This document shows positions 1 through 64,000 of a DNA stretch of 64,000 nt, in pieces (the stretch's first letter is position 1; every line of letters begins with the position of its first letter). This DNA is from Hellea balneolensis DSM 19091 (GTDB taxonomy: Bacteria; Pseudomonadota; Alphaproteobacteria; Caulobacterales; Maricaulaceae), in contig NZ_AUAC01000007.1 in the NCBI RefSeq assembly GCF_000428525.1, positions 62,001 through 126,000 on the forward strand, written 5' to 3'. The position numbers were made by a program, and so were the translations under genes. The notes beneath the pieces were generated by a model. That model had not been told where the DNA came from, searched no databases, and saw only the letters and a program-made list of their open reading frames with translations.

Positions 1-715
1 CAAAGAGCAGGAACTCAGCGTCGATGGCTTTTGTAAACGCCAAGCGTCCGCTTTGGCTAACAGCTAGCCCGTCACCACGGCGCAAGCTCTCGCCATTTAC
101 AAAGATACTCCCTCTCGCGACTTGCACCCAGGCTTTGTTGCCTTCGGGCATATCGAAAGTAATGCTTTGCTTGCCGTCAAGTGTTGCGGCATAGATATCG
201 GCATCGGCGCGAATATGCATTGAGCCTTCACGTCCATCTTTTGAGAGAAAGAGCTTCAGCTTTCCGTCTTTATCTTTGGGCGCAATATCCATGGTCTCAT
301 ATCGGGGGGCTTCATTTTCAATATTTGGTAAAAGCCAGATCTGCAGAAACGCCATTTCCTCAGTTTCGGATGGATTATACTCCGAATGCCGCACGCCAGA
401 CCCTGCGCTCATGTATTGAACCCCGCCTGCTTTCACGGTTGAGCCATTGCCGAGTGTGTCTTTATGAGAGAGCGCACCATCCAGCACATAGGAAAAAATT
501 TCTGCATTTTGGTGAGGGTGCATCGGAAAGCCTTTTCCGCCCGCGACGCGGTCGTCATTAATGACTCGCAGGCTCTCAAACTGCAGATGCTCCGGGTCAA
601 AGTAATTTCCAAAACTGAAACTATGCGCTGATTTTAACCAGCCATGATCTGCCAGGCCGCGCTCTTCTGCGGCGCGTAGACGAAAGCCTGATGCATATTT
701 TATATTTTGGGCCAT
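1..715 (-). CDS. Pirin family protein (YhhW-like), 3' end cut by window edge
   Basis: This is a bicupin of the pirin family; some members, such as YhhW, cleave quercetin, while others act as redox-sensing iron proteins, so the substrate here is unknown. The frame is open from the ATG to the window edge (238 codons), close to the usual length of about 230-240 residues, so only the last few residues should be missing. The metal ligands of the N-terminal cupin are visible: H66 and H68 in MHPHQNAE, and H110 and E112 in VRHSE. The start is supported by AAGGAGG about six bases upstream. A short dyad, AACTA-CAT-TAGTT (732-744), sits just above the start and could be an operator. The gene is transcribed away from the DUF547 gene. 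Confidence 0.9.
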   Translation of the reverse strand, partial: MAQNIKYASGFRLRAAEERGLADHGWLKSAHSFSFGNYFDPEHLQFESLRVINDDRVAGGKGFPMHPHQNAEIFSYVLDGALSHKDTLGNGSTVKAGGVQYMSAGSGVRHSEYNPSETEEMAFLQIWLLPNIENEAPRYETMDIAPKDKDGKLKLFLSKDGREGSMHIRADADIYAATLDGKQSITFDMPEGNKAWVQVARGSIFVNGESLRRGDGLAVSQSGRLAFTKAIDAEFLLF

Positions 716-903
716 AAGGGCCTCCTTGAGCAACTACATTAGTTACGCAGGGATATGGGAATGATGTAATTTTTTAAAAGGGGAGTAGTAAACGGTGAGC
801 AAGCTCAAGGCTTTGCTCACAGCACAGCACAGATTTGTGAGGCATTGTGTGAAGCTTTTTCAGATGTCCTGCGTTAGGTAAGCTTCAACTAAAGGAATTA
901 AAT

Positions 904-1956
904 ATGTTACGTTCAGTTTTATATCTTACAATTGGCTTTACAGTTCTGCCGTCAACGGTATTTGCTCAAGGTTCAGATTGCCCTATGCATAAGCAGATGG
1001 ACGCGCAGAAAGCAGCTCAAACAGCTCAAGTCACAGAAGCGGTCCTTCCCGTAAAGGTCGCCGCGGCCCCTCAAATTTCAACACCGCGTTCATTAACGGC
1101 TATCGCAGCGGCCCCCTCCCAGGCGATAGCGCTTGAGCGTGGTGTTGAAGCGCCTTACCTTGTAACAACTAATAAAGCGCCGAAGCCTTCTTCGGCCATA
1201 GTGAAAACAGCAGAAGCTCCGGCGCAGATGGCGGATAAAAATGAAGAGACAAAGACTATGACATCTTCACTGCACAGCCCATGGAATGATATTTTGCAAT
1301 CCTATGTCAGCGCCCCTGATGCTGCGGGTCTTACCCATTTCGATTATGCGCGTCTTAAGGCGACGGCATCAGATATGGCAAAACTGGACGCTTATATTGA
1401 GAGCCTAGAGGATACAAATCCGGGCAACCTTTCCGATAATGAAGCCATCGCGTTTTGGGCAAACTTGTATAACGCGGTTACAATACAGGTCGTTACGGAT
1501 AATTACCCGATTAAATCCATCCGCAAATTAGGGTCGTTTAATTCAGGCCCGTGGAAGAAAGATTTAGTCACAATCAACGGAACCGCTATGTCGCTTGACG
1601 ATATTGAGCATGGAACTTTGCGCGAAAAATATCCCTCGCCTTATATTCACTATATGGTCAATTGCGCGTCGGTCGGCTGCCCTAATCTACTGAATGAGGC
1701 TTGGGAAGCTGACACACTAATGGCTAAACGCAAAACAGCAGCGGCGGATTATATTAATTCGCCTCGAGGCGCCGTTATAAAAGGTGACAGATTAACGGTC
1801 TCTGCCATTTATGATTGGTTTGAAGAAGACTTTGGCGGTAGCAAAGAGGGCGTACTCAAACACCTAAGCAAATATGCAGCAGGTGATCTGGCGGCTGCGA
1901 TCAAAGGCGGCGCCACCATTAAAAAATATGACTATGATTGGTCGCTCAATAAATAA
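904..1956 (+). CDS. DUF547 domain protein, exported
   Basis: An exported protein of unknown function. Residues 1-22 look like a signal peptide ending FAQ. Residues 23-115 form an Ala/Pro/Lys-rich low-complexity region with a short Cys-Met-His patch (DCPMHKQM). The DUF547 domain fills the rest from about residue 119. Its signatures are visible: an AFWANLYNA-type motif, a YPIKSIR motif, a LDDIEH segment and NCASVGCPNL with two conserved cysteines. DUF547 has no established activity. The gene is followed 17 bases later by a TVP38 membrane protein and then a disulfide oxidoreductase, which suggests one operon and perhaps an envelope redox or membrane role (inference). The RBS is AAAGGA. Confidence 0.88.
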   Translation: MLRSVLYLTIGFTVLPSTVFAQGSDCPMHKQMDAQKAAQTAQVTEAVLPVKVAAAPQISTPRSLTAIAAAPSQAIALERGVEAPYLVTTNKAPKPSSAIVKTAEAPAQMADKNEETKTMTSSLHSPWNDILQSYVSAPDAAGLTHFDYARLKATASDMAKLDAYIESLEDTNPGNLSDNEAIAFWANLYNAVTIQVVTDNYPIKSIRKLGSFNSGPWKKDLVTINGTAMSLDDIEHGTLREKYPSPYIHYMVNCASVGCPNLLNEAWEADTLMAKRKTAAADYINSPRGAVIKGDRLTVSAIYDWFEEDFGGSKEGVLKHLSKYAAGDLAAAIKGGATIKKYDYDWSLNK

Positions 1957-1973
1957 AATAAAAAGAGAATATT

Positions 1974-2723
1974 ATGTCAGATGCACTTGATGTTGGGGCT
2001 GAAGTTTCGGCTCCGAAAAGTTTATTTAAGCGTTTTGCGCCAATTATTATTATCGCCTTAGCCTTGGCTGCATTTTTTGTTTTGGGAGGACCAAAATATG
2101 TGAGCCTAGAAAGCCTGAAATCTAACCGCGCCGCCTTGGCTGCATTTGTTGATAACAATTTTCTAATGGCTATAATTGGGTTCATTGCGCTTTATGCCAC
2201 TCTCACTGCGATATCCTTTCCGGGCGCAAGCTTTCTGTCTATTTTTGGTGGATTTCTCTTTGGAACTTTTGTTGGCGGTAGCGCTATCACAATCGGCGCC
2301 ACAATTGGCGCTGTGGGCATATTCTTGGCCGCGCGTTATGCTTTGGGAGATAGCCTAACAAAAAAAGCTGGGCCCTATATGCAAAAATTTGAGGCCGGGC
2401 TTAAAGAAAACGAAATTTCATATCTCTTTATCCTCAGGCTCATTCCAGCCTTTCCATTTTTCATCGTGAACATCGTGCCGGCTTTATTCGATGTGAAGCT
2501 CAGAAATTATGCCCTAACAACATTTCTTGGCATCATTCCAGGTTGTTTTGTCTATGCCAGTGTTGGCGCAGGCGCAGGCGCAATCTTAGATCAGGGCGGC
2601 GAGTTACGGCTTGGCGGCTTGATGACACAGCCAAAGGTTTTGCTACCTGTTTTGGGGCTCATAACCTTGGCTCTTCTTCCAGTTATTTATAAGAAGTTTT
2701 TTAAAAAATCAGCGGCTGCCTAA
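1974..2723 (+). CDS. TVP38/TMEM64 (SNARE-associated, DedA-like) membrane protein
   Basis: An inner membrane protein of the TVP38/TMEM64 family, distantly related to DedA and implicated in lipid scrambling and membrane homeostasis. About five or six hydrophobic segments are visible. The family core reads PGASFLSIFGGFLFG, followed by a re-entrant-like glycine-rich stretch and LRLIPAFPFFIVN, where the conserved R and P residues of the VTT domain are present. At 249 residues it has normal length. It lies between the DUF547 and FAD oxidoreductase genes with gaps of 17 and 24 bases, so the three are probably co-transcribed. TVP38 domains are known next to, or fused with, mercuric-reductase-like flavoproteins in other bacteria, which supports a shared but undefined role. 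Confidence 0.9.
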   Translation: MSDALDVGAEVSAPKSLFKRFAPIIIIALALAAFFVLGGPKYVSLESLKSNRAALAAFVDNNFLMAIIGFIALYATLTAISFPGASFLSIFGGFLFGTFVGGSAITIGATIGAVGIFLAARYALGDSLTKKAGPYMQKFEAGLKENEISYLFILRLIPAFPFFIVNIVPALFDVKLRNYALTTFLGIIPGCFVYASVGAGAGAILDQGGELRLGGLMTQPKVLLPVLGLITLALLPVIYKKFFKKSAAA

Positions 2724-2747
2724 AGCCCGTCCTAAGAGAGAAATTCT

Positions 2748-4187
2748 ATGTCCAAAACACATTACGATGTCGATATCTGTATTATCGGCGCAGGATCCGC
2801 GGGCTTGTCCGTCGCCTCAGGAGCCGCGCAACTCGGCCGTTCTGTTGTCCTTTTCGAAGCAGACGAAATGGGCGGGGATTGCTTAAATTATGGCTGCGTC
2901 CCGTCAAAGGCCCTTATCGCGGCGGGTAAGCATGCACATGCTTTTTCAAGTGGAGAGATATTTGGCGTCAAAGTCGAAAAGCCCACTGTGAATTTTGAAA
3001 CGGTCAAAGCCCACATACAAGGTGTTATTGACCACATAGCCCCAGTGGACAGCCAAGAGCGCTTCGAAGGCTTGGGCTGTACCGTCATACGTGAGCGGGC
3101 ACGTTTCAAAGGTGCCGATACGGTCGAGTCAGACACAACTGAAATTAAAGCTAAGCGCTTTGTGATTGCGGTCGGCTCACGTGCTTCTGCGCCACCTATC
3201 CCTGGACTATCTGAGACGCCTTATTTGACCAATGAGACGATATTTTCGGTTAAGACTCAGCCCAAAAAACTCTTAGTGATTGGAGCCGGGCCTATTGGTC
3301 TGGAACTGGGACAAGCCTTTAAGCGCTTGGGGTCTGAAGTAGAAATCGTTGATGTTGCCGCGCCTCTCGGACGCTCCGAGCCGGAGCATGCAAAGGTGCT
3401 GGTAAAGGCCTTAGAAGAAGAAGGCGTTGTTTTTCATACGCCTGCTAGAACGAAACTGATTCGAAAAACCAAAACAGGTGTTGCTATTGATTTTGAGGAT
3501 GGCACGACCTTAACAGGGTCTCACTTGCTTGTAGCAGCAGGCCGCGCGCCTAATGTTGATGGGCTCGAGCTTGAAAATGCGGGAATTAAATATGACCGCC
3601 GCGGCATTGACGTTTCCGAGAGTCTTCGCACCTCAAATAAACGCGTTTACGCAGCGGGTGACGTGGCGAAGGGCATGGGCGGCTTGACCCATGCTGCGGG
3701 CTATCATGCCGGGCAGCTTATTCGCAATTTCTATTTCTCGCCGCCATTCATGGGGGATATGCTAGGCAAGGCTAATACAACGCGTATGCCAGCCGCCATT
3801 TATTCAGAACCTGAATTGGCGAGCATCGGGATCACTGAAGCGGAAGCCAAAGATGCGGGTCATGATGTGCGGTGTGTGTCATGGGATTTTGACGAGAATG
3901 ATCGGGCCATTGCAGAACGCTATGATCATGGCGGCGTTAAGATTGTGGCGACGAAAAAAGGTAAAATTTTAGGCGCGTCTGTCGTCGGCGAAAGCGCTGG
4001 AGAAATTATTCATATGATTTCTGTGGCGATGACAAATAAAGTCAAAATATCGGGCTTAGCTCAAATTATTTCGCCTTATCCAACACGGTCTGAAGCCGTC
4101 AAACGTGCGGCCTCCAGTTGGTACACGGATGCGCTCTTCAGTGATCGAACCCGCAAAATCGCAGGATTCTTGACAAAATTCCAATAG
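2748..4187 (+). CDS. FAD-dependent pyridine nucleotide-disulfide oxidoreductase (mercuric reductase-like)
   Basis: A class I flavoprotein disulfide reductase. The FAD fold starts with GAGSAG at residues 14-19. The redox-active pair is C45 and C50 in GGDCLNYGCVPSK. The NAD(P)H fold is GAGPIGLELG, and a second FAD contact, VYAAGDVA, is clear. The dimer domain ends in PYPTRSE (443-449). In lipoamide dehydrogenase and glutathione reductase this place holds the His-Pro-Thr motif whose histidine is the catalytic base; here it is Tyr 444, as in mercuric-reductase-like relatives. No N-terminal HMA domain or C-terminal vicinal cysteines of true MerA are present, so mercury reduction is unlikely. The third gene of the DUF547-TVP38 operon; its cytosolic substrate is unknown. 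Confidence 0.9.
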   Translation: MSKTHYDVDICIIGAGSAGLSVASGAAQLGRSVVLFEADEMGGDCLNYGCVPSKALIAAGKHAHAFSSGEIFGVKVEKPTVNFETVKAHIQGVIDHIAPVDSQERFEGLGCTVIRERARFKGADTVESDTTEIKAKRFVIAVGSRASAPPIPGLSETPYLTNETIFSVKTQPKKLLVIGAGPIGLELGQAFKRLGSEVEIVDVAAPLGRSEPEHAKVLVKALEEEGVVFHTPARTKLIRKTKTGVAIDFEDGTTLTGSHLLVAAGRAPNVDGLELENAGIKYDRRGIDVSESLRTSNKRVYAAGDVAKGMGGLTHAAGYHAGQLIRNFYFSPPFMGDMLGKANTTRMPAAIYSEPELASIGITEAEAKDAGHDVRCVSWDFDENDRAIAERYDHGGVKIVATKKGKILGASVVGESAGEIIHMISVAMTNKVKISGLAQIISPYPTRSEAVKRAASSWYTDALFSDRTRKIAGFLTKFQ

Positions 4188-4218
4188 TCATTGGGGTCGT
4201 TAAGCGGTAATTTAACTT

Positions 4219-5628
4219 ATGATTGAGGGTTTCATCTCGCGGCGACTTTCCGGCAAATTATTGCTCATGACGATTGGGTTTGTCATGTTGGCCGAATTGG
4301 TCATTTTCGTGCCCTCGGCAGCCACTTTCCGACAAGACTGGTTAAATGACCGGGCTCAACAAGCTGGATTATTGGCGCAAGCTCTAACTGGCGTGCCGGA
4401 TTATGAAGCCAGTCAAATCCTGACGGATCAATTTATGCGGGATACTGATGTCATCATGATGTCGGCGAAGCGAGACGGTATGAGCGAGTTCATGCTTGGC
4501 AGTCCGCCCGAAAGCGCAAAGCTTGAAATGATTGATCTGCGCGAGACAAGACGCCTGCCACGTTACCGGGATGCTTTTCGTACTTTTTTCGGAAGCGCTG
4601 AAGGGTGTTTAAGGGTTATGGCAGCTTCGCCTGTGGCCGGGCAAGATGCACTCGAACTACTTATACCAAAAAGCAAATTACAATGGGCTATGCGGGATTA
4701 TGCAAAGCGTATTGCTGTGCTCTCTTTGGCGATTGCCATCATAACGGGACTTCTCATTTATTTGGCTATGTTGTTCATGATCATTCGGCCTATTGAAAAA
4801 CTAGCATCGGGCCTCGCTGATTTCCGTGAAGACCCAGAAATAAGGCGTAGCAATCTGCCGCCTTCGGGCCGCAAAGATGAAATCGGGCAGCTCCAACGCG
4901 AATTTTACGATATGAAACAAGGTGTGCGCGCCAGCTTCAAACAAAGAGAACGCCTTGCGACTTTGGGTATGGCTGTCGCGAAAATAAATCACGATTTGCG
5001 AAACGTCTTAGCGTCGGCCTCACTCGTCTCAGACAGATTAGCGAGCGATCCTGAAGAGCGTATTTCGAAAATGGGAGCCCGCCTGACGCGGTCTATTGAT
5101 CGCGGCATAAAACTCACAAGTGAAGTTTTGAATTTTAGCCTCAGCGGACAAGATGAAGCTGATTTGGATGTAGTCCGTATTTCGTTACTTGTCGGAGAGG
5201 CGGCAGGCGACACATTGGGTAGCTTTGGAACAGGTGCGAGGCGTATCAGCTTCACCAATAAAATTCCTAGCGAAATGATTGTCACGGCGGATAAAGATCA
5301 CACATATCGTATTTTTCACAATCTTTTCAGAAATGCTGCTCAGGCCATGGCGAAAATGCCGGAAGATGATGCGATCAGAAACCTCACCGTGGAAGCTATT
5401 CCTGCGGGAGACCATATTTCAATTCTTGTCAAAGATACGGGTTTGGGCCTTCCTGATAAAGCCAAGGATAATCTATTCAAAGCTTTCGCGTCCGCTTCGG
5501 GGCGCGGCAGTACTGGATTGGGCCTGACCATTTCTCAAGACTTAGCGAGGGAACAAGGCGGTGACATCGTCCTTGAAAGCACATCGGAAAATGGGACTAT
5601 TTTTGCCGTAAGCCTTCAAAAAGCTTAA
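4219..5628 (+). CDS. Membrane sensor histidine kinase, orphan
   Basis: A membrane-bound two-component sensor kinase. An N-terminal membrane segment (about 12-33) and a second one (about 163-190) bracket an extracytoplasmic sensing region of about 130 residues. A HAMP linker follows ([13 protein letters not shown]), then the phosphoacceptor box NHDLRN with H258, and the ATPase domain with an N box around [11 protein letters not shown], a G1 box DTGLGLP and a G2 box GRGSTGLGL. No response regulator gene is adjacent, so the partner is unknown. It lies 31 bases after the flavoprotein gene on the same strand and may be its operon partner, which would suggest sensing of redox or envelope stress (inference). 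Its stop codon overlaps the folD stop by four bases, tail to tail. Confidence 0.92.
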
Positions 5629-6512
5629 AAGTCCAAAACTGTGGGAGCTTTCCATCCACGGCGGGAGCAAGCCGCAATTACAGTATTGCGTAAAAGACAC
5701 GCAATCGTCATCGGACCCACGCCGCCTGGGACGGGCGTGATTGACCCCGCGACGGCTTTAGAAGGCAGGTAATTGACGTCACCCACAAGCCGGGTTTTTC
5801 CGGGGCGCTTTTTGCTCGGGACACGGTTGATACCGACATCTATGACGCAGGCTCCGGCTTTGATCCAATCGGCTTGAACCATTTGCGGACGACCGACAGC
5901 GGCGACAAGGATATCCGCGCTGCGGCACACATTTTCAAGGTTTTGCGTACGGGAATGAGCAATTGTTACGGTACAATTCTGCTCCAAAAATAAAAGCGCC
6001 GCAGGTTTACCGACCAGAATTGATCGTCCTAAAATCACGCAATTTTTTCCGGATAAATCACCAAGCTCATCCTTAGCCAGCATGACGCAGCCTGTTGGCG
6101 TACAAGGCCGCAAGCCAGGCTTGCCCAAAGACAGCCTTCCAGCTGAGGCTTCGGTCAAGCCATCAACATCTTTATCAGGATGTATTTCCTCAATGACGCG
6201 GTCTGAATTTAGGCCCTCTGGCAGCGGAAGTTGAACCAAAATGCCGTCCACCTCTTCATCCGCATTTAACTCGCGCACTAATGACACTACATCGTCCTCT
6301 GTCGCGTCAGCCGGTAATTTATGCTCTAATGAGCGCATACCGCACTCAACAGTGAACTTAGCTTTACTCGCTACATAAACCTGACTTGCAGGATCTTCCC
6401 CAACAAGTACAACGGCGAGGCTCGGTTGCGAGGGCAGGGCCTGAACAGCTTGTTTTACACGTTCACGCAGACCTTCTGCATAGGCACGTCCGTCAATTTT
6501 GGTGGCGATCAT
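5625..6512 (-). CDS. folD: Methylenetetrahydrofolate dehydrogenase / methenyltetrahydrofolate cyclohydrolase
   Basis: The bifunctional cytosolic enzyme FolD oxidises 5,10-methylene-THF with NADP and hydrolyses the methenyl form to 10-formyl-THF. Recognisable features are Y46 and the catalytic K50 in YVASK, the PCTPTG substrate loop, the NADP-binding [11 protein letters not shown] loop followed by THSR-like AHSRT, and the C-terminal [10 protein letters not shown] motif. At 295 residues it has standard length. I chose the ATG at 6512 because GGAG lies six bases upstream; a TTG start four codons earlier would place that GGAG inside the gene. The upstream region is shared with the divergent DUF1800 gene. 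Confidence 0.96.
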
Positions 6513-6579
6513 TTTTATCTCCAATTACATCGCAGGATTTTCGTGACAACTTCGTTAGAATAATGAGGTCGTCATTTTT

Positions 6580-6607
6580 TTGACATATTTCTCTCCGTTT
6601 CTATGCG
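6580..6607 (+). promoter_or_regulatory. Candidate sigma-70 promoter for the DUF1800 operon
   Basis: A consensus TTGACA (6580-6585) is followed after 16 bases by TATGCG (6602-6607), in a 205-base divergent gap between folD and the DUF1800 gene. The -35 box is perfect and the -10 box is weak. The start site would lie about 100 bases above the coding start. Confidence 0.35.
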
Positions 6608-6717
6608 TGATTTGCAACACATTGTTAAGCGCGTTGAACTATAAAAATTGCTGATAATGCCTGAGTTAGGCAAAAGGGCCGGGGGGACCAAATTGAATCA
6701 GACGGGGAGTTTCGCTG

Positions 6718-8499
6718 ATGCTAAGCCAATATGGGATGATCCCAACTAGAAAAAGTATAATCAGGCTCACAGCTATTTCACTGACAGCTATCGCGCTTAT
6801 TTCATGCGGAGGCGGAGACAGCTCAAGCCCTTCAGGTGTCACCCCGCCTGTTGTTGTTCCCCCCCCTCCACCTCCGCCCCCTCCACCCCCACCGCCTTCT
6901 GGGCAAGAGAACTTGGCTTTGGATAGTGCACAAAAAGCTGCAAGTTTTCTGTCAAAAACGGGATTCGGTGGCAATGCGGATCAAATTGAGTTCACTCAAG
7001 GCAAGTTGCCTTCAAAGCTCTTAAAAGCTGAGTTTGCAAAACCGCCCAGCTATATACTTCCGGCCATGAAAGCGAGTTTTGAGGCAGGGGAAGAGGTCGA
7101 TAACCGCGCTCATGGCAGTGCGTTTTGGAACGCTATGATTGAAGCAGATGATCAGCTGCGCCAACGCATGGTCTTTGCTCTGTCCCAGATTGTTGTTGTT
7201 TCAGATAACCCCATGGGGAACAAGCCGTTGACCAATGCACAATATGTCGATGCGCTCTATAAGCATGCCTTTGGTAATTATAAAGAGCTATTGAAAGAGG
7301 TGACATATACGCCGGCTATGGCGAGATATTTGACTTATCTGCGGAACCGCAAAGGGGATGAACGCACGGGCCGTATGCCTGATGAAAATTACGCGCGTGA
7401 ATTCTTGCAGCTTTTCACGACGGGTTTGGTCGAGCTTAATATGGACGGCACGCAAAAGCTCTCAGGCGGTAAAGCTATCGAGATATTTAATAATGAAGAT
7501 ATTGTAGGTTTGGCAAAAGTTTTTACCGGACTGAGTTATAAAGGCACTGGGTTCTGGGATGCTGATGATGACGGCGAATATTCACGCCTTGTGATGTTTC
7601 AAGACAAACACAGCCCCTTGGAAAAGTCCTTTATGGGGAAAACGATATCTGCGGGCACGGCGGGGGATGAGGCTATCGATCAAGCGATAGACCATATATT
7701 TGAACATCCTAATTTAGCGCCCTTTATTTCGCGGCAGCTTATTCAGCGCTTTACGGCAAGTCACCCTGACCCCGCTTACGTCACGCGCGTCGCAAATGCA
7801 TTTGAAAGCGGGACATATATTACTGTCGATGAGACACAATTTGGCACGGGAGAACGCGGCGATTTACAAGCGACACTTGCCGCTATTTTATTAGATGAAG
7901 GCCTGTATGGAGGAAGAGTTCAGTCTCCTGAGGAGGGTAAAGTACGCGAACCCGTATTGCGCTTTGTGCATTGGGCTCGGGCCTTTGATGTCGGTAACGT
8001 TATGGCAGATAATGAATGGTACCTGCTTTATAATGCAGGGAAAAATACGCGGCTTGGACAACAACCTTTTCAGTCGCCCTCGGTTTTCAACTTTTACCGC
8101 CCCGGTTTTGTTGCCCCTGGCACAGCGTCTGGTACGGCAGGTCTTACAGCTCCGGAATTGCAGATCGTCAATGATGGTGCAGCTATAGGTTATGCGAATT
8201 TCATGCTTAACTACGTTTTTAATACATCGCCAACACGCAATGATGCCGTGGACAGCTTTGTGCCGGATTATACGGATGAAGCCGCCTTGGCTGACACTCC
8301 TGAAGCGCTTGCAGATCATTTAAACACCTTGCTGCTCGGAGGCCGCATGAGTTCGGTTACGAAAACTAGAATCGTGGATGTCCTAAACGAAATCCCCATT
8401 CGAGCTGAGCTGAGTGAGGGGGAAGAAGACAGGACCACGCGTGCGTCTCTTGCTGTCTATATGGCCGTGACATCACCAGCTTTTGCGCTGGAATTATAG
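6718..8499 (+). CDS. DUF1800 family secreted lipoprotein
   Basis: A large DUF1800 protein of unknown activity. The N terminus has a basic region, a hydrophobic stretch and a lipobox-like LISC followed by GGG, so it is probably a lipoprotein. A proline run of about 13 residues links this to the DUF1800 domain, which begins near ASFLSKTGFGG and includes YAREFLQLFTTGLVELN and QRLIQRF-type segments (here SRQLIQRFTASHPDP). The proline run is encoded by C-rich DNA that includes an eight-C homopolymer (6859-6866). GGGGAG upstream supports the start at 6718. The next gene, DUF1501, follows after nine bases; the two families are paired in many bacteria and the pair is presumed to be exported together. 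Confidence 0.88.
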   Translation: MLSQYGMIPTRKSIIRLTAISLTAIALISCGGGDSSSPSGVTPPVVVPPPPPPPPPPPPPSGQENLALDSAQKAASFLSKTGFGGNADQIEFTQGKLPSKLLKAEFAKPPSYILPAMKASFEAGEEVDNRAHGSAFWNAMIEADDQLRQRMVFALSQIVVVSDNPMGNKPLTNAQYVDALYKHAFGNYKELLKEVTYTPAMARYLTYLRNRKGDERTGRMPDENYAREFLQLFTTGLVELNMDGTQKLSGGKAIEIFNNEDIVGLAKVFTGLSYKGTGFWDADDDGEYSRLVMFQDKHSPLEKSFMGKTISAGTAGDEAIDQAIDHIFEHPNLAPFISRQLIQRFTASHPDPAYVTRVANAFESGTYITVDETQFGTGERGDLQATLAAILLDEGLYGGRVQSPEEGKVREPVLRFVHWARAFDVGNVMADNEWYLLYNAGKNTRLGQQPFQSPSVFNFYRPGFVAPGTASGTAGLTAPELQIVNDGAAIGYANFMLNYVFNTSPTRNDAVDSFVPDYTDEAALADTPEALADHLNTLLLGGRMSSVTKTRIVDVLNEIPIRAELSEGEEDRTTRASLAVYMAVTSPAFALEL

Positions 8500-8508
8500 G
8501 AGAGTAAT

Positions 8509-9942
8509 ATGGCTAATATTAATCGCAGACGGTTTCTTCAATCTTCCTCCGCCATGGGCTTTGCCGCCGGCACGGGTCTTTTGGCCGCAATAGGTAGTTC
8601 CCGTGCCTTTGCGGCCGATACGAGCGGGTATAAGGCCTTGGTCTGTGTCTTTTTTAAAGGTGGTATGGATAGCCTTGACCTCATATTGCCCAAGGACTCA
8701 GCGTCGCATGATGCGCTCTCAACCATTCGCCCTGGCCTGTTCGGTGCATATGGCGTTGGCAGCGGGGCTTCATCACGAGACCGCGAGAATATTTTAAAAA
8801 TAAATCCATTAAATAGTTCTGATTTCGGGGGCCGTGAATTTGGGTTTGCACCCGAAATGTCAGGCTTGCAGGGATTGTTTGAAGCAGGTAATGCGGCCAT
8901 TCTTGGCAATGTCGGGCCTTTGATTGAACCGACGACCCGCACTACAATGGATAATTTTTCGGCGCAAATTCCTGATCGACTTTTTTCCCATAATGACCAA
9001 CAATCGACATGGATGAGTTTTGGCACGGAGGGAGCGCAGAGTGGTTGGGGCGGCCGTTTTGTTGAGGCGGCATTGAAAAATGATGCCGCGTCCAATCCGA
9101 CCTTCTCTGCGATTTCAACGTCCGGAAATGATGTCTTTCTTTCAGGAAATAATGTGCGTCAATTCTCAGCCCCCAGTAATCCTGAGTCAGCAGATATTTT
9201 AAGGCAGAAATGGCGGTTGGGCTCAGGTTATCATTCAGATGCCGCCAGAGCTGTATTGCGAGATCATTTAGCCAGCTCCGATATCGCCTCGCAAAACCTA
9301 TTTGGCCAAGACCTTATTGGTGTAAATGGTCGCGCCATCCAGAATGTTGAAGCTTATAAATCCGCTATTGAGGGCGGCACAGCGGTTGCAACAGAGTTCC
9401 CGGAAAATAACTTAGGAGGACAGCTTAGAACTGTCGCCAATACAATTGCTGTGCGGAACACACTTAACGTCAGGCGTCAGATTTTCTTTGTCTCAATTGG
9501 CGGTTTTGATACTCATGACAGCCAAAGAAACTCTATGCCAAGATTACAAACGGAAATATCGACCTCTGTCACAGCCTTCCAAGCCGCGATGGTTGAGTTG
9601 GGTCTGTCTGACAATGTTACCTTATTCACGGGTTCCGATTTTGGACGAACGGCCATTGATAATGGTGACGGGACTGATCATGGATGGGGTGCTCATCATC
9701 TTATTATAGGCGGCGCCGTGCAAGGGAAACGGATATATGGAAGCCTGCCCGACTATGATTTAGGCTCTCAGTCTTACACAGAAAGTCGCGGGAGGCTTAT
9801 TCCGTCTGTATCTGTTGATCAATATGCGGCAACACTGGGCGGTTGGTTTGGCCTTGATCAAGGTGAGCTAAATGAGGCCTTGCCAAATTTGGACAATTTC
9901 ACACAGAAAGACCTTGGTTTTCTCACCGCGAATAACAGTTAG
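8509..9942 (+). CDS. DUF1501 family protein, Tat-exported
   Basis: A DUF1501 protein related to the alkaline phosphatase/sulfatase superfamily, of unknown substrate. It starts with a twin-arginine signal, RRRFLQ at residues 6-11, then a long Ala/Gly-rich hydrophobic stretch ending SRAFA, so it is probably folded in the cytoplasm with a cofactor and exported by Tat. Family hallmarks include VCVFFKGGMDSLDLILP, FSHNDQQSTW, FFVSIGGFDTHDSQ and FTGSDFGRTAIDNGDGTDHGWG. RBS GGAG lies upstream. It is translated directly after the DUF1800 gene, nine bases away, and the two almost certainly work together. Confidence 0.9.
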   Translation: MANINRRRFLQSSSAMGFAAGTGLLAAIGSSRAFAADTSGYKALVCVFFKGGMDSLDLILPKDSASHDALSTIRPGLFGAYGVGSGASSRDRENILKINPLNSSDFGGREFGFAPEMSGLQGLFEAGNAAILGNVGPLIEPTTRTTMDNFSAQIPDRLFSHNDQQSTWMSFGTEGAQSGWGGRFVEAALKNDAASNPTFSAISTSGNDVFLSGNNVRQFSAPSNPESADILRQKWRLGSGYHSDAARAVLRDHLASSDIASQNLFGQDLIGVNGRAIQNVEAYKSAIEGGTAVATEFPENNLGGQLRTVANTIAVRNTLNVRRQIFFVSIGGFDTHDSQRNSMPRLQTEISTSVTAFQAAMVELGLSDNVTLFTGSDFGRTAIDNGDGTDHGWGAHHLIIGGAVQGKRIYGSLPDYDLGSQSYTESRGRLIPSVSVDQYAATLGGWFGLDQGELNEALPNLDNFTQKDLGFLTANNS

Positions 9943-10028
9943 GGGATAACTCCGACTTCGCAGTGCAAAAAGGCTTTCCCTAGCAGTTTTAATCCGCTTT
10001 AATCTCCTCAGTAATTTGGCAGGTGATT

Positions 10029-11624
10029 ATGGCAAAAATTCAAAAAAGAGTTTTTTTAAAAGTAGGGATCGCCGCTTTATTGGTGGCGGGATGCGCCGCC
10101 GAGTCTGTTTCACTTAAGAAACCCGACCCGCTCGCTAAAGGAACAACAGAAACTGTTTTCGCGCCGACGCTGCCCAGCGCCGGAACGTCCTCAGAAACAC
10201 TCGTGCGCCAAGCCTTGGCGCGTATTGATGCGATCGATCGCGCCGGACCCACTTTACAATCCGTTTTATCTGTGAACCCGGATGCCTTAGAAATTGCCAA
10301 AGCTTTGGATGCTGAACGGGCTGAGGGTAATTTAAGAGGGCCTATACACGGTATTCCCGTCTTACTGAAGGACAATATAGAGAGCAAAGATAACCTGCCC
10401 ACCACGGCAGGCAGTTGGGCCTTGATTGACAATAAAAACGGACGCGACGCGCCGCTATCTGCAAGCTTACGAAAAAATGGCGCTGTGATCTTGGGTAAAT
10501 CTAACTTGTCTCAATGGGCAAATTTTCGCTCTGAAGATTCTGTTAGTGGTTGGTCCTCTGTGCGCGGACAAGTGCGCAATCCGCATAGCCTAAATCGCTC
10601 GCCCTGCGGGTCCAGTTCAGGCAGTGGTGCGGCTGTTGCATCAGGTATCGTGGCAGCGGCTATTGGAACGGAAACGAACGGGTCGATCATTTGCCCTTCC
10701 GCTATGAACGGTATTGTTGGATTCAAACCCACGGTCGGCGTTATTTCCCAAGAGCTGATTGTACCGATCTCTTCCACACAAGATACGGCAGGCCCGATGA
10801 CCCTAACGGTCACAGGCGCGGCCATGATGATGGATGCCCTTACAGAAAATGACGGCAGCTATGTATCTACGCTTGGCACTGTTGATCCAGGCGAAACCCG
10901 TATTGGTGTGTTGAATTTCGCCAAGGGGTCTAATCCGGGGGTTCACGCGAATTTCCAAGCAGCGCTCGATGACCTTGAGGAGAAAGGGTTCTCTTTGGTT
11001 GAAATCGAAGAGTGGGAACCCGGAGAAGGTTTCTGGAAAGCCTCTTATGATGTTTTGAAATATGAGTTTAAAGCAACGTTAAACGAATATCTTGCCTCAA
11101 CGACTGGGGCCGTAAAGACACGTAGTCTCGCCGAACTCATTGAATTTAATAAAAATGACCCCCGCGAAATGGCCGTGTTTACGCAATCAATTTTTGAGGC
11201 TTCAGAAGCCTTGGGAGGCCTTACAACGGAAGAGTATAAGACAGGCCTCGCCATGGTGCTTAAAGCTACACGGGAAAACGGTATCGACAAAATGATGTCT
11301 GATAATAACGTCGATTTTCTCATGGCGCCGAGCACGGCCCCGACATTTCTGATCGATCATATCTATGGTGACAGTTATCCTGGCGGGACAGGCGCGGGGT
11401 GGGTTGCAGCAATTGCGGGCTACCCTCACATAACCGTTCCGATGGGCACACATAAGGGACTGCCAACGGGCCTCTCATTTATGAGCACAGCCGGTGCGGA
11501 CAAGCAGGTCGTCGCAATGGGATATGCCTTTGAGCAAGCTAGCGGGGAATTGCGGGTTAAACCTGATTTTCGTCCATCTTTGGAACAGGCAGAAAACGGA
11601 AAAATGCTGGGCGGAAATGACTAG
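10029..11624 (+). CDS. Amidase-signature hydrolase, lipoprotein
   Basis: An amidase of the amidase-signature family. The Ser-cisSer-Lys catalytic set is visible: the lysine in HGIPVLLKDNIE, the serine-rich loop CGSSSGSGAAVASG, and the nucleophile region GTETNGSIICPS. The N terminus is a signal peptide with the lipobox VAGC, so the enzyme is probably anchored in the periplasm or outer membrane, unlike the cytosolic GatA. The natural amide substrate cannot be told from sequence. The start is taken at the ATG at 10029, preceded by AGGTG; a GTG two codons earlier is in frame but less well placed. It sits 86 bases after the DUF1501 gene and could be its own unit. Confidence 0.9.
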   Translation: MAKIQKRVFLKVGIAALLVAGCAAESVSLKKPDPLAKGTTETVFAPTLPSAGTSSETLVRQALARIDAIDRAGPTLQSVLSVNPDALEIAKALDAERAEGNLRGPIHGIPVLLKDNIESKDNLPTTAGSWALIDNKNGRDAPLSASLRKNGAVILGKSNLSQWANFRSEDSVSGWSSVRGQVRNPHSLNRSPCGSSSGSGAAVASGIVAAAIGTETNGSIICPSAMNGIVGFKPTVGVISQELIVPISSTQDTAGPMTLTVTGAAMMMDALTENDGSYVSTLGTVDPGETRIGVLNFAKGSNPGVHANFQAALDDLEEKGFSLVEIEEWEPGEGFWKASYDVLKYEFKATLNEYLASTTGAVKTRSLAELIEFNKNDPREMAVFTQSIFEASEALGGLTTEEYKTGLAMVLKATRENGIDKMMSDNNVDFLMAPSTAPTFLIDHIYGDSYPGGTGAGWVAAIAGYPHITVPMGTHKGLPTGLSFMSTAGADKQVVAMGYAFEQASGELRVKPDFRPSLEQAENGKMLGGND

Positions 11625-11650
11625 ACTTTAAGCAAGTTTCACTTTGCAGA

Positions 11651-11677
11651 CGCTATAACTGGTATATAGCTATAGCG
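11651..11677. promoter_or_regulatory. Inverted repeat upstream of gspC
   Basis: CGCTATA (11651-11657) and TATAGCG (11671-11677) form a perfect 7-bp inverted repeat, with a nested alternative partner TATAGC at 11665-11670. It lies 24 bases above the gspC start codon. It may be an operator or a 5' leader hairpin; there is no T tract, so it is not an obvious terminator. Confidence 0.4.
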
Positions 11678-11701
11678 GCCTGTAAGGTAAGGATAAATAA
11701 T

Positions 11702-12583
11702 ATGGCGCTCGCCAGCTCAGATAAGACCATAAATTGGCTATTACGCGCCATAGCCGCTTTTCTCTGCCTCGGGCTTATATATCTGGCCGTCAAAACCATT
11801 ATTGCCTTTACCAACCCTGAAAGTGTTTGGAAGCAACCCGCTATCGTTCCTGTGACATTGCAAGGACAAAATATCCGGGTGGGGCAAAACTTCACTTTCA
11901 CGACAGATCCCTTTAACCGTGCAGCGGAGACTGGGCCTGAAATGATAGCCGAAGCTGGTGAGGATGCACCTGAGACGACACTAAATCTCACCTTGACCGG
12001 CCGCACGGCTGGGACGAACGGAACAGCAATTTTGCGAACACCGGATAATAAAGAGGGTAATTACCGGATAGGCGATGAAATTATCTCTGGCGTAACACTT
12101 GAGGCCGTCAATAAAGGTTTTATTGTTTTAGATGTCGACGGGGAGATTCAGCGTCTTACTTTTGAACGCGGAGACGAGACAGGTCTCTTGGCCAGTGCTG
12201 AGACGATGGAAAAAATCGATTCAAAAGTCACTGTGACGCGCTTTGGAAATTCAAACACGGGAGGTAAGGCGTCAGCAAATGCGACTCAATCGGCTACGAT
12301 TTCAGGTGACGTCAGCAGCCTGTTCCAGAATCTTTCTCTCCGCCGTATCATGAAGAACGGACAGCTCTTGGGCTATTCAGTTAAGCCAAACCGCCCAGGT
12401 GTTGATTTGACGCCATATGGTTTTACAAAAGGCGATGTGGTGACAGCAATTGGCGGAACCGACATCACGCGCGGGCGTCCTGATTTTCTGGCGCTGTTTG
12501 AACAAGCGGCGCAAAGCGGGGGCACAGAGGTGACTGTTCTTAGGAATGGTCAAGTTAAAACAATCAAGCTAGGAACACCTTAA
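11702..12583 (+). CDS. gspC: Type II secretion system protein GspC
   Basis: GspC is the inner membrane clamp protein of the type II secretion system and contacts the secretin GspD. One membrane segment lies near residues 14-37. The homology region follows (TLTGRTAGTNGTAILR to IQRLTFERG), with the typical GDEIISGVTLEAV pattern. The C-terminal part is a PDZ-like domain (GYSVKPNRPGVDLTPYGFTKGDVVTAIGG in pieces). Length, 293 residues, is normal. The stop overlaps the gspD start as TAATG, so translation is probably coupled. Only gspC, gspD, gspN and a prepilin peptidase are here; gspE-M must lie elsewhere in the genome. Confidence 0.9.
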   Translation: MALASSDKTINWLLRAIAAFLCLGLIYLAVKTIIAFTNPESVWKQPAIVPVTLQGQNIRVGQNFTFTTDPFNRAAETGPEMIAEAGEDAPETTLNLTLTGRTAGTNGTAILRTPDNKEGNYRIGDEIISGVTLEAVNKGFIVLDVDGEIQRLTFERGDETGLLASAETMEKIDSKVTVTRFGNSNTGGKASANATQSATISGDVSSLFQNLSLRRIMKNGQLLGYSVKPNRPGVDLTPYGFTKGDVVTAIGGTDITRGRPDFLALFEQAAQSGGTEVTVLRNGQVKTIKLGTP

Positions 12584-14505
12584 TGGGTATCAAGCACACA
12601 TGTCTTACCGCTCTTACCGCTGGATTAGTATTGGCGGCCACTTTGGGCACATTATCGGCTCCGTCTTATGCGGCGGGCGATCACCTGATTACCATGCAAC
12701 AGGCCGATATTCGCGCCTTTATCAATGACGTGTCTATGGTGACGGGTAAAACCTTCATTGTTGATCCACGAGTGCAAGGTAAAGTCACGATCTCGTCCGA
12801 GCAATCTTTATCAAAAGGTGAAGTCTTTGAGGTCTTCAAAGATGTTATGCGGGTGCATGGTTATACTTTGGTCCGCACAGCAACAGGTGAATACCGCATC
12901 ACGCTTATCCAAGGTGCGGCACAGGACGCCCCCTTTACGGAGGGTAATGGCTTTAACGGGCGCTTTGCGACAACTGTTATTAAGCTCAACAATACGGACT
13001 CTGCTGAGGCGGCGCGGCTGATTAAACCTGTTATGCATAGCCAAGGTCAACTGACAGCCAATCCAGGCGGCAATGTTTTGGTGATCACAGACTTTCCTGA
13101 AAATCTTCGTAAAGCCCGCGAAATCGTCAAGGCGATGGATGTCAGCGATTCTATCATTGAAACAATTCGGCTGGCCAATATTTCCGCGATTGATGCCGAA
13201 GAAGCACTGAAAGCCTTGGGCGGTCCGAAACCAGACTATCGCGTGGTCGCTATTCCCGGTTCAAATAGCATCATCATCGAGGGTACTTATGCAGCTGTGA
13301 ATAAGATGCGGCCAATCTTAAATTCTATGGATGTTGGCGGCTCTTCACCGCGCGGCGCGGTTAGTGTTGTCCCGTTGCGTTTTGCTGATGGCGAATCAAT
13401 TATTGAACTCTTAAATACGCTGCTTCCTGCCTATGAGCGTGAGGGACAGCCTGTACCGACTGTAGCTTATGAGCCCGGCAGTAACACGCTAGTAATCAGT
13501 GCGTCTGGCGAAACGCAAGCCGCACTGGAGCAAATTATCCGGCGCTTGGATGTCCGCCGTCCTCAAGTCTTGGTCGAAGCCATTATTGTCGAAATTTCCG
13601 ATACGACAGCCAAAGAGCTCGGCGTTGAATTTGCGATTGCAGGATTGAATGGGAAAAATGTTCCATTGCTGTCCTCAAACTTTTCGAGAGCGGCTCCCAA
13701 TATTTTAGGTGTTGCGGCGATTGCCGCAGGTGCTCAAGATGGCTTTACCATCGAAGAGCAAGCCAACCTCGTCAATTCTCTAGTGGGTCTTGATGGCGGG
13801 ATAGGCGGCATTAGCGGCGTAAGCAATGACACGCTTTACTCTGTCGTCGTCAATGCTCTGGAAACCGATGAAGACTCAAACATTCTTTCAACGCCATTTG
13901 TAACGACCCTTGACAATGTTCCTGCAACGTTTCTTGTCGGTCAGGAAATTCCGATCACGACGGGTGAAAGCTTGGGGCTTGGCACAACAAATGTGAATCC
14001 GTTTCGCACATTCGAGCGTGAGGAAGTCGGCATAAAACTCGAAGTCCTGCCGCAAATTTCAGAGGGTGATGTTATCCGCTTGGAAATCAAGCAGGAGGTC
14101 TCGTCAATTGCAGGGGCCTTGTCGTCTTTGTCATCTGATTTCGTGACCAATAAACGCGAAATAGAAACGACTGTTTTAGCCAATGACGGCGAAATAATTG
14201 TATTGGGCGGCCTACTTCAGGACGATGAACAGATTGATCTCGCGAAAGTGCCGATATTGGGCGATATTCCGGTAATTGGCCGTGCGTTTCAATCCAAGGG
14301 TAAGTCTCGTAAGAAAACAAACTTAATGGTTTTCCTACGTCCTAAAATTATTCGTACCGCGTCGGATGCCAGGCCGCTGACACAAGATTTGCTTAATAGA
14401 GCTCGTTTTGAGGATATGCAACAATCCGGTCGTCCAAGCTCAAAGATTGATGATTATGTGCCCAATTTACAAGCGCCTGTAAGCCGGACTTATAACGGGC
14501 AATAA
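12583..14505 (+). CDS. gspD: Type II secretion system secretin GspD
   Basis: GspD forms the outer membrane secretin channel of the type II system. A signal peptide ends near SYAA. The N0 domain (ITMQQADIRAFINDVSMVTGKTFIVDP) is followed by repeated N1-N3 domains with GSNSIII and GSNTLVI motifs, and a C-terminal secretin core with VPLLGDIP-like sequence (VPILGDIPVIGRAF) and a closing FLRPKII. At 640 residues it has normal length. No obvious pilotin-binding S-domain Cys is seen; the small lipoprotein downstream could be a pilotin candidate, but that is speculation. It is coupled to gspC by a one-base overlap and followed by gspN four bases later. Confidence 0.95.
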   Translation: MGIKHTCLTALTAGLVLAATLGTLSAPSYAAGDHLITMQQADIRAFINDVSMVTGKTFIVDPRVQGKVTISSEQSLSKGEVFEVFKDVMRVHGYTLVRTATGEYRITLIQGAAQDAPFTEGNGFNGRFATTVIKLNNTDSAEAARLIKPVMHSQGQLTANPGGNVLVITDFPENLRKAREIVKAMDVSDSIIETIRLANISAIDAEEALKALGGPKPDYRVVAIPGSNSIIIEGTYAAVNKMRPILNSMDVGGSSPRGAVSVVPLRFADGESIIELLNTLLPAYEREGQPVPTVAYEPGSNTLVISASGETQAALEQIIRRLDVRRPQVLVEAIIVEISDTTAKELGVEFAIAGLNGKNVPLLSSNFSRAAPNILGVAAIAAGAQDGFTIEEQANLVNSLVGLDGGIGGISGVSNDTLYSVVVNALETDEDSNILSTPFVTTLDNVPATFLVGQEIPITTGESLGLGTTNVNPFRTFEREEVGIKLEVLPQISEGDVIRLEIKQEVSSIAGALSSLSSDFVTNKREIETTVLANDGEIIVLGGLLQDDEQIDLAKVPILGDIPVIGRAFQSKGKSRKKTNLMVFLRPKIIRTASDARPLTQDLLNRARFEDMQQSGRPSSKIDDYVPNLQAPVSRTYNGQ

Positions 14506-14509
14506 TCTG

Positions 14510-15217
14510 ATGCGGAAACGCTTTATAGTTTTGGGGGGGCTTAGCGCCGTTGCAGCGGCTCTCATAAATCTGCCGCTAAAATGGGTCGCTCCGTATTTTG
14601 TACCCGAGGGCCTTGGGCAGGCAATTCGTTATACGGGCACCGTCTGGGACGGCCAGGTCGAAAGTCTGGATTATATCGGTACGGCTAATTTTAAACTCAG
14701 TCCCAAAGCGTTCTTGTCAGGCGGCTTACCTCTGGTATTCAGGACACAGTCCCCTGCAATGTCAATTTCGGGGCAAGCCTCCAAGAGTCAATTGAAAGAC
14801 ATACGCTTCGCTGGGACATTAGCGAAACTTCCAACCCGTGATGGCCGCCTGAAAGAGCTTGTCGGACAGGTCAATATTTTGCTGAGCGATATGCAAATTT
14901 ATGACGGGAATTGCAGCTCCGCTAAAGGGCGGATCACAACAGATTTCCTTATGCGTAATCGCGCAAGGTGGCAGTGGCAGGGGCCTAAGCTTACAGGCCC
15001 GATAAGCTGCGAAAATGGTGAGATGATCGTGACTCTGACTGGGAAAGACAACAACCAGGCCATTCGAGCAGATTTACGCTTGTTCAAGGACGGGAGATAT
15101 GCTGCGAATTTTACGGTTCAAACCTCACAGCCTGAAGCAGGTGTAGTTTTGCCCTTATACGGCTTTGAAGCAGTGGGCCGTGAATATAAGCTGACAGAGC
15201 AGGGACAATGGCGTTAA
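14510..15217 (+). CDS. gspN: Type II secretion system protein GspN
   Basis: GspN is an accessory type II secretion protein with one N-terminal membrane anchor (residues 5-25) and a periplasmic domain. The signature GTVWDGQV near residue 44 and a YGFEAVG-like end fit the GspN family, although overall conservation is weak. It is 235 residues, in the usual range. A seven-G run lies in the fifth to eighth codons (14533-14539). It follows gspD by four bases and overlaps the next lipoprotein gene by ten bases, so the four genes from gspC form one operon. Confidence 0.75.
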   Translation: MRKRFIVLGGLSAVAAALINLPLKWVAPYFVPEGLGQAIRYTGTVWDGQVESLDYIGTANFKLSPKAFLSGGLPLVFRTQSPAMSISGQASKSQLKDIRFAGTLAKLPTRDGRLKELVGQVNILLSDMQIYDGNCSSAKGRITTDFLMRNRARWQWQGPKLTGPISCENGEMIVTLTGKDNNQAIRADLRLFKDGRYAANFTVQTSQPEAGVVLPLYGFEAVGREYKLTEQGQWR

Positions 15218-15651
15218 GGTCGCACATGCGTCCATATTTCTTAAGTCTAGTTCTTCTGTTATCAGCTTGCGCAACCCTATCCCCTGATATTAAAAAAACC
15301 GAAGATGCAGCTATAGTCGGTAAGACCCTGGCTCCCGGTGATTGCGGCCTTTATGTTTGGACAGCGGACGCCATCAAGACTTTTACACTTTTTGCATCCT
15401 CGACTGAAATAAGCTATTTTAAGGGGCAGGAAGAAATTATGTTGACCGAAGATAATCCTGCTAATCCGCCTTCCACCATCCGTAGCTTTACAGACACGGA
15501 AGGTAAGACGCTGAGCCTGACCTTATTGTCGCCTGAAGATATAGAAGGCGGCATACGGTATAAGGCGGGCCGCTTGACAAGCTTATCTTCTGACGGGTGG
15601 GAAAAAGTTGTGCCTATTGTTGGATTTTACGCCTGTCAGCCATTGCTCTGA
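15208..15651 (+). CDS. Small lipoprotein in the gsp operon, function unknown
   Basis: A 147-residue predicted lipoprotein. The N terminus carries a basic start, a leucine-rich stretch and the lipobox LSAC, so the mature protein starts at a lipidated Cys. The rest (about 120 residues) has two further cysteines (DCGLY and FYACQPLL) that could form a disulfide in the periplasm. I do not recognise a family. The gene overlaps the end of gspN by ten bases, and its 3' end overlaps the convergent prepilin peptidase gene by 16 bases. A start six codons later (MRPYFLS) is possible. Operon position suggests an accessory role for the secretin, for example a pilotin-like one (inference only). Confidence 0.7.
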   Translation: MALRSHMRPYFLSLVLLLSACATLSPDIKKTEDAAIVGKTLAPGDCGLYVWTADAIKTFTLFASSTEISYFKGQEEIMLTEDNPANPPSTIRSFTDTEGKTLSLTLLSPEDIEGGIRYKAGRLTSLSSDGWEKVVPIVGFYACQPLL

Positions 15652-16154
15652 ACATAAATATTTGCGGCCCAAACCATAAAAATAGCCAGGGCTAAAAAAG
15701 GGCCAAAGGGGATACGGCCATTTTTAGCGGAGTTTCTGACAGAAGGTAATAAAGCTGCTGCTAGTCCCAAACCACTTGCAATAAGCACAATGAAGGGGAG
15801 TCCCACCCAACCGCACCATGCGCCTCCTGCGGCCAAAAGCTTTGCGTCCCCGCGCCCAAGCCCATCTTTTCCGCGCAGCGTTTTGAAGCCTTTTTCAATA
15901 AACACAAAAACAGCATAGCCTAGAGTTAGCCCTATCACGCGAGACGATAGATCACCTGAGAGATAACCTTCGGCTAGCCCTATGCCCATCAGAGGAAATG
16001 TATAAATATCAGGCAAACGGTAGTTCCTAATATCTGTCCAGGATAGGAGTGCTAGCCCAGTGAGGAGCAACGCGGCGAATAAAATTGTGACATGGCTAAA
16101 CATCATGAGCTTTCTTTGGCCTTTCCGCTTTAATTTCACAAGCGTTGCGGTCAT
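15636..16154 (-). CDS. Prepilin peptidase, short A24 type (CpaA/GspO-like)
   Basis: An aspartic membrane peptidase that would remove the leader from type IV prepilins or type II pseudopilins. The two catalytic aspartates are visible: D41 in SWTDIRNYRLPD and D103 in the GRGDAK (GxGD) motif. About five or six membrane segments are present. The N-terminal methyltransferase domain of full-length PilD is absent, as in CpaA-type short enzymes. It lies tail to tail with the gsp operon, so it probably serves that system or a Flp/Tad pilus. The start is uncertain: an ATG pair near 16106 has AAAGAAAG upstream and would remove 16 basic residues. Confidence 0.88.
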   Translation of the reverse strand: MTATLVKLKRKGQRKLMMFSHVTILFAALLLTGLALLSWTDIRNYRLPDIYTFPLMGIGLAEGYLSGDLSSRVIGLTLGYAVFVFIEKGFKTLRGKDGLGRGDAKLLAAGGAWCGWVGLPFIVLIASGLGLAAALLPSVRNSAKNGRIPFGPFLALAIFMVWAANIYVQSNG

Positions 16155-16195
16155 AAGGCCGATAAGTCACATGTAATCAGTCAGAGGAGTCCGTG

Positions 16196-17560
16196 ATGGA
16201 AAACACATCAACATCCGACATGCGCGATCCTGACATTGACGAGAATAAAATTGCTAAAGCCCTTTTGGATGAAGAAATAGGCGCTTTGGATTTCCTTGTT
16301 AGGGATATGCATCCCGCTGATTTCTCTGACCAATTTGAAGAGCTAACGACCGAACAGCGTGAAAACCTTATTGAACGTGCCCCGGAGCTTATCACAGGTG
16401 ACGTCCTTACTGAACTCGAAGATGATGTTGTAGAGGATATTCTTCCGCTGATCTCATCAGGCCAATTAGCGGATGCCATTACGGATCTGGATAATGATGA
16501 GGCCACTCAAATTATTGAGGAAATGGAAGACGCGCAGCGCGATGAGGTTATGGAGGCCCTCGCGCCAGCTGACCGCGCTTCACTTAAAGCCGCTCTCGAA
16601 TTTGATGATGAGACGATTGGCCGTCTCATGCAGCGCGAGTTCGTGGCTGCTCCACCTTTTTGGACGGTTGGAGATGCCATTGACCATATGCGGACTACAT
16701 CTGCGGACCTGCCCGAAGTATTCTACAATATATATATCGTTGATACGGCCTTCAAACCTGTGGGCTATATTCCCGTATCAAATGTTATGCGCCAAATGCG
16801 CGATGTCCCTCTCGAACACATAATGGAAAGTAATCTGGTTACGATTGACCTATCCATGGACCAAGAGGAAGCAGCCTATTTATTCGAAAAATACAATCTG
16901 ATTTCCGCGCCTGTTATTGACGCGTCAGGGCGACTGACAGGTATGATGACCGTCGATGATATTATCGAAATTATCCAAGATGAAAACAAAGAAGACATGC
17001 TCGCTCTGGCGGGCGTTAGCGAATCCGGGCTGACAGATACGGCGCTGGACATTGTTCGCGCACGTGCGCCCTGGCTTTTCATAAATTTAATGACGGCCAT
17101 TTTGGCATCAATTGTCATCGCGCAATTTGATTATGCCATAGCGGAGATTGTCGCCTTGGCTGTACTTATGCCGATTGTGGCCTCAATGGGTGGGAATGCC
17201 GGCACGCAAGCCTTAACGGTAGCTGTACGCGATTTAACTGAAAAAGACTTAAATCAACGCACGTCATGGCGATCCGTTCGCCGTGAAGGCTATGCAGCTG
17301 CGTTGATAGGCGTCATCTTTGCAGTAGCTTTGGCCCTGATCGCCTATATCTGGTTTCGCGATACGCAATTGGCCCTCGTCGCCTTTGTCGCCATGATCAT
17401 AAATCATATTTTTGCCGGGCTTGCCGGTATTTTGGTGCCTTTAGGCCTTAAGAAATTTGGCGCTGACCCGGCCGTTGCGTCTTCGGTTTTTGTGACGACA
17501 GTGACGGATATTGTGGGTTTCTTTGCCTTCCTCGGATTTGCGGTTCTTATCTTGCTCTAA
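16196..17560 (+). CDS. mgtE: Magnesium transporter MgtE
   Basis: MgtE is a dimeric Mg2+ channel of the inner membrane. The acidic N domain (MgtE_N) covers about residues 30-130, followed by a CBS pair (about 135-255), a connecting helix and five membrane helices. The pore signature MGGNAGTQ is intact. Length, 454 residues, is normal. The start is placed at the ATG at 16196 because GAGGAG lies six bases upstream; a GTG one codon earlier is too close to it. Only about 40 bases separate it from the divergent peptidase, so there is no room for a magnesium riboswitch; control is likely through the CBS domains. Confidence 0.95.
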   Translation: MENTSTSDMRDPDIDENKIAKALLDEEIGALDFLVRDMHPADFSDQFEELTTEQRENLIERAPELITGDVLTELEDDVVEDILPLISSGQLADAITDLDNDEATQIIEEMEDAQRDEVMEALAPADRASLKAALEFDDETIGRLMQREFVAAPPFWTVGDAIDHMRTTSADLPEVFYNIYIVDTAFKPVGYIPVSNVMRQMRDVPLEHIMESNLVTIDLSMDQEEAAYLFEKYNLISAPVIDASGRLTGMMTVDDIIEIIQDENKEDMLALAGVSESGLTDTALDIVRARAPWLFINLMTAILASIVIAQFDYAIAEIVALAVLMPIVASMGGNAGTQALTVAVRDLTEKDLNQRTSWRSVRREGYAAALIGVIFAVALALIAYIWFRDTQLALVAFVAMIINHIFAGLAGILVPLGLKKFGADPAVASSVFVTTVTDIVGFFAFLGFAVLILL

Positions 17561-17585
17561 GCTTTGAGCGGGTTAAGATGAAGAT

Positions 17586-18899
17586 ATGAAAAACCTTCTT
17601 CTTACTTCCGCCATTATCTTAGTCGCCGCTTGCAGTCCTGCTGAGCAGGTGACGACTGAAGAGCCCGTCAAAGCCGAAGCCGTTGAATATTCATTAAATC
17701 AAGCCGGGGAAGACTTCGTTAAATTGGCCTTGCGTATGGGCCAAGTCGATAGTGACTATGTAGATGCTTATAGCGGGCCCAAAGATTGGCGGGAGGCCAT
17801 AAAGGATACGCAAGTTGACCCGGCGAACCTTACAAAAGATATTGAAGACCTTCGAAGACGTATCGGAATACTGGATATTGAGCCTTCTGAAGACATACGC
17901 CGTAAAAATTTGATGAAGCTCCTTCGCGCTATGGCGGTTCGCCTAGATGTGGTGACAGGGAAGCCCGTCTCATTTGATAAAGAAGTTTCAGATATCTATG
18001 ACGTAAAGCCGCCGCGTTATGATTTGTCAGACTATGATGCCGTTTTGGCCGAATTAGACGCCATTGTTCCCGGCGATGGGAGTGTTGCCGAGCAAGTGAA
18101 TAACTTCCGAAATAAATTCGCAATCCCTAAGGATAAATTAAAACCTGTATTTGACCGTGCGATCGCAGAATGTCGTGCCAGAACATCTGTTTATTTTGAG
18201 TTGCCGGAGACTGAGAAATTCACAATGGAATTTGTGACGGATAAAAGTTGGTCAGGCTATAATTATTACCAAGGCAATTATGAAAGCCTTATTCAAATCA
18301 ATACTGATTTTCCGATTACCATAGACCGTGCTGTCGATTTGGGTTGTCATGAGGGATATCCGGGCCATCACGTCTGGAATTTGTTCATTGAGCGCGAGCT
18401 TGTCAGAAAACGGGATTGGATTGAGTATAGTGTAAATCCGCTTTTCGGTCCTTTTGGCCCTCTCGCGGAAGGTTCAGGAAATTTTGGGATCGGACTTGCT
18501 TTTCCAGGCGAGGAGAAAATGGCTTTTGAGAAAGAGGTCTTATTTCCAATGGCGGGTCTGGACACATCTGAGGCCGAATTATTTGAGCGTGTCTTAAAAT
18601 TAGAAAGCCAATTATCTCACGCCACAAATGACATTGCGCGTCGTTACTTGGACGGGGACCTCACCAAAGATGAGGCTGTGCCCCTTATTCAAAAATACTA
18701 TCTGCAAAGCCGCGAGAAATCGGAGCAGCGTCTGCGTTTTATCGAAAAATATCGTGGTTATGTCATAAATTATAATATCGGACAGGATATTGTGCGCAGT
18801 TATGTGCAAGATGCTGGCGATACGCCCGAGGCGCAATGGACAGCTTTTCGTGATATGCTTACAATTCCACTGACCCCGGGTGATTTGCAGAAACGTTAA
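17586..18899 (+). CDS. DUF885 family lipoprotein, putative metallopeptidase
   Basis: A DUF885 protein, a family thought to contain zinc-dependent peptidases. A lipobox, VAAC, follows a short signal peptide, so it is probably a periplasmic lipoprotein. The putative metal site HEGYPGHH is intact near residue 254, with a downstream glutamate in EGSGNFGIGLAFPGEE. At 437 residues it is shorter than the roughly 600 residues of many family members. The gene begins 25 bases after mgtE and may be read through from it. The substrate is unknown. Confidence 0.85.
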   Translation: MKNLLLTSAIILVAACSPAEQVTTEEPVKAEAVEYSLNQAGEDFVKLALRMGQVDSDYVDAYSGPKDWREAIKDTQVDPANLTKDIEDLRRRIGILDIEPSEDIRRKNLMKLLRAMAVRLDVVTGKPVSFDKEVSDIYDVKPPRYDLSDYDAVLAELDAIVPGDGSVAEQVNNFRNKFAIPKDKLKPVFDRAIAECRARTSVYFELPETEKFTMEFVTDKSWSGYNYYQGNYESLIQINTDFPITIDRAVDLGCHEGYPGHHVWNLFIERELVRKRDWIEYSVNPLFGPFGPLAEGSGNFGIGLAFPGEEKMAFEKEVLFPMAGLDTSEAELFERVLKLESQLSHATNDIARRYLDGDLTKDEAVPLIQKYYLQSREKSEQRLRFIEKYRGYVINYNIGQDIVRSYVQDAGDTPEAQWTAFRDMLTIPLTPGDLQKR

Positions 18900-18977
18900 T
18901 CTTCTTTAGGCTTCTTTAACCCTAACATAGTTCAGCCGACTTTATCCCCATGACGAATTACACGCGCCTATTCCCTT

Positions 18978-18994
18978 CTGGCGCGAGTTTTGCA
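18978..18994 (+). promoter_or_regulatory. Sigma-54 (RpoN) -24/-12 promoter of spmX
   Basis: CTGGCGCG (18978-18985), four bases, then TTGCA (18990-18994) matches the sigma-54 consensus YTGGCACG-N4-TTGCW with one mismatch and the exact spacing. The start site would be about 12 bases downstream, leaving a leader of about 35 bases before spmX. In Caulobacter spmX is transcribed by sigma-54 with the activator TacA, so the match is in the expected place. Confidence 0.8.
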
Positions 18995-19039
18995 CTCATC
19001 CATTCCTAAGAACTAACTTTGTAATGGATTGGGACGAAA

Positions 19040-20359
19040 ATGGGTCGTCAATTTAATATATCAGATATGGGCCTTAAGCTTATCAAGGCTTATGAAGGCT
19101 TTCGTCCTGTAGATCGCACACTTGTGTCGGGACAACGTGTCGTAGGTTATGGTCACCGCCTAATGGATGATAAAGCGGTCATGTTGTCTAAGTCAGAAGC
19201 AGAAAACATTTTGAAGGACGATCTTGCGCCCTTTATTGATATGATCAATGAAAATGTACATGCGCCGTTATCTCAGAGCCAATTTGATGCTTTAGTCTCA
19301 TTTGCTTACAATATTGGACCAAAAGCCTTTTTAGAATCTGATACACTCAGAGCGCTAAATAATGGGCGCCCTTTGGATGCGGCTAATGGCTTTGATATTT
19401 GGCGCAAATCTGAAATAGAAGGCAAAACCTATGTGGTTGATGCGCTTATGCGCCGCCGTACAGCTGAGAAAGCGTTGTTTTTACGGCCCGAAGGCCGCGC
19501 TTTAAGTGCGCCAAGGGTTGATCTGCCGCCAATTGAAGATGAGGCCGTCGCACTGCTCTCAACAGAAGATGCGCTGCCCGTTTTCACAGCTGATGATGCA
19601 GCTGGCGTTGTGACGAGCGCCCCATATTCTGCATCTGAAGTTCAAAATCGCCGCCGGGATGATGGCCCTTCAGGCCTTCTGATGCTGAGCGAGATTGCCG
19701 ATCAAGATGAAGGACGTGAAGACGATTATGATGCAGAAGAATTACCTTTCATTCCTGATACGACTAAAAATGTTATAGATGAAGACAAATTGGTTGAGGC
19801 TGCACGTCCGTCTCTGATTGCCGCGGAGGATGAAAAACTAAAAGACAGGTTGAATGCTTTGATCGAGGACGTAAAGTCTGATCAAAAAACAGCTGATACA
19901 GAGGACTGGCCGGATAGCCTCATCGACACTGATGCTCCCAAGAAAAATACAGATGCCAATATTATCCCATTCTCCATCGAAAAACAGGATGATGTTGTTA
20001 TCACGCCCGGTCTTTTAGACGAGAGTGACGTTGAGCGGACTGAAATTGACGCGCCCGTCATTGATAGTTTCGCAGAAGACGACGCGCTGCAACTGAGAAC
20101 GGATGATAGTGCAAGCCGCTATATTGATTTCAATGCACGTCCCGAAGACAATGTGACGGCGTCTACAATACCTTATATGATCATGATGTTTCTAGGCTCT
20201 ATTCTTTTTGGCGGGGGCATAGCCTTATGGCTTAAAAATAAGGGCGCGATGTTCGGAGACTTTGGTCCCATGCTAACGATGTGCGGTATTTTCATTGGGA
20301 CAATGATGTTGGCCGGAGCGCTATATTATGCGGCGAGGCAAAGTTTTAAGCGTTCATAA
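19040..20359 (+). CDS. spmX: SpmX-like polar muramidase, localisation factor
   Basis: The architecture matches Caulobacter SpmX, which gathers the kinase DivJ at the stalked pole and in some relatives directs stalk placement. An N-terminal GH24 (T4-lysozyme-like) domain covers about residues 8-155, with E19 in YEGFR at the catalytic glutamate position and VVGYGHRL in the active-site cleft. Residues 160-370 form a long acidic, disordered linker, less proline-rich than in Caulobacter. Two membrane helices close the protein (about 379-398 and 409-431). Length, 439 residues, is close to that of Caulobacter SpmX. The sigma-54 promoter just upstream supports the assignment. RBS GGGACG. No divJ gene is in this window. 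Confidence 0.88.
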   Translation: MGRQFNISDMGLKLIKAYEGFRPVDRTLVSGQRVVGYGHRLMDDKAVMLSKSEAENILKDDLAPFIDMINENVHAPLSQSQFDALVSFAYNIGPKAFLESDTLRALNNGRPLDAANGFDIWRKSEIEGKTYVVDALMRRRTAEKALFLRPEGRALSAPRVDLPPIEDEAVALLSTEDALPVFTADDAAGVVTSAPYSASEVQNRRRDDGPSGLLMLSEIADQDEGREDDYDAEELPFIPDTTKNVIDEDKLVEAARPSLIAAEDEKLKDRLNALIEDVKSDQKTADTEDWPDSLIDTDAPKKNTDANIIPFSIEKQDDVVITPGLLDESDVERTEIDAPVIDSFAEDDALQLRTDDSASRYIDFNARPEDNVTASTIPYMIMMFLGSILFGGGIALWLKNKGAMFGDFGPMLTMCGIFIGTMMLAGALYYAARQSFKRS

Positions 20360-20446
20360 ACCCTGTATTTCAAGATAATATTTAACCTATTGCGCTAAGA
20401 GTAGGACAATAATCTATGCGCATTTGCGCAAAACAAGGTGATTAAA

Positions 20447-21385
20447 ATGACATCTATGCTTAAAGATTGGACTGAAGCTCATTCAGCCCGGTTCCAAAAA
20501 GAAATTATGGCATTCGAGCATGGCCTGAAAGATACGGGTCTGTTCACTGACGAGGCCTTAATTGAATTACTTAATAAGCATCCCAAAAATATGCTAGATG
20601 TCTGTACAATGGGAGCTGCTGATAGTGAGCTTTACCCTAATAAATTTCAGACAGGTGACTTTCGGGATGTTGACGGGAAAGTTTTATTGGAAGCGGCCAA
20701 AGCTGGTAAAGTTTGGATCAATGTGCGCCGCGGTATGAATATTCACCCTGAATACAAAACTGTGCTTGATAAAATGTATGGCGGAATTGCGGAAGAAACC
20801 GGAAATAAAGCTTATAATGCAAATGGGGGTATATTGATTTCATCCCCGATTGCAAAAGTACCGTATCATTTCGACAAGACAGAAACGATCCTATGGCATG
20901 TCAGAGGTAAGAAGCGCATGTATTTATATCCTCTAACAGAAAAGTTTATTCCTGATCGGGCTTATGAGGCGACTTTACTAAGTCACTTAGAGGACGACCT
21001 GCCTTATAAACCGGACTTTGACAAGGATGCCACGATTGTCGATTTTGCAGAAGGACAAGCTTTGACATGGCCGCTTAACATGCCGCATCGCGTTGATAAT
21101 CAAACCTTTTGCGTGTCTGTAACAACAGAATATTCGACGAAAGAATCGGGCATGAAAAATGCTGCTATGATAGCAAATGCGACCTTGCGACACCGTTTTG
21201 GTATCGAGTCTAGTTACAGCAAGGCGGGCCCTGTAAATCGTCAGATAAAATCTGTTTTTGGCCGTGTTATTCGTAAAGCAGGTTTGGCTGCAAAAGCTGA
21301 TACTGTGGATATGGTTACGTTTAAAGTTGACCCTGATGCGCCGAATTACGTTGTAAATGTAGAACCTTATCAACGAGATTTTTAG
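20447..21385 (+). CDS. JmjC/cupin-like domain protein, putative Fe(II)/2-oxoglutarate oxygenase
   Basis: A double-stranded beta-helix protein that resembles JmjC-type oxygenases. The putative iron ligands are H141 and D143 in PYHFDKTETILW and H214 in WPLNMPHRVDN; the segment HVRGKKRMYLYP between them is typical of this class. The activity is inferred, not known; related alphaproteobacterial proteins are usually called cupin-like. The start is the ATG at 20447, with AAGG about eight bases upstream; a GTG three codons earlier overlaps that site. It follows spmX by 87 bases, with AT-rich sequence between that may hold its own promoter. Confidence 0.72.
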   Translation: MTSMLKDWTEAHSARFQKEIMAFEHGLKDTGLFTDEALIELLNKHPKNMLDVCTMGAADSELYPNKFQTGDFRDVDGKVLLEAAKAGKVWINVRRGMNIHPEYKTVLDKMYGGIAEETGNKAYNANGGILISSPIAKVPYHFDKTETILWHVRGKKRMYLYPLTEKFIPDRAYEATLLSHLEDDLPYKPDFDKDATIVDFAEGQALTWPLNMPHRVDNQTFCVSVTTEYSTKESGMKNAAMIANATLRHRFGIESSYSKAGPVNRQIKSVFGRVIRKAGLAAKADTVDMVTFKVDPDAPNYVVNVEPYQRDF

Positions 21386-21430
21386 GCCCTAGACTGGCCT
21401 AGATCGAGGTTTAGCCCGTATGTAGAGAAC

Positions 21431-21865
21431 ATGACTCTGCATATGCAAAAGCTCTCAGTCGGTTCTGAATCCATTGCAACCTTAGCGGATTGGCAGAAAC
21501 TTGTTGTGAGGCGCCGTAAGAAGCGGGGCCTGTCTCCTTATCATGAGCATGTCACGCGGATGTTTCCTAAACAGGTCGAAGCCTTATTAGATAGCGGATC
21601 TATTTATTGGGTTATTAAAGGGCTAATTCAATGCCGTAATGAGATTGTGGCGCTTGATCAGGTGCAAACGCAAGATGGCCGAAAAGCGTGTTCCATTCTC
21701 ATGTCACCTAAACTCATCCCCGTTGTGCCAACGCCAAAGCGACCTTTTCAGGGGTGGCGATATTTAAAGCCTGAAGATGCGCCTGCGGACCTGGGCGAAA
21801 TTGGCGGAGCAAATGATTTGCCGCCTGAGCTACGGGCCAAGCTTGCAAATCTCGGTGCTTGGTAG
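21431..21865 (+). CDS. DUF1489 family protein
   Basis: A small cytosolic protein of the DUF1489 family, found almost only in Alphaproteobacteria, with no known function. The recognisable segments are SIYWVIKGLIQCRNEIVALD, the proline-rich PTPKRPFQGWRYLKPEDAPADL, and an ending with DLPPELRAKLANLGAW. Length, 144 residues, is normal for the family. A start four codons later is possible; the RBS is weak (AGAG). A strong bidirectional terminator follows 20 bases after the stop. Confidence 0.85.
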   Translation: MTLHMQKLSVGSESIATLADWQKLVVRRRKKRGLSPYHEHVTRMFPKQVEALLDSGSIYWVIKGLIQCRNEIVALDQVQTQDGRKACSILMSPKLIPVVPTPKRPFQGWRYLKPEDAPADLGEIGGANDLPPELRAKLANLGAW

Positions 21866-21885
21866 GCATAAAAAGCTCCACAAAA

Positions 21886-21910
21886 AAAGCCTCGGCGAAA
21901 CCGAGGCTTT
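21886..21910. terminator. Bidirectional intrinsic terminator
   Basis: AAAGCCTCGG and CCGAGGCTTT form a perfect 10-bp stem around a five-base loop, with an A run before it. It lies between the ends of the convergent DUF1489 and TonB receptor genes and can serve both. Confidence 0.88.
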
Positions 21911-21932
21911 CAAACTTAAGTCTTAAGACCGC

Positions 21933-24782
21933 TTAGAATGTATAGCGGGCTTTGACGTAATATTGACCACCTGCAAAACCAATCGGTGAGGCTTCAGGAT
22001 AAAGCTGACCAGAGCCACCTTGTCCTGGATTCTCATCAGGATAGTTATCAAACAAGTTGTTGGCACCGATCATCAGTTCAACACCTTCATAAACTTCGGC
22101 ACCGATTTCAGCATCGATGAGGATTTCTGAACCGACGTCAAAGCCGTTTCCGCTGTCAAACCATGAACCATAATAGTTGGCGCGAACCATGCCATTCCAC
22201 ATACCTTGTGAATGCAGAAGCGTGGCAGAGCCTTTCACATTTGGCAGAAGATCTTCAAGAGCACGGATGCGTGTGTCTGAAATTGGGGTTGGAAGGACCA
22301 CTTCTGTATCTGTCCAGTTTGCTGCTACGATAAAGGTTGAATCGCCTCCAGCCATTTCGAACTTATAATCACCGCGAACGTCAATACCTTGTGTTTTAGT
22401 ATCAAAACTATTCGAGAAGAAGCGGAATTGGGCCAAATCGTCGAGACCCAAAAAGTCCTGACGATTAATTGTGCCGTTACCATCAAGTTCGGCAATTGCC
22501 CCGCTTATTGAGTCCGCCGTGGCGCCTGCAAACTGTAGAGCTTCAAGGAAGTCAACATTGGCACCTAGTGCGACACGGTCGTCAACCTTGATATTGAAGT
22601 AATCAACTGTCCAGTTAAATCCACCTGTATCAAAAGCTACGCCAAGTGAAATGTTACGTGCGTCTTCAGCACCAAGCGTCGGACGATCGCCCGTTGAAGC
22701 GATGAAGTCAGCCGCCAATTGTCCAGCCGCCGTGTTGAGCGGTAAGGTACCTTGGTCAACAAGAACGCCATTAACGTTCTGTGTTGTCACATTCGTAATA
22801 TTGGCTTGGCCAGCTGTTGGAGCATGGAAACCAGTTGAATATGTTCCGCGAACGCGAACATTGTCGTTGATTTTATAAAGCGCTGCAAGCTTGTAGTTTA
22901 GAGTGTCTCCAAAGCTAGAGTAATCTTCGTAACGAAGAGCAGCTTGAAGCGTCAAAGCGTCAGTTACATCGCCTTCAAGGTCAATATATCCCGCATAAGA
23001 GTCTTGCGAGTTTGATGAACTATTTGGGAAGCCACCAAAGCCGTTTGAGCTTGATGAGAAGCCTTGTCCAAAAGGGAAGGCTGGTGTTGAAACAGCCAAT
23101 GGCCCAAGTGCGAAAGAGTTTGAACCGCCTGCGTAGAGGTCAAATGTCTCTTTGCGATATTCAGCACCAAATCCGATGTTTAGGTCAGATGCCCATCCAT
23201 CCATTGCGATGCCATATCCAAAGTCAGCATTTACAATCGTTTCTTTCTGCTTTTGCCCACCAGGGATGAAATCACGAACAACTTCTGTATTGCCTGAGCC
23301 AGCGATCGGTCCAAGAGAGGCGTTGACAGTGTTATTAATAAAGAACTGAACTTCAGAAGAACCGTGCGTAACGGAAAGGTCATAAGACAAGCCGTTCCCG
23401 AAATCGAGATCACCGCGAATACCGGCACTCAAGCCAATGTCTTCAAGGTCTCCACCAAAGCGCGGCACAAATCCGCCTGGGATGGCTTCAACAAATGAAA
23501 AACAATTGTCGTCCGCGGTTACACTAGCAAGAATAGTGTCATCAGTGATCAGGCCGTCTGTTCCTGTTAAAGGGATACCTTGGGGACACACGCGTGGGTC
23601 AAGACCGGCTACGTTACCAACACGAACGGACGGACCGAATTCACCGGCTGCCAAGTTAGTTTGTGAAGGGGTACGGTCAAAAGTTCCGTCACCATTAGGA
23701 GTATAAACAACCTCTTGCCACTCTGTTCCATCAGCATCAAAGACCCACATATTTGAGTCATTATCAAAACTCACAGTGCGTGCTTCATTACCATTGGCGT
23801 TATTAACCGTTGGTCCACGATAAACGCCGCCGCGATTTGTTGGGTTACGGTAGAAGAAACCACCAGTTGTTGTACGTTCAGCATATGTACCAAAAGCGTA
23901 AAGCTCAGCGCTCTCATTTAGCTCGATACCTGTATTAATGGCGAGTTTGAGATCGTTCTCGACATCAGGCTGACCCCAATATTGAGTAAACTCATCTGTA
24001 TAGCTGTTGATCGTCCGAAAATCTGAAACGGCTGTATTACCAGCAGCAATCAAATTCGTAACGTCTGTTCTCGGAGCGGCGCGGACTGTACCGTCGGTAT
24101 CGCCATATTCACCAGAGATATTCACAAAACCTGCATCACCTAGCGGAAGGCCGACGTTACCTGCGATAGAGTAGTTGTCGCCGTCACCATCATACGTAGA
24201 GCCATATTTAACTTCGAATGATCCGCCTTCTGAGGCGTCTTTCAGGTCAAATCCGATAACACCGGCAATCGCGTCAGAACCGTATTGTGAAGACGCACCG
24301 TCGCGAAGGACTTGAACCTGCTTAAGCGCAATGGATGGAATAGAAGAGACGTCAACGCCTTGTGCGCCATCTGCAATACCGCCGCCTAGGAATGAAATAA
24401 CGGCGCCGCGGTGACGGCGTTTGCCGTTCACAAGAACAAGCGTGTTATCAGGTGATAGGCCGCGAAGGTTAGCTGGACGTACAATAGAGGCCGCATCAGA
24501 GATTGGCTGCGTGTTTACATTGTAGGATGGAAGCGCTGTGCGCAAAAGGTCCTGAACGTCATTGGCTGCGTTTTGCGTAAACTCAACACCTGAAATAACA
24601 TCAACAGGCGCTGGCGTATCCGCTGCTGATCTTGCTTGACGGCGCGTACCAATTGAGATGATTTCATCTTCGGCATTGAAGCCGTCTGATGTTTGGGCGT
24701 GGGCCGGAGCGGCCATTGCACCAGCAAGCATTGCGGCTGAAGCCGATACTGCGAGCGCGGATTTTAATGAAAAACGTTGCAT
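21933..24782 (-). CDS. TonB-dependent outer membrane receptor
   Basis: A large TonB-dependent receptor, 949 residues, that would import an unknown ligand across the outer membrane. The signal peptide ends AHAQ near residue 30. A TonB-box-like stretch and the plug domain follow (about 55-170), with LRGLSPDNTLVLVNGKRRH, VDVSSIPSIALKQVQVLRDGASSQYGSDAIAG as plug hallmarks. The rest is a beta-barrel that ends in the classic aromatic C terminus YVKARYTF. Several long aspartate/asparagine-rich loops suggest surface exposure. It stands alone between terminators, with a promoter region that holds two dyads. No periplasmic permease or sigma/anti-sigma pair is adjacent to hint at the substrate. Confidence 0.93.
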   Translation of the reverse strand: MQRFSLKSALAVSASAAMLAGAMAAPAHAQTSDGFNAEDEIISIGTRRQARSAADTPAPVDVISGVEFTQNAANDVQDLLRTALPSYNVNTQPISDAASIVRPANLRGLSPDNTLVLVNGKRRHRGAVISFLGGGIADGAQGVDVSSIPSIALKQVQVLRDGASSQYGSDAIAGVIGFDLKDASEGGSFEVKYGSTYDGDGDNYSIAGNVGLPLGDAGFVNISGEYGDTDGTVRAAPRTDVTNLIAAGNTAVSDFRTINSYTDEFTQYWGQPDVENDLKLAINTGIELNESAELYAFGTYAERTTTGGFFYRNPTNRGGVYRGPTVNNANGNEARTVSFDNDSNMWVFDADGTEWQEVVYTPNGDGTFDRTPSQTNLAAGEFGPSVRVGNVAGLDPRVCPQGIPLTGTDGLITDDTILASVTADDNCFSFVEAIPGGFVPRFGGDLEDIGLSAGIRGDLDFGNGLSYDLSVTHGSSEVQFFINNTVNASLGPIAGSGNTEVVRDFIPGGQKQKETIVNADFGYGIAMDGWASDLNIGFGAEYRKETFDLYAGGSNSFALGPLAVSTPAFPFGQGFSSSSNGFGGFPNSSSNSQDSYAGYIDLEGDVTDALTLQAALRYEDYSSFGDTLNYKLAALYKINDNVRVRGTYSTGFHAPTAGQANITNVTTQNVNGVLVDQGTLPLNTAAGQLAADFIASTGDRPTLGAEDARNISLGVAFDTGGFNWTVDYFNIKVDDRVALGANVDFLEALQFAGATADSISGAIAELDGNGTINRQDFLGLDDLAQFRFFSNSFDTKTQGIDVRGDYKFEMAGGDSTFIVAANWTDTEVVLPTPISDTRIRALEDLLPNVKGSATLLHSQGMWNGMVRANYYGSWFDSGNGFDVGSEILIDAEIGAEVYEGVELMIGANNLFDNYPDENPGQGGSGQLYPEASPIGFAGGQYYVKARYTF

Positions 24783-24845
24783 GAATTATCCTCTGAATGA
24801 TTTGCAAACTGGAGATCGTTTTGATCTAACAAACCTCCTATTGTT

Positions 24846-24916
24846 TTGTTCGAAATCGAACAAGCTGTTTGACACGCAATCTATATTTTGTTTCTATTGT
24901 GTGTCATATTTGACAC
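24846..24916 (-). promoter_or_regulatory. Promoter and operator region of the TonB receptor gene
   Basis: Read on the minus strand, ATGACA (24907-24902) and TATAGA (24885-24880) are spaced by 16 bases and form a plausible promoter. A perfect dyad GTGTCA-TATT-TGACAC (24901-24916) covers the -35 box, and a second dyad TTGTTCG-AAAT-CGAACAA (24846-24863) lies in the leader near +20. Both look like repressor or activator sites. Confidence 0.5.
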
Positions 24917-24998
24917 TGTTTTACGCTAGCAGCTTATAGTAAGGGCAAATTATGCTAATTTTGCGGCCTATTCGCATAAATATGGGGCATTTTATCCA

Positions 24999-25529
24999 GT
25001 GCTAGAGCTGAGAGCCGCAAAGACTTCTGATATTCCTGTTATCAAGACCCTCATGAACTTAGCCATTTCAGAGCTCCAAAAAGGCTTTTTAACAGACGCA
25101 CAAATACAAGCGTCTTTTGGGGCTATGGGGCTTGATACACTTCTCATTGAAGATGGCACTTATTTCTGCGTGATGGACGCCCTAGAGCTTGTGGGTTGTG
25201 GGGGGTGGTCTCGACGAGCAACGCTATATGGCGGTAATCACAGTGCGGGCCGTGATGCCAAAATCCTTAATCCTGAAATTGATCGCGCTCGGATCCGCGC
25301 GATGTACACCCATCCGGCACATATAAAGCGAGGGATTGGCAGGATGATAATAGACGCCTCAGAAACTGCGGCGAGGACTGAAGGGTTCAAGGCTTTGGAA
25401 ATGGCCGCAACCATGGCCGGTGTGCCGTTTTATTTAAAATGCGGCTACCATATAGAAAGTCAGTGGGAAGATACAAACGGAACTGTTCCTGTTCCATTGT
25501 GCACGATGGTAAAGAGCCTAATCCTATAA
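24999..25529 (+). CDS. GNAT family N-acetyltransferase
   Basis: A GNAT-fold acetyltransferase of 176 residues. The acetyl-CoA binding loop is read as HIKRGIGRMIIDASE, a match to the Q/RxxGxG/A motif. The upstream beta-bulge segment RIRAMYTHP and the C-terminal FYLKCGYH segment also fit. The acceptor substrate is unknown. The best start is a GTG, with only a weak upstream GGGG; no in-frame ATG precedes it. It is divergent from the TonB receptor gene, convergent with panC, and separated from panC by 35 bases. Confidence 0.85.
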   Translation: MLELRAAKTSDIPVIKTLMNLAISELQKGFLTDAQIQASFGAMGLDTLLIEDGTYFCVMDALELVGCGGWSRRATLYGGNHSAGRDAKILNPEIDRARIRAMYTHPAHIKRGIGRMIIDASETAARTEGFKALEMAATMAGVPFYLKCGYHIESQWEDTNGTVPVPLCTMVKSLIL

Positions 25530-25564
25530 TTGACAAGGCTGTGGCAATTGTCTGGAAAGACGCC

Positions 25565-26434
25565 TTATTTTGATTTGGCTTTAACTGGGAAATTATCAAT
25601 CAACCTTACGCCCCGGCAATGGGCTGCCACTAATAATCTAGCAGGGCCGTTTAAAACGCCGCCTTCCAACACTGTAAGAGAGTTCGGACTTCTGACTTCA
25701 ACATAATCAACCGAGCTGAACCCTGCCGCTAATAATGCCTTCTTTGACCTATCCACGGCCAAATCCACATTTTCACCTTTTGACATTTGCAGTGCGCAAG
25801 AGCGCATGATTTCATTGAGCCGCCTGGCAACTTTTAGCCCTTCTGTATCAAAATATTTATTGCGAGATGAGAGAGCCAGACCGTGTTCGTCTCTGGCTAT
25901 TTTAGCGCCAACTATATTTATCGGCATATCGAGGTCCTCTACAAGCCGCCGAATAGTTGCGAGCTGTTGATAATCCTTTTCGCCAAAAATAGCATAATCT
26001 GGCGCGACGCGATTGAGCAGTTTTGTAACTACCAAAGCCACGCCGTCAAAAAAGGTCGGGCGGTGATCCGTCTCCAGCCCTTCGGCAACGCCGCCAACTT
26101 TGATTTTTGTGGCGTGATGAACATTATACATTGAGGATGGCTTGGGAATATAAACAACATCCGCGCCTTCGGCTTTCAGTAAGGCGACATCATGCTTTTC
26201 TGTACGGGGATAGGCGTCAAAGTCCTCGCCGGGCGCGAATTGTGTCGGGTTCACATAGATCGACGCAATAACACGGTCAGCTTTCTTTTTGGCCAAGCGA
26301 ATAAGGCTCATATGTCCATCATGGAGCGCGCCCATTGTCGGTACAAATGCGGTTGTTTCGCCGTGCCCTCGATATTCCCAGACCTGGCCTCTTATACCCC
26401 GTTCAGAGCGAATGATGTTGATAGTTTCAGCCAT
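25565..26434 (-). CDS. panC: Pantothenate synthetase
   Basis: PanC joins pantoate and beta-alanine with ATP in the cytosol to make pantothenate, the precursor of coenzyme A. The HIGH-like nucleotidyltransferase motif is GALHDGHM, preceded by FVPTMG. Other family segments are SIYVNPTQFAPGEDFDAYPRT, FGEKDYQQ and ALSSRNKY. Length, 289 residues, is standard. The start is supported by AGAGGC upstream. It lies 11 bases after a carboxypeptidase gene on the same strand, so it may be read through from it; no panB is in the window. Confidence 0.95.
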   Translation of the reverse strand: MAETINIIRSERGIRGQVWEYRGHGETTAFVPTMGALHDGHMSLIRLAKKKADRVIASIYVNPTQFAPGEDFDAYPRTEKHDVALLKAEGADVVYIPKPSSMYNVHHATKIKVGGVAEGLETDHRPTFFDGVALVVTKLLNRVAPDYAIFGEKDYQQLATIRRLVEDLDMPINIVGAKIARDEHGLALSSRNKYFDTEGLKVARRLNEIMRSCALQMSKGENVDLAVDRSKKALLAAGFSSVDYVEVRSPNSLTVLEGGVLNGPARLLVAAHCRGVRLIDNFPVKAKSK

Positions 26435-26445
26435 TTGATTGCCTC

Positions 26446-27666
26446 TTAATTAGAGGTGATAATCAAGCATCCTGATGTTAATTTCGCAAGCGATTTACAG
26501 ACCTCTTGTGCGTCTTTTATAGACAGCCCTTCAAAGCGAGCCCGGTAAAGCGTTTGTCCATTGCGCGTGAGTGGCCTGACCTTGGCTTTGGCTTTTGATA
26601 AGGCGTGTAAGCTGCCAATCGTACTAATCTGTTCATCAGCTTCTGATTTTTTCAGAAAGGCCCCGACCTGCACGCCCCAGCTATTATCTGTCTCGACCTC
26701 AGATAGGAACAAGGATTTATCATTACTGATGGTGATTGGTTTTTGATTGCGTCCGCGTAACCTCACAGCCTCTGTCACGCGCGGTGTACTCGCAACTTGC
26801 GGAGCTTTGCGAGTCGGTATGGGTTCTCGCCTGACTGTAACTGGAGGAAGAGCCTTAACGGGTTTGACACCTATGGCATCAAAACCGCGTTCAATTAAAT
26901 CCTGCATATGTGAATTTCGCGACGCTCCGCTCGCTCCGCCTAAAACAACCGCTATCAGGCGCCGGTCCTCGCGTTGTGCTGACACAATAAGATTATACCC
27001 GCTATCATGGGTGTAACCTGTCTTGAAACCGTCAACGCCATCCAGCCAATGCAAAAGTTTATTCGTGTTTTTATAGGTACGCCCCGCATAGCGAAACCGC
27101 TCTTGGCCGAAAAAGTAGTAATAACGGCGATGATGCGTCAGAATGTTTGACGCGAGTTTAGCCATATCCCGCGCGGATGATTTTTGCTCAGGATGGGGCA
27201 AGCCATTGGCCGTTTTGAAGGTTGTTTTCATCATGCCAAGTTGCCGCGCTTTGGCCGTCATATGATGCGCAAAATTTTCTTCTGAGCCCGCGAGTCTTTC
27301 GGCCAAGACAACAGCGGCGTCATTCGCGCTTTTTATGGCCACCGCTTGAATCAGGTCCTCGACAGTTATTGTTTGCCCGGAGCGAAGCCCAAGCTTTGAA
27401 GGGGGCGTCCGCGCGGCATTAGCAGAAACGCGCACCGCTTCATCCAGTTTTAACGTGCCTGCATTGAGCGCATCAAAGGTCAAATATAACGTCATGACTT
27501 TGGTCAATGAAGCGGGGTAACGCAGCTCATCAATTTGCCGCGCATGAATAATTTCCAGCGTGTCAGCATCGACAACGATTGAGGCATAGCGCCGTGGTTT
27601 ATCCGCTGCCAGGCTTGGGACGGTCAGAGTCACCAACAAAACTAGAGATATTAGCAGACGCAACAT
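26446..27666 (-). CDS. D-alanyl-D-alanine carboxypeptidase (PBP5 type) with SPOR domain
   Basis: A periplasmic penicillin-binding protein that trims the terminal D-Ala from peptidoglycan stem peptides. A signal peptide covers residues 1-20. The serine active site is intact: S53-x-x-K56 in SLTK, S113-A-N115, and K215-T-G217 in FKTGYTHD. A linker of about 90 residues leads to a C-terminal SPOR domain (about 328-404), which binds septal, denuded glycan strands and would target the enzyme to the division site. The amphipathic membrane anchor of PBP5 is replaced by SPOR. A TTAACCCTGATTAA motif about 30 bases above the start resembles a CtrA half-site region. Confidence 0.93.
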   Translation of the reverse strand: MLRLLISLVLLVTLTVPSLAADKPRRYASIVVDADTLEIIHARQIDELRYPASLTKVMTLYLTFDALNAGTLKLDEAVRVSANAARTPPSKLGLRSGQTITVEDLIQAVAIKSANDAAVVLAERLAGSEENFAHHMTAKARQLGMMKTTFKTANGLPHPEQKSSARDMAKLASNILTHHRRYYYFFGQERFRYAGRTYKNTNKLLHWLDGVDGFKTGYTHDSGYNLIVSAQREDRRLIAVVLGGASGASRNSHMQDLIERGFDAIGVKPVKALPPVTVRREPIPTRKAPQVASTPRVTEAVRLRGRNQKPITISNDKSLFLSEVETDNSWGVQVGAFLKKSEADEQISTIGSLHALSKAKAKVRPLTRNGQTLYRARFEGLSIKDAQEVCKSLAKLTSGCLIITSN

Positions 27667-27771
27667 GTGAACAGAATAAAGCCTTGGAGGTTTAATCAGG
27701 GTTAATGAATATTAAGATGTGCTGTGATTTGTCTTTATAGGCAATCAAATTTAGCTGAGTAGTTTATCACC

Positions 27772-28359
27772 CTAATATAATTTTTGTGCGCCCCAGAGAT
27801 TATAGCGCCGGGTCCAACCCTTAAGGCCATTCGATGATTTAACTTTACACCAATCGGCCTCATTACAATCCTCAAGCTCTAATAAAGCATTACGTTCGAC
27901 CAAGGCTGTTATTCGCGCGGATGCTTTTGCTTTACTGTGAAGTGTTGTTTGTTCCAAAACGAGGACGCGCCGAATGCCTGACAGAGCGGGTTTGTGAATC
28001 CAGCTTTCATCACCTGTTACGTCGCGCACTTTTCGCCACATCTCAGTTTCCGCGACAACGATCAGAGGGAGTCCTTTGCGGCGATATTGCCATGCAATAG
28101 GGTGTTTTCGAGACGGTCCGATACGGCCGTTTACTTTGCCGACTTTCAGGCTGACATAGCGGGGTACTGGGAAGCCGCTGGGCGTTTTAGCGGCTGAGAC
28201 GCGGTAGAAATTCTCAACATCGGCAGCTTGAGGCGGAATCTCTTCAACAATGCGTTTGATGGCGGGTTTTTCCGCCTTTGGAGCAATATCTTGCGCCAAG
28301 CATTGGCTTGCTGTCGTAATGCCAGCCATAAGGCCCAATATCAGTGAAAATCGATTCAT
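27772..28359 (-). CDS. Exported SH3 domain protein (DUF1058-like)
   Basis: An exported protein with bacterial SH3 folds, probably binding cell wall or peptides. A signal peptide ends QCLAQ near residue 23. The first SH3 unit is seen in YVSLKVGKVNGRIGPS with YRRKGLPLIVVAETEMWRKVRD and ESWIH; a second runs from RVLVLEQTTLHSKAKASARI to WCKVKS and GLKGWTRR. The family is common in Alphaproteobacteria and has no defined role. The start is taken at the ATG at 28359; a TTG six codons earlier is in frame but would add residues before the signal peptide. It is divergent from the dehydrogenase gene. Confidence 0.83.
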   Translation of the reverse strand: MNRFSLILGLMAGITTASQCLAQDIAPKAEKPAIKRIVEEIPPQAADVENFYRVSAAKTPSGFPVPRYVSLKVGKVNGRIGPSRKHPIAWQYRRKGLPLIVVAETEMWRKVRDVTGDESWIHKPALSGIRRVLVLEQTTLHSKAKASARITALVERNALLELEDCNEADWCKVKSSNGLKGWTRRYNLWGAQKLY

Positions 28360-28461
28360 GAGGCTGTTAATGCGCAAATAGCCTAAACCAAAGGTAAATT
28401 TTGTGCCGGTTGACTGCGTTTAGGCTTGAGAATCCAGTTTAAAAGTCGTCTATTGGAATTT

Positions 28462-29451
28462 ATGAGTTTTCCTAAACATGCGCGTCCACGCGTCACTGTC
28501 ACGCGCCGTCTCCCAAAGGCTGTAGAAGCGCGTATGTCGGATTTATTTGATACGAGCCTTAGGGATGAAGATCTCGCCTTGAGTCACGCTGATTTGAAAA
28601 CAGCAATTGCAAGCTGTGATGTTCTGGTTCCCACAGTTACAGATGATATCAATGCGGATATTATTGCTGCAGCATCAGATAAGCTGAAACTTATTGCGAA
28701 TTTCGGGGCAGGGACTGACCATATTGACGTCGCTGCCGCGCATAAGCGGGGCATTATGGTGACCAATACGCCAGGTGTTCTGACTGAGGATACGGCTGAT
28801 TTAACAATGGCTTTGATACTCGCCGTCCCGCGCAGATTGGTAGAAGGCGATCGCCGCACGCGCGCTGGTAATTTCAACGGATGGTCGCCGACATTCATGC
28901 TGGGCCATCGCGTGCGCGGAAAAAAACTGGGTATCATTGGTATGGGGCGTATCGGACAGGCCGTTGCCAGACGCGCACACGCCTTTGGTCTTGATGTTCA
29001 TTATCATAATCGCCATCGTTTACCAGGCGGTATAGAAGATACTTTGGATGCCACTTATTGGCCTGAACTGGACCCAATGCTGACAGCTATTGATATTTTA
29101 GCTATCACATGTCCCAGCACGCCCGAGACTTATCATCTCATAAATTCTGAACGCCTCGCGCTTCTGTCCCCGGAAAGTTATATTGTGAACACGTCGCGTG
29201 GTGAGGTGATTGATGAGGCGGCTCTCGCAAAAGCGTTATCCAAAGGTGATTTGGGCGGGGCAGGGCTTGATGTATATGAGCATGAACCCAAGGTGCATCC
29301 CGACCTGTTGGATTTACCTAATGTCATTCTCGCGCCTCATATAGGCTCCGCAACACATGAGAGCCGACTCGAAATGGGCGAGAAAGTGATGATAAATATA
29401 CGGGCGTTAATGGATGGCCATGCTTTTCCGGACCGCGTCTTACCGCTTTAA
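28462..29451 (+). CDS. D-2-hydroxyacid dehydrogenase (glyoxylate reductase type)
   Basis: A cytosolic NAD(P)-dependent D-2-hydroxyacid dehydrogenase, closest in pattern to glyoxylate/hydroxypyruvate reductases. The substrate domain carries FGAGTDHIDV and NTPGVLTEDTADL. The nucleotide-binding motif is GMGRIGQAVARR, followed by YHNRHR, where the Arg after the second strand suggests NADPH. The catalytic Arg is in NTSRGEVID, Glu in LDVYEHEP, and His in APHIGSAT. I place the start at ATG 28462 (MSFPKHARPR), giving 329 residues; longer forms need a TTG start. The gene is followed 39 bases later by an MBL hydrolase gene. Confidence 0.92.
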   Translation: MSFPKHARPRVTVTRRLPKAVEARMSDLFDTSLRDEDLALSHADLKTAIASCDVLVPTVTDDINADIIAAASDKLKLIANFGAGTDHIDVAAAHKRGIMVTNTPGVLTEDTADLTMALILAVPRRLVEGDRRTRAGNFNGWSPTFMLGHRVRGKKLGIIGMGRIGQAVARRAHAFGLDVHYHNRHRLPGGIEDTLDATYWPELDPMLTAIDILAITCPSTPETYHLINSERLALLSPESYIVNTSRGEVIDEAALAKALSKGDLGGAGLDVYEHEPKVHPDLLDLPNVILAPHIGSATHESRLEMGEKVMINIRALMDGHAFPDRVLPL

Positions 29452-29490
29452 TATAACGGGGCCTGTTCCAGCTCTTTATGGGAGAAAATA

Positions 29491-30423
29491 ATGTTGAAAC
29501 ACTTACTTTTTACTGCCGCCGTAATTGGCCTTGCAGCTTGCGGCGCAGAAACAACAGCGGAGCCTCAAGCTTCCAAAACAGATATCAAAGAAGCTGCTAC
29601 GCCTAAACAAGATATCAAGACCCAAGACCTTGGGGATGGGTTTTACATGCTTTTGGGCCCGGGCGGTAATATCGGCGTCTCTGTCGGCGAGGATGGTGTC
29701 TTTGTCATAGATGATAAGTTTTCACGCTTTGCGGATCAAATTATCGGACAGATACGCGGGATAACGGATGCGCCTATTCGCTATGTTATTAATACACATT
29801 ATCACGGCGATCACAGCGGGGCGAATGCCGACATGAAAGAGACAGGCGCTGTTGTTGTCGCGCATGACAATGTGCGCAAGCGCATGGGAATGAGCTTTGA
29901 GAATAAAGCTTTCGGGCGGACGGTAGATGCTGTTGATGAAACGCTTTGGCCCGATCTAACATATTCAGAAAATGCGACTTTTCATTTTAATGGCCAGACC
30001 GTTCAGGCGATTCACACGCCTAATGCGCATACAGATGGCGACTCTATTCTTTTTTTCAAAGAAGCAAACATCCTTCATATGGGCGATAATTTCTTTTTTG
30101 GTCTCTTTCCCTATATTGACGTCGATGGCGGCGGCAGCTTAGCGGGTATGATTGCCTCTCATGAAAAAGCTTTAGAGCTTGTTAATGATGAAAGTAAGAT
30201 TATTCCCGGCCATGGTCCTTTAGCTGATAAAGGTGATCTCGAAAAAACTTATGAGATGTTGAAAACAATTGAAAAGCGTGTCATTGACGAAATCAAGAGG
30301 GGCGCTTCTCTCGATGACATTTTAAAGAAAGATATTTTGGCGGATTACGCTGAATACTCCTCTTTTATTGATAAGGATAACATGGTCAAAATTGCACACC
30401 GCTCTATCTTGGAAATGCAATAG
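29491..30423 (+). CDS. MBL-fold metallo-hydrolase, lipoprotein
   Basis: A metallo-beta-lactamase-fold hydrolase. The dinuclear zinc motif is H103-x-H105-x-D107-H108 in THYHGDHSG, with further ligands likely in HTPNAHTDGD and IIPGHGPL. The N terminus is a signal peptide with the lipobox LAAC, so the enzyme is probably a periplasmic lipoprotein. It resembles class B3-like and quinoprotein-relay-like MBL proteins; the substrate is unknown and beta-lactam hydrolysis should not be assumed. RBS GGGAGAA precedes the start. A GC-rich hairpin follows downstream and may end the transcript. Confidence 0.88.
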   Translation: MLKHLLFTAAVIGLAACGAETTAEPQASKTDIKEAATPKQDIKTQDLGDGFYMLLGPGGNIGVSVGEDGVFVIDDKFSRFADQIIGQIRGITDAPIRYVINTHYHGDHSGANADMKETGAVVVAHDNVRKRMGMSFENKAFGRTVDAVDETLWPDLTYSENATFHFNGQTVQAIHTPNAHTDGDSILFFKEANILHMGDNFFFGLFPYIDVDGGGSLAGMIASHEKALELVNDESKIIPGHGPLADKGDLEKTYEMLKTIEKRVIDEIKRGASLDDILKKDILADYAEYSSFIDKDNMVKIAHRSILEMQ

Positions 30424-30467
30424 AGATAGACCCTGGTTTGCGCATGAGCGAGCGTAAAGATGCGGAC

Positions 30468-30541
30468 ACCCTCCCCCAATTGGGTATCGTAGCTTTACAA
30501 TCGATGGCCCTCCTTCGGCGTAAGCTGAGGGAGGGTTATTT
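30468..30541 (+). terminator. GC-rich inverted repeat, probable terminator or degenerate intergenic repeat
   Basis: ACCCTCCC (30468-30475) pairs with GGGAGGGT (30529-30536), and an inner CCCTCC (30508-30513) offers a competing partner. A T-rich stretch (TTATTTATTTT) follows. It can end the MBL hydrolase transcript; the shape also resembles degenerate palindromic intergenic repeats. Confidence 0.5.
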
Positions 30542-30603
30542 ATTTTGCACTGCTGATTTTACGTTGATTCGACTCTGGCCGCTGCTCATGCATAATAAGC
30601 CTA

Positions 30604-31428
30604 ATGGCAAGTTGGAAACCAAACATATGCTCCAAGAATGTGATGGTCCTGATAAGTGCATTGCTGCTCTCAGTGACAGGGTTTGGCATGAGCACAGATG
30701 ATTTAATCGTCGGGGAAAAAGGTACCGTAAGCTCCGTTTCCGATGGGGATACGCTCTATTTGGACAGTGGTCTCAAAGTAAGATTAGCCGCTATACAAGC
30801 GCCCAAATTACCCCTTGGCCGAGCCGGGTTCAAAGCCTGGCCTTTAGGCGAAGAGAGCAAAACGGCCCTGACGGCTTTGGTGAAAGATAAAACTCTTCAG
30901 CTTTACTATGGTGGAGAGAAAAGAGATCGTTACGGGCGAGCTTTGGCGCAAACCTTCACTTTAAATGCGAAGGGTGAACGGGATATCTGGCTCCAAGAGG
31001 AGATGGTGAGGTTGGGTATGGCCCGCGTCTATACTTGGCCCGACACCTTTCAAGATGCGAAAAAACTATATGCCGCTGAGATTGCTGCGCGAGATGCACA
31101 GCGCGGTATTTGGGGACATAATTATTACCGTGTCAGAACACCTGAGCCCAATGCTCTGGCTCAGGACGTTGACAGCTACCAGATTGTTCAAGGTATAATC
31201 ACGTCTGCGGCAGATGTGCGGGGGCAAATCTATCTTAACTTTGGCGCAGATTATAAGACAGATTTTACAATTGCTATCGCCAAACGGGATAGAAAGCGCT
31301 TCGAGGCCGCCGGACTCGATCCGATCTCACTGGAGGGAGCCACAGTCCGCATTAGAGGGTGGGTTGAGCTTTCAAACGGGCCGATGGTCTGGCTAGATCA
31401 TCCGGAGCGTTTAGAGGTCTTGAACTAG
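30604..31428 (+). CDS. Staphylococcal nuclease-like (thermonuclease) domain protein, exported
   Basis: An SNase-fold protein with a probable signal peptide (residues 1-30). The fold is clear from VSDGDTLYL, KVRLAAIQAPKLPLGR and RDRYGRALAQ. The two active-site arginines are kept (R60 and R112 in this numbering), but the calcium ligand Asp40 and the general base Glu43 of the staphylococcal enzyme are Q65 and K68 here. Phosphodiesterase activity is therefore doubtful, although this QAPK variant seems to be a recurring subgroup. A C-terminal part of about 90 residues lies beyond the SNase domain and has no family I recognise. The start is uncertain; the RBS is weak. The 3' end overlaps a convergent lipoprotein gene by 18 bases. 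Confidence 0.82.
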   Translation: MASWKPNICSKNVMVLISALLLSVTGFGMSTDDLIVGEKGTVSSVSDGDTLYLDSGLKVRLAAIQAPKLPLGRAGFKAWPLGEESKTALTALVKDKTLQLYYGGEKRDRYGRALAQTFTLNAKGERDIWLQEEMVRLGMARVYTWPDTFQDAKKLYAAEIAARDAQRGIWGHNYYRVRTPEPNALAQDVDSYQIVQGIITSAADVRGQIYLNFGADYKTDFTIAIAKRDRKRFEAAGLDPISLEGATVRIRGWVELSNGPMVWLDHPERLEVLN

Positions 31429-31806
31429 CGGCTTGCAATCCACCCCTTCGAGCATGATTTTTTCACCTGTTTCGCGGTTCATGACGTAACATTCCGCGCC
31501 CATCATCATAAGATCTACATGGCTTGGCCGCTCTAAGGTTCGCCCATCAATAATACGGCCATTTCGTTTATTTACCGAAGCGGGTTCAATAGTCACGCTG
31601 GGTTTTGTCATAAAACTGTCAGCTGCGAGCGTGACCTTTGAGCCAATGGCTTTAGAGACGGCTTGTGTAAGCGTATCCTGGGCGGTCTGATCCATGCGTG
31701 TCAAAAGCGCCGGACGAGGCTCCGCGCCCGCAGTTGTTTTGCAGGCTGAAATCATTGCTGTCACGAGTAAGGTAAGAAGCGCAAAATATTTTGGCGAAAA
31801 GACCAT
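31411..31806 (-). CDS. Small lipoprotein, function unknown
   Basis: A 131-residue predicted lipoprotein with a hydrophobic signal and the lipobox ISAC. The mature part is short, with an ERPSHVDLMMMGAECYVMNRETGEKI segment (given here only as a landmark near residues 92-117) and two cysteines that could pair. I do not recognise a family. Its ATG overlaps the stop codon of the upstream S41 peptidase gene (TAATG), so the two are translationally coupled and probably act on the same process in the envelope. Confidence 0.75.
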   Translation of the reverse strand: MVFSPKYFALLTLLVTAMISACKTTAGAEPRPALLTRMDQTAQDTLTQAVSKAIGSKVTLAADSFMTKPSVTIEPASVNKRNGRIIDGRTLERPSHVDLMMMGAECYVMNRETGEKIMLEGVDCKPLVQDL

Positions 31807-33446
31807 TACTGATTTCTCGGTGTGTCGAGGATGCGATTATTCTCTAATGCGAGACGCGAGCGAACGCGCTCATCATTTAGCAGAGAAGCCGCTGGGTCGC
31901 TCTCAAATCGAGGCTGCGTTTTTGCCTGAGCTGTCGCGGCTGAACTGGCAGGACATGTGCCGTTAGCGCGAAAAGAAAGAGCCGTGGAGAGCATGTTTTC
32001 TGTTTCATCCCCTAATTGGCTTGAGTAATCATCTGAGGCGACGCATCCCGTTATTTTCTCGCCAACGGCAGAGCTTGCATTATTCGGTGCAAACCCATCG
32101 GCGTAATCTCCGAAGTTCTTATTATTTACGCCGCGAAATTGAATAGTGAAATAAGTTTCGCCGCAATTATCTGTTCCGTAAAAACCATATGGTTTTCCGC
32201 AGGTTTTTGATCCAATCAAGATAACCTCGACATCAATCCCTCTAAGGCCGTTAATGACGGCTTCACTGGCACTGCAAGTGTTGTCTGTTGAGAGAATGAA
32301 TATGCGGGGCAAATCAACGGTGTCTAAGTCACGGCCTTCTGGAAAGGCGTCATTAAACCCAAGGCTTTCCTTGTAGAAAGGTGTTGGCGTGATTGTCCGC
32401 CCTGTCACGGGGTTTACTGTGGGATGCTTGTCATTAAACTGGAGTGTTTCAAAGTTAGCATTAGCCGTACGCGCATCTCCAGCAGTCATGTAAGCAATCT
32501 GGCTCGCGATGGCGAGGAAGCCGCCGCCATTATAACGAAGGTCCAATACAAGATCATTGATACCTGCATTCTTCATATTCGTGTAGGCGTTTGCAATTTG
32601 CTGCTCTGCTGTGGAGACGCCAAAGGTCGTGAAGAGAATATAACCGACTTTGCCAGTCGGCGTATCAATAACTTTTGTCGTATTGACGGGCTGTTCCGCC
32701 ACCACATCCGAGGTCAATGTCACGGTGCGAGTCGCTTGCGTTCCCACATCACGGACTAAGAATGTATGAGTTTCACCTGCTGCGGAGGGGAATAGCCCTG
32801 CATTTAAGACATTGGTGTTAGAGCCGTTGACGGCGTCTTCGCCGTCAATTTCAAGGATCTCGGTTCCGCGAAGTAAATTATTATTGGCAGCAGCAGGCGA
32901 GTCCGGCTGAACGAGAGCGACACGAATATCACGCGGTGGTGAAGATTCTATCAAAACAAAGTCTGCACCATAACCTGCGGATGCACCTGTTGCGACGCGC
33001 TGTTCATATTCGTCTGTAGGAATTGTGAAGTGAAATTGATCTTTATTTGTCCCCGACGCTGTTGTCGCTGAGGTTCTGAGTTTATCAAAATACGTTAAAC
33101 GGTCATCACTGTTACCAGGGTTGATATCCGGAACCTCATCATACCAGAGATATGTCTCGTCGGTCCAGGACCTAAGCCAGAATTTTTCACGTGTCGTTGA
33201 ACCCGCCATATCGGGATATGGATTTCCGTCAATATCATTTGTCGTACGTGGCGACGCACATTGATTTTTGAAGCTGGAGGCTGGGGCATATGTGCCAGCT
33301 GTCCATGTAGGCTCGCTTGACCCGCCCGGTGTAGGGGCGACGCCAACTGGGGCACTGCTACTACCGCCGCCACCGCATGCGGCGAGCAGTGACGCTGAAA
33401 ATGTAAGAGCTGCCGTTGTAAGGAGGCGAGATGTAAATCGGGTCAT
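31806..33446 (-). CDS. S41 family peptidase, lipoprotein with PDZ domain
   Basis: A C-terminal-processing-type serine protease. The signal peptide has a lipobox LAAC followed by a Gly/Ser-rich linker, so it is a periplasmic or outer membrane lipoprotein. A PDZ domain is read from DIRVALVQPDSPAA to LEIDGEDAVNG. The catalytic domain has GYILFTTFG, LVLDLRYNGGG, the serine in CSASEAVING, and the lysine region GSKTCGKPYGF. Several cysteine pairs suggest disulfides. Length is 546 residues. RBS AAGGA. The lipoprotein gene downstream is coupled. A terminator for carD lies immediately upstream. Confidence 0.9.
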   Translation of the reverse strand: MTRFTSRLLTTAALTFSASLLAACGGGGSSSAPVGVAPTPGGSSEPTWTAGTYAPASSFKNQCASPRTTNDIDGNPYPDMAGSTTREKFWLRSWTDETYLWYDEVPDINPGNSDDRLTYFDKLRTSATTASGTNKDQFHFTIPTDEYEQRVATGASAGYGADFVLIESSPPRDIRVALVQPDSPAAANNNLLRGTEILEIDGEDAVNGSNTNVLNAGLFPSAAGETHTFLVRDVGTQATRTVTLTSDVVAEQPVNTTKVIDTPTGKVGYILFTTFGVSTAEQQIANAYTNMKNAGINDLVLDLRYNGGGFLAIASQIAYMTAGDARTANANFETLQFNDKHPTVNPVTGRTITPTPFYKESLGFNDAFPEGRDLDTVDLPRIFILSTDNTCSASEAVINGLRGIDVEVILIGSKTCGKPYGFYGTDNCGETYFTIQFRGVNNKNFGDYADGFAPNNASSAVGEKITGCVASDDYSSQLGDETENMLSTALSFRANGTCPASSAATAQAKTQPRFESDPAASLLNDERVRSRLALENNRILDTPRNQ

Positions 33447-33519
33447 GCAAAATCCTTATAAATTTCTCTTGAAGGAAGCCTAGCGCGGCGCAAAATGCGC
33501 GTAAATGCTTTATAACATT

Positions 33520-33549
33520 AAAAAAGCATCCTGTGATGAACAGGATGCT
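33520..33549 (-). terminator. Intrinsic terminator of carD
   Basis: On the minus strand, AGCATCCTG and CAGGATGCT form a perfect 9-bp stem around a seven-base loop, followed by a six-T tract. It lies 25 bases after the carD stop. Confidence 0.9.
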
Positions 33550-33574
33550 TCAACTTTTAGTGATTATAACTGTG

Positions 33575-34189
33575 TTAGGCTGCGGCAGTCTCCTCACCAT
33601 TATCATTATCTTCTGCCTCTTTCGCAGCTTTTGCGGCTTGGCGCGTCCGTGCTTTTGTTAGAGTTTCGAGAACTTCTTCAAGCGCTGCGCCGCGGTCTAT
33701 TTTCTTAATCGCTGCGACTTCACGCACCATGCGGTCTGTTGCGCGCTCATAGAGTTGGCGCTCTGAATAGCTTTGCTCTGGTTGTGCGTCGGTGCGGTGC
33801 AGATCTCTGACAACTTCTGAGACAAGAATAAGGTCGCCGGAATTGATTTTGGCTTCATATTCCTGTGCGCGGCGGCTCCACATGGTACGCTTGATACGTG
33901 CGCGGCCTTTAAGCGTCGTGAATGAGTCTTTCAGTATGAGTTCATTGGAAAGGGCTCGCATACCGGATGTGGCTGCTTTATCTGTCGGGACGCGCAATGT
34001 CATTTTGTCTTGCTCGAAATGAACGACATAGGTTTCAATATCAAAACCCGCTATAACGTCCTGCTCAATGCCTGTGACTTTGCCGACGCCGTGAGCCGGA
34101 TAGACAATGTGTTGACCTGCTTTAAAAAGTTTCTTTTTGGATGTCGTTTTTTTCGCTGTCTTTTTGGCAGCTGTTTTTTTTGTCGCCAT
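33575..34189 (-). CDS. carD: CarD family transcriptional regulator
   Basis: A CarD-type protein that binds RNA polymerase beta through its N-terminal Tudor-like domain and DNA near the -10 region, and so stabilises open complexes; in Alphaproteobacteria it is important for rRNA and growth-related promoters. A lysine/alanine-rich tail (residues 1-20) precedes the RNAP-interaction domain (FKAGQHIVYPAHGVGKVTGIE), and the helical DNA-binding domain follows (SRRAQEYEAKINSGDL to ERATDRMVREVA). The C terminus is acidic and alanine-rich. Length, 204 residues, is a little above the usual 160-170 because of both tails. It has its own terminators on both sides. Confidence 0.93.
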   Translation of the reverse strand: MATKKTAAKKTAKKTTSKKKLFKAGQHIVYPAHGVGKVTGIEQDVIAGFDIETYVVHFEQDKMTLRVPTDKAATSGMRALSNELILKDSFTTLKGRARIKRTMWSRRAQEYEAKINSGDLILVSEVVRDLHRTDAQPEQSYSERQLYERATDRMVREVAAIKKIDRGAALEEVLETLTKARTRQAAKAAKEAEDNDNGEETAAA

Positions 34190-34252
34190 GTCTGGAAATG
34201 CCCTTTAATTTTTAATCCCACAAATAGGATATCAATGCCTATATAATAACAA

Positions 34253-34281
34253 AACGACGCGGCTTTTGAGGTCGCATCGTT
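34253..34281 (-). terminator. Probable terminator of fdxA
   Basis: On the minus strand AACGATGCG and CGCGTCGTT form a nine-pair stem with one U-G pair and an 11-base loop, followed by the T-rich TTGTTATTAT. It lies between the fdxA stop and the carD start. Confidence 0.6.
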
Positions 34282-34362
34282 CTGATTTAAACTACTATAC
34301 CACAAAAAACGACAAATAGCGAGTCTGTGGTGCTTTTATATCATTTTGGCTTGAAAAAGAGC

Positions 34363-34707
34363 TTATTCGTCACCTGTTCCAGGTTCCGCACTGAAGTATT
34401 TTTCAAATTTTCCTGTTTCGGACTCGTATTTTTCGCGATCTTCAGGCGGATCCTTTTTAATCGTAATGACAGGCCAGATTTCTGCATATTTTGAATTAAT
34501 TGCCAGCCATTTCCCGTCCGGGTCATCCTCTGTATCCGGAACAATCGCATCCACAGGGCATTCCGGTTCGCAGACGCCGCAATCAATGCATTCGTCAGGA
34601 TGGATGACAAGCATGTTCTCACCCTCATAAAAGCAATCTACAGGACAGACTTCTACGCAATCCATAAATTTGCACTTCACGCATTCGTCTTTGACGATAT
34701 AGGTCAT
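34363..34707 (-). CDS. fdxA: Ferredoxin FdxA (7Fe-8S type)
   Basis: A small cytosolic electron carrier with one 3Fe-4S and one 4Fe-4S cluster. The N-terminal cysteine pattern C9...C17-x3-C21-P and the second group [14 protein letters not shown] follow the FdxA arrangement. A C-terminal extension of about 50 residues with [17 protein letters not shown] is typical of the alphaproteobacterial protein. Length, 114 residues, is normal. It lies downstream of the Suv3/S4 pair on the same strand with a 66-base gap and may share their transcript. Confidence 0.95.
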
Positions 34708-34773
34708 TTCAGCATTCCTAGTTTCAGGGGGGCCTTACTTCAAATTGCGATGTGGCAATACAGGCTCATATTG

Positions 34774-35094
34774 TCAAGCGGCGGAATGGTCACGATAGAG
34801 CGATTGCGCCTCAGAGGCAGGTCCGCGGCGTGTGCCGGCACTAAGCATCTCAATCTGCATCAGAGTTTTACCGCGCATGAAAGTCACTTCTTGTCCGGGT
34901 CTTATTTGGACGCCGGGTTTGCGGATGCGTTCTGTCCGCCCGTTTCGGGTAAGCCTGATCTTGCCGCCTAATATCATTTTAGTGGCCAGACTGCGCGTTT
35001 TGAAGATACGGGTACGGTATAACCAAACATCGAGGCGGCAACCCTCATCTTGAAGGGCACCATTCTCGTCCGAAACTTGTTGGCGTCGTCCCAA
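34774..35094 (-). CDS. S4 domain RNA-binding protein (Hsp15-like)
   Basis: A 106-residue protein with an S4 RNA-binding domain (CRLDVWLYRTRIFKTRSLATKMI to VQIRPGQEVTF). Hsp15 of Escherichia coli rescues stalled 50S subunits carrying tRNA; this protein may act similarly. The only suitable start is a TTG that follows the TAG stop of the helicase gene by one base, with AAGAAAGA upstream, so translation is probably coupled. The C terminus is basic and alanine/glutamine-rich. The pairing with a Suv3-like helicase is common in Alphaproteobacteria and points to RNA metabolism. Confidence 0.87.
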   Translation of the reverse strand: MGRRQQVSDENGALQDEGCRLDVWLYRTRIFKTRSLATKMILGGKIRLTRNGRTERIRKPGVQIRPGQEVTFMRGKTLMQIEMLSAGTRRGPASEAQSLYRDHSAA

Positions 35095-35095
35095 A

Positions 35096-37984
35096 CTAAT
35101 CTTTCTTGTTTTTTAGCGCGGCAAGGGCCGCAAATGGAGAGTCCTCAAGCTTTCGGGCGGGTTTCGGCTTAGGCTTATACCCTTGCTCGGCGGATTTGCG
35201 TTTACCCTTAAATTTACCCTTAGCATTTCCGCCGTGACGGGAATTTTGATTGCGCGGTTTAAATTGGGGTTTTTTGCGAGGCATATACCAAAATTCAGTA
35301 TTGAGAACCTCTGCGGTTGTGCCGTCCTCTTGTTCTGCGCGGTGATGATAAATGCTGAGCTCTTTATCTCGCTTATTCTTTTTAGCAGGCTGAGTTGTTA
35401 CAGAAGCTGTCGTTACGCTAGTCTCAGGCGTTTCGGGGGTCGGCGCAGTTTCGGTTATTGCTTCTTTGGCTTCAGGAACATCAGATGTTGTGGCTACTGG
35501 CTTTGGCTCATCCGCAACAGGCTTATCAGTCGCATTCTCCGGGGCGGGTGGTAAGTCTTCGGCTTTTATAGTTTCTGATTGAAATCCCAAAGCTTTCAAT
35601 ACGCCTTGCATATCTTCATAGCCGCAGCCCATTATAGCGAGCATTTCCTGCATGATTTGAAATTTTTTACCGCGCCCCAGAGCTTCATTTTGTTTTTGCG
35701 CTTGGCGGATTTGATTGCCAAGACGGTTGAGGATATCAAAGCGCGCAATTCGCGGCCCCACAGCTTTATAACCCGCTAAGGTTAAAGCTTGTTGTGAGAA
35801 GTTTTCACTCGCAAATTCGCCTTCATTGGGAATGGATGTAACACCGGCAAAAGGGATGAAGGGTTTGCGGTCACCGCCCGCACCGTAAGCCGATAAAACA
35901 CTTAAAAGCCGCGCGGCTTTGGGCTTAATCAGGTCACGGATGTAAATATTGTATTGGCCAAATTGCACATTGGCTTCGCGCAATTGGGCCCGCGCTTTTT
36001 GATCCAAATCGCGAAGGGTCTTCCAGTGGTCTTGTCGCTCAACTGTCCCGAAATTCTCATAGAGCGTGTAAGCAAAGCCTTTGGCCTCGGGCAGCGTTGT
36101 CTCGCGGGCTTGAATTTCCTGAAGTTCGAGCAAAGGCTTAAAATAATTGGCCGCTTCGGCGCGTAGGTGATCGCGCATACGTGAGATCGCCAGATTCTTG
36201 AGCGTCTCATTACCGAGTTCGCCGCCAACAAGTTCAGCGTCAGGGTTCATAGGCGTTCCGCCAGAGCCGACTTTGCCGACAATTTTTCCGCCCCATAAAA
36301 TCTCGCCGCGATCAGAGAGGGTGAATATGCTGTGGACACCGCCGCATAGACTCGTCAGCCTTCGATCAACTTCGGGAGCAACGGCTTTTTCCGCGGCAGA
36401 ATTAAGCGCTTTGGCCTCGAGCTCTGAGTGACTTTGTGCGGGCGTGAATTTCAAGCCCTCTAAATGACCTATAATTTGGTCATCTACCAAGACGTCACCA
36501 TTGTCTTTTACTGTTGCATTCATATAGCTCTCTGATCCGATGCCTTTTAAAAGCCTGTTCGTTCTGCGATCAACAAAACGAGCCATGAGAGCTTCGTGTA
36601 GCGCATCCGATAGTCTGTCTTCAACCTCGCGTGCACGATTTACCCAATTATTTTCATGCCCCATCCAAGAGGCCTTATTCGCGCAATAGGTCCATGTCCG
36701 AATATTTGCGAGCCGTGAGGAGAGGATATCAACATCCCCCAATGTCTCATCCAAGCGTAAGATGTGCTTTTCCATAAAGCTATCAGGAATTTTGCCGCCA
36801 TTGGCGTAGAGTAATCTGTAAATATCCTGCAAAAGGCGCACATGGGCATCAATCGTCAGGTTGCGAAAGTCAGGAATTTGGCAAACATCCCAGAGCTGTT
36901 TGACTTGTGCGGGAACTTTAATCCCATTTGAGACCTCATCTATAGCGACCATGCGCTCAAAGGCGGCTTCATCGTCCGCGCCTCTAATACGGCGTAAGCG
37001 GCGGTGCGGCTTGGGCGCGTGAAGGCTTTCCGAAAGCGCAGCTAAAGAGCTGAAATCCAAAGCCGTATTGCGCCATTCGGCGGAATGCAGAGGTTCAAAA
37101 TCGTGATCCTCAATACGCTTAACCAACTCTTCATCCATCGGGAGGCAATCCGCCGTGGTGCCGAATGTGCCATTATTGCGAAATCGTCCTGCACGTCCTG
37201 CGATTTGTCCTGCCTCCATAGGCGTAAGATAGCGTCTGCGCCGCCCGTCATATTTTGATAGACTCGCAAAAGCGACATGATCTGTATCCAGATTTAGGCC
37301 CATGCCAACAGCATCGGTTGCCACGAGAAAATCAACATCACCATTCTGAAACATCTCGGCTTGAGAATTGCGTGTGCGCGGAGATAATCCGCCCATTACA
37401 ACCGCCGCCCCGCCCCGATAGCGCCTGATGAGCTCAGCGATGGCATAAACCTCAGCAGTCGAAAAAGCGACAATAACAGAGCGTTTAGGCAGCCGCGTTA
37501 ATTTTGCGGCTCCGGCAAATGAGAGCTCAGAAAAGCGCTCACGATATTCAAACCTTATCTTAGGGAGTAGAGCCTTTAAGACGGGCCGTGCCGTTTCCGC
37601 GCCTAGTAATAAGGTTTCCTCCGTCCCGCGTGCGTGTAAAACTCTATCCGTGAAAATATGACCGCGCTCATGATTAGCTATAAGCTGAACCTCATCAACG
37701 GCTAGAAATGCAAAACGCTTTTCGACAGGCATGGCCTCGACCGTGCAGACATAATAGCGGGCATGGGGCGGAATGATCTTTTCTTCGCCCGTGATCAGTG
37801 CACATTGCGCGGCGCCTTTTTTTGCGACGATGCGGTCGTAAATTTCGCGGGCCAATAACCGTAAAGGCAACCCGATGATGCCTGATTGGCGGCCCAACAT
37901 ACGCTCAACGGCGTAGTGGGTTTTGCCCGTATTGGTCGGGCCCAAGATCGCCGTCAGGGTAGAAGGGTTTAAGGGGGAGGCCAT
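35096..37984 (-). CDS. Suv3-like ATP-dependent RNA helicase
   Basis: A large superfamily 2 helicase resembling mitochondrial SUV3, which works in RNA decay. Walker A is GPTNTGKT (residues 15-22) and the Walker B/DEAD-equivalent is DEVQ (97-100). RecA domain 2 shows VVMGGLSPRTRN, FLVATDAVGMGLN and the arginine-finger motif QIAGRAGRF. A Suv3-type C-terminal helical domain follows to about residue 600. The region beyond about 830 is acidic and proline/threonine-rich, and the last 60 residues are strongly basic (KPQFKPRNQN, KGKFKGKRK), likely an RNA-binding tail. Length, 962 residues, fits alphaproteobacterial members. It is followed at once by the S4 protein gene. Confidence 0.9.
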   Translation of the reverse strand: MASPLNPSTLTAILGPTNTGKTHYAVERMLGRQSGIIGLPLRLLAREIYDRIVAKKGAAQCALITGEEKIIPPHARYYVCTVEAMPVEKRFAFLAVDEVQLIANHERGHIFTDRVLHARGTEETLLLGAETARPVLKALLPKIRFEYRERFSELSFAGAAKLTRLPKRSVIVAFSTAEVYAIAELIRRYRGGAAVVMGGLSPRTRNSQAEMFQNGDVDFLVATDAVGMGLNLDTDHVAFASLSKYDGRRRRYLTPMEAGQIAGRAGRFRNNGTFGTTADCLPMDEELVKRIEDHDFEPLHSAEWRNTALDFSSLAALSESLHAPKPHRRLRRIRGADDEAAFERMVAIDEVSNGIKVPAQVKQLWDVCQIPDFRNLTIDAHVRLLQDIYRLLYANGGKIPDSFMEKHILRLDETLGDVDILSSRLANIRTWTYCANKASWMGHENNWVNRAREVEDRLSDALHEALMARFVDRRTNRLLKGIGSESYMNATVKDNGDVLVDDQIIGHLEGLKFTPAQSHSELEAKALNSAAEKAVAPEVDRRLTSLCGGVHSIFTLSDRGEILWGGKIVGKVGSGGTPMNPDAELVGGELGNETLKNLAISRMRDHLRAEAANYFKPLLELQEIQARETTLPEAKGFAYTLYENFGTVERQDHWKTLRDLDQKARAQLREANVQFGQYNIYIRDLIKPKAARLLSVLSAYGAGGDRKPFIPFAGVTSIPNEGEFASENFSQQALTLAGYKAVGPRIARFDILNRLGNQIRQAQKQNEALGRGKKFQIMQEMLAIMGCGYEDMQGVLKALGFQSETIKAEDLPPAPENATDKPVADEPKPVATTSDVPEAKEAITETAPTPETPETSVTTASVTTQPAKKNKRDKELSIYHHRAEQEDGTTAEVLNTEFWYMPRKKPQFKPRNQNSRHGGNAKGKFKGKRKSAEQGYKPKPKPARKLEDSPFAALAALKNKKD

Positions 37985-38007
37985 GCCTCCTTATCTGTGA
38001 TTTCACT

Positions 38008-38904
38008 CTAATCCGCAATAACTTCAGCGGCTCCGCCCGGCTTTTTTATGACCATTTCATCAAGCTTAATAACAGCTTTGATGGAGCTTATTCTATAGGT
38101 GAACCTTACGGGGACATAGAGCCCCAATTCCGGGAATGCCTTCATGTGCATCACAATAGGTGTCCCGCCTTCCTCGGCGTCAGGCAGATCTTCGGGATCA
38201 AAGCCGGAAATGGGCTCATAATATATATGGCATAAAACTGTATCGACTTTGTCGCCTTCAAATTTAGCCCGGCCTGCGCCTTGGTTTTCCATGCGCAGAT
38301 TATAGTGCTGTTTTGAATCAAAGACACGCACGCCGCCAGAACAGACAGAGCCGTCAATTTTTTGGCCGCGCATCATCATATTCAGCACAGCCGAAATTGT
38401 ATCATCAGCACTGTAACGCTCGGCAGGTGTTGCGGCAGGGATGCCTTGGCTGCCAATGGGCGGGTCAATCGCAACGTGAATATAGCCGCGATTATTATTG
38501 TAATTCATTTCAACGCGGCGGTTCTTATTGTCCATATTCTGTTGAATGTGAAAATCAGGTGTTAAGCCAGAGCGCGTGTAAGTGCCCGCTGTGACGGCCC
38601 AGATTTCTAATTTTTTCAAAAGCGCCCCAAGACCGGATGTTTTGAGATCAGAATAAACGGCATAATCACGCTCGCCATACCAACCCGTATAATTGGCCGT
38701 AATCATCTTAAATCCAAAGACATAGCCTTTTAGCTTGAAATCAAATTCAGTGGCGTCAGGGCCCGCCGCGGGAACCGTGTAGGTTTTGGCCATAATGTTA
38801 CCGTCATTGAGGGCAGCCATATTGCGGCTTTGATCAATAAATGCGGCACTTGCCGCGCCTGATACAGCGAGGCCTAGCAGAGCCGTGGTAATTATGCGTT
38901 TCAT
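38008..38904 (-). CDS. DUF3108 domain protein, exported
   Basis: A periplasmic protein of the DUF3108 family, function unknown. A clear signal peptide ends ASAAF near residue 20. The mature domain has the alternating pattern of a beta-rich lipid-binding-like fold, with YVFGFKMITANYTGWYG, IHVAIDPPIG and DDTISAVLNMMMRG as landmarks. Length is 298 residues. The start is ATG 38904, with AGGA upstream; a TTG two codons earlier is in frame. It stands 24 bases upstream of the Suv3 helicase gene on the same strand and may be the first gene of that transcript. Confidence 0.82.
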   Translation of the reverse strand: MKRIITTALLGLAVSGAASAAFIDQSRNMAALNDGNIMAKTYTVPAAGPDATEFDFKLKGYVFGFKMITANYTGWYGERDYAVYSDLKTSGLGALLKKLEIWAVTAGTYTRSGLTPDFHIQQNMDNKNRRVEMNYNNNRGYIHVAIDPPIGSQGIPAATPAERYSADDTISAVLNMMMRGQKIDGSVCSGGVRVFDSKQHYNLRMENQGAGRAKFEGDKVDTVLCHIYYEPISGFDPEDLPDAEEGGTPIVMHMKAFPELGLYVPVRFTYRISSIKAVIKLDEMVIKKPGGAAEVIAD

Positions 38905-39064
38905 GTTCAAATCCTATTCAGGCATTGATAACTGTCTTATCATGACATAACTAGCGTAAAGCTGAACAAAAGCGCCACTACGCATGAAAAAATGGTTATA
39001 TTCAGTCTTCAGATCGAGCGGGCAATTTATCTTAAAACCAGATGGCATATCGCTGTAAAAAGGG

Positions 39065-39093
39065 TTGACGCGCGGCGATTCACCCTCTAATTC
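39065..39093 (+). promoter_or_regulatory. Probable promoter of rpmB
   Basis: TTGACG (39065-39070) is followed after 17 bases by TAATTC (39088-39093), or after 15 by TCTAAT. It is the best promoter-like pair above the L28 gene. Confidence 0.45.
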
Positions 39094-39109
39094 GCCCCAA
39101 CTGTCCAGA

Positions 39110-39132
39110 GCCCACCTATGTGTGGGCCTTTT
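39110..39132 (+). promoter_or_regulatory. Leader hairpin before rpmB (attenuator-like)
   Basis: GCCCAC (39110-39115) and GTGGGC (39122-39127) form a six-pair stem with a six-base loop, followed by CTTTT. No gene reads into it from upstream on this strand, so it lies in the rpmB leader, 22 bases before the start, and could be an attenuator or an L28 autoregulation site. Confidence 0.5.
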
Positions 39133-39154
39133 ATATTTAAACTAGGTGCGAAAA

Positions 39155-39457
39155 ATGTCACGTCGCTGCGATCTTCTCGATACAGGCCCAATGTCCGGTC
39201 ACAACGTATCCCACGCCAAAAACAGAACGAACCGTCGTTTTAACGTTAATCTGTGTAATGTAACGCTCCCTTCAGAAACGCTTGGCCAAAAGTATAAAAT
39301 GCGTATTTCTGCTGCAACGCTTCGCACAGTCGATTTCAAAGGTGGTCTTGACGGCTTCCTGATGGGCACAAAAAATCACAAGCTCACTGACAAAGCCAAA
39401 AAGATCAAAAAGCAGATCGTAAAGGCTAAAGCAGACCTCGAAGCGGCTAACGCTTAA
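39155..39457 (+). CDS. rpmB: 50S ribosomal protein L28
   Basis: A 100-residue L28 protein of the large ribosomal subunit. The sequence SRRCDLLDTGPMSGHNVSHAKNRT has the expected start, and RRFNVNLCNV, RISAATLRTVDFKGGLDGF are typical. One zinc-type cysteine (C6) is seen, with no full zinc ribbon. The start is ATG 39155, with AGGTG upstream; a GTG three codons earlier is in frame but overlaps the ribosome binding site. The gene is monocistronic, with its own promoter, leader hairpin and terminator. Confidence 0.97.
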   Translation: MSRRCDLLDTGPMSGHNVSHAKNRTNRRFNVNLCNVTLPSETLGQKYKMRISAATLRTVDFKGGLDGFLMGTKNHKLTDKAKKIKKQIVKAKADLEAANA

Positions 39458-39479
39458 AAATCTGGCATATTTTCGAAGA

Positions 39480-39516
39480 ACCGCTCTGCGTTTGTGAACG
39501 CAAGTGCGGTTTTTTT
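39480..39516 (+). terminator. Intrinsic terminator of rpmB
   Basis: A two-part stem (ACCGC/GCGGT and GCGTT/AACGC with a small internal loop and TGTG apex) ends in a seven-T tract. It lies 22 bases after the rpmB stop. Confidence 0.9.
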
Positions 39517-39527
39517 ATGCGGTGATA

Positions 39528-39718
39528 TTGATTGGTAAGGCACAGAATTTATTCAATTTCGCGAATTACCGCCTCTCTCTTCAACGCTCTATGTCATTGC
39601 GGGCTCGATTCAACGCTTATGATTGAAACATTTATGCCGCAATGCTTATTAAACTTAAGCATCTTTTCTTTCCCCGATGCGACAAACTCTATGCCCGGGC
39701 CTCGTCCCGGGCTTTTTT
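39528..39718 (+). promoter_or_regulatory. Structured leader or small RNA with overlapping hairpins and intrinsic terminator
   Basis: The 329-base gap between rpmB and the phosphodiesterase gene holds no convincing gene. A promoter-like pair TTGATT-N16-TATTCA starts at 39528. Then come hairpin 1, CATTGCGG (39595-39602) with CCGCAATG (39637-39644) and an inner TTCAA/TTGAA; hairpin 2, ATGCTTA (39642-39648) with TAAGCAT (39656-39662); hairpin 3, GCATC (39659-39663) with GATGC (39676-39680); and a strong terminator, GCCCGGG (39693-39699), six-base loop, CCCGGGC (39706-39712), T6. Hairpins 1 and 2 share ATG, and 2 and 3 share GCAT, so neighbours exclude each other. The terminator ends 68 bases above the next start codon, so this may be an attenuating leader, or a small RNA of about 155 bases. 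Confidence 0.6.
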
Positions 39719-39786
39719 GTGCAAGTTTGCATATTTAGCCTCAATACTGCCTCACTTGAATTAGACTGTGTCTTTGAGGGAGTGTC

Positions 39787-40749
39787 ATGAGGAAAAGAAC
39801 AGTTTTCGGCTTTGGTTTCACCTCTGCGATGGTGTGCATTTATCTTATGAATGCGTCATGGATTGTGGGTATGCCGGATGGCGATTTCAGTCTTCTCGCC
39901 CATCCCGGCGTACACCAAACTTATCATCGTGAGGGCCTTACAAATGCGACATGCACAGCAGAGCGCATTGATCCACCTGCTCACGGTTTCATTGAAAATA
40001 CTATTTCCTCTATGCGGGCCGCTATAGAAGCAGGTGCGGATATTATTGAGCTTGATGTAAAACTCACAACAGATGGCGAAATCGTCGTCTTCCATGATGC
40101 GACATTGGATTGCCGCACTAATGGCAGCGGCAAGACACACCACCATAGCCTATCCGAGTTGCAAGCATTAGATATTGGATATGGCTACACGCCGGATGGT
40201 GGTCAGACTTATCCATTCCGAGGTGAATTTATTGGAATCATGCCAACATTACGTGAAGTTTTGACAGTTTTTCCTGAAACAAATTTCATGGTCAATCTGA
40301 AACATAGTAAAGCCTCCGAGGGCGAAGTTTATCGGAATTATATCACTGCCACAGATGCCGAGCGTCTTGGACTTGTCGCGCCGAATAGAGCAGCGGCCCC
40401 TATAATCGCTGCTTACCCCGATATGATCCTTCAAACACGGCAGAATGTGAAAGCCTGTTTAAGGGGATATACGCTGACGGGTTGGTATGGTGGCATGCCG
40501 GAAAGCTGTAAAAACACATATGTCTCTGTGCCGTCTAATTTACGTTATTTCATTTGGGGGTGGCCACATCGTTTTGAAAAACGTCTTCAGGCTGTTGGGA
40601 GCCGCTCTATGCTGTTAGGGCCTTATGAGGGTAACGGAAGCGTTGGAATTGATACCCCGAAAGACCTTAACGTTATCCCAAAGAATTATACAGGCATCGT
40701 CTTTACCAACAAAATTGAAGTCATTGGCCCGCAAATCTCCCCAAATTAA
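39787..40749 (+). CDS. Glycerophosphodiester phosphodiesterase family protein
   Basis: A GDPD-type TIM-barrel enzyme that would split glycerophosphodiesters into sn-glycerol-3-phosphate and an alcohol. The metal and active-site segments are FIENTISSMRAAIEAGADIIELDVKLT-like (ENT, then E and D of ELD), TTDGEIVVFHDATLDCRTNGSG, and NFMVNLKH. The usual HRG that opens the domain is HPG (LLAHPGVHQTY), and an insertion with a Cys precedes ENT, so it is a divergent member. The N terminus has a hydrophobic segment (about 6-30), either an uncleaved anchor or a signal. RBS GGGAG. It has a long structured leader that could attenuate it. Confidence 0.87.
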   Translation: MRKRTVFGFGFTSAMVCIYLMNASWIVGMPDGDFSLLAHPGVHQTYHREGLTNATCTAERIDPPAHGFIENTISSMRAAIEAGADIIELDVKLTTDGEIVVFHDATLDCRTNGSGKTHHHSLSELQALDIGYGYTPDGGQTYPFRGEFIGIMPTLREVLTVFPETNFMVNLKHSKASEGEVYRNYITATDAERLGLVAPNRAAAPIIAAYPDMILQTRQNVKACLRGYTLTGWYGGMPESCKNTYVSVPSNLRYFIWGWPHRFEKRLQAVGSRSMLLGPYEGNGSVGIDTPKDLNVIPKNYTGIVFTNKIEVIGPQISPN

Positions 40750-40856
40750 CGATTTGCTAACCACGTTTCATACAAGCTTTACCCAGGCGTCATTGGGATG
40801 TCATAAAACGCCTGTCCTTATGGCGCTGTTGTTAAAACTTACAGCGAAGGACATTT

Positions 40857-40994
40857 ATGCGCTGCACTTACGGGAACCATGCCTTCAGGCCGCCCAGCCG
40901 CAATAGCCGATCTATCAAAGGAAGTGTGCTGCAAAAGCTACGCTTAATGTGTGTCAAATCCGAGCGGCGGATGAAACGGAACGACGCGGCTTAA
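40857..40994 (+). CDS. Possible 45-residue basic small protein
   Basis: A small open frame with an AAGGA Shine-Dalgarno sequence five bases before the ATG. The product would be very basic (about a dozen Arg and Lys residues in 45) with two cysteines, for example [18 protein letters not shown] do not recognise it. It sits in the 241-base gap between the phosphodiesterase and folE genes and its stop overlaps the end of folE by four bases. A TTAA-N7-CTAA motif (40746-40760) and a 7-bp dyad CAGGCGT/ACGCCTG (40784-40814) lie upstream. The frame could also be chance; only conservation can decide. Confidence 0.35.
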
Positions 40995-41611
40995 GTCGGT
41001 TTAATCAAGCGTAGGAAACGCTCTTGCAGGGCCGGGTTAGTTTTAAATTCGCCTGTGAACTGTGTCGTGATGGTACTCACATTGGGATGATGCACGCCGC
41101 GAGTGCTCATACATTGGTGAACGGCGTCGATCATCACGGCTGATCCGCGAGGTTTAAGCGCTTCGTCAATTGCGTCGGCAATTTGCGCCGTCATCGTTTC
41201 TTGGGTCTGGAGACGCTTAGCGAATATCTCGACAACTTTAACCAGTTTTGAAATGCCGACAACTTTATCCGTCGGCAGATAGGCAACATAGGCTGTGCCG
41301 AGGAAGGGCGCCATATGGTGCTCGCAATGGCTCTCCACATCAATATCGCGCAAGATAACCATATCATCATAGCCTGAGACATCTTCAAAAACGCGGGACA
41401 ACTCTGCGGCTGGGTCAAGGTCATAGCCCCGATACCATTCGGAATAAGCATTCACGACGCGTTTAGGCGTATCAATTAGGCCTTCACGGTCAGGATTGTC
41501 TCCCGCCCATGCGATAAGCGTGCGCACGGCGGCCATCGCCTCTTCTTTAGACGGACGAGGGGTTTTGGCCACGGCTTTAAGGACAGTCTTTTTGGGTGTG
41601 TCTTTACTCAT
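40991..41611 (-). CDS. folE: GTP cyclohydrolase I
   Basis: FolE converts GTP to dihydroneopterin triphosphate, the first step of folate synthesis. Zinc ligands are seen in [11 protein letters not shown] and in [10 protein letters not shown]. Other motifs are [11 protein letters not shown]-like [16 protein letters not shown] and [16 protein letters not shown]. Residues 1-20 are a basic extension typical of alphaproteobacterial proteins. Length, 206 residues, is standard. The gene is followed on the other strand by a possible small gene and is downstream of an exported protein gene. Confidence 0.97.
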
Positions 41612-41681
41612 GGCAAGGCCTATAGCGTATATACAATGCAGATTGCCAGTGACAAAAGCGCATAGGGTTTATGTCAATACG

Positions 41682-42290
41682 TTAGCCGCACTCCAATGGT
41701 TCCGTCGTGAGGCCGAACCTATTGATATCTTCAACGCTCATATAGTGAATGTCTTCGGGCTCGGCGGCGGCGCGGGTATAGGCGTAAAAGGCAGGATCGA
41801 TGCCCATATCGGTCAGGAATTTTTCGTGATATTTTTGGCTGCGGTCATACCCCATATCTTTGGGGGAGATACGGATGTGATCCATGCGGCCTGTAATCGA
41901 CCAGCTATGCACGCCAATCAGAGCCCCGCATTCCATTGTGCGGGTTTCGCCCGCCAGGAACAAATCCACCGCGCCAGAAGCAATGATGCTGTTTTTTTCA
42001 AGATGTGTATCGAGGCGATTTTTGCGGATATCTCTCGCGATCAGGATATTACGCGCACTGTCCCGCGTACCAGACATTCGTTTTAGCACAATCGTATCGA
42101 CCTCTGGATGCTCTTTCACAAGCTCTTTGACGATGCCAACAGACCGGTCATCCGTATAACCATTACCATAGGCGCGGCCATCTTTAACGGTAAATTCCAA
42201 CAGACCTAGATCAGGCTGCATGGCTCTGCCAATTGCGACAGCCGCGCCAAAAGCGAGTAAAACAGCCGTGATGATTTGTTGCGTTTTCAT
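41682..42290 (-). CDS. Exported ClpP/crotonase-like protein (COG3904-like), active site uncertain
   Basis: A 202-residue protein with an N-terminal membrane anchor or signal (about 5-23). The order of segments, a beta strand with LKRMSGTRDSARNILIARDIRKNRLDTHL, then IIASGAVDLFLAGETRTM and ALIGVHSW, matches periplasmic ClpP-fold proteins grouped in COG3904. In that group the segment before FLAG usually reads CxSAC; here it is IIASGAVD, without the cysteines, while the serine is retained. Histidine in GVHSW would be the second catalytic residue. Function is unknown. It is divergent from cysS and has only a 24-base gap to that start. Confidence 0.6.
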   Translation of the reverse strand: MKTQQIITAVLLAFGAAVAIGRAMQPDLGLLEFTVKDGRAYGNGYTDDRSVGIVKELVKEHPEVDTIVLKRMSGTRDSARNILIARDIRKNRLDTHLEKNSIIASGAVDLFLAGETRTMECGALIGVHSWSITGRMDHIRISPKDMGYDRSQKYHEKFLTDMGIDPAFYAYTRAAAEPEDIHYMSVEDINRFGLTTEPLECG

Positions 42291-42314
42291 ATCAATTCAT
42301 TAGATGGGGACACT

Positions 42315-43817
42315 ATGACTGAAAAGCCACAATTGACGCTGTATAATTCGCTGACGCGCCAGAAAAAAGTCTTCACGCCACAAGACCCAAAGCGCGTGAC
42401 GATGTATAATTGCGGGCCAACGGTCTATAGCTATGCCCATATTGGCAATGCCCGCGCGGCGGTGGTGGCGGATGTGCTGTTCCGTGTGCTCCGCCATATT
42501 TACGGCGAAGAGCATGTTATCTATGCGCGGAATATTACAGATGTGGATGATAAGATTATCGAGAGTGCCAAAGAGCAAGGCGTCGATATATCGGTGATTA
42601 CCGAGAAATATGCTAATATATATAATGAAGACTTAGCCGCGATTGGATGTTTGCCGCCAACTGAGCAGCCGAAAGCAACTGAAAGCATCGACGAAATGCA
42701 GGATATTATTGTCGAGTTGATGGACAAGAACATAGCCTATTTTTCCGAGGGGCATATTCTCTTTGATGTCACGCGCATGGATGAATATGCCAAAGAAAAA
42801 AAAATGGATACGCGCTATGGGAAATTATCTGGGCGAAAGCTTGAAGATAATCTCGCAGGGGCGCGTGTCGAAGTCGCCAGTTATAAACGAAATGCCGGTG
42901 ACTTCGTTTTATGGAAGCCCGCGAAAGACGACGAACCTGGATGGGATTTTAAAAATTATGGTCGAGGCCGCCCAGGCTGGCATATTGAATGCTCGGCTAT
43001 GATTAGAGATGTGCTCGGTGAAACCATAGATATTCATTGCGGCGGAATAGACTTGAAATTCCCTCATCACGAAAATGAAATCGCCCAAAGTCATTGCGCT
43101 AATGACAAACCGCTAGCTAATTTCTGGGTGCATAATGAATTCCTCAACATGGGGAAGGACAAGATGTCCAAGAGCTTAGGCAATGTGAAATTAATTCACG
43201 ACTTGCTGAAAGATTGGGATGGTGAAGTTATTCGCTTGGCTCTTCTCACAGCCCATTATCGTAGTGAGCTCATTTGGACCGAGAAATTACTAGAAGATAG
43301 TAAAGCCCAATTAGATCGTTGGTATAGGTCTGCTCAAAAATTGAACGTAAATTTCTCTGAAATAGAACCTATTCCTCCTACGGAAGATTTTGGGCATCCT
43401 TTTGCGGACAATGTATTCGATGATTTAAACGCTATGTTTGGATGGATGTATTATTACAATATTATTGACTACGTCATTGAGAATAAAGACCCCTCAATGG
43501 TAGTCTCTTCGCCGCGACCTAATATTGATGAACGCAAAAAACAGAAATGGATTAGTAGGTTGTCAACAATGATGAACCTCCTAGGCCTCCTCCAAAAAGA
43601 CCCAGAAGAGTGGTTCAAGGGCGGGCTCGATTACGATGCCTTGGTAGAAGAATATGACTCCGTCCGCGCACAAGCTCTCGCGGCGAAAGAGGCGGGCGAT
43701 AAGGCCAAAATGGGCGAAATGTTCAAACGCTCCGACGAAATCCGCGATCAGTTTAAAGCTGAGGGCGTTGTGATTGAATCGGGCTCAGAAGGGAAAAGCA
43801 GTTGGCGTAAGGGGTAG
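42315..43817 (+). CDS. cysS: Cysteinyl-tRNA synthetase
   Basis: Class I aminoacyl-tRNA synthetase for cysteine. The zinc and nucleotide motifs are C33 in YNCGPTVY, HIGN at 42-45, WHIECSAM, GGIDLKFPHHENEIAQS, and the KMSKS loop near 283-287. Length is 500 residues, about 40 longer than in Escherichia coli. The start is ATG 42315, with GGGGA upstream; a longer frame has no RBS. From about 43140 to 43620, the helical and anticodon-binding part, the DNA is clearly more AT-rich (roughly 37% G+C counted over 300 bases) than both ends of the gene, which suggests a recombined segment. A REP-like unit follows the stop. Confidence 0.96.
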   Translation: MTEKPQLTLYNSLTRQKKVFTPQDPKRVTMYNCGPTVYSYAHIGNARAAVVADVLFRVLRHIYGEEHVIYARNITDVDDKIIESAKEQGVDISVITEKYANIYNEDLAAIGCLPPTEQPKATESIDEMQDIIVELMDKNIAYFSEGHILFDVTRMDEYAKEKKMDTRYGKLSGRKLEDNLAGARVEVASYKRNAGDFVLWKPAKDDEPGWDFKNYGRGRPGWHIECSAMIRDVLGETIDIHCGGIDLKFPHHENEIAQSHCANDKPLANFWVHNEFLNMGKDKMSKSLGNVKLIHDLLKDWDGEVIRLALLTAHYRSELIWTEKLLEDSKAQLDRWYRSAQKLNVNFSEIEPIPPTEDFGHPFADNVFDDLNAMFGWMYYYNIIDYVIENKDPSMVVSSPRPNIDERKKQKWISRLSTMMNLLGLLQKDPEEWFKGGLDYDALVEEYDSVRAQALAAKEAGDKAKMGEMFKRSDEIRDQFKAEGVVIESGSEGKSSWRKG

Positions 43818-43832
43818 GGGCTTCCCCTCCAC

Positions 43833-43868
43833 CCGTTCACTCCAGCGAAAGCTGGGACCCAGTATCCC
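43833..43868. repeat. REP-like palindromic unit A
   Basis: CCAGC-GAAA-GCTGG (43842-43855) is a short hairpin with a GNRA-type loop. It is framed by CGTTCACT before and GACCCAGT after, the same end pattern as the units at 50269 and 51219. A second dyad CTGGGA/TCCCAG overlaps its right side. It lies between cysS and a small GIY-YIG gene. Confidence 0.7.
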
Positions 43869-43978
43869 AGATAGTTAGACTAGCTTGATGGTATTTAGTC
43901 ATTATCTATGGACTATCTTCCCAAACTTATCCCGAAAATTTCATACTTTGTTCACATTTTTGTTCCACTTATGTTCTC

Positions 43979-44275
43979 ATGTCAGAACATATCGTTTATA
44001 TCCTATCCGGCGCGCAGCCGGGTCCTGTCTTTATCAACTCAACGCCAGACTTATTGCGGCGTATGGCGCAACATAGGTCTGGGCGGATAAAGCAGTCCCA
44101 ATTTCGTATTGATCGCTTGGTCTATGTCGAGAGCTATGATTGTGCGTTTAAGGCGGATGCGCGGGTTAGGGCGCTTAAGTCTGCCTCACGTGAATGGCTA
44201 GATGCGTTGATTACCTCGCGAAATGAAAATTGGGAAGATTTGTTGCCTCTGAAAGCCTCGCAAATCGCTGCTTAA
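43979..44275 (+). CDS. GIY-YIG domain protein, degenerate active site
   Basis: A 98-residue single-domain protein of the GIY-YIG (URI/YhbQ-like) type. The first strand is VYIL with Y7. The second, normally YIG, reads F18-I19-N20 in VFINSTPDLLRRMAQH, so the catalytic tyrosine is Phe and the glycine is Asn; the arginine (R28) and the LVYVESYD glutamate segment are kept. It may bind but not cut DNA, or be an old copy in decay. The frame is intact. The RBS is poor. REP-like unit A lies about 110 bases upstream. The domain is the same type as that of the gene at 51263, which has an intact motif. Confidence 0.75.
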   Translation: MSEHIVYILSGAQPGPVFINSTPDLLRRMAQHRSGRIKQSQFRIDRLVYVESYDCAFKADARVRALKSASREWLDALITSRNENWEDLLPLKASQIAA

Positions 44276-44365
44276 TCCGCGGCCTAATCCGAACAAAGGG
44301 AACTAAATAGCCTTTGCAGTGTTCTTTTCCAGCAGTCATGAGACTGTGCAATAAAGGGAAAGAGA

Positions 44366-44530
44366 ATGGCTAATAATTCAGGAAATGGCGGCAAAGGTCT
44401 TTATATGATTGTCGGCGCACTCATCGTGGTTGTTTTGGGTCTCGGATATATGGTGATGCAAGGACAGGCTGATAAGCCTGATCTCGCGATTGAGTTTTCA
44501 GATGACGGTATCGATATTGACAGTAATTAA
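44366..44530 (+). CDS. Small single-span membrane protein (54 residues)
   Basis: A short gene with an AGGGAAAGAG ribosome binding region. The product starts MANNSGNGGKGLYMIVGALI, then a transmembrane segment rich in Val, Leu and Gly, and ends in a short acidic tail (DDGIDIDSN). Orientation is probably tail-out. It is followed directly by a strong terminator, which supports expression as its own unit. I know similar small proteins in Caulobacter relatives only as unnamed, so no function is given. Confidence 0.75.
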   Translation: MANNSGNGGKGLYMIVGALIVVVLGLGYMVMQGQADKPDLAIEFSDDGIDIDSN

Positions 44531-44532
44531 AT

Positions 44533-44564
44533 AAAAAGCCCCGCAATATAGCGGGGCTTTTTTT
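44533..44564. terminator. Bidirectional intrinsic terminator
   Basis: AAAAAGCCCCGC and GCGGGGCTTTTT form a 12-pair stem around AATATA. It lies between the small membrane protein gene and the convergent periplasmic protein gene and can serve both. Confidence 0.92.
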
Positions 44565-44584
44565 GAGGGTCTATAAGTCGCCTG

Positions 44585-45187
44585 TTATGATGTCGGCGCG
44601 TAATTACCTGTGACAAGACATGTCATATCGGGCTGGGCCGTCGTACCCACCGGGCATGAGACGGTGGTTAAAATATCCGAATTGATCGCCGGGACGGCGA
44701 TCGCATTATTTGCCGCGCGGTTGTCACTATCTTTAATAATAAGCTTTGATTTTGTCATTTGCTTACCATTTGACATTAACAACTTGCGGTCCGTTTCGGG
44801 GTCTGCGTCGCCATCAGCTTGCAGTATTTCACCTGCGGTGTCATTACGCAACATCTTCTCGGCATTCTGATAATTTGTCGGTGATTCCTTCATCTGAGAA
44901 GCGTCTGCGGACATCATTTTCATAATCTTTTTGTCCATCCACATCCGTTGTTTATCTTCCGAATATGTCGCCCATTTAGCTTGCTTCTCGGCGCTCATAT
45001 TAGCTTTTATCTTTGTTTCCCAAGCCGTGCGTTCTGAGGGTGTTAAATCCGCAATCGCGCTGTGCGTGGCTGTTACATGAGTCTTTTTCATGTGGTCTTT
45101 GTGCGTCTTGTCACCCGCGAGTGCAGGTGAAGCGGTGAAAGCCAATGAAGCGGCTGAAACAATAAGTATTTGACGTAAATAAGTCAT
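44585..45187 (-). CDS. Exported protein, function unknown
   Basis: A 200-residue exported protein with a clear signal peptide ending PALAG. The mature N-terminal part is rich in Lys, His and Met (KTHKDHMKKTHVTATHS), followed by a helical region (LTPSERTAWETKIKANMSAEKQAKWATYSED as landmarks in pieces) and a C-terminal domain with two cysteines (VSCPVG and MTCLVTG) likely to pair. The His/Met patch could bind metal, but that is only a guess. I do not recognise a family. The start is ATG 45187, with AAGGAG eight bases upstream; longer frames lack this. It is divergent from a GST gene across a region with two dyads. Confidence 0.8.
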   Translation of the reverse strand: MTYLRQILIVSAASLAFTASPALAGDKTHKDHMKKTHVTATHSAIADLTPSERTAWETKIKANMSAEKQAKWATYSEDKQRMWMDKKIMKMMSADASQMKESPTNYQNAEKMLRNDTAGEILQADGDADPETDRKLLMSNGKQMTKSKLIIKDSDNRAANNAIAVPAINSDILTTVSCPVGTTAQPDMTCLVTGNYAPTS

Positions 45188-45268
45188 AGTAAACTCCTTA
45201 AAATTATAAGGTGAAATGAAATTACGAACGCGAGCCAAAGCCTAATGCTTTGTCATCAAAGCGTTCAA

Positions 45269-45298
45269 CAACGCCACTGATATAGTCTCATGGCGTTG
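45269..45298. promoter_or_regulatory. 8-bp inverted repeat in divergent region
   Basis: CAACGCCA (45269-45276) and TGGCGTTG (45291-45298) form a perfect inverted repeat upstream of the periplasmic protein gene. A smaller hairpin GCTTTG-TCAT-CAAAGC (45247-45262) is next to it. Confidence 0.45.
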
Positions 45299-45350
45299 GT
45301 ATGTAAAAAAAGCGTTTGTAACTGTAAAAAGTTCCAACAAAGTCAAACTT

Positions 45351-45366
45351 ATTCTCTAAAGAGAAT
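45351..45366. promoter_or_regulatory. Perfect 16-bp palindrome, candidate operator for GST
   Basis: ATTCTCTAAAGAGAAT is fully self-complementary and lies 54 bases upstream of the GST start codon in the divergent region. It looks like a dimeric repressor or activator site. Confidence 0.5.
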
Positions 45367-45419
45367 CGAAAATACTACAGTAAAGGCATTATCCGAACAG
45401 GATTTTTGAGGGGGCACCG

Positions 45420-46028
45420 ATGAAACTCTATGATTATTTACCATCTGGCAACAGTTACAAGGTTCGCCTGCTATTGTCTTATTTGAAGATCTCTTATGAG
45501 TGGGAAAATTTGGACATTATTAAAGGCGAGACGCAAACAGACGCCTTTAAAGCCAAGAACCCATCTGGGCAGATACCTTTGCTTGAGCTCACGGGGGGCC
45601 GCAGAATTGCTGAGAGTAATGCCATTCTGTTCTTCCTCGCAGAAGGCACACCCTACTGGCCCCGTAACGCTTATGACCAAGCCAAATGTCTGCAATGGAT
45701 GTTTTTTGAGCAATATAAGCACGAACCTAATGTAGCCGTGGCGCGTTTCGTTCATCACTATGCAATGGAGCAGCGGGAAAATGAACTGCCTGCCTTACAT
45801 AAAAAGGGCTATGCAGCCCTTGATGTGATGGAAGCACATTTGGCGGATAATCTTTGGTTTGTCGGCAGCGGCCCGACCATTGCTGACATTGCGCTCTATG
45901 CTTACACCCATGTTGCAGGCGAGGGCGGTTTTGAAATGACCCGTTATCCAAATATCATGGCATGGTGTGATCGGGTTAGCGACCATCCAAAGCACATTCG
46001 CATTACGGATACGCCCGCCGCCTCATAA
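45420..46028 (+). CDS. Glutathione S-transferase
   Basis: A cytosolic GST with an N-terminal thioredoxin-like domain (about 1-80) and an all-helical C-terminal domain (85-195). SGNSYKVRLLL carries the likely catalytic serine, NPSGQIPLLEL the cis-proline, and ESNAILFFLA the glutathione-binding Glu-Ser. The C-terminal motif reads TIADIALYAYTH with the N-capping aspartate. The pattern is closest to beta/theta-like bacterial GSTs. The substrate is unknown. The upstream perfect palindrome may give stress control. Confidence 0.92.
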   Translation: MKLYDYLPSGNSYKVRLLLSYLKISYEWENLDIIKGETQTDAFKAKNPSGQIPLLELTGGRRIAESNAILFFLAEGTPYWPRNAYDQAKCLQWMFFEQYKHEPNVAVARFVHHYAMEQRENELPALHKKGYAALDVMEAHLADNLWFVGSGPTIADIALYAYTHVAGEGGFEMTRYPNIMAWCDRVSDHPKHIRITDTPAAS

Positions 46029-46083
46029 AGCCGACCCATAAAAATGCATCGTCTACGCCCTTGCAGGCGTATATAACGATGTT

Positions 46084-46461
46084 ATGACACCGGAACTTCT
46101 TGAACGGGATTGGCTTTCTTTGCGCTATTGGCTGCAGACATGTGTCCTGCCGAGCGCTGTTTTTCTAATCATCGCCTTAGGCCTTATTCGAATATTTGAT
46201 CCCGACGCTATAAGCCTCAATCATAAAGCGGTGATTATTGGGTTTTTTGCCTTTTATTTTATCATTGTGCGGGGCGGGCATATTCTCATGATCCGCTCTA
46301 TGCATTTTGATATGAAGCGGCGCTACAAAGAGGCTTACCGCGACAGGCTCGCCTATCTTCCGATTGGCCAGATGAAGCGCCGAAATATCGGTTTCACCCT
46401 CGCTAAAATAAAACGCGAATTAATCGACCTTAATCAGCAAAAGCCCGGTAATCCGCGTTAA
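46084..46461 (+). CDS. Small membrane protein, function unknown
   Basis: A 125-residue protein with two hydrophobic helices (about 20-38 and 48-66) and a basic C-terminal cytosolic tail with many Arg and Lys residues. I do not recognise a family. The RBS is weak and the start uncertain. It lies between GST and another membrane protein gene, with 55- and 59-base gaps. Confidence 0.7.
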   Translation: MTPELLERDWLSLRYWLQTCVLPSAVFLIIALGLIRIFDPDAISLNHKAVIIGFFAFYFIIVRGGHILMIRSMHFDMKRRYKEAYRDRLAYLPIGQMKRRNIGFTLAKIKRELIDLNQQKPGNPR

Positions 46462-46520
46462 GCCTTTCCTAAAGCTTGACAAAGTCTTGACACCTCTAAC
46501 GGGATTAGAGATGGAAATAT

Positions 46521-47117
46521 ATGGCTGAACAAGACTATAATATCGAAGATATTTGGGACCAATTGGCGAAAGAGTTTCGCAACTGGAACGGCGTAAAGCC
46601 AAGGCGGCAATGGTTTAAAACAGGCTTGTCTGAACGCTCGGGGTATAACCGTCTGCGTATTTTAGAAGGCGGTAAGCAAGCAAAGCGCTATTTCTCGCTC
46701 ACGAAAAACCTATCGCGTAAAGATCTTAGCTATCTCTATCGCCGCGCCGAAGTCAATTATGAGCAAGCCGTTGCGGCGGCCCGTGTGGCGACAATTCTAA
46801 ACCTGACAATTTTGGTGGGCGCTTTAATGCTGTTTAATCAAATTTTCCCTGGACTTATTGCCAAATATGCAACTGCGTTTTTTCAGACAGGTAATGGATA
46901 TGACCTTCTTTTTGGTCTCTTTATCGCTCTTTTATTCTTTGGTGTGATTACGGGCGTTTTATCCTATAGTCATGGCGGTACAACGCAGGCGCGTGATCTT
47001 AAGCATTTGCTCGATTTATCCTTGGCGCGGCGTGATCTTGGCGAGCGTAAATTGACGGCGGAGGACAGCGCAGATGTCGGCGCCGATCTGCGCGAAAATT
47101 ATATCTCAGATATCTAA
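46521..47117 (+). CDS. Membrane protein with two central helices, function unknown
   Basis: A 198-residue protein. The soluble N-terminal part (1-85) has many aromatic and basic residues, including WDQLAKEFRNWNGVKPRRQWF. Two membrane helices follow (about 89-112 and 126-150), then a charged C-terminal tail with ARDLKHLLDLSLARRDLGERKL. I do not recognise a family. A dyad CTCTAA/TTAGAG (46494-46510) and two TTGACA-like boxes lie just above its start. Confidence 0.7.
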   Translation: MAEQDYNIEDIWDQLAKEFRNWNGVKPRRQWFKTGLSERSGYNRLRILEGGKQAKRYFSLTKNLSRKDLSYLYRRAEVNYEQAVAAARVATILNLTILVGALMLFNQIFPGLIAKYATAFFQTGNGYDLLFGLFIALLFFGVITGVLSYSHGGTTQARDLKHLLDLSLARRDLGERKLTAEDSADVGADLRENYISDI

Positions 47118-47205
47118 CCTCTATTATCTAAACTCTGGACGCTTCGTGCCGCCTATGTTACGCCGCGCCTATGTTGAACAGAGCCATAGTCATACGAATT
47201 ATAAG

Positions 47206-47230
47206 CTCGGTAGGCTAACGGCTTACCGAG
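47206..47230 (+). promoter_or_regulatory. Leader hairpin upstream of ileS
   Basis: CTCGGTA (47206-47212) and TACCGAG (47224-47230) form a perfect seven-pair stem 41 bases before the ileS start. No T tract follows, so it is not a simple terminator. Confidence 0.35.
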
Positions 47231-47271
47231 ATAATGACGCCTGACTATCAACACCCATTTCCGAGATTAAA

Positions 47272-50256
47272 ATGACATCTGAAAAACGCGATTATCGCGA
47301 CACGCTCTTCCTCCCAAAGACCGATTTCCCTATGCGGGCTGGCCTGCCCAAGAAAGAGCCGGAATGGCTCGCGCACTGGAACAAAATCGGATTATTTGAA
47401 CGCCTGCGCGAGCAATCCAAAGGCCGCAAGCAATATATCCTGCATGACGGCCCGCCCTATGCCAATGGCCATATCCATATGGGGACAGCGCTGAATAAAA
47501 TTCTCAAAGACATCGTCAATCGTTCCCATCAAATGTTGGGCTATGATGCGCATTATGTGCCGGGCTGGGATTGCCATGGCCTGCCGATTGAATGGAAAGT
47601 CGAAGAAGAATTTCGCGGTAAAGGCCGCAGCAAGGATGAAGTCAGCGGCCCGGAATTTCGTACGCGCTGCCGCGAATATGCGAGCGAATGGCTCGATGTG
47701 CAGCGCGAAGAATTTAAACGCCTCGGCGTCGTCGGTGAATGGGATAATCCCTATAAGACGATGAACTTCCAATCCGAGGCCGATATCTGCGGAGAGCTCC
47801 TGAAAATCGCGAAGACAGGGCAGCTCTATCGCGGCTCAAAACCCATCATGTGGAGCCCCGTCGAGCAGACAGCCCTCGCCGAAGCCGAGGTGGAATATGC
47901 GGATAGAAAGGCCACGCAGATTTATGTGAAGTTTCCTGTTCGGCCAATGACAGGCACAAAAAGCTTATTACCAGTAACAGCTGATGGGGCGCCAAATATA
48001 GTTGATATGACAATGTTTGACGGAGCTTCCGTAGTCATTTGGACTACAACACCTTGGACTATTCCTGCTAACCGCGCTGTAAGTTACGCCTTGAATATCA
48101 GATGCGGACTTTATGAAGTCACGGAATTGGAAGAAAGTGACTTCAGCCCGTGGTCGAAAGTTGGAGATAAACTAATTGTAGCGGATAATCTTTGGGAGAA
48201 TGTTGCTAAAGCTGGTCTGATTAAATCTGCTAAAAGACTGAGGACGGTAAGTTCATATTTTTATGAAGATGCACTTTTAGATCACCCTCTTAAGAGTATG
48301 GAGGGCGCTGAAGGGAAATATGACTACCCAGTGCCGATGCTCTGTGGCGACCACGTTACCGCTGATGCGGGTACGGGGTTTGTCCATACCGCGCCGAGCC
48401 ATGGTGAGGATGACTATGTGGTTTGGATTTCCAATCAGAAAAAGCTCGAAGCGTTGGGCATTGCTCCCGTCGTGCCTATGACGCTCGACGATGCGGGCTG
48501 TTATACCGAGGTGATGCCGACCCGTTTCCAAGGGCTGGATGTTATCCGCACGAGCGGTAAGAAACGCGGGCAAGACGGTAAGGCCAATCCCGAAGTCCTC
48601 AAAGCGCTTGTCGAATGCGGTAACCTTTTGGCGCGCGGCATGCTCACCCTACGGGATGCTCACTCTTGGCGTTCTAAAGCCCCCGTCATTCGCCGCGCCA
48701 CGCCGCAATGGTTTATCTCTATGTCCAAAGGCGGACTGCGCGATAAGGCTGTGGCCGAGATTGAAAAGACGAAATTCTGGCCGGATCGCGGACGTAACCG
48801 TATCGGCACAATGGTTGCCGACCGTCCCGACTGGCTCATCAGCCGTCAGCGCAATTGGGGCGTGCCTATCACGCTGATGGTTGGCCCCAATGGAGAGCTA
48901 CACACAGAACGCGACGATGCCGACGCGATTAATACGCGTATCCTCGCCGCCGTTGAAAAGGTAGGCGTCGATGGCTGGTTTGAAACCCCGCTTGAAGACT
49001 TTATGCCTGATAGCAATGACGGTTGGAGCAAGGTCACAGATATCCTCGATGTCTGGTTTGACTCGGGCTCGACCCATGCCTTTTGCCTCAAGCGCCGTGA
49101 CGATTTAAAAGACCGTGCCGACCTCTATCTCGAAGGCTCCGACCAACATCGCGGTTGGTTCCAAAGCTCGCTCCTCGAGAGTTGCGCGGTTTACGGCGAA
49201 GCGCCTTATGATGGCGTGCTGACCCACGGCTTCGTTGTCGATGAGAAGGGGCTGAAAATGTCCAAATCGCTCGGCAACACCATGAGCCCCGAAGACATTT
49301 CCAAACAATATGGCGCAGAAATCATGCGTATCTGGACGGCCAGTTCCGATTGGGCGAATGACCTAAAAATCGGCCGTGAGATTATCCAAACTAATGTCGA
49401 TGCTTATCGCAAGCTTCGCAATACGCTGCGCTATATGATTGGCGCGCTAGACGGATATGACGAAGCGGACGCGGTGGACTATAACGATATGCCGGCGCTC
49501 GAAAAGTGGGTGCTGCACCGCCTCGCGGAAATCACCACTGAACATGAAGCCGCCGTGCGCAATCACGACCACAAGAAGATTTTCAGCACGCTGTTTAATT
49601 TCTGCACCGTGGATCTCTCGGCTTTCTATTTCGATATCCGCAAGGACGCGCTCTATTGCGATCCGCTGAACTCCACACGTCGCCGCGCCTGCCGCACGGT
49701 CATCGATGAAGTGTTCCAACGCCTGACAACATGGCTCGCCCCCATCATGTGCTTCACCATGGAAGAAGTCTGGCAAGCGCGCCATCCGAGCGAGGATGGC
49801 TCTGTGCATATGGAATTGTTCAGGGACGCGCCAGACGGGTGGCTGAATGCCGACATCGCTGCGAAGATGGAAACGGTACGCGATTTCCGCACCCAAGCCT
49901 CAGAAGCGATTGAACCGCTGCGCAAGGACAAGGTTATTAAATCAAGCCTCGAGGCCAGCGTCACTGCGCCCGCTACTGAGGCTCTGACCTCCGCCCTATC
50001 GGCCCTCGGCATCACCCGCCAAGAGACTTACGCAAATCCTGCCGACCCGAGTGACACGCTCGCGGATTATCTGATTGTAAGCGAATGTACTCTCTCTGAG
50101 AAAGCCGCTGATGTGAGCGTAGCTGACTTGAAAGAAGCAGGATGGACAAAATGCGAACGCAGCTGGAAATATTTCAAACCAAATGCAGCAGTGGGCGAAG
50201 GCGAGATCACGCCGAGAGATGCGGCGGCTGTCAAAGCGTTTGAGTCTGGAGCGTAA
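47272..50256 (+). CDS. ileS: Isoleucyl-tRNA synthetase
   Basis: Class I synthetase for isoleucine, 994 residues. The first nucleotide motif is PYANGHIHMG (63-71) and the KMSKS loop is at 662-666 (GLKMSKSLGN). The CP1 editing domain contains the TTTPWTIPAN motif. The C-terminal zinc finger of Escherichia coli IleRS is not kept: the place reads KCERSWKYF and ITPRDAA, leaving one cysteine of the usual four. Between about 47930 and 48320 (residues about 219-349, within the editing domain) the DNA drops to about 42% G+C with AT-ending codons, compared with about 50-63% on both sides, which suggests replacement of this segment by recombination. Confidence 0.97.
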   Translation: MTSEKRDYRDTLFLPKTDFPMRAGLPKKEPEWLAHWNKIGLFERLREQSKGRKQYILHDGPPYANGHIHMGTALNKILKDIVNRSHQMLGYDAHYVPGWDCHGLPIEWKVEEEFRGKGRSKDEVSGPEFRTRCREYASEWLDVQREEFKRLGVVGEWDNPYKTMNFQSEADICGELLKIAKTGQLYRGSKPIMWSPVEQTALAEAEVEYADRKATQIYVKFPVRPMTGTKSLLPVTADGAPNIVDMTMFDGASVVIWTTTPWTIPANRAVSYALNIRCGLYEVTELEESDFSPWSKVGDKLIVADNLWENVAKAGLIKSAKRLRTVSSYFYEDALLDHPLKSMEGAEGKYDYPVPMLCGDHVTADAGTGFVHTAPSHGEDDYVVWISNQKKLEALGIAPVVPMTLDDAGCYTEVMPTRFQGLDVIRTSGKKRGQDGKANPEVLKALVECGNLLARGMLTLRDAHSWRSKAPVIRRATPQWFISMSKGGLRDKAVAEIEKTKFWPDRGRNRIGTMVADRPDWLISRQRNWGVPITLMVGPNGELHTERDDADAINTRILAAVEKVGVDGWFETPLEDFMPDSNDGWSKVTDILDVWFDSGSTHAFCLKRRDDLKDRADLYLEGSDQHRGWFQSSLLESCAVYGEAPYDGVLTHGFVVDEKGLKMSKSLGNTMSPEDISKQYGAEIMRIWTASSDWANDLKIGREIIQTNVDAYRKLRNTLRYMIGALDGYDEADAVDYNDMPALEKWVLHRLAEITTEHEAAVRNHDHKKIFSTLFNFCTVDLSAFYFDIRKDALYCDPLNSTRRRACRTVIDEVFQRLTTWLAPIMCFTMEEVWQARHPSEDGSVHMELFRDAPDGWLNADIAAKMETVRDFRTQASEAIEPLRKDKVIKSSLEASVTAPATEALTSALSALGITRQETYANPADPSDTLADYLIVSECTLSEKAADVSVADLKEAGWTKCERSWKYFKPNAAVGEGEITPRDAAAVKAFESGA

Positions 50257-50268
50257 CTCACTTTCTTC

Positions 50269-50404
50269 GTCATTCCGTCTCACGACAAAGTCGTGGCGGA
50301 ACCCATGCCTTAACATTTCGTATATCGGCGGATTTGCACTTAGGCGCACCATCAAGTCATGGGTCCACCACTTTTAGCACGCTAAAAAAGTGATACGGAA
50401 TGAC
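50269..50404. repeat. REPIN-like element B: two inverted REP-like units around a 50-bp spacer
   Basis: The outer ends GTCATTCCGT (50269-50278) and ACGGAATGAC (50395-50404) are a perfect 10-bp inverted repeat. The left unit (50269-50307) contains CACGAC-AAA-GTCGTG and ends ACCCATG. The right unit, read in reverse, has the same outer and inner ends (CATGGGT at 50358-50364) but a different stem built on CACTTTT-AGC/GCT-AAAAAAGTG. The spacer carries no gene. The topology equals that of the GIY-YIG cassette 0.8 kb further on. It lies between ileS and a lipoprotein gene. Confidence 0.8.
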
Positions 50405-50491
50405 AAATTAAAATAGGGCTTAACTCGCAAAAACGTTATTGTCATTTAATCCCGTTTGTGGCTAACCGCAGATCAAAAGAGGGACTTTCAT

Positions 50492-51208
50492 ATGCGTATT
50501 CGATTTATCCTTATAATTATAATTGCGCTGCTGCTGACGGCGTGTGGGTCAAAAGATCCCGCGACTCCTGCAAGTACGGCGGCGCTAAAAACTGAATTGG
50601 CCGCCTTTGAGAAAGCGCCGCTTTTCAAAACAGCGATTGATTATAATGCCATTCCCCGCGTGAAGGGCTGTGAAGACGAAGTGCCTCGTGATATGAAATA
50701 TCATAATTGCCGCGATTCTAAACTCATCTATACCCGCGCTCTGGGCACTGCTAATGCCATGAATAAGCCGCTCATGGTCATTTTCGGATTTAATAAATGC
50801 CCTTATTGCATCAAGCTCGAGTCAGAAATTATGGACCCGCGTAACCCCTTGCGCAGTCATGATGTAGCGCAATATTTCTCTAAGGCTCAGTTCGATAAAT
50901 ACCAAACCGAAGAAGATTCAGTCAAAATACCCTTTGTCCGTCTCCATGCGCGCTCCGATCACGGCCTCGCTTTGGCCGATGAACTCGGCATAACAGAGAT
51001 GGCGGAAGAGGCCGGCTGGCACCGCGTCTGGTCACCCTTTGTCGTTTTCGTAAATCCAAAGACAGGCGAGATGACGTCAGAGAGTGAGTGGGAAGCTAAA
51101 GAGATTTACTGTGACTGGGCGGCAGGTGTGGCCGTGTCGCTGGAGAAGATTGGTATGGCGGAGGTGGGGGAGCCTGTGACAGAGAGGAAGCGATGTCCTA
51201 AAACTTAA
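50492..51208 (+). CDS. Thioredoxin-fold lipoprotein with CPYC motif
   Basis: A 238-residue lipoprotein. The lipobox LTAC places the lipidated cysteine at residue 18. A thioredoxin-like domain starts near residue 85 with KPLMVIFGFNKCPYC; C103 and C106 form the redox pair, and the C-terminal part has a SPFVVFV stretch with the cis-proline. Two more cysteines (C60 and C73) precede the domain. It probably acts in the periplasm on disulfides or cytochrome assembly, but the partner is not known. The start is ATG 50492, with GAGGG nine bases upstream. The REP-like cassette follows it by 11 bases. Confidence 0.85.
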   Translation: MRIRFILIIIIALLLTACGSKDPATPASTAALKTELAAFEKAPLFKTAIDYNAIPRVKGCEDEVPRDMKYHNCRDSKLIYTRALGTANAMNKPLMVIFGFNKCPYCIKLESEIMDPRNPLRSHDVAQYFSKAQFDKYQTEEDSVKIPFVRLHARSDHGLALADELGITEMAEEAGWHRVWSPFVVFVNPKTGEMTSESEWEAKEIYCDWAAGVAVSLEKIGMAEVGEPVTERKRCPKT

Positions 51209-51218
51209 CTCTCTCTCC

Positions 51219-51250
51219 CGTCATCCTCGGGCTTGACCCGAGGACCCATC
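51219..51250 (+). repeat. REP-like unit C, left copy
   Basis: CGTCA, then TCCTCGGG-CTTGA-CCCGAGGA (8-bp stem, five-base loop), then CCCATC. Its exact reverse complement is at 51584-51615. This repeat type is reminiscent of dispersed intergenic repeats in other Alphaproteobacteria. Confidence 0.9.
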
Positions 51251-51262
51251 AAACTACTTTAA

Positions 51263-51568
51263 CTATTCATCATATATAAACTCTCCACTCTCGGCATCCA
51301 ATCTATGCCAATGCGGGTTCGCTTTCTCGATGAGTTCTATCTTCCAAGCGCGCAGCCATTTTTTCATCGTTTTCTCACGCCTGATAGCGGTTGCCATATC
51401 CTCATACTCTTCAAAGCAAACGAGCCGAATGACGTTATATCTCGCCGTGAAGCCTGAGAAATGTTTGTTTTCGTGCTGTTCGAGACGACCGGGCAGGTCT
51501 GATGTTACGCCAATATAGAGCGTGCCATGAATGCCGGAGGCGAGTATGTATACGCAAGGTCTTATCAT
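51263..51568 (-). CDS. GIY-YIG domain nuclease, intact active site
   Basis: A 101-residue single-domain GIY-YIG protein. The core is complete: Y7 in CVYIL, Y18-I19-G20 in LYIGVTSDLPGRLEQH, R28, and a glutamate-rich segment CFEEYEDMATAIRREKTMKKWLRAWKIELI landmarks with the expected catalytic glutamate. Such small proteins are nicking or cutting enzymes in some systems, but most are uncharacterised. The ATG has no good ribosome binding site; the leader comes almost entirely from the inverted repeat 15 bases upstream. The gene is enclosed by perfect inverted REP-like repeats, which suggests that the enzyme recognises them (inference). Confidence 0.88.
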   Translation of the reverse strand: MIRPCVYILASGIHGTLYIGVTSDLPGRLEQHENKHFSGFTARYNVIRLVCFEEYEDMATAIRREKTMKKWLRAWKIELIEKANPHWHRLDAESGEFIYDE

Positions 51569-51583
51569 AGCTCAGTTTCGCAG

Positions 51584-51615
51584 GATGGGTCCTCGGGTCA
51601 AGCCCGAGGATGACG
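51584..51615 (-). repeat. REP-like unit C, right copy (inverted)
   Basis: The exact reverse complement of the copy at 51219-51250. It lies 15 bases upstream of the GIY-YIG start codon and so may also hold part of its promoter or leader. Confidence 0.9.
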
Positions 51616-51701
51616 AGAGCTAGGGAGCACCACCCGGCGCGGCGTAGCCGCTTCGGCCATTCCTTATTTTTTAATTCCGCGGATTAAAAATTCCTAACGG
51701 A

Positions 51702-53507
51702 TCACGAGTCGTCCATTTTCAAAGCCGCAATAAACGCTTCCTGCGGAATTTCGACCTTACCGAATTGGCGCATCCGCTTCTTACCTTTTTTCTGCTTATC
51801 CAGCAGTTTGCGTTTTCTTGACGCATCGCCGCCATAGCACTTCGCGGTCACGTCTTTGCGCATCGCGGCGATGGTTTCGCGGGCAATGATGCGTCCTCCA
51901 ATAGCGGCTTGGACAGGGATTTTGAACATGTGTCTTGGGATAAGGTCTTTTAGGCGCTCGCACATTTGGCGGCCGCGAGATTCGGCGTTATTACGGTGGA
52001 CGAGCATTGAGAGCGCGTCGACGGGATCGCCATTGACGAGGATACTCATCTTGACCAGGTCGCCTTCTTTCAGACCGATGCTTTGATAATCGAAACTGGC
52101 ATAGCCTTTGGAGACGGATTTTAGGCGGTCATAGAAATCAAAGACGACTTCATTGAGCGGCAATTCATATTCCACCATGGCGCGGGAGCCGACATAAGAC
52201 AGGCCCGTCTGCACGCCGCGGCGATCTTGGCAGAGTTTTAAGATGCCGCCGAGATAATCATCCGGCGTCATGATGGTGGCTTTAATCCACGGCTCTTTAA
52301 TGTGCTCAATCTGCATCACGTCAGGCATATCGGCGGGATTGTGAAGCTGTTGCGACTCACCATTGCGCATGTCCAGTGTATAGACAACGGAGGGCGCTGT
52401 GGTGATAAGGTCGAGGTCAAATTCTCGTTCCAGACGCTCTTGGATAATTTCCAAATGGAGCAGCCCTAAAAAGCCGCAACGGAAGCCAAAGCCTAGCGCG
52501 GCAGAGGTTTCCATCTCATAGCTGAAGCTCGCATCATTGAGGCGCAGACGGCCCATAGCGGCGCGTAAATCTTCGAAATCGGCCGCATCGACTGGGAAGA
52601 TACCACAAAAGACGACGGGCTGTGCGGGCTTAAAGCCGTCCAGCGCGGTCTCAGTCGGGCGCTTATCTTCGGTAATTGTATCGCCCACAGCGGCGTCGGC
52701 GACTTCCTTGATAGAGGCCGTGAGGAAACCCACTTCGCCGGGGCCGATGGAATCTGTGTCGGTCGGTTTAGGTAGGAAATAACCCACCTTATCGACGGTG
52801 TAATTCGCGCCGGTATTCATGGTACGGATGCGCATGCCTTTTTTGACAGTGCCTTCGATCACGCGGAAGAGCACCACAACGCCCATATATTGATCATACC
52901 ACGCATCGACGAGCATGGCTTTTAAGGGCTTAGAGGGGTCGCCTTCTGTGGGAGCGGGGAGCTTGTCGCAAATCGCCTCCAATACCTCTTGAATGCCGAT
53001 GCCGGATTTGGCGGAGCACTCTATGGCTTCACTGGCATCAATACCGATGACTTCTTCAATTTGAGCGCGCACACGGTCAGGTTCAGCCGCGGGAAGGTCG
53101 ATTTTATTCAGGACAGGCACGATTTCATGGTCGTGCTCAATCGCTTGATAGACATTGGCGAGCGTTTGTGCTTCCACGCCTTGCGACGCATCCACGACAA
53201 GGATCGACCCTTCGCAAGCCGAAAGACTTCGCGACACTTCATAAGCAAAGTCCACATGACCCGGCGTGTCCATCAGGTTTAGAACATAATCTTCGCCGTC
53301 TTTGGCTTTATATTCGAGACGCACCGTCTGTGCCTTAATTGTAATGCCGCGCTCTTTTTCAATATCCATATTGTCGAGCACTTGCTCTGACATCTCGCGG
53401 TCAGATAGCCCTCCCGTAAAGGAAATCAGCCGGTCGGCTAAAGTCGATTTCCCGTGATCAATATGCGCCACGATGGAAAAGTTACGGATATTTTTTTGCA
53501 CTGTCAT
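51702..53507 (-). CDS. lepA: Elongation factor 4 (LepA)
   Basis: A translational GTPase that acts on ribosomes and in 30S assembly under stress. The P loop is AHIDHGKS (14-21), switch [10 protein letters not shown], and the guanine specificity motif NKID. The LepA-specific C-terminal domain is present and ends in [21 protein letters not shown]-type sequence (last 30 residues). Length, 601 residues, is standard. It is single; an AT-rich near-palindrome around CCGCGG (51668-51690) between the stop and the cassette could aid termination. Confidence 0.97.
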
Positions 53508-53559
53508 AGCGCTTATTTAAGGGGGATTGCAGGATTAGCAAGCGTGGTTTGCTGCCGCA

Positions 53560-54465
53560 CTAGGCGGCCTTCACGCTTTCCGGCAGACCCTCTTGAATAA
53601 GCGCTGCCAAAGCCTTTACTGCTTTGATGCGGGGAAAGCGTTTGCGGTAGGTCAGATAGATTTGGCGTTCGGCTCCCTCATCGGTCAGCTCATGGCTGGA
53701 CAGGCCGAGTTCTTTGCTCCATCCGCCGCGCATGGCAAGGGCTGGGACAAGGGTGACGCCTTGGCCTGAGGCCACAAGATTTATCAGTGTTTCAAGACTT
53801 GTGGCGCGAAGTGACTGACGGCGGCGTTTTTGAACGGGCCGACAAATTGAGAGAGCTTGATCACGGAAACAATGCCCCTCAGTCAATAGCAAGACATCGT
53901 CTTCTTTTACGTCTTTCATGCTGGCCTCTTCAAGCTTCCGTAATTCATGACCTTCTGGAAAGAGAAGCCAAAACGGTTCGCTGTAAAGCTCTATTGCGCA
54001 GAGGTTATTGTCTTCGGGCGGCGTCGCGAGGATGGCAGCATCAAGCTCTCCTTTAAGTAGGGCCTCATTTAAGCGGTCAGTAATATCCTCGCGATAAGCG
54101 ACAGATAAATTTGGCATTGCAGTTTGTATTCTGGCGACAAATAAGGGGATGAGATAAGGCGCGATGGTCGGGATAAGGCCGAGCGATAAAGTCCCTGCTA
54201 GTGGGTCTTGCGCAGCTGCGGCTGCGGCTTTGATACGCTGCGCAGCATCACGGGCTTCGCGAGCGATTGAAATAATATCCTCGCCAATATCCGTCACCCT
54301 TATGCCTTTATGGCTGCGCTCAAACAGGGTCACGCCAAGCTGTTCTTCCAATTTTTTTATTTGCCCTGACAGAGTCGGCTGACTCACATGACACCTCTCC
54401 GCCGCCCGCCCAAAATGCTTCAGGTCAGCCACAGCACATATATAATCTAGGTCACGTAAGTTCAT
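53560..54465 (-). CDS. oxyR: LysR-type peroxide sensor OxyR
   Basis: A LysR-type regulator. The winged helix-turn-helix lies at about 1-60 (HFGRAAERCHVSQPTLSGQIKKLEEQLGV). The effector domain contains GHCFRDQALSIC with C199 and C208, exactly the positions of the redox cysteines that form a disulfide in Escherichia coli OxyR on contact with hydrogen peroxide. Length, 301 residues, is standard. RBS GGAGGAG. No katG or ahpC is adjacent; its own upstream region may be autoregulated. The neighbour on the same strand is an unknown protein gene 68 bases upstream. Confidence 0.93.
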   Translation of the reverse strand: MNLRDLDYICAVADLKHFGRAAERCHVSQPTLSGQIKKLEEQLGVTLFERSHKGIRVTDIGEDIISIAREARDAAQRIKAAAAAAQDPLAGTLSLGLIPTIAPYLIPLFVARIQTAMPNLSVAYREDITDRLNEALLKGELDAAILATPPEDNNLCAIELYSEPFWLLFPEGHELRKLEEASMKDVKEDDVLLLTEGHCFRDQALSICRPVQKRRRQSLRATSLETLINLVASGQGVTLVPALAMRGGWSKELGLSSHELTDEGAERQIYLTYRKRFPRIKAVKALAALIQEGLPESVKAA

Positions 54466-54533
54466 TGGAGGAGTCTATGTTTATTATATCATGTATAGAT
54501 ATTGTTTATGCGCTAGGTGGTGCTTTAGCAATG

Positions 54534-55397
54534 CTACGGCCTACCAATTATCCAACCTTCCTCGTTTAAGACATCTCGTTCTTCGGCCTCTGACAGGTTT
54601 TCAGGTCTCATTTTCGAGGCTAACAAACCGTTATTATCCCAGTTTTTAAAGTCCTGACACACCTTCGCGACTTGCTGGGCATCAGGGATGTCATGAGGCA
54701 TATCTTTCCAACCCTCATGTGAGGAGGGATAAATTTCTGCAAAGACAACGGATTTGTTTAAGTCCTCGGCAAAGCATGTTTGGAAAGGCCAGATTGCGAT
54801 ATGCTTCCCGACATCTGGGTCACGGCGTAGGGTCTCAAGCGCTGCTATGCCCAAAAGTGTTTGGCTTCCGACGGCGCCATTATAAGCGAGTTGCCAAACA
54901 GATTTTGCACCTGCAGCGCGTTTTTCGATGAGCCTATATTCTTTTGGCAATTCATAGTCCTGCTTGGGTTTTTTAGGTGATAGATTTTTATAACTGTGTT
55001 GATGGGGGTGTCCCCAAAATGGACCCTCTGCTTGTCCTATTCGTTTATTAAATTCATCCGCAACGTGGAACCTATTGCTTCGATTTTTCGGATCGTCCTT
55101 AACAAGCTCATGAATGGTCCTCCAAACATCTGCCCAATTTTCTCCTCCAAGAGTTCGCGCTGTTTGCGCTGGATACCCAAACGCAAAGTCAAAACCAATA
55201 AGCAAGCGTTCATTCGATTCGAGAGTGGCTGTTATGTGATCCTTGATTACAGAGATAGTTTCAGAACGGGTTGTAATGTTGAAGGGTGGGATATTATAAG
55301 TACCAGAGCACCCGCTCACCCATATCGAGTCTTTACCGCGTTTTGGAGAATTTGTTGCTGACCAATCCACAGCCATATATCTGTTAAATAAAGTCAT
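54534..55397 (-). CDS. Conserved protein with RNase H-like fold pattern, function unknown
   Basis: A 287-residue cytosolic protein. The pattern MAVDWSATNSP at the N terminus, LLIGFDFAFGYPA near residue 70, NRFHVADEFN, FWGHPHQHS, AYNGAVGSQTLLGIAAL, IWPFQT and FAEIYPSS matches a family often misnamed as cobalamin or molybdopterin biosynthesis proteins. The two early aspartates and the late glutamate suggest an RNase H-like metal site similar to DUF429 proteins (inference). RBS GGAG lies ten bases upstream. It is divergent from a membrane protein gene; the shared gap of 34 bases holds a perfect 16-bp palindrome. Confidence 0.65.
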   Translation of the reverse strand: MTLFNRYMAVDWSATNSPKRGKDSIWVSGCSGTYNIPPFNITTRSETISVIKDHITATLESNERLLIGFDFAFGYPAQTARTLGGENWADVWRTIHELVKDDPKNRSNRFHVADEFNKRIGQAEGPFWGHPHQHSYKNLSPKKPKQDYELPKEYRLIEKRAAGAKSVWQLAYNGAVGSQTLLGIAALETLRRDPDVGKHIAIWPFQTCFAEDLNKSVVFAEIYPSSHEGWKDMPHDIPDAQQVAKVCQDFKNWDNNGLLASKMRPENLSEAEERDVLNEEGWIIGRP

Positions 55398-55415
55398 TGG
55401 GAAATACTCCGTTAA

Positions 55416-55431
55416 GGACTAATATTAGTCC
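55416..55431. promoter_or_regulatory. Perfect 16-bp palindrome abutting a start codon
   Basis: GGACTAATATTAGTCC is fully self-complementary and ends exactly one base before the ATG of the next gene. It occupies half of the 34-base gap between two divergent genes. It looks like an operator shared by both. Confidence 0.6.
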
Positions 55432-55992
55432 ATGAATAACACCCCGTCATCACCCTTTCACCGCTTCCAAGGGCGGCGTTTTATTGTTCTTATTGCTGTT
55501 TTTGCAGTCTATACATCTTGGTATGTGGGGCCGGGTTTTTTTGGAGATATGCTGCGTATTCCGGGTCATATTTCGCTACAGGAAAAAGGGTTTTACTCCG
55601 GAGCTGAGGCGGTTGAAATATTGTCCCGCTTAGATTCAGAGGGTCGAAAGACCAAATTTCTCGCGCTGATTTTTGATGTGCCTTATATGATCCTGCAAGC
55701 CTTGGTCTTTGAGGCGGCCATAGCTTTTGGGCTCCGGCATATGGCGCTAAAAAACCCGAAATGGAATCTGCTTTTTATTTTGCCTATAGCTTTTCTTTTG
55801 ACGGATTTTGCAGAAGACAGCTTTATTGCGCTTACGCTGACAACGGGGTCAACGGTTCTGGGCGCGATTGCCGGCGTTATGACGGCGCTAAAATTTGCTA
55901 CATTTATTCCCGCAGTTATTGTCTCTTTGATTATGTTGTCGAGCGGCATCTGGGCGTGGTTGCGAGAGACAAAGCGCATTAAAACACAGTAA
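55432..55992 (+). CDS. Membrane protein with four helices, function unknown
   Basis: A 186-residue inner membrane protein with about four hydrophobic helices (near 18-36, 82-102, 112-130 and 152-175). The loop after helix 1 contains a soluble segment of about 40 residues. I do not recognise a family. There is no Shine-Dalgarno sequence, because the bases before the ATG are a palindrome; the mRNA may be leaderless or the true start may lie elsewhere. It precedes eipA by 80 bases. Confidence 0.7.
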   Translation: MNNTPSSPFHRFQGRRFIVLIAVFAVYTSWYVGPGFFGDMLRIPGHISLQEKGFYSGAEAVEILSRLDSEGRKTKFLALIFDVPYMILQALVFEAAIAFGLRHMALKNPKWNLLFILPIAFLLTDFAEDSFIALTLTTGSTVLGAIAGVMTALKFATFIPAVIVSLIMLSSGIWAWLRETKRIKTQ

Positions 55993-56016
55993 GGCTAGGC
56001 GAATTTTTGTCTTTTA

Positions 56017-56031
56017 TTAACCCTAATTTAT
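56017..56031 (+). promoter_or_regulatory. CtrA-like box upstream of eipA
   Basis: TTAA-CCCTAAT-TTAT matches the CtrA consensus TTAA-N7-TTAA with one mismatch and lies 41 bases before the eipA start. In Brucella eipA is reported under CtrA control, which fits. Confidence 0.5.
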
Positions 56032-56072
56032 GACAGTGTTTTGGGCTTGAACTTTGCATACAAGGACAACAC

Positions 56073-56711
56073 ATGCCGCTGACAGTATTAAAACAACTTC
56101 CGAAGACCTTTCGTACTATAGGGCTCGGCGCATCCATCGTTGCGCTTTCTGCTTGTGCTACACCTGCTAATAACCCGAACAGTAATAGCGATATTCGCAG
56201 CGCGCAAAATCAAAGTCAGTCCAAAGCAAAATCTTATAATGAGAGCGAGCTTGTCTATGCGATCTCGACCCATTTGGGCGTAACGTCAGAGTCGGCCGCC
56301 ACAGCGATTGAACGCCTTTTCAGAGAGCGCGGCCGTCCTGTTGGCTATATTACAGGCCAAGAAGGCAGCGGCGCAATGATCGTCGGGGCGCGTTACGGTC
56401 AAGGCACGCTTTGGATGAAAGATGGCACGACGAAAAAAGTCTATTGGCAAGGTCCGTCTGTAGGTTTTGACGGAGGCGCGGATGTGTCAAAGGTTTTCAC
56501 CCTTGTTTACGGCCTTGATAATCCCGATTACATTTATCAGCGCTTTCCGGGTGTTGATGGTTCGGCTTATTTGGTTGCGGGTATGGCGATCAATTATCAA
56601 CGGGCCAATGGCATTACGCTTGCACCTGTGCGTTCCGGTGTCGGCGTTCGCCTCGGCGCAAATGTGAACTACATTTCCATTACCCGTAAACGTTCACTTA
56701 TTCCGCTTTAG
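56073..56711 (+). CDS. eipA: Envelope integrity protein EipA (DUF1134)
   Basis: EipA is a periplasmic beta-barrel-like protein needed for envelope integrity in Brucella and Caulobacter. The signal peptide with a lipobox-like LSAC near residue 28 suggests a lipoprotein form. The DUF1134 domain is strongly conserved: GRPVGYITGQEGSGAMIVGARYG, VYWQGPSVGFDGGADVSKVFTLVYGL, RFPGVDGSAYLVAG and APVRSGVGVRLGANVNY as landmarks. Length is 212 residues. A CtrA-like box is just upstream. The 3' end overlaps the convergent gene by 14 bases. Confidence 0.94.
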   Translation: MPLTVLKQLPKTFRTIGLGASIVALSACATPANNPNSNSDIRSAQNQSQSKAKSYNESELVYAISTHLGVTSESAATAIERLFRERGRPVGYITGQEGSGAMIVGARYGQGTLWMKDGTTKKVYWQGPSVGFDGGADVSKVFTLVYGLDNPDYIYQRFPGVDGSAYLVAGMAINYQRANGITLAPVRSGVGVRLGANVNYISITRKRSLIPL

Positions 56712-58371
56712 TTTCGGAAATATGCTCAAGCCACCCTTCATATTTTACGAGCCGTCCAAAAACAGGCGCGACCAAATCCACGTGGAAACAAAAGCGTCCG
56801 TCCTGAGCGTGCTCAAAAACTTCGCCGCCGGGCGTCAGCGCTTTTGGAAGTGGAATACCAAAAAGGGACCACCCTGTCGTTTTTAGGATCTGCTTTCCAT
56901 CTTCGACTAATATCGCCAGATAGACCGCAATAGGGCCGAAGCGTTCAATGACGAGGCGACTTTGTTTTCCACGCCCGGCTTCTTGTGTACTGACCATACG
57001 CCGTCCATCAAAAAAACGCTCCCAGATTTCTTTTTGACCCTTTTTTGTCAAAACGACCCGCACGGGAATATCTGGTGAAGCTTTGGGAAAGCGCAGAAGT
57101 GTAGCGACGATATGGGATAGCGGATTCGCCCCGCGCGTGACCTTGCAGCGCCCTTCAAAGTGTTTTCCTGCGCCAATGCGGTGAAGAGTTTGCAGCGGTT
57201 CTGACATGTCATTATAAGCCGGCCCTAATATTTCTTCATAGAGATTTCCCGCTTTGGGGATGTCGTCATGGATGCCATGGGTGATATTTAGGTTTGTGAA
57301 CTCGCTGTCGTAATCCGCAAGACTTATATCCGTTATTGCCGTTCGTGCGCCTGACGGGATTCCCTCATTGCGGAGCCATTTACGCACCATGATGGCGGCA
57401 GGAATGGACGGAATACGCGGCCCGTCATCGCATTCGGCAATCATGTGCCAGCTGCGAGATTGCGTTCTATTAGAGGCGCGGACGAACATGCCGCCGCGAT
57501 GTTCTCCTGTAGAAACGAGGCTTTGGGTTTTGTGAAACAATCCTGTCAGCCATGCGATATTGGGTAAAAGCTTCAAACGAACCAACCACGCCAAGCCAAT
57601 CAGAGTGCGGTGCAGAAATTCAGGGCGTGGCCCTGCACTCATCCAGATATTTTGTAAGCTTTCAAAATGGCGCGGGAGCTCTTGCGGGTCAGGGCCTTCA
57701 ACGACTGAGAAAAGTATATTGGGCAAAGGTTTATGCCCCGGCACACAGATGGTTTCGCGGTGCGTTTCTGTCAGGCCGTGAGTTTTTGTGAATGTGCCAC
57801 CGCGCAATACGCCAACTCGTTTCTGCCCCGCATATGCCGCGACCGCCGCAATGACGTTGCGCCCCATTACCGCTCGGGGCGAAGGCGCGATACCTGCGCG
57901 AATATCGGTAATGCCGTCCATCTTTTTGCTCAGCTCTTTTAAAGCCGCCGCCGTCAAAACGGGATAGGTTGATAGGCCCGACAGGAGTGTAAGACCCCTT
58001 TCTTTAGCGGCTTCATCAAAGCTTCGGATATCGGCGACAAAGTTTAAATCATCGGCGAGGTCAAGATAGTGACACCCCTTTGCCAAGGCATATTCAATAA
58101 CATTGTCACGCTTACCATAATCGTAATTTTGAAAAGGGCCGGACGCGTCAATGATTATGTCGGGTGGCGTATCTATCTGCGCAGCAAGGTCCCCATTGCG
58201 GTCGAGCTTTAATGCTTTGAATTTGGCTTTACCTGAGAGGGTGCGGCACGCAGCTTTGGCTTTATCAAAACTCCGTCCCGCTAGGGTGATAATCAATTCG
58301 GCTTCATCAGATAATAAATCGGCTATACCGTAACCAAAGGTTCCATAACCGCCTATGATGAGCACATTCAT
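56698..58371 (-). CDS. Saccharopine dehydrogenase-like protein with DUF4166 domain
   Basis: A two-domain protein. The N-terminal half (about 1-350) is a Rossmann-type saccharopine dehydrogenase domain with GGYGTFGYGIA at residues 7-17 and a LAGRSFDKA strand, suggesting NADP binding. The C-terminal part (about 375-557) is DUF4166, with HRIGAGKHFEGRCKVTRG, the paired segments RVVLTKKGQKEIWERFFDGR, and GRFCFHVDLVAP. Saccharopine activity should not be assumed; members of this architecture have no firm role. The C terminus overlaps the eipA end. Confidence 0.87.
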   Translation of the reverse strand: MNVLIIGGYGTFGYGIADLLSDEAELIITLAGRSFDKAKAACRTLSGKAKFKALKLDRNGDLAAQIDTPPDIIIDASGPFQNYDYGKRDNVIEYALAKGCHYLDLADDLNFVADIRSFDEAAKERGLTLLSGLSTYPVLTAAALKELSKKMDGITDIRAGIAPSPRAVMGRNVIAAVAAYAGQKRVGVLRGGTFTKTHGLTETHRETICVPGHKPLPNILFSVVEGPDPQELPRHFESLQNIWMSAGPRPEFLHRTLIGLAWLVRLKLLPNIAWLTGLFHKTQSLVSTGEHRGGMFVRASNRTQSRSWHMIAECDDGPRIPSIPAAIMVRKWLRNEGIPSGARTAITDISLADYDSEFTNLNITHGIHDDIPKAGNLYEEILGPAYNDMSEPLQTLHRIGAGKHFEGRCKVTRGANPLSHIVATLLRFPKASPDIPVRVVLTKKGQKEIWERFFDGRRMVSTQEAGRGKQSRLVIERFGPIAVYLAILVEDGKQILKTTGWSLFGIPLPKALTPGGEVFEHAQDGRFCFHVDLVAPVFGRLVKYEGWLEHISETKAE

Positions 58372-58424
58372 GATTTATATTTAGGAGGCTATACGCGGAA
58401 TGTAACCCGGCAAATTTGCAAGAC

Positions 58425-60812
58425 TTAACTCCGCAAACGTCCGCCCACTTTCATAACGCTCGCAATAATCTTATCACTTACGGTTTCGATGTCTTTATCG
58501 GTTAGTGTCGCGTCTTTCGGGGATAGCGTCACGTCAATCGCGAGTGATTTCTGACCCTCTTCAACGCCTTTGCCCTGATAGACATCGAAGAGCGAGACGT
58601 CAGAGATAAGCTGCTTATCCGCGCCTTGGGCCGCTTTTAAAATCGTACCCGCTTGAATATCTTCCGCCACAATAAAAGCGAAATCACGATGGACGGGCAT
58701 AAAGTCTGAAAGTACGAGGGCCGACTTGGCTTTGCTGGCCTTTTTCTTTTTCGGCGCAGGGATATTTTCAGGCCAGACTTCAAAGGCGACAACGCGGTCT
58801 TCAATGCCAAGGGCTTTAAGCACGCGCGGGTGCAACTCACCAAAATCCGCGAGAATGTTCTTAGGCCCCATTTGCAAGCGGCCTGAGCGTCCCGGATGCC
58901 AATAGTCCCCTGTGGGTTTTGACATTTGCAGATTCGATATATTCGCGCCCATGGCCTCAAGCGCAGCGAGGGCGTCAGCTTTAGCGCTTAGCGCATCAAC
59001 GGGACATTCTCCCGCCCAATGGCGCTCAGTCTCTGTGCGGCGCATCCCTGCTAAGGCAAGCGCTTGGTCATTCGGCTCGGTGCCGCGATAGATAGGGCCG
59101 AGTTCAAATTGCGCTGCGCGAGGATAACCCTTATCCGCATTTCGTTGACCCGCCAATATCAGGTGGATGAGCGCCGTCGGGCGCATGCAATTCAAATCTG
59201 AACTAATCGGATTATCGAGCAGCATTTTATCTTCGCCGCCGCCGAACAGTTTCGCGTGGTCTTGCAGGACAAATGACCACGTGATGGCTTCGGATAATCC
59301 GCGCGACGCCAAAGCCCGCCGCGCAAGGCGCGTGCGGTTTTGGGTTAAGGTCGCGGTGGGTTCGCGCCGCCCGGGTAGAGGCGGGAGGCTTACTGCTTCG
59401 AGATTATGATAGCCGTGGATACGGGCAATCTCTTCGACAAGGTCTGCACCCTCTGTACAATCGCGCCGCCATGTCGGTACGCCCACTGTCCAAAGCGGGC
59501 CATGCTCAACTGTGAAGCCGAGCGCTTCTAATATGCGCGACATTTCATCATCGCCGAGTTTTAGGCTCGTGAGCCGAACGACTTGCATCGGGTCAAATTC
59601 GATGGCGGCTGGCGGTGCCGGAATATCGCCTGCCACGACAACTTCGCTGGGCTCACCGCCGCAAATATCTAGGACCATCTTTGTCGCCAAATCCATCCCG
59701 CCCAAAAGAAAGCCTGTGTCCACACCACGTTCAAATCTGTATTTGGCATCTGAGTTCACACTAAGGCGTTTGGCCGTGCGGCGAATAGTGAGTGGATCGA
59801 AATAAGCGCACTCGATGAGTATATCGGTCGTAACGTCGTCGCAGCCCGTGCTCTCGCCGCCGACAATGCCGCCGAGGCCGAGAATTCCGCTTTCATTGCA
59901 TATCGCGACGTCATCCGAGGCGGCTTTGTAAGACTTATCATCCAGAGCTTCAAATTCTTCATCTTGTCCCATACGCACCGTAATGCCGCCCTTAAGCTTG
60001 GCCACGTCATAAAAATGCAGAGGTCGCGCACGGTCATAAGTGATGAAATTGGTAATATCGACGAGGGCTGATATGGGGCGCAGGCCAATGGCTTTTAATT
60101 GGTCTTGCAGCCATTGCGGAGAAGGTCCGTTTTTCACGCCCTTAATGACGCGCCCAATAAAAGCGGGGCAAGCCTCTGGAACGTCTGTTTTAATCTCGAC
60201 AGGGCAGGAGAAGTTGCCTTTGATGTTTTTAATCGGTTTTGTGATAACTTTACCTAAGCCTACAGCCGCAAGGTCACGGGCGATACTATCTACGCCGAGC
60301 CAATCGGGGCGATTAGGCGTCACTTCAAAATCAATCACAGGGTCGTTGAGGCCCAATGCATCAGCCAGCGGCGTGCCCATTTCGAGCGCGCTATCCAAAT
60401 CCATAATCCCATCAGAATCCTCGCCAAGGTCAAGTTCACTGCCAGAGCACATCATGCCGGAGGACTCCACGCCGCGAATTTTACGGGGTTTTTTATCCAA
60501 GCTAAAATCCGCGCCTGGAATATAAGCGCCCATCGGCGCATAGGCGACGGTCATATCCGCCCGCGCATTGGGTGCGCCGCAGACAATTGTTTTCACACCG
60601 TCGCGCGTTTCCACGGTGCAGAGTTTTAATTTGTCCGCATCAGGATGTTTTTCAGCGGTCAGGACTTTGGCAACAGAAAAAGCAGCCAATTTCTCAGCTG
60701 GGTTTTCGACCTCTTCAACTTCGAGCCCCGCAAGCGTCATGGCTTCGACAACCTCGTCAATGGTAGCTTCAGTCTCGAGGTGGGTTTTAAGCCATGAGAG
60801 TGTGAACTTCAT
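58425..60812 (-). CDS. pheT: Phenylalanyl-tRNA synthetase beta subunit
   Basis: The beta subunit of the heterotetrameric phenylalanyl-tRNA synthetase. It has the N-terminal tRNA-binding OB fold (about 40-150), B1/B3 core domains with the editing site, B5 domains, and the C-terminal ferredoxin-like anticodon-binding domain (FMPVHRDFAFIV to the end). Length, 795 residues, is standard. It is read after pheS, but an unrelated 230-residue gene lies between the two, with a gap of eight bases to pheT. Confidence 0.96.
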   Translation of the reverse strand: MKFTLSWLKTHLETEATIDEVVEAMTLAGLEVEEVENPAEKLAAFSVAKVLTAEKHPDADKLKLCTVETRDGVKTIVCGAPNARADMTVAYAPMGAYIPGADFSLDKKPRKIRGVESSGMMCSGSELDLGEDSDGIMDLDSALEMGTPLADALGLNDPVIDFEVTPNRPDWLGVDSIARDLAAVGLGKVITKPIKNIKGNFSCPVEIKTDVPEACPAFIGRVIKGVKNGPSPQWLQDQLKAIGLRPISALVDITNFITYDRARPLHFYDVAKLKGGITVRMGQDEEFEALDDKSYKAASDDVAICNESGILGLGGIVGGESTGCDDVTTDILIECAYFDPLTIRRTAKRLSVNSDAKYRFERGVDTGFLLGGMDLATKMVLDICGGEPSEVVVAGDIPAPPAAIEFDPMQVVRLTSLKLGDDEMSRILEALGFTVEHGPLWTVGVPTWRRDCTEGADLVEEIARIHGYHNLEAVSLPPLPGRREPTATLTQNRTRLARRALASRGLSEAITWSFVLQDHAKLFGGGEDKMLLDNPISSDLNCMRPTALIHLILAGQRNADKGYPRAAQFELGPIYRGTEPNDQALALAGMRRTETERHWAGECPVDALSAKADALAALEAMGANISNLQMSKPTGDYWHPGRSGRLQMGPKNILADFGELHPRVLKALGIEDRVVAFEVWPENIPAPKKKKASKAKSALVLSDFMPVHRDFAFIVAEDIQAGTILKAAQGADKQLISDVSLFDVYQGKGVEEGQKSLAIDVTLSPKDATLTDKDIETVSDKIIASVMKVGGRLRS

Positions 60813-60820
60813 ATCAGTCT

Positions 60821-61513
60821 CTAATTACTTTTTTGGCGGGCCGCAGCGCGCTGGTCTATATAAGTTTGAAAGTTGTCTTTTGGAATATCTGTAATACCGC
60901 AATCTTTGGCAGGTTGCGGCGCTTTCTTATCCAAAAATTTGACGGTCCAGCAATCATCAAAGACGCTGCAATAACAGACCGACACATCGACCCCGTCCAT
61001 GGGTGTGCCCCATTGACCACGCAGATATGCCGTAAGCTCAGACCCCGGTGATCCCATGCTGAAAGATATGGGCGTTACGCTATCTCCCGCACGTAAATAT
61101 CCTGCAGCCGGCTTTTCTGTAAGCCTTGCCCAACCCCGCAAGCGCGGCGTCATGATGGCATCTTCAAAGGCTTTATAACCCGTTACGGGCTCACCTTTTT
61201 GCAAGACGGACACGCTTTGGATATTTGCAAGGCCAGTCCCGAAGTTATTCAACGTTATTTCAAAATGGGGCTGCACATCCCCGCGGGCGGTGGCTTTGGT
61301 TAAGTACCCTAAATCAATATCAATAATCGGTAAAACCCGCGCCTTTTGCGTTTCCTGATTCATCTTAAACGTCGCGCGAGAGGTGAGTATGCCCACAAAA
61401 GAAATTAAAAGCGCACAAAGACCCGTCATCAAGCCAATATCAATCCGCTTGAGAAGCGATTTTGAAGGTGATGACATTTGATTATCATCCGTAGCTCCGG
61501 GTGGTACAGCCAT
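60821..61513 (-). CDS. Membrane-anchored protein between pheS and pheT, function unknown
   Basis: A 230-residue protein with one N-terminal membrane helix (about 27-47) and a domain of about 170 residues that is probably extracytoplasmic. Landmarks are ARVLPIIDIDLGYL, ITLNNFGTGLANIQSV and VDVSVCYCSVFDDCW, with three clustered cysteines and one more in KDCGITD. The pattern of a beta-rich domain with NNFGTG is seen in several unnamed proteins with an N-terminal helix; I do not give a family. The start codon shares one base with the pheS stop (TAATG), and pheT starts eight bases after its stop, so it is embedded in the pheST operon. Confidence 0.8.
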   Translation of the reverse strand: MAVPPGATDDNQMSSPSKSLLKRIDIGLMTGLCALLISFVGILTSRATFKMNQETQKARVLPIIDIDLGYLTKATARGDVQPHFEITLNNFGTGLANIQSVSVLQKGEPVTGYKAFEDAIMTPRLRGWARLTEKPAAGYLRAGDSVTPISFSMGSPGSELTAYLRGQWGTPMDGVDVSVCYCSVFDDCWTVKFLDKKAPQPAKDCGITDIPKDNFQTYIDQRAAARQKSN

Positions 61514-62580
61514 TAGCTTAGACCTGTCGCCAAATTCGCCTGCAAGAGCGGATTAAATCCGTAATGCGCTAACCACCGACTATCCCCTGCAAACATATCG
61601 CGCAGGTCTGGCATGCCGTATTTTAACATAGCTAATCTGTCCACGCCCATGCCAAAGGCGAAGCCTTGATACTGCTCTGGGTCAACACCGCAGGCGCGAA
61701 GAACATTGGGATGCACCATTCCGCAGCCCAGTATTTCCATCCATTTTTCGCCTTCGCCAATTTTTATGGACGCGCCGTCTCGTTCATAGCGCACATCCAT
61801 TTCGGCTGAGGGTTCTGTAAAGGGGAAGTGATGCGGCCGAAATTGCACGTCCACCTCAGTCTCGAAAAAGGCGCTGACAAAATCCATGAGCACACCTTTG
61901 AGGTGACCCATATGGATGCCCTTATCAATGACGAGACCTTCGACCTGATGGAACATAGGTGTGTGGGTTTGGTCAGAGTCACAGCGGTAAGTCCGGCCCG
62001 GCGCAATGATACGAATAGGCGGCTTTTCATTGATCATCGTGCGAATTTGCACAGGCGATGTGTGGGTGCGCAGAACCTTTTTCTCTTCACCTTCAGGCGC
62101 TGTCATGAAGAACGTATCGTGCATATCACGTGCAGGGTGTCCGGGCGGGAAGTTCAAAGCTGTGAAATTATGGAAATCGTCCTCAATATCAGGGCCTTCA
62201 GCGACGGAAAATCCCATATCGGAGAAGATAACAGCCATTTCTTCCATGACTTGCTGCACAGGATGAAGTGTGCCAGCAGGTGCACCAACAGGAAGCGACA
62301 TATCCATAGTCTCGCTAGCCAAGGCCGCGTCAAGCGCAGCATTTTCGAGGTTCTCTTTTTTAGCCTCGATCATAGCAGCTATGTCTTTTTTTAGGCCGTT
62401 AAGCGCGGGACCCATGACTTTTTTCTCGTCAATGGACATCTTGCCAAGGCCTTGCATCATCTTGCCAATTTCACCCTTTTTCCCAAGGGCGGCAACACGG
62501 ATATCATCAAGCGTACGGAGATCGTTCGTCGAGTCAATCTGGGCGGCATATTTATCTTTGACAGCGGAAATATCGCTCAT
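61513..62580 (-). CDS. pheS: Phenylalanyl-tRNA synthetase alpha subunit
   Basis: The catalytic alpha subunit. It has the N-terminal coiled-coil (about 1-90), and the class II core with [23 protein letters not shown], the [10 protein letters not shown] motif and [21 protein letters not shown] motif 3 region. Length, 355 residues, is standard. It heads the operon pheS-x-pheT. A 10-bp inverted repeat in its leader could be an attenuator. Confidence 0.97.
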
Positions 62581-62593
62581 GGAAGTGTCCCGT

Positions 62594-62631
62594 AAAGAGG
62601 CGTTAAATTTTCACGTCTTTTACGCCTCTTT
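62594..62631 (-). promoter_or_regulatory. Leader inverted repeat upstream of pheS
   Basis: AAAGAGGCGT and ACGCCTCTTT form a perfect 10-bp inverted repeat, 14 bases above the pheS start, with an 18-base loop. Two further GACGCC copies upstream on the same strand could pair with the same GGCGT, so alternative folds are possible. Only three T bases follow the stem. Confidence 0.45.
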
Positions 62632-62689
62632 TGCGGGGCGTCAACAGGGCGTCAGCAAGGGGCGCGTATAGGACAGTTGGGCGCTAGGT

Positions 62690-63622
62690 TTAGGCTCGCA
62701 TATCACTGATATCTTTGAGGCGGCGTTTTGCCTTTTCAAAAGTCTTACGGTCCGAAGGCTTTTTAATATTCGGATCCTCAATAATTTGTACTTTCGCTTC
62801 ACGTCTTATGAAAATGTGGGGCTCTTTGGGGAGGGGGTCAAAGCCGAAATTAATATGATTGAGTGTCTCATGAGTGCCCAGCAGCAAATAGCTTAAAGGC
62901 TTTACGAGAGTTGAAAGACCTCGAAGCACGCGTACTTGGGCTGGAGAACTGTAATGTGGTAGAGCATTTCTGAAAACCACGATGTCAAATTGTCCAAGCG
63001 TATCGAGCTTTGAGAGTAGATGCGCCTCCTCGAAACGAACCATTTTTCGGATATGATCTTTGACCACCCAATCTTCGGCCTGGCGGTCAAAATATGTGAT
63101 CAAGTCGCGAATGGGCAGTCCGCGCTGCGCCTCGAAATGCGTGTAGCGTCCGGCTCGGGCACGGTCGAGTGCTGTTGACGGATAATCAACACCAATGACT
63201 TCAAAGGTGGTGTCAGGGAACTTATCTTTGGCTTTGTCTAGGGCCATTGCAATACAATAGGCCTCTTGGCCGCTGGAACACCCAAAAGAGAGAATTTGAA
63301 TTTTACCACCTTTTCGGATCGGATATAGAGCGGGAAGAATGACATTTTCAATTTTGTCCAAGCTCTCTCGATCTGTGTAAAAATGTGTGTCGCGCTCAAG
63401 TAGGCTCGAGACGATTTTTACGGCTAGGTTGCTTTGTCCTGATTTAAAAAGCTCCTCGACCATTTCATCTAAGGATTTGAAACCCTCTTTGCGTGACAGG
63501 GATGAGAGGCGTGTTTCGATCAAAAAAGCATGGTCGCTCCCCAGATTTACACCGGCAAGTTCTAAGGTTAAGCGCTTAAGCGCCTCATAATATGTGGGGT
63601 TTAGTGAGAGCACTGCGCTCAT
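62690..63622 (-). CDS. cheR: Chemotaxis protein methyltransferase CheR
   Basis: CheR uses S-adenosylmethionine to methylate glutamates of chemoreceptors. The N-terminal helical domain (about 10-85) ends at VSSLLERDTHFYTD, where the usual TxFFR motif is changed. The SAM-binding motif is ILSFGCSSGQEAYCIAMAL, followed by EVIGVDYPSTALDRARAGRYT, and the late FDIVVFRNALPHYS replaces the usual CRNVLIYF pattern. Length is 310 residues, slightly above normal, with a basic tail. It is coupled to the cheY gene by a one-base overlap (TGATG). Confidence 0.92.
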   Translation of the reverse strand: MSAVLSLNPTYYEALKRLTLELAGVNLGSDHAFLIETRLSSLSRKEGFKSLDEMVEELFKSGQSNLAVKIVSSLLERDTHFYTDRESLDKIENVILPALYPIRKGGKIQILSFGCSSGQEAYCIAMALDKAKDKFPDTTFEVIGVDYPSTALDRARAGRYTHFEAQRGLPIRDLITYFDRQAEDWVVKDHIRKMVRFEEAHLLSKLDTLGQFDIVVFRNALPHYSSPAQVRVLRGLSTLVKPLSYLLLGTHETLNHINFGFDPLPKEPHIFIRREAKVQIIEDPNIKKPSDRKTFEKAKRRLKDISDMRA

Positions 63623-63993
63623 CAGATGAGCCCGGCCTGATAAAATTTGGATTCGATAATATCAGAATCAAACGGTTTCATGACATATTCATCAGCCCCC
63701 GCATCCAAGGCTTGTGATATCTTAAGAACATCACGTTCAGCCGTACAGAATACGACAACAGGCTTATCGCCTGAGGGCTCTTTGCGTAGTTCTTTGAGGA
63801 AATCCAAGCCGTCCATGACCGGCATATTCCAATCCAGCAAGATGGCATCGGGCATATTTACGCGGCAGCGATCAATTGCTTCTTGACCGTTCTCGGCTTC
63901 TTTAGTTGCAAATTTAAGGTCTTTGAGAATTCGGCTCGCGACTCGGCGAATCATTTTGCTGTCATCCACGACAAGACAAGTTTTGGTTCTCAT
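63622..63993 (-). CDS. CheY-like single-domain response regulator
   Basis: A 123-residue receiver domain without an output domain. The acidic pair is in VVDDSKMIRR, the phosphoacceptor aspartate in LLDWNMPVMDG, the conserved Ser/Thr in VFCTAERD and lysine in YVMKPFD. The closeness to cheR suggests a chemotaxis or motility role, and it could be one of several CheY proteins. The chemotaxis cluster probably continues beyond the window edge. Confidence 0.93.
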   Translation of the reverse strand: MRTKTCLVVDDSKMIRRVASRILKDLKFATKEAENGQEAIDRCRVNMPDAILLDWNMPVMDGLDFLKELRKEPSGDKPVVVFCTAERDVLKISQALDAGADEYVMKPFDSDIIESKFYQAGLI

Positions 63994-64000
63994 AAGCTGA

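Follow-up and report, generated by a model that had tools for sequence, protein, structure and literature searches.

CGTC-REPs, as described in PMC3733652, are hairpins with an unpaired CGTC tag (variants TGTC and CCTC), a stem of 8 or 9 bp in which the first two positions are almost always complementary A-T, a loop of 4 or 5 nt, and a CCA tail. They form inverted dimers, occur in many copies per genome, and are known from five phyla. They are mainly alphaproteobacterial, and the dRS3 repeats of Neisseria and the RPE-4 and RPE-6 repeats of Rickettsia are included among them. The same study (Di Nocera et al. 2013) states that no transposase appears to be dedicated to the superfamily, and leaves open whether RAYTs or other transposases mobilise the repeats. 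A related arrangement covered there is the REPtron, in which a single gene lies between REP hairpins cognate to it and gene-less REPs are found elsewhere. GIY-YIG homing endonucleases reside in introns and inteins. The searched passages of PMC1564403 mention neither palindromes nor COG2827, and in those of PMC12306157 the sequence CGTC appears only within a reference. Our searches of the open-access literature, several of them covering the 10-25 top-ranked of as many as 607 records, showed among the records listed nothing that links GIY-YIG genes with REPs, and a query joining the two gave no records.

The window analysed here is a 64,000-nucleotide stretch of DNA from the alphaproteobacterium Hellea balneolensis DSM 19091. 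It carries a short unit that shares with REPtrons the placement of one gene between REP hairpins and the presence of gene-less REPs elsewhere. However, a GIY-YIG nuclease gene and the tag CGTC take the places of the HUH tyrosine transposase and the tag GTAG given for REPtrons in PMC3733652. With the homing endonucleases it shares the catalytic fold and a probable nuclease-linked mobility, although the window gene is intergenic and bounded by hairpins. The features of the locus are as follows.

51219..51615, no strand: whole unit CGTC...GACG, 397 bp
51219..51250, + strand: left CGTC-REP hairpin, from the sequence, repeat and pattern searches, and folding
51263..51568, - strand: predicted GIY-YIG nuclease gene, 101 aa, from the ORF and its PF01541 match
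51584..51615, - strand: right CGTC-REP hairpin, the exact reverse complement of the left hairpin
51215..51218, no strand: CTCC, continues the inverted repeat outward at the cost of one mismatch, from the repeat search
51616..51619, no strand: AGAG, partner of the outer extension CTCC, from the repeat search
50456..51208, + strand: neighbouring gene for a thioredoxin-like protein, a weak Pfam match under the cut-off
51702..53507, - strand: neighbouring gene for a 601-aa protein, from the ORF

We take the 601-aa neighbour to be LepA/EF-4. The first-pass annotation reported perfect 32-bp inverted repeats around a 101-codon GIY-YIG gene, each repeat being a palindrome. Direct reading and a repeat search confirmed that the 32-bp arms are identical and inverted, and they lengthen to 36 nt (51215-51250 and 51584-51619) if one mismatch is allowed. 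They lie 12 bp past the stop codon and 15 bp ahead of the start codon. A pattern search of the window permitting up to three mismatches recovered the two arms only, compared with none in 100 shuffles. Folding likewise verified the palindromes, with an 8-bp stem TCCTCGGG/CCCGAGGA and a CTTGA loop in each arm, and DNA folding z scores of -4.35 and -3.44 for the two strands. A ninth stem pair is absent from the window copy because the outermost A faces a C. In the left hairpin the CGTC tag points outward, and stem and loop are followed by a CCCATC tail towards the gene. The unit thus has terminal inverted repeats, a feature of insertion sequences and MITEs.

The window repeat fits the CGTC-REPs in structure, with the same tag, stem, loop, CCA-type tail (CCCATC) and inverted pairing. 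It does not fit them in copy number, and the label rests on structure because the exact 19-bp core, searched with up to three mismatches in the whole genome (3.21 Mb, 10 contigs), occurs only at the two arms rather than in many copies. The earlier description of the repeats as REP-like needs one correction: they fit the CGTC-tagged superfamily, which is separate from the GTAG REPs of RAYTs. The count also shows that the repeat is not common in this genome, and a background genome-wide repeat is ruled out as the explanation of the arms. The wider hairpin type gave 19 model matches in the window genome at E ≤0.001 with strict filters and, among the matches listed with laxer filters, 31 at E ≤1. 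Of 12 stretches around such matches, several contain hairpins without a gene, single or paired, whose stems resemble those of the paralogues L004 and L009, and none of the 12 carries the window's own hairpin type. No Y1 transposase (PF01797) matched in the window genome at 1e-5.

The gene product is a predicted GIY-YIG nuclease, judged by its match to PF01541 (56.7 bits against a cut-off of 22.6, E 3e-15) and its conserved active-site residues. The first-pass annotation remarked on intact Tyr, Gly and Arg; Y7, Y18, G20, R28, H32, E65 and N84 are each conserved in at least 98% of 211 relatives. Some of these seven are presumed to be catalytic. The predicted structure has a mean pLDDT of 88. Small UPF0213-type proteins (1zg2 and 1ywl) are the closest solved GIY-YIG relatives by sequence profile. 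In a fold search that gave 133 matches at E ≤10 and none at 0.001, 1zg2 was the first fold match (E 4e-3), and Slx1 and the UvrC N-terminal domain were further GIY-YIG matches. An NCBIfam search with the protein matched no family. Membership of an anti-phage family was rejected, as the protein matched no PADLOC family at 0.01, and so was an origin as phage cargo, as it had no match at 1e-6 in 50,697 phage records.

Relatives were gathered from the genus, family and class, a species-level genome collection, and plasmid records, and the sample consists of best matches and hand-picked places rather than a random draw. A motif finder specifying GTC, a hairpin and CCA was applied to 237 loci with a protein match, and 211 genes were kept after 16 near a sequence end and 10 duplicates were dropped. 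One 29-aa broken ORF (L137) is included in the 211-gene counts (density, neighbouring ORFs, residues, geometry and relaxed tags) and left out of the 149-gene correlation, paralogue test, pair sums and edge comparisons described below. The finder left the base ahead of GTC free, and among 113 distinct hairpins 92 have C there.

Genes of this subfamily are flanked by inverted repeats more often than control positions are. In a first test, the 300 bp upstream of each gene were aligned with its 300 bp downstream in reverse complement; 60 of 128 genes scored at least 42, versus 45 of 1,280 swapped flanks and two of the 1,677 positions shifted within those loci. Strict-motif hairpins are present within 400 bp of 150 of the 211 genes, on both sides of 97 and on one side of 53. 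Close to the gene, at 0-50 bp, their density is 9.48/kb; at 800-1400 bp it is down to 0.10/kb, and the flanks of neighbouring ORFs have 0.32/kb (nine hairpins in 557 flanks). A reversed-sequence control gave 21 matches versus 453. With relaxed tags, hairpins lie on both sides of 104 genes and on one side of 56, versus 14 two-sided and 156 one-sided cases among 1,707 shifted pseudo-genes (reversed control, 77 versus 535). Counting against the unit reading, the strict motif finds nothing within 400 bp of 61 of the 211 genes, and with relaxed tags 51 genes are still without a hairpin. Variant tags escape the strict motif, and the window-genome paralogues L005, L008 and L009 were scored as having none despite adjoining inverted hairpins. 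Six loci with other types of GIY-YIG gene served as a control and yielded no strict-motif hairpins; one of them (L010) has a 14-bp inverted match exceeding its 50 shuffles. Based on these comparisons, the evidence for the gene-hairpin association and the unit structure is strong.

The geometry of the unit is tight. As in the window, the nearest tags both point outward in 62 of the 97 two-sided cases (both inward in 15, mixed in 20), and the median length of these 62 units is 403 bp, close to the 397 bp of the window unit. Of the nearest upstream hairpins with outward tags (n=91), 37 end 18-21 bp ahead of the start codon, and for 63 the distance is no more than 30 bp. Downstream, 68 of 83 such hairpins begin no more than 30 bp past the stop codon.

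Several loci depart from this arrangement or have a distinctive setting. In Photobacterium sp. GJ3 (L184:3456-5792), a regular array of fifteen dRS3-type hairpins adjoins the GIY-YIG gene. The relative in Neisseria gonorrhoeae (L174) has three dRS3-type hairpins within ~750 bp, in a single orientation rather than as the standard inverted pair. On a Planktothrix agardhii plasmid (L185), a relative without strict-motif hairpins has an MmeI-type restriction gene on one side and a DISARM helicase gene on the other. In a Novosphingobium MAG (L096:2782-3183), the unit lies between two genes, apparently within an operon; judging from the protein starts, we take these genes to be nuoD and nuoC.

The hairpin sequence covaries with the protein. 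The nearest upstream and downstream hairpins have identical first eight stem bases in 50 of 97 cases, compared with a shuffled mean of 3.8 and maximum of 11. Within genomes that have at least two two-sided genes, a gene's own upstream and downstream hairpins match in nine of nine pairs, versus two of 12 pairs crossed between paralogues. Between genomes, protein identity correlates with hairpin similarity (r 0.329, 149 genes; null maximum 0.074 in 2000 permutations). Moderate support comes from a paralogue test in 10 genomes, where a gene's hairpins were closer to those of its best foreign homologue than the hairpins of its paralogues were in 15 comparisons, with five losses and six ties (p 0.02). 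Among pairs lacking a homologous neighbouring protein, a hairpin is shared by 101 of 148 at a protein identity of at least 70%, 280 of 991 at 60-70%, and 824 of 8,518 below 60%, in sums whose pairs are not independent. These comparisons suggest that the hairpin sequence tracks the protein more than the genome. The pattern holds only in part for the window protein itself, in that its near relatives L037, L038 and L039 have the same CCTCGGG stem and others that are equally or less distant carry different stems. Judging from this covariation, the hairpins of GIY-YIG units would be cognate to the enclosed gene, as in REPtrons. A covariation count from alignment A1 was discarded as evidence because it is circular, the hairpins having been selected as palindromic.

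Hairpins of the gene-adjacent types also occur away from the gene. Two such hairpins, hand-chosen from 17 loci, were searched for in 241 alphaproteobacterial genomes. The hairpin from genome G147 has 29 copies there with up to one mismatch and was found in 27 of the 241 genomes, three of which have more copies. The hairpin from genome G329 has 37 copies there, the most of all 241, and was found in 12 genomes. A further genome (G334) harbours an orphan repeat population, with one CGTC-REP in 25 copies and no GIY-YIG match at 1e-8.

At the level of whole genomes, the gene and the repeats co-occur. The same 241 genomes of the class, each at least 95% complete, were searched with the protein and with a hairpin covariance model (R1) that favours hairpin types near these genes because it was built from hairpins found beside them; repeat counts were listed up to ~31 per genome. 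Repeats were detected in 101 genomes and the GIY-YIG protein (1e-8) in 76; 64 genomes have both and 128 have neither, an odds ratio of 18.5 (p 4e-20). With kinship reduced to one genome per family (n=127), the corresponding table is 34, 8, 15 and 70, and the odds ratio is 19.8, versus 1.2 for Y1 transposases. Counting against the association, 37 of the 101 repeat-positive genomes have no GIY-YIG match at 1e-8, and 12 of the 76 GIY-positive genomes have no repeat matches. Y1 transposases (PF01797), used as a stand-in for the RAYT type, are present in 49 of the 241 genomes, 24 of them with repeats (odds ratio 1.43, p 0.17). A Y1/RAYT transposase was therefore rejected as the enzyme of the CGTC-REPs for want of association.

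Movement as a unit is supported by sequence comparisons at its boundaries and at sites with and without it. For the boundaries, 42 independent pairs without homologous neighbours were taken from 401, using each locus once. On the left, homology stops no more than 5 bp from the tag at both loci of the pair in nine of 24 testable pairs; on the right, this is so in six of 23. In 31 of 42 pairs on the left and 31 of 42 on the right, the edge is in or at the gene and is therefore uninformative about boundaries. Where homology reaches 30 bp or more beyond the gene on the upstream side, nine of 11 pairs end at the tag in both loci; where it reaches at least 15 bp downstream, six of 11 do so. Among six multi-copy genomes compared, only G105 (74% complete) has copies that are alike outside the gene. 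Five related copies were fetched from different sites in this genome, and two of them are 94.9% identical over 433 bp, hairpin to hairpin, with 81-93% identity for the other pairs. One copy is without its upstream hairpin and another has an early stop. The strict motif missed these copies because their tag is CGCTC instead of CGTC. At two G105 loci (L322 and L326), a second hairpin is present within the upstream hairpin, which looks like insertion of one repeat into another.

Between folP and thiD, a hairpin-bearing unit is found in three of 30 loci, namely in the window genome (L301), G046 and G054; one locus (L314) ends too early for judgement. In G003, of the window genus, a small gene overlaps the folP stop codon at the place taken up in the window genome by the unit and ~40 extra bases. 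Downstream of folP in G014 (L316) is a hairpin pair without a gene, which could be an internally deleted copy of the unit or an independent insertion. In G011 and G100, a related gene in the opposite direction occupies the folP-thiD site without strict-motif hairpins. G052, the closest relative of G046 in this set, has no unit, but by eye a remnant of the right hairpin seems to persist, which points to loss of the unit rather than an untouched site. In Shinella, three records have ~115 other bases instead of a ~680-bp stretch holding the unit, and two further records are without the longer intergenic stretch altogether.

The first-pass annotation had also proposed looking for empty sites in close relatives of the window genome. 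None is clean at the window locus itself: in G006 and G007, of the window genus, matches to ileS and lepA are ~50 bp apart, and the thioredoxin-like gene is absent along with the unit. Sites with and without the unit are instead provided by folP-thiD and Shinella. Nor was the gene found at the same locus without repeats, as none of the 29 other lepA loci of the family that were read showed a GIY-YIG gene beside lepA in the stretch covered. No target-site duplication was seen by eye at folP or in G105, no site without the unit was base-exact among those compared, and no single conserved target site was seen among the loci compared.

The proposal that a GIY-YIG gene and inverted repeats of its own form a minimal unit thus gains support beyond the window locus from the hairpin density, covariation, edges and G105 copies. 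In our view the unit is probably a minimal autonomous REP element, in which outward-facing CGTC-REP hairpins would bound a gene for a nuclease that recognises them, and which would be mobile as a block and give rise to gene-less pairs. The nuclease most likely acts on the hairpins, and from the covariation between gene and hairpin we infer that this small GIY-YIG enzyme would recognise the hairpin type of its own unit. It may bind the hairpin when the DNA is single-stranded or forms a cruciform, and place a nick beside the CGTC tag at both ends, such that the unit would be moved or copied as one block. To our knowledge, GIY-YIG enzymes form no covalent protein-DNA intermediate, and host gap repair, annealing or break repair would therefore have to do the rejoining, in place of enzymatic strand transfer. 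Short gene-less hairpin pairs would then be non-autonomous derivatives of the unit. The earlier suggestion that the nuclease recognises and spreads its repeats accordingly fares differently in its two parts. Recognition is suggested by the covariation. Spread is deduced from other units and genomes, since the window repeat has two copies only and, with no copies of its own type elsewhere, the window unit has not spread in its genome.

Other explanations account for parts of these data. The nuclease might manage CGTC-REPs rather than mobilise them, by resolving or trimming REP cruciforms and hairpins at replication, and the gene-side hairpins might regulate the gene through the same recognition. 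Genomes with CGTC-REPs would then keep the nuclease for REP upkeep, as the co-occurrence allows, and the structure-specific nuclease Slx1 is among the weak fold matches. The 37 of 91 upstream hairpins located 18-21 bp before the start codon could affect translation. However, boundaries at the level of the tag at unrelated sites, multiple copies in G105, and paralogues with different hairpins in one genome all fit a self-propagating unit better, and we regard the managing role as unlikely. Alternatively, the hairpins could be ordinary RNA elements of the gene, either terminators or mRNA stabilisers, that are inherited alongside it. Their short and often fixed spacing to start and stop codons agrees with this, and transcription of the hairpins is possible. 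We nevertheless judge this explanation very improbable, given that positions 51100-51720 of the window have no terminator-like sites (shuffle mean 0.6), that hairpins are rare at neighbouring ORFs, and that hairpins of the same sequence are dispersed in the two genomes tested, G147 and G329.

The GIY-YIG gene might instead be a passenger caught between two CGTC-REPs that are moved by another enzyme, as could be imagined from the 20 genomes, including G334, that have at least five repeat matches and no GIY-YIG match at 1e-8. Such a passenger would have to come from one subfamily trapped repeatedly, with hairpins that track its protein. Moreover, the six other GIY-YIG loci, although few, have no strict-motif hairpin, and the Y1 transposases, the sole alternative enzyme family tested, are not associated with the repeats. 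This origin therefore appears improbable to us.

The proposed self-propagating unit has a bearing on the CGTC-REPs as a whole. For this superfamily PMC3733652 found no associated transposase gene, whereas here a GIY-YIG subfamily is tied to the repeats, which suggests that this subfamily is a concrete candidate for their missing enzyme partner. A broader reading, to which we give about even credence, is that such units form a new class of mobile DNA. They would be ~400 bp long and bounded by hairpins, with a stand-alone GIY-YIG nuclease, cutting at the CGTC tag, as their sole enzyme, would spread through host repair, and would be the source of CGTC-REPs, including the dRS3 repeats of Neisseria. 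We know of no other transposon-like element that has a GIY-YIG nuclease as its only enzyme. If correct, the units would be a transposon-like DNA element of this kind, and would represent a second, independent solution to the partnership between REPs and an enzyme.
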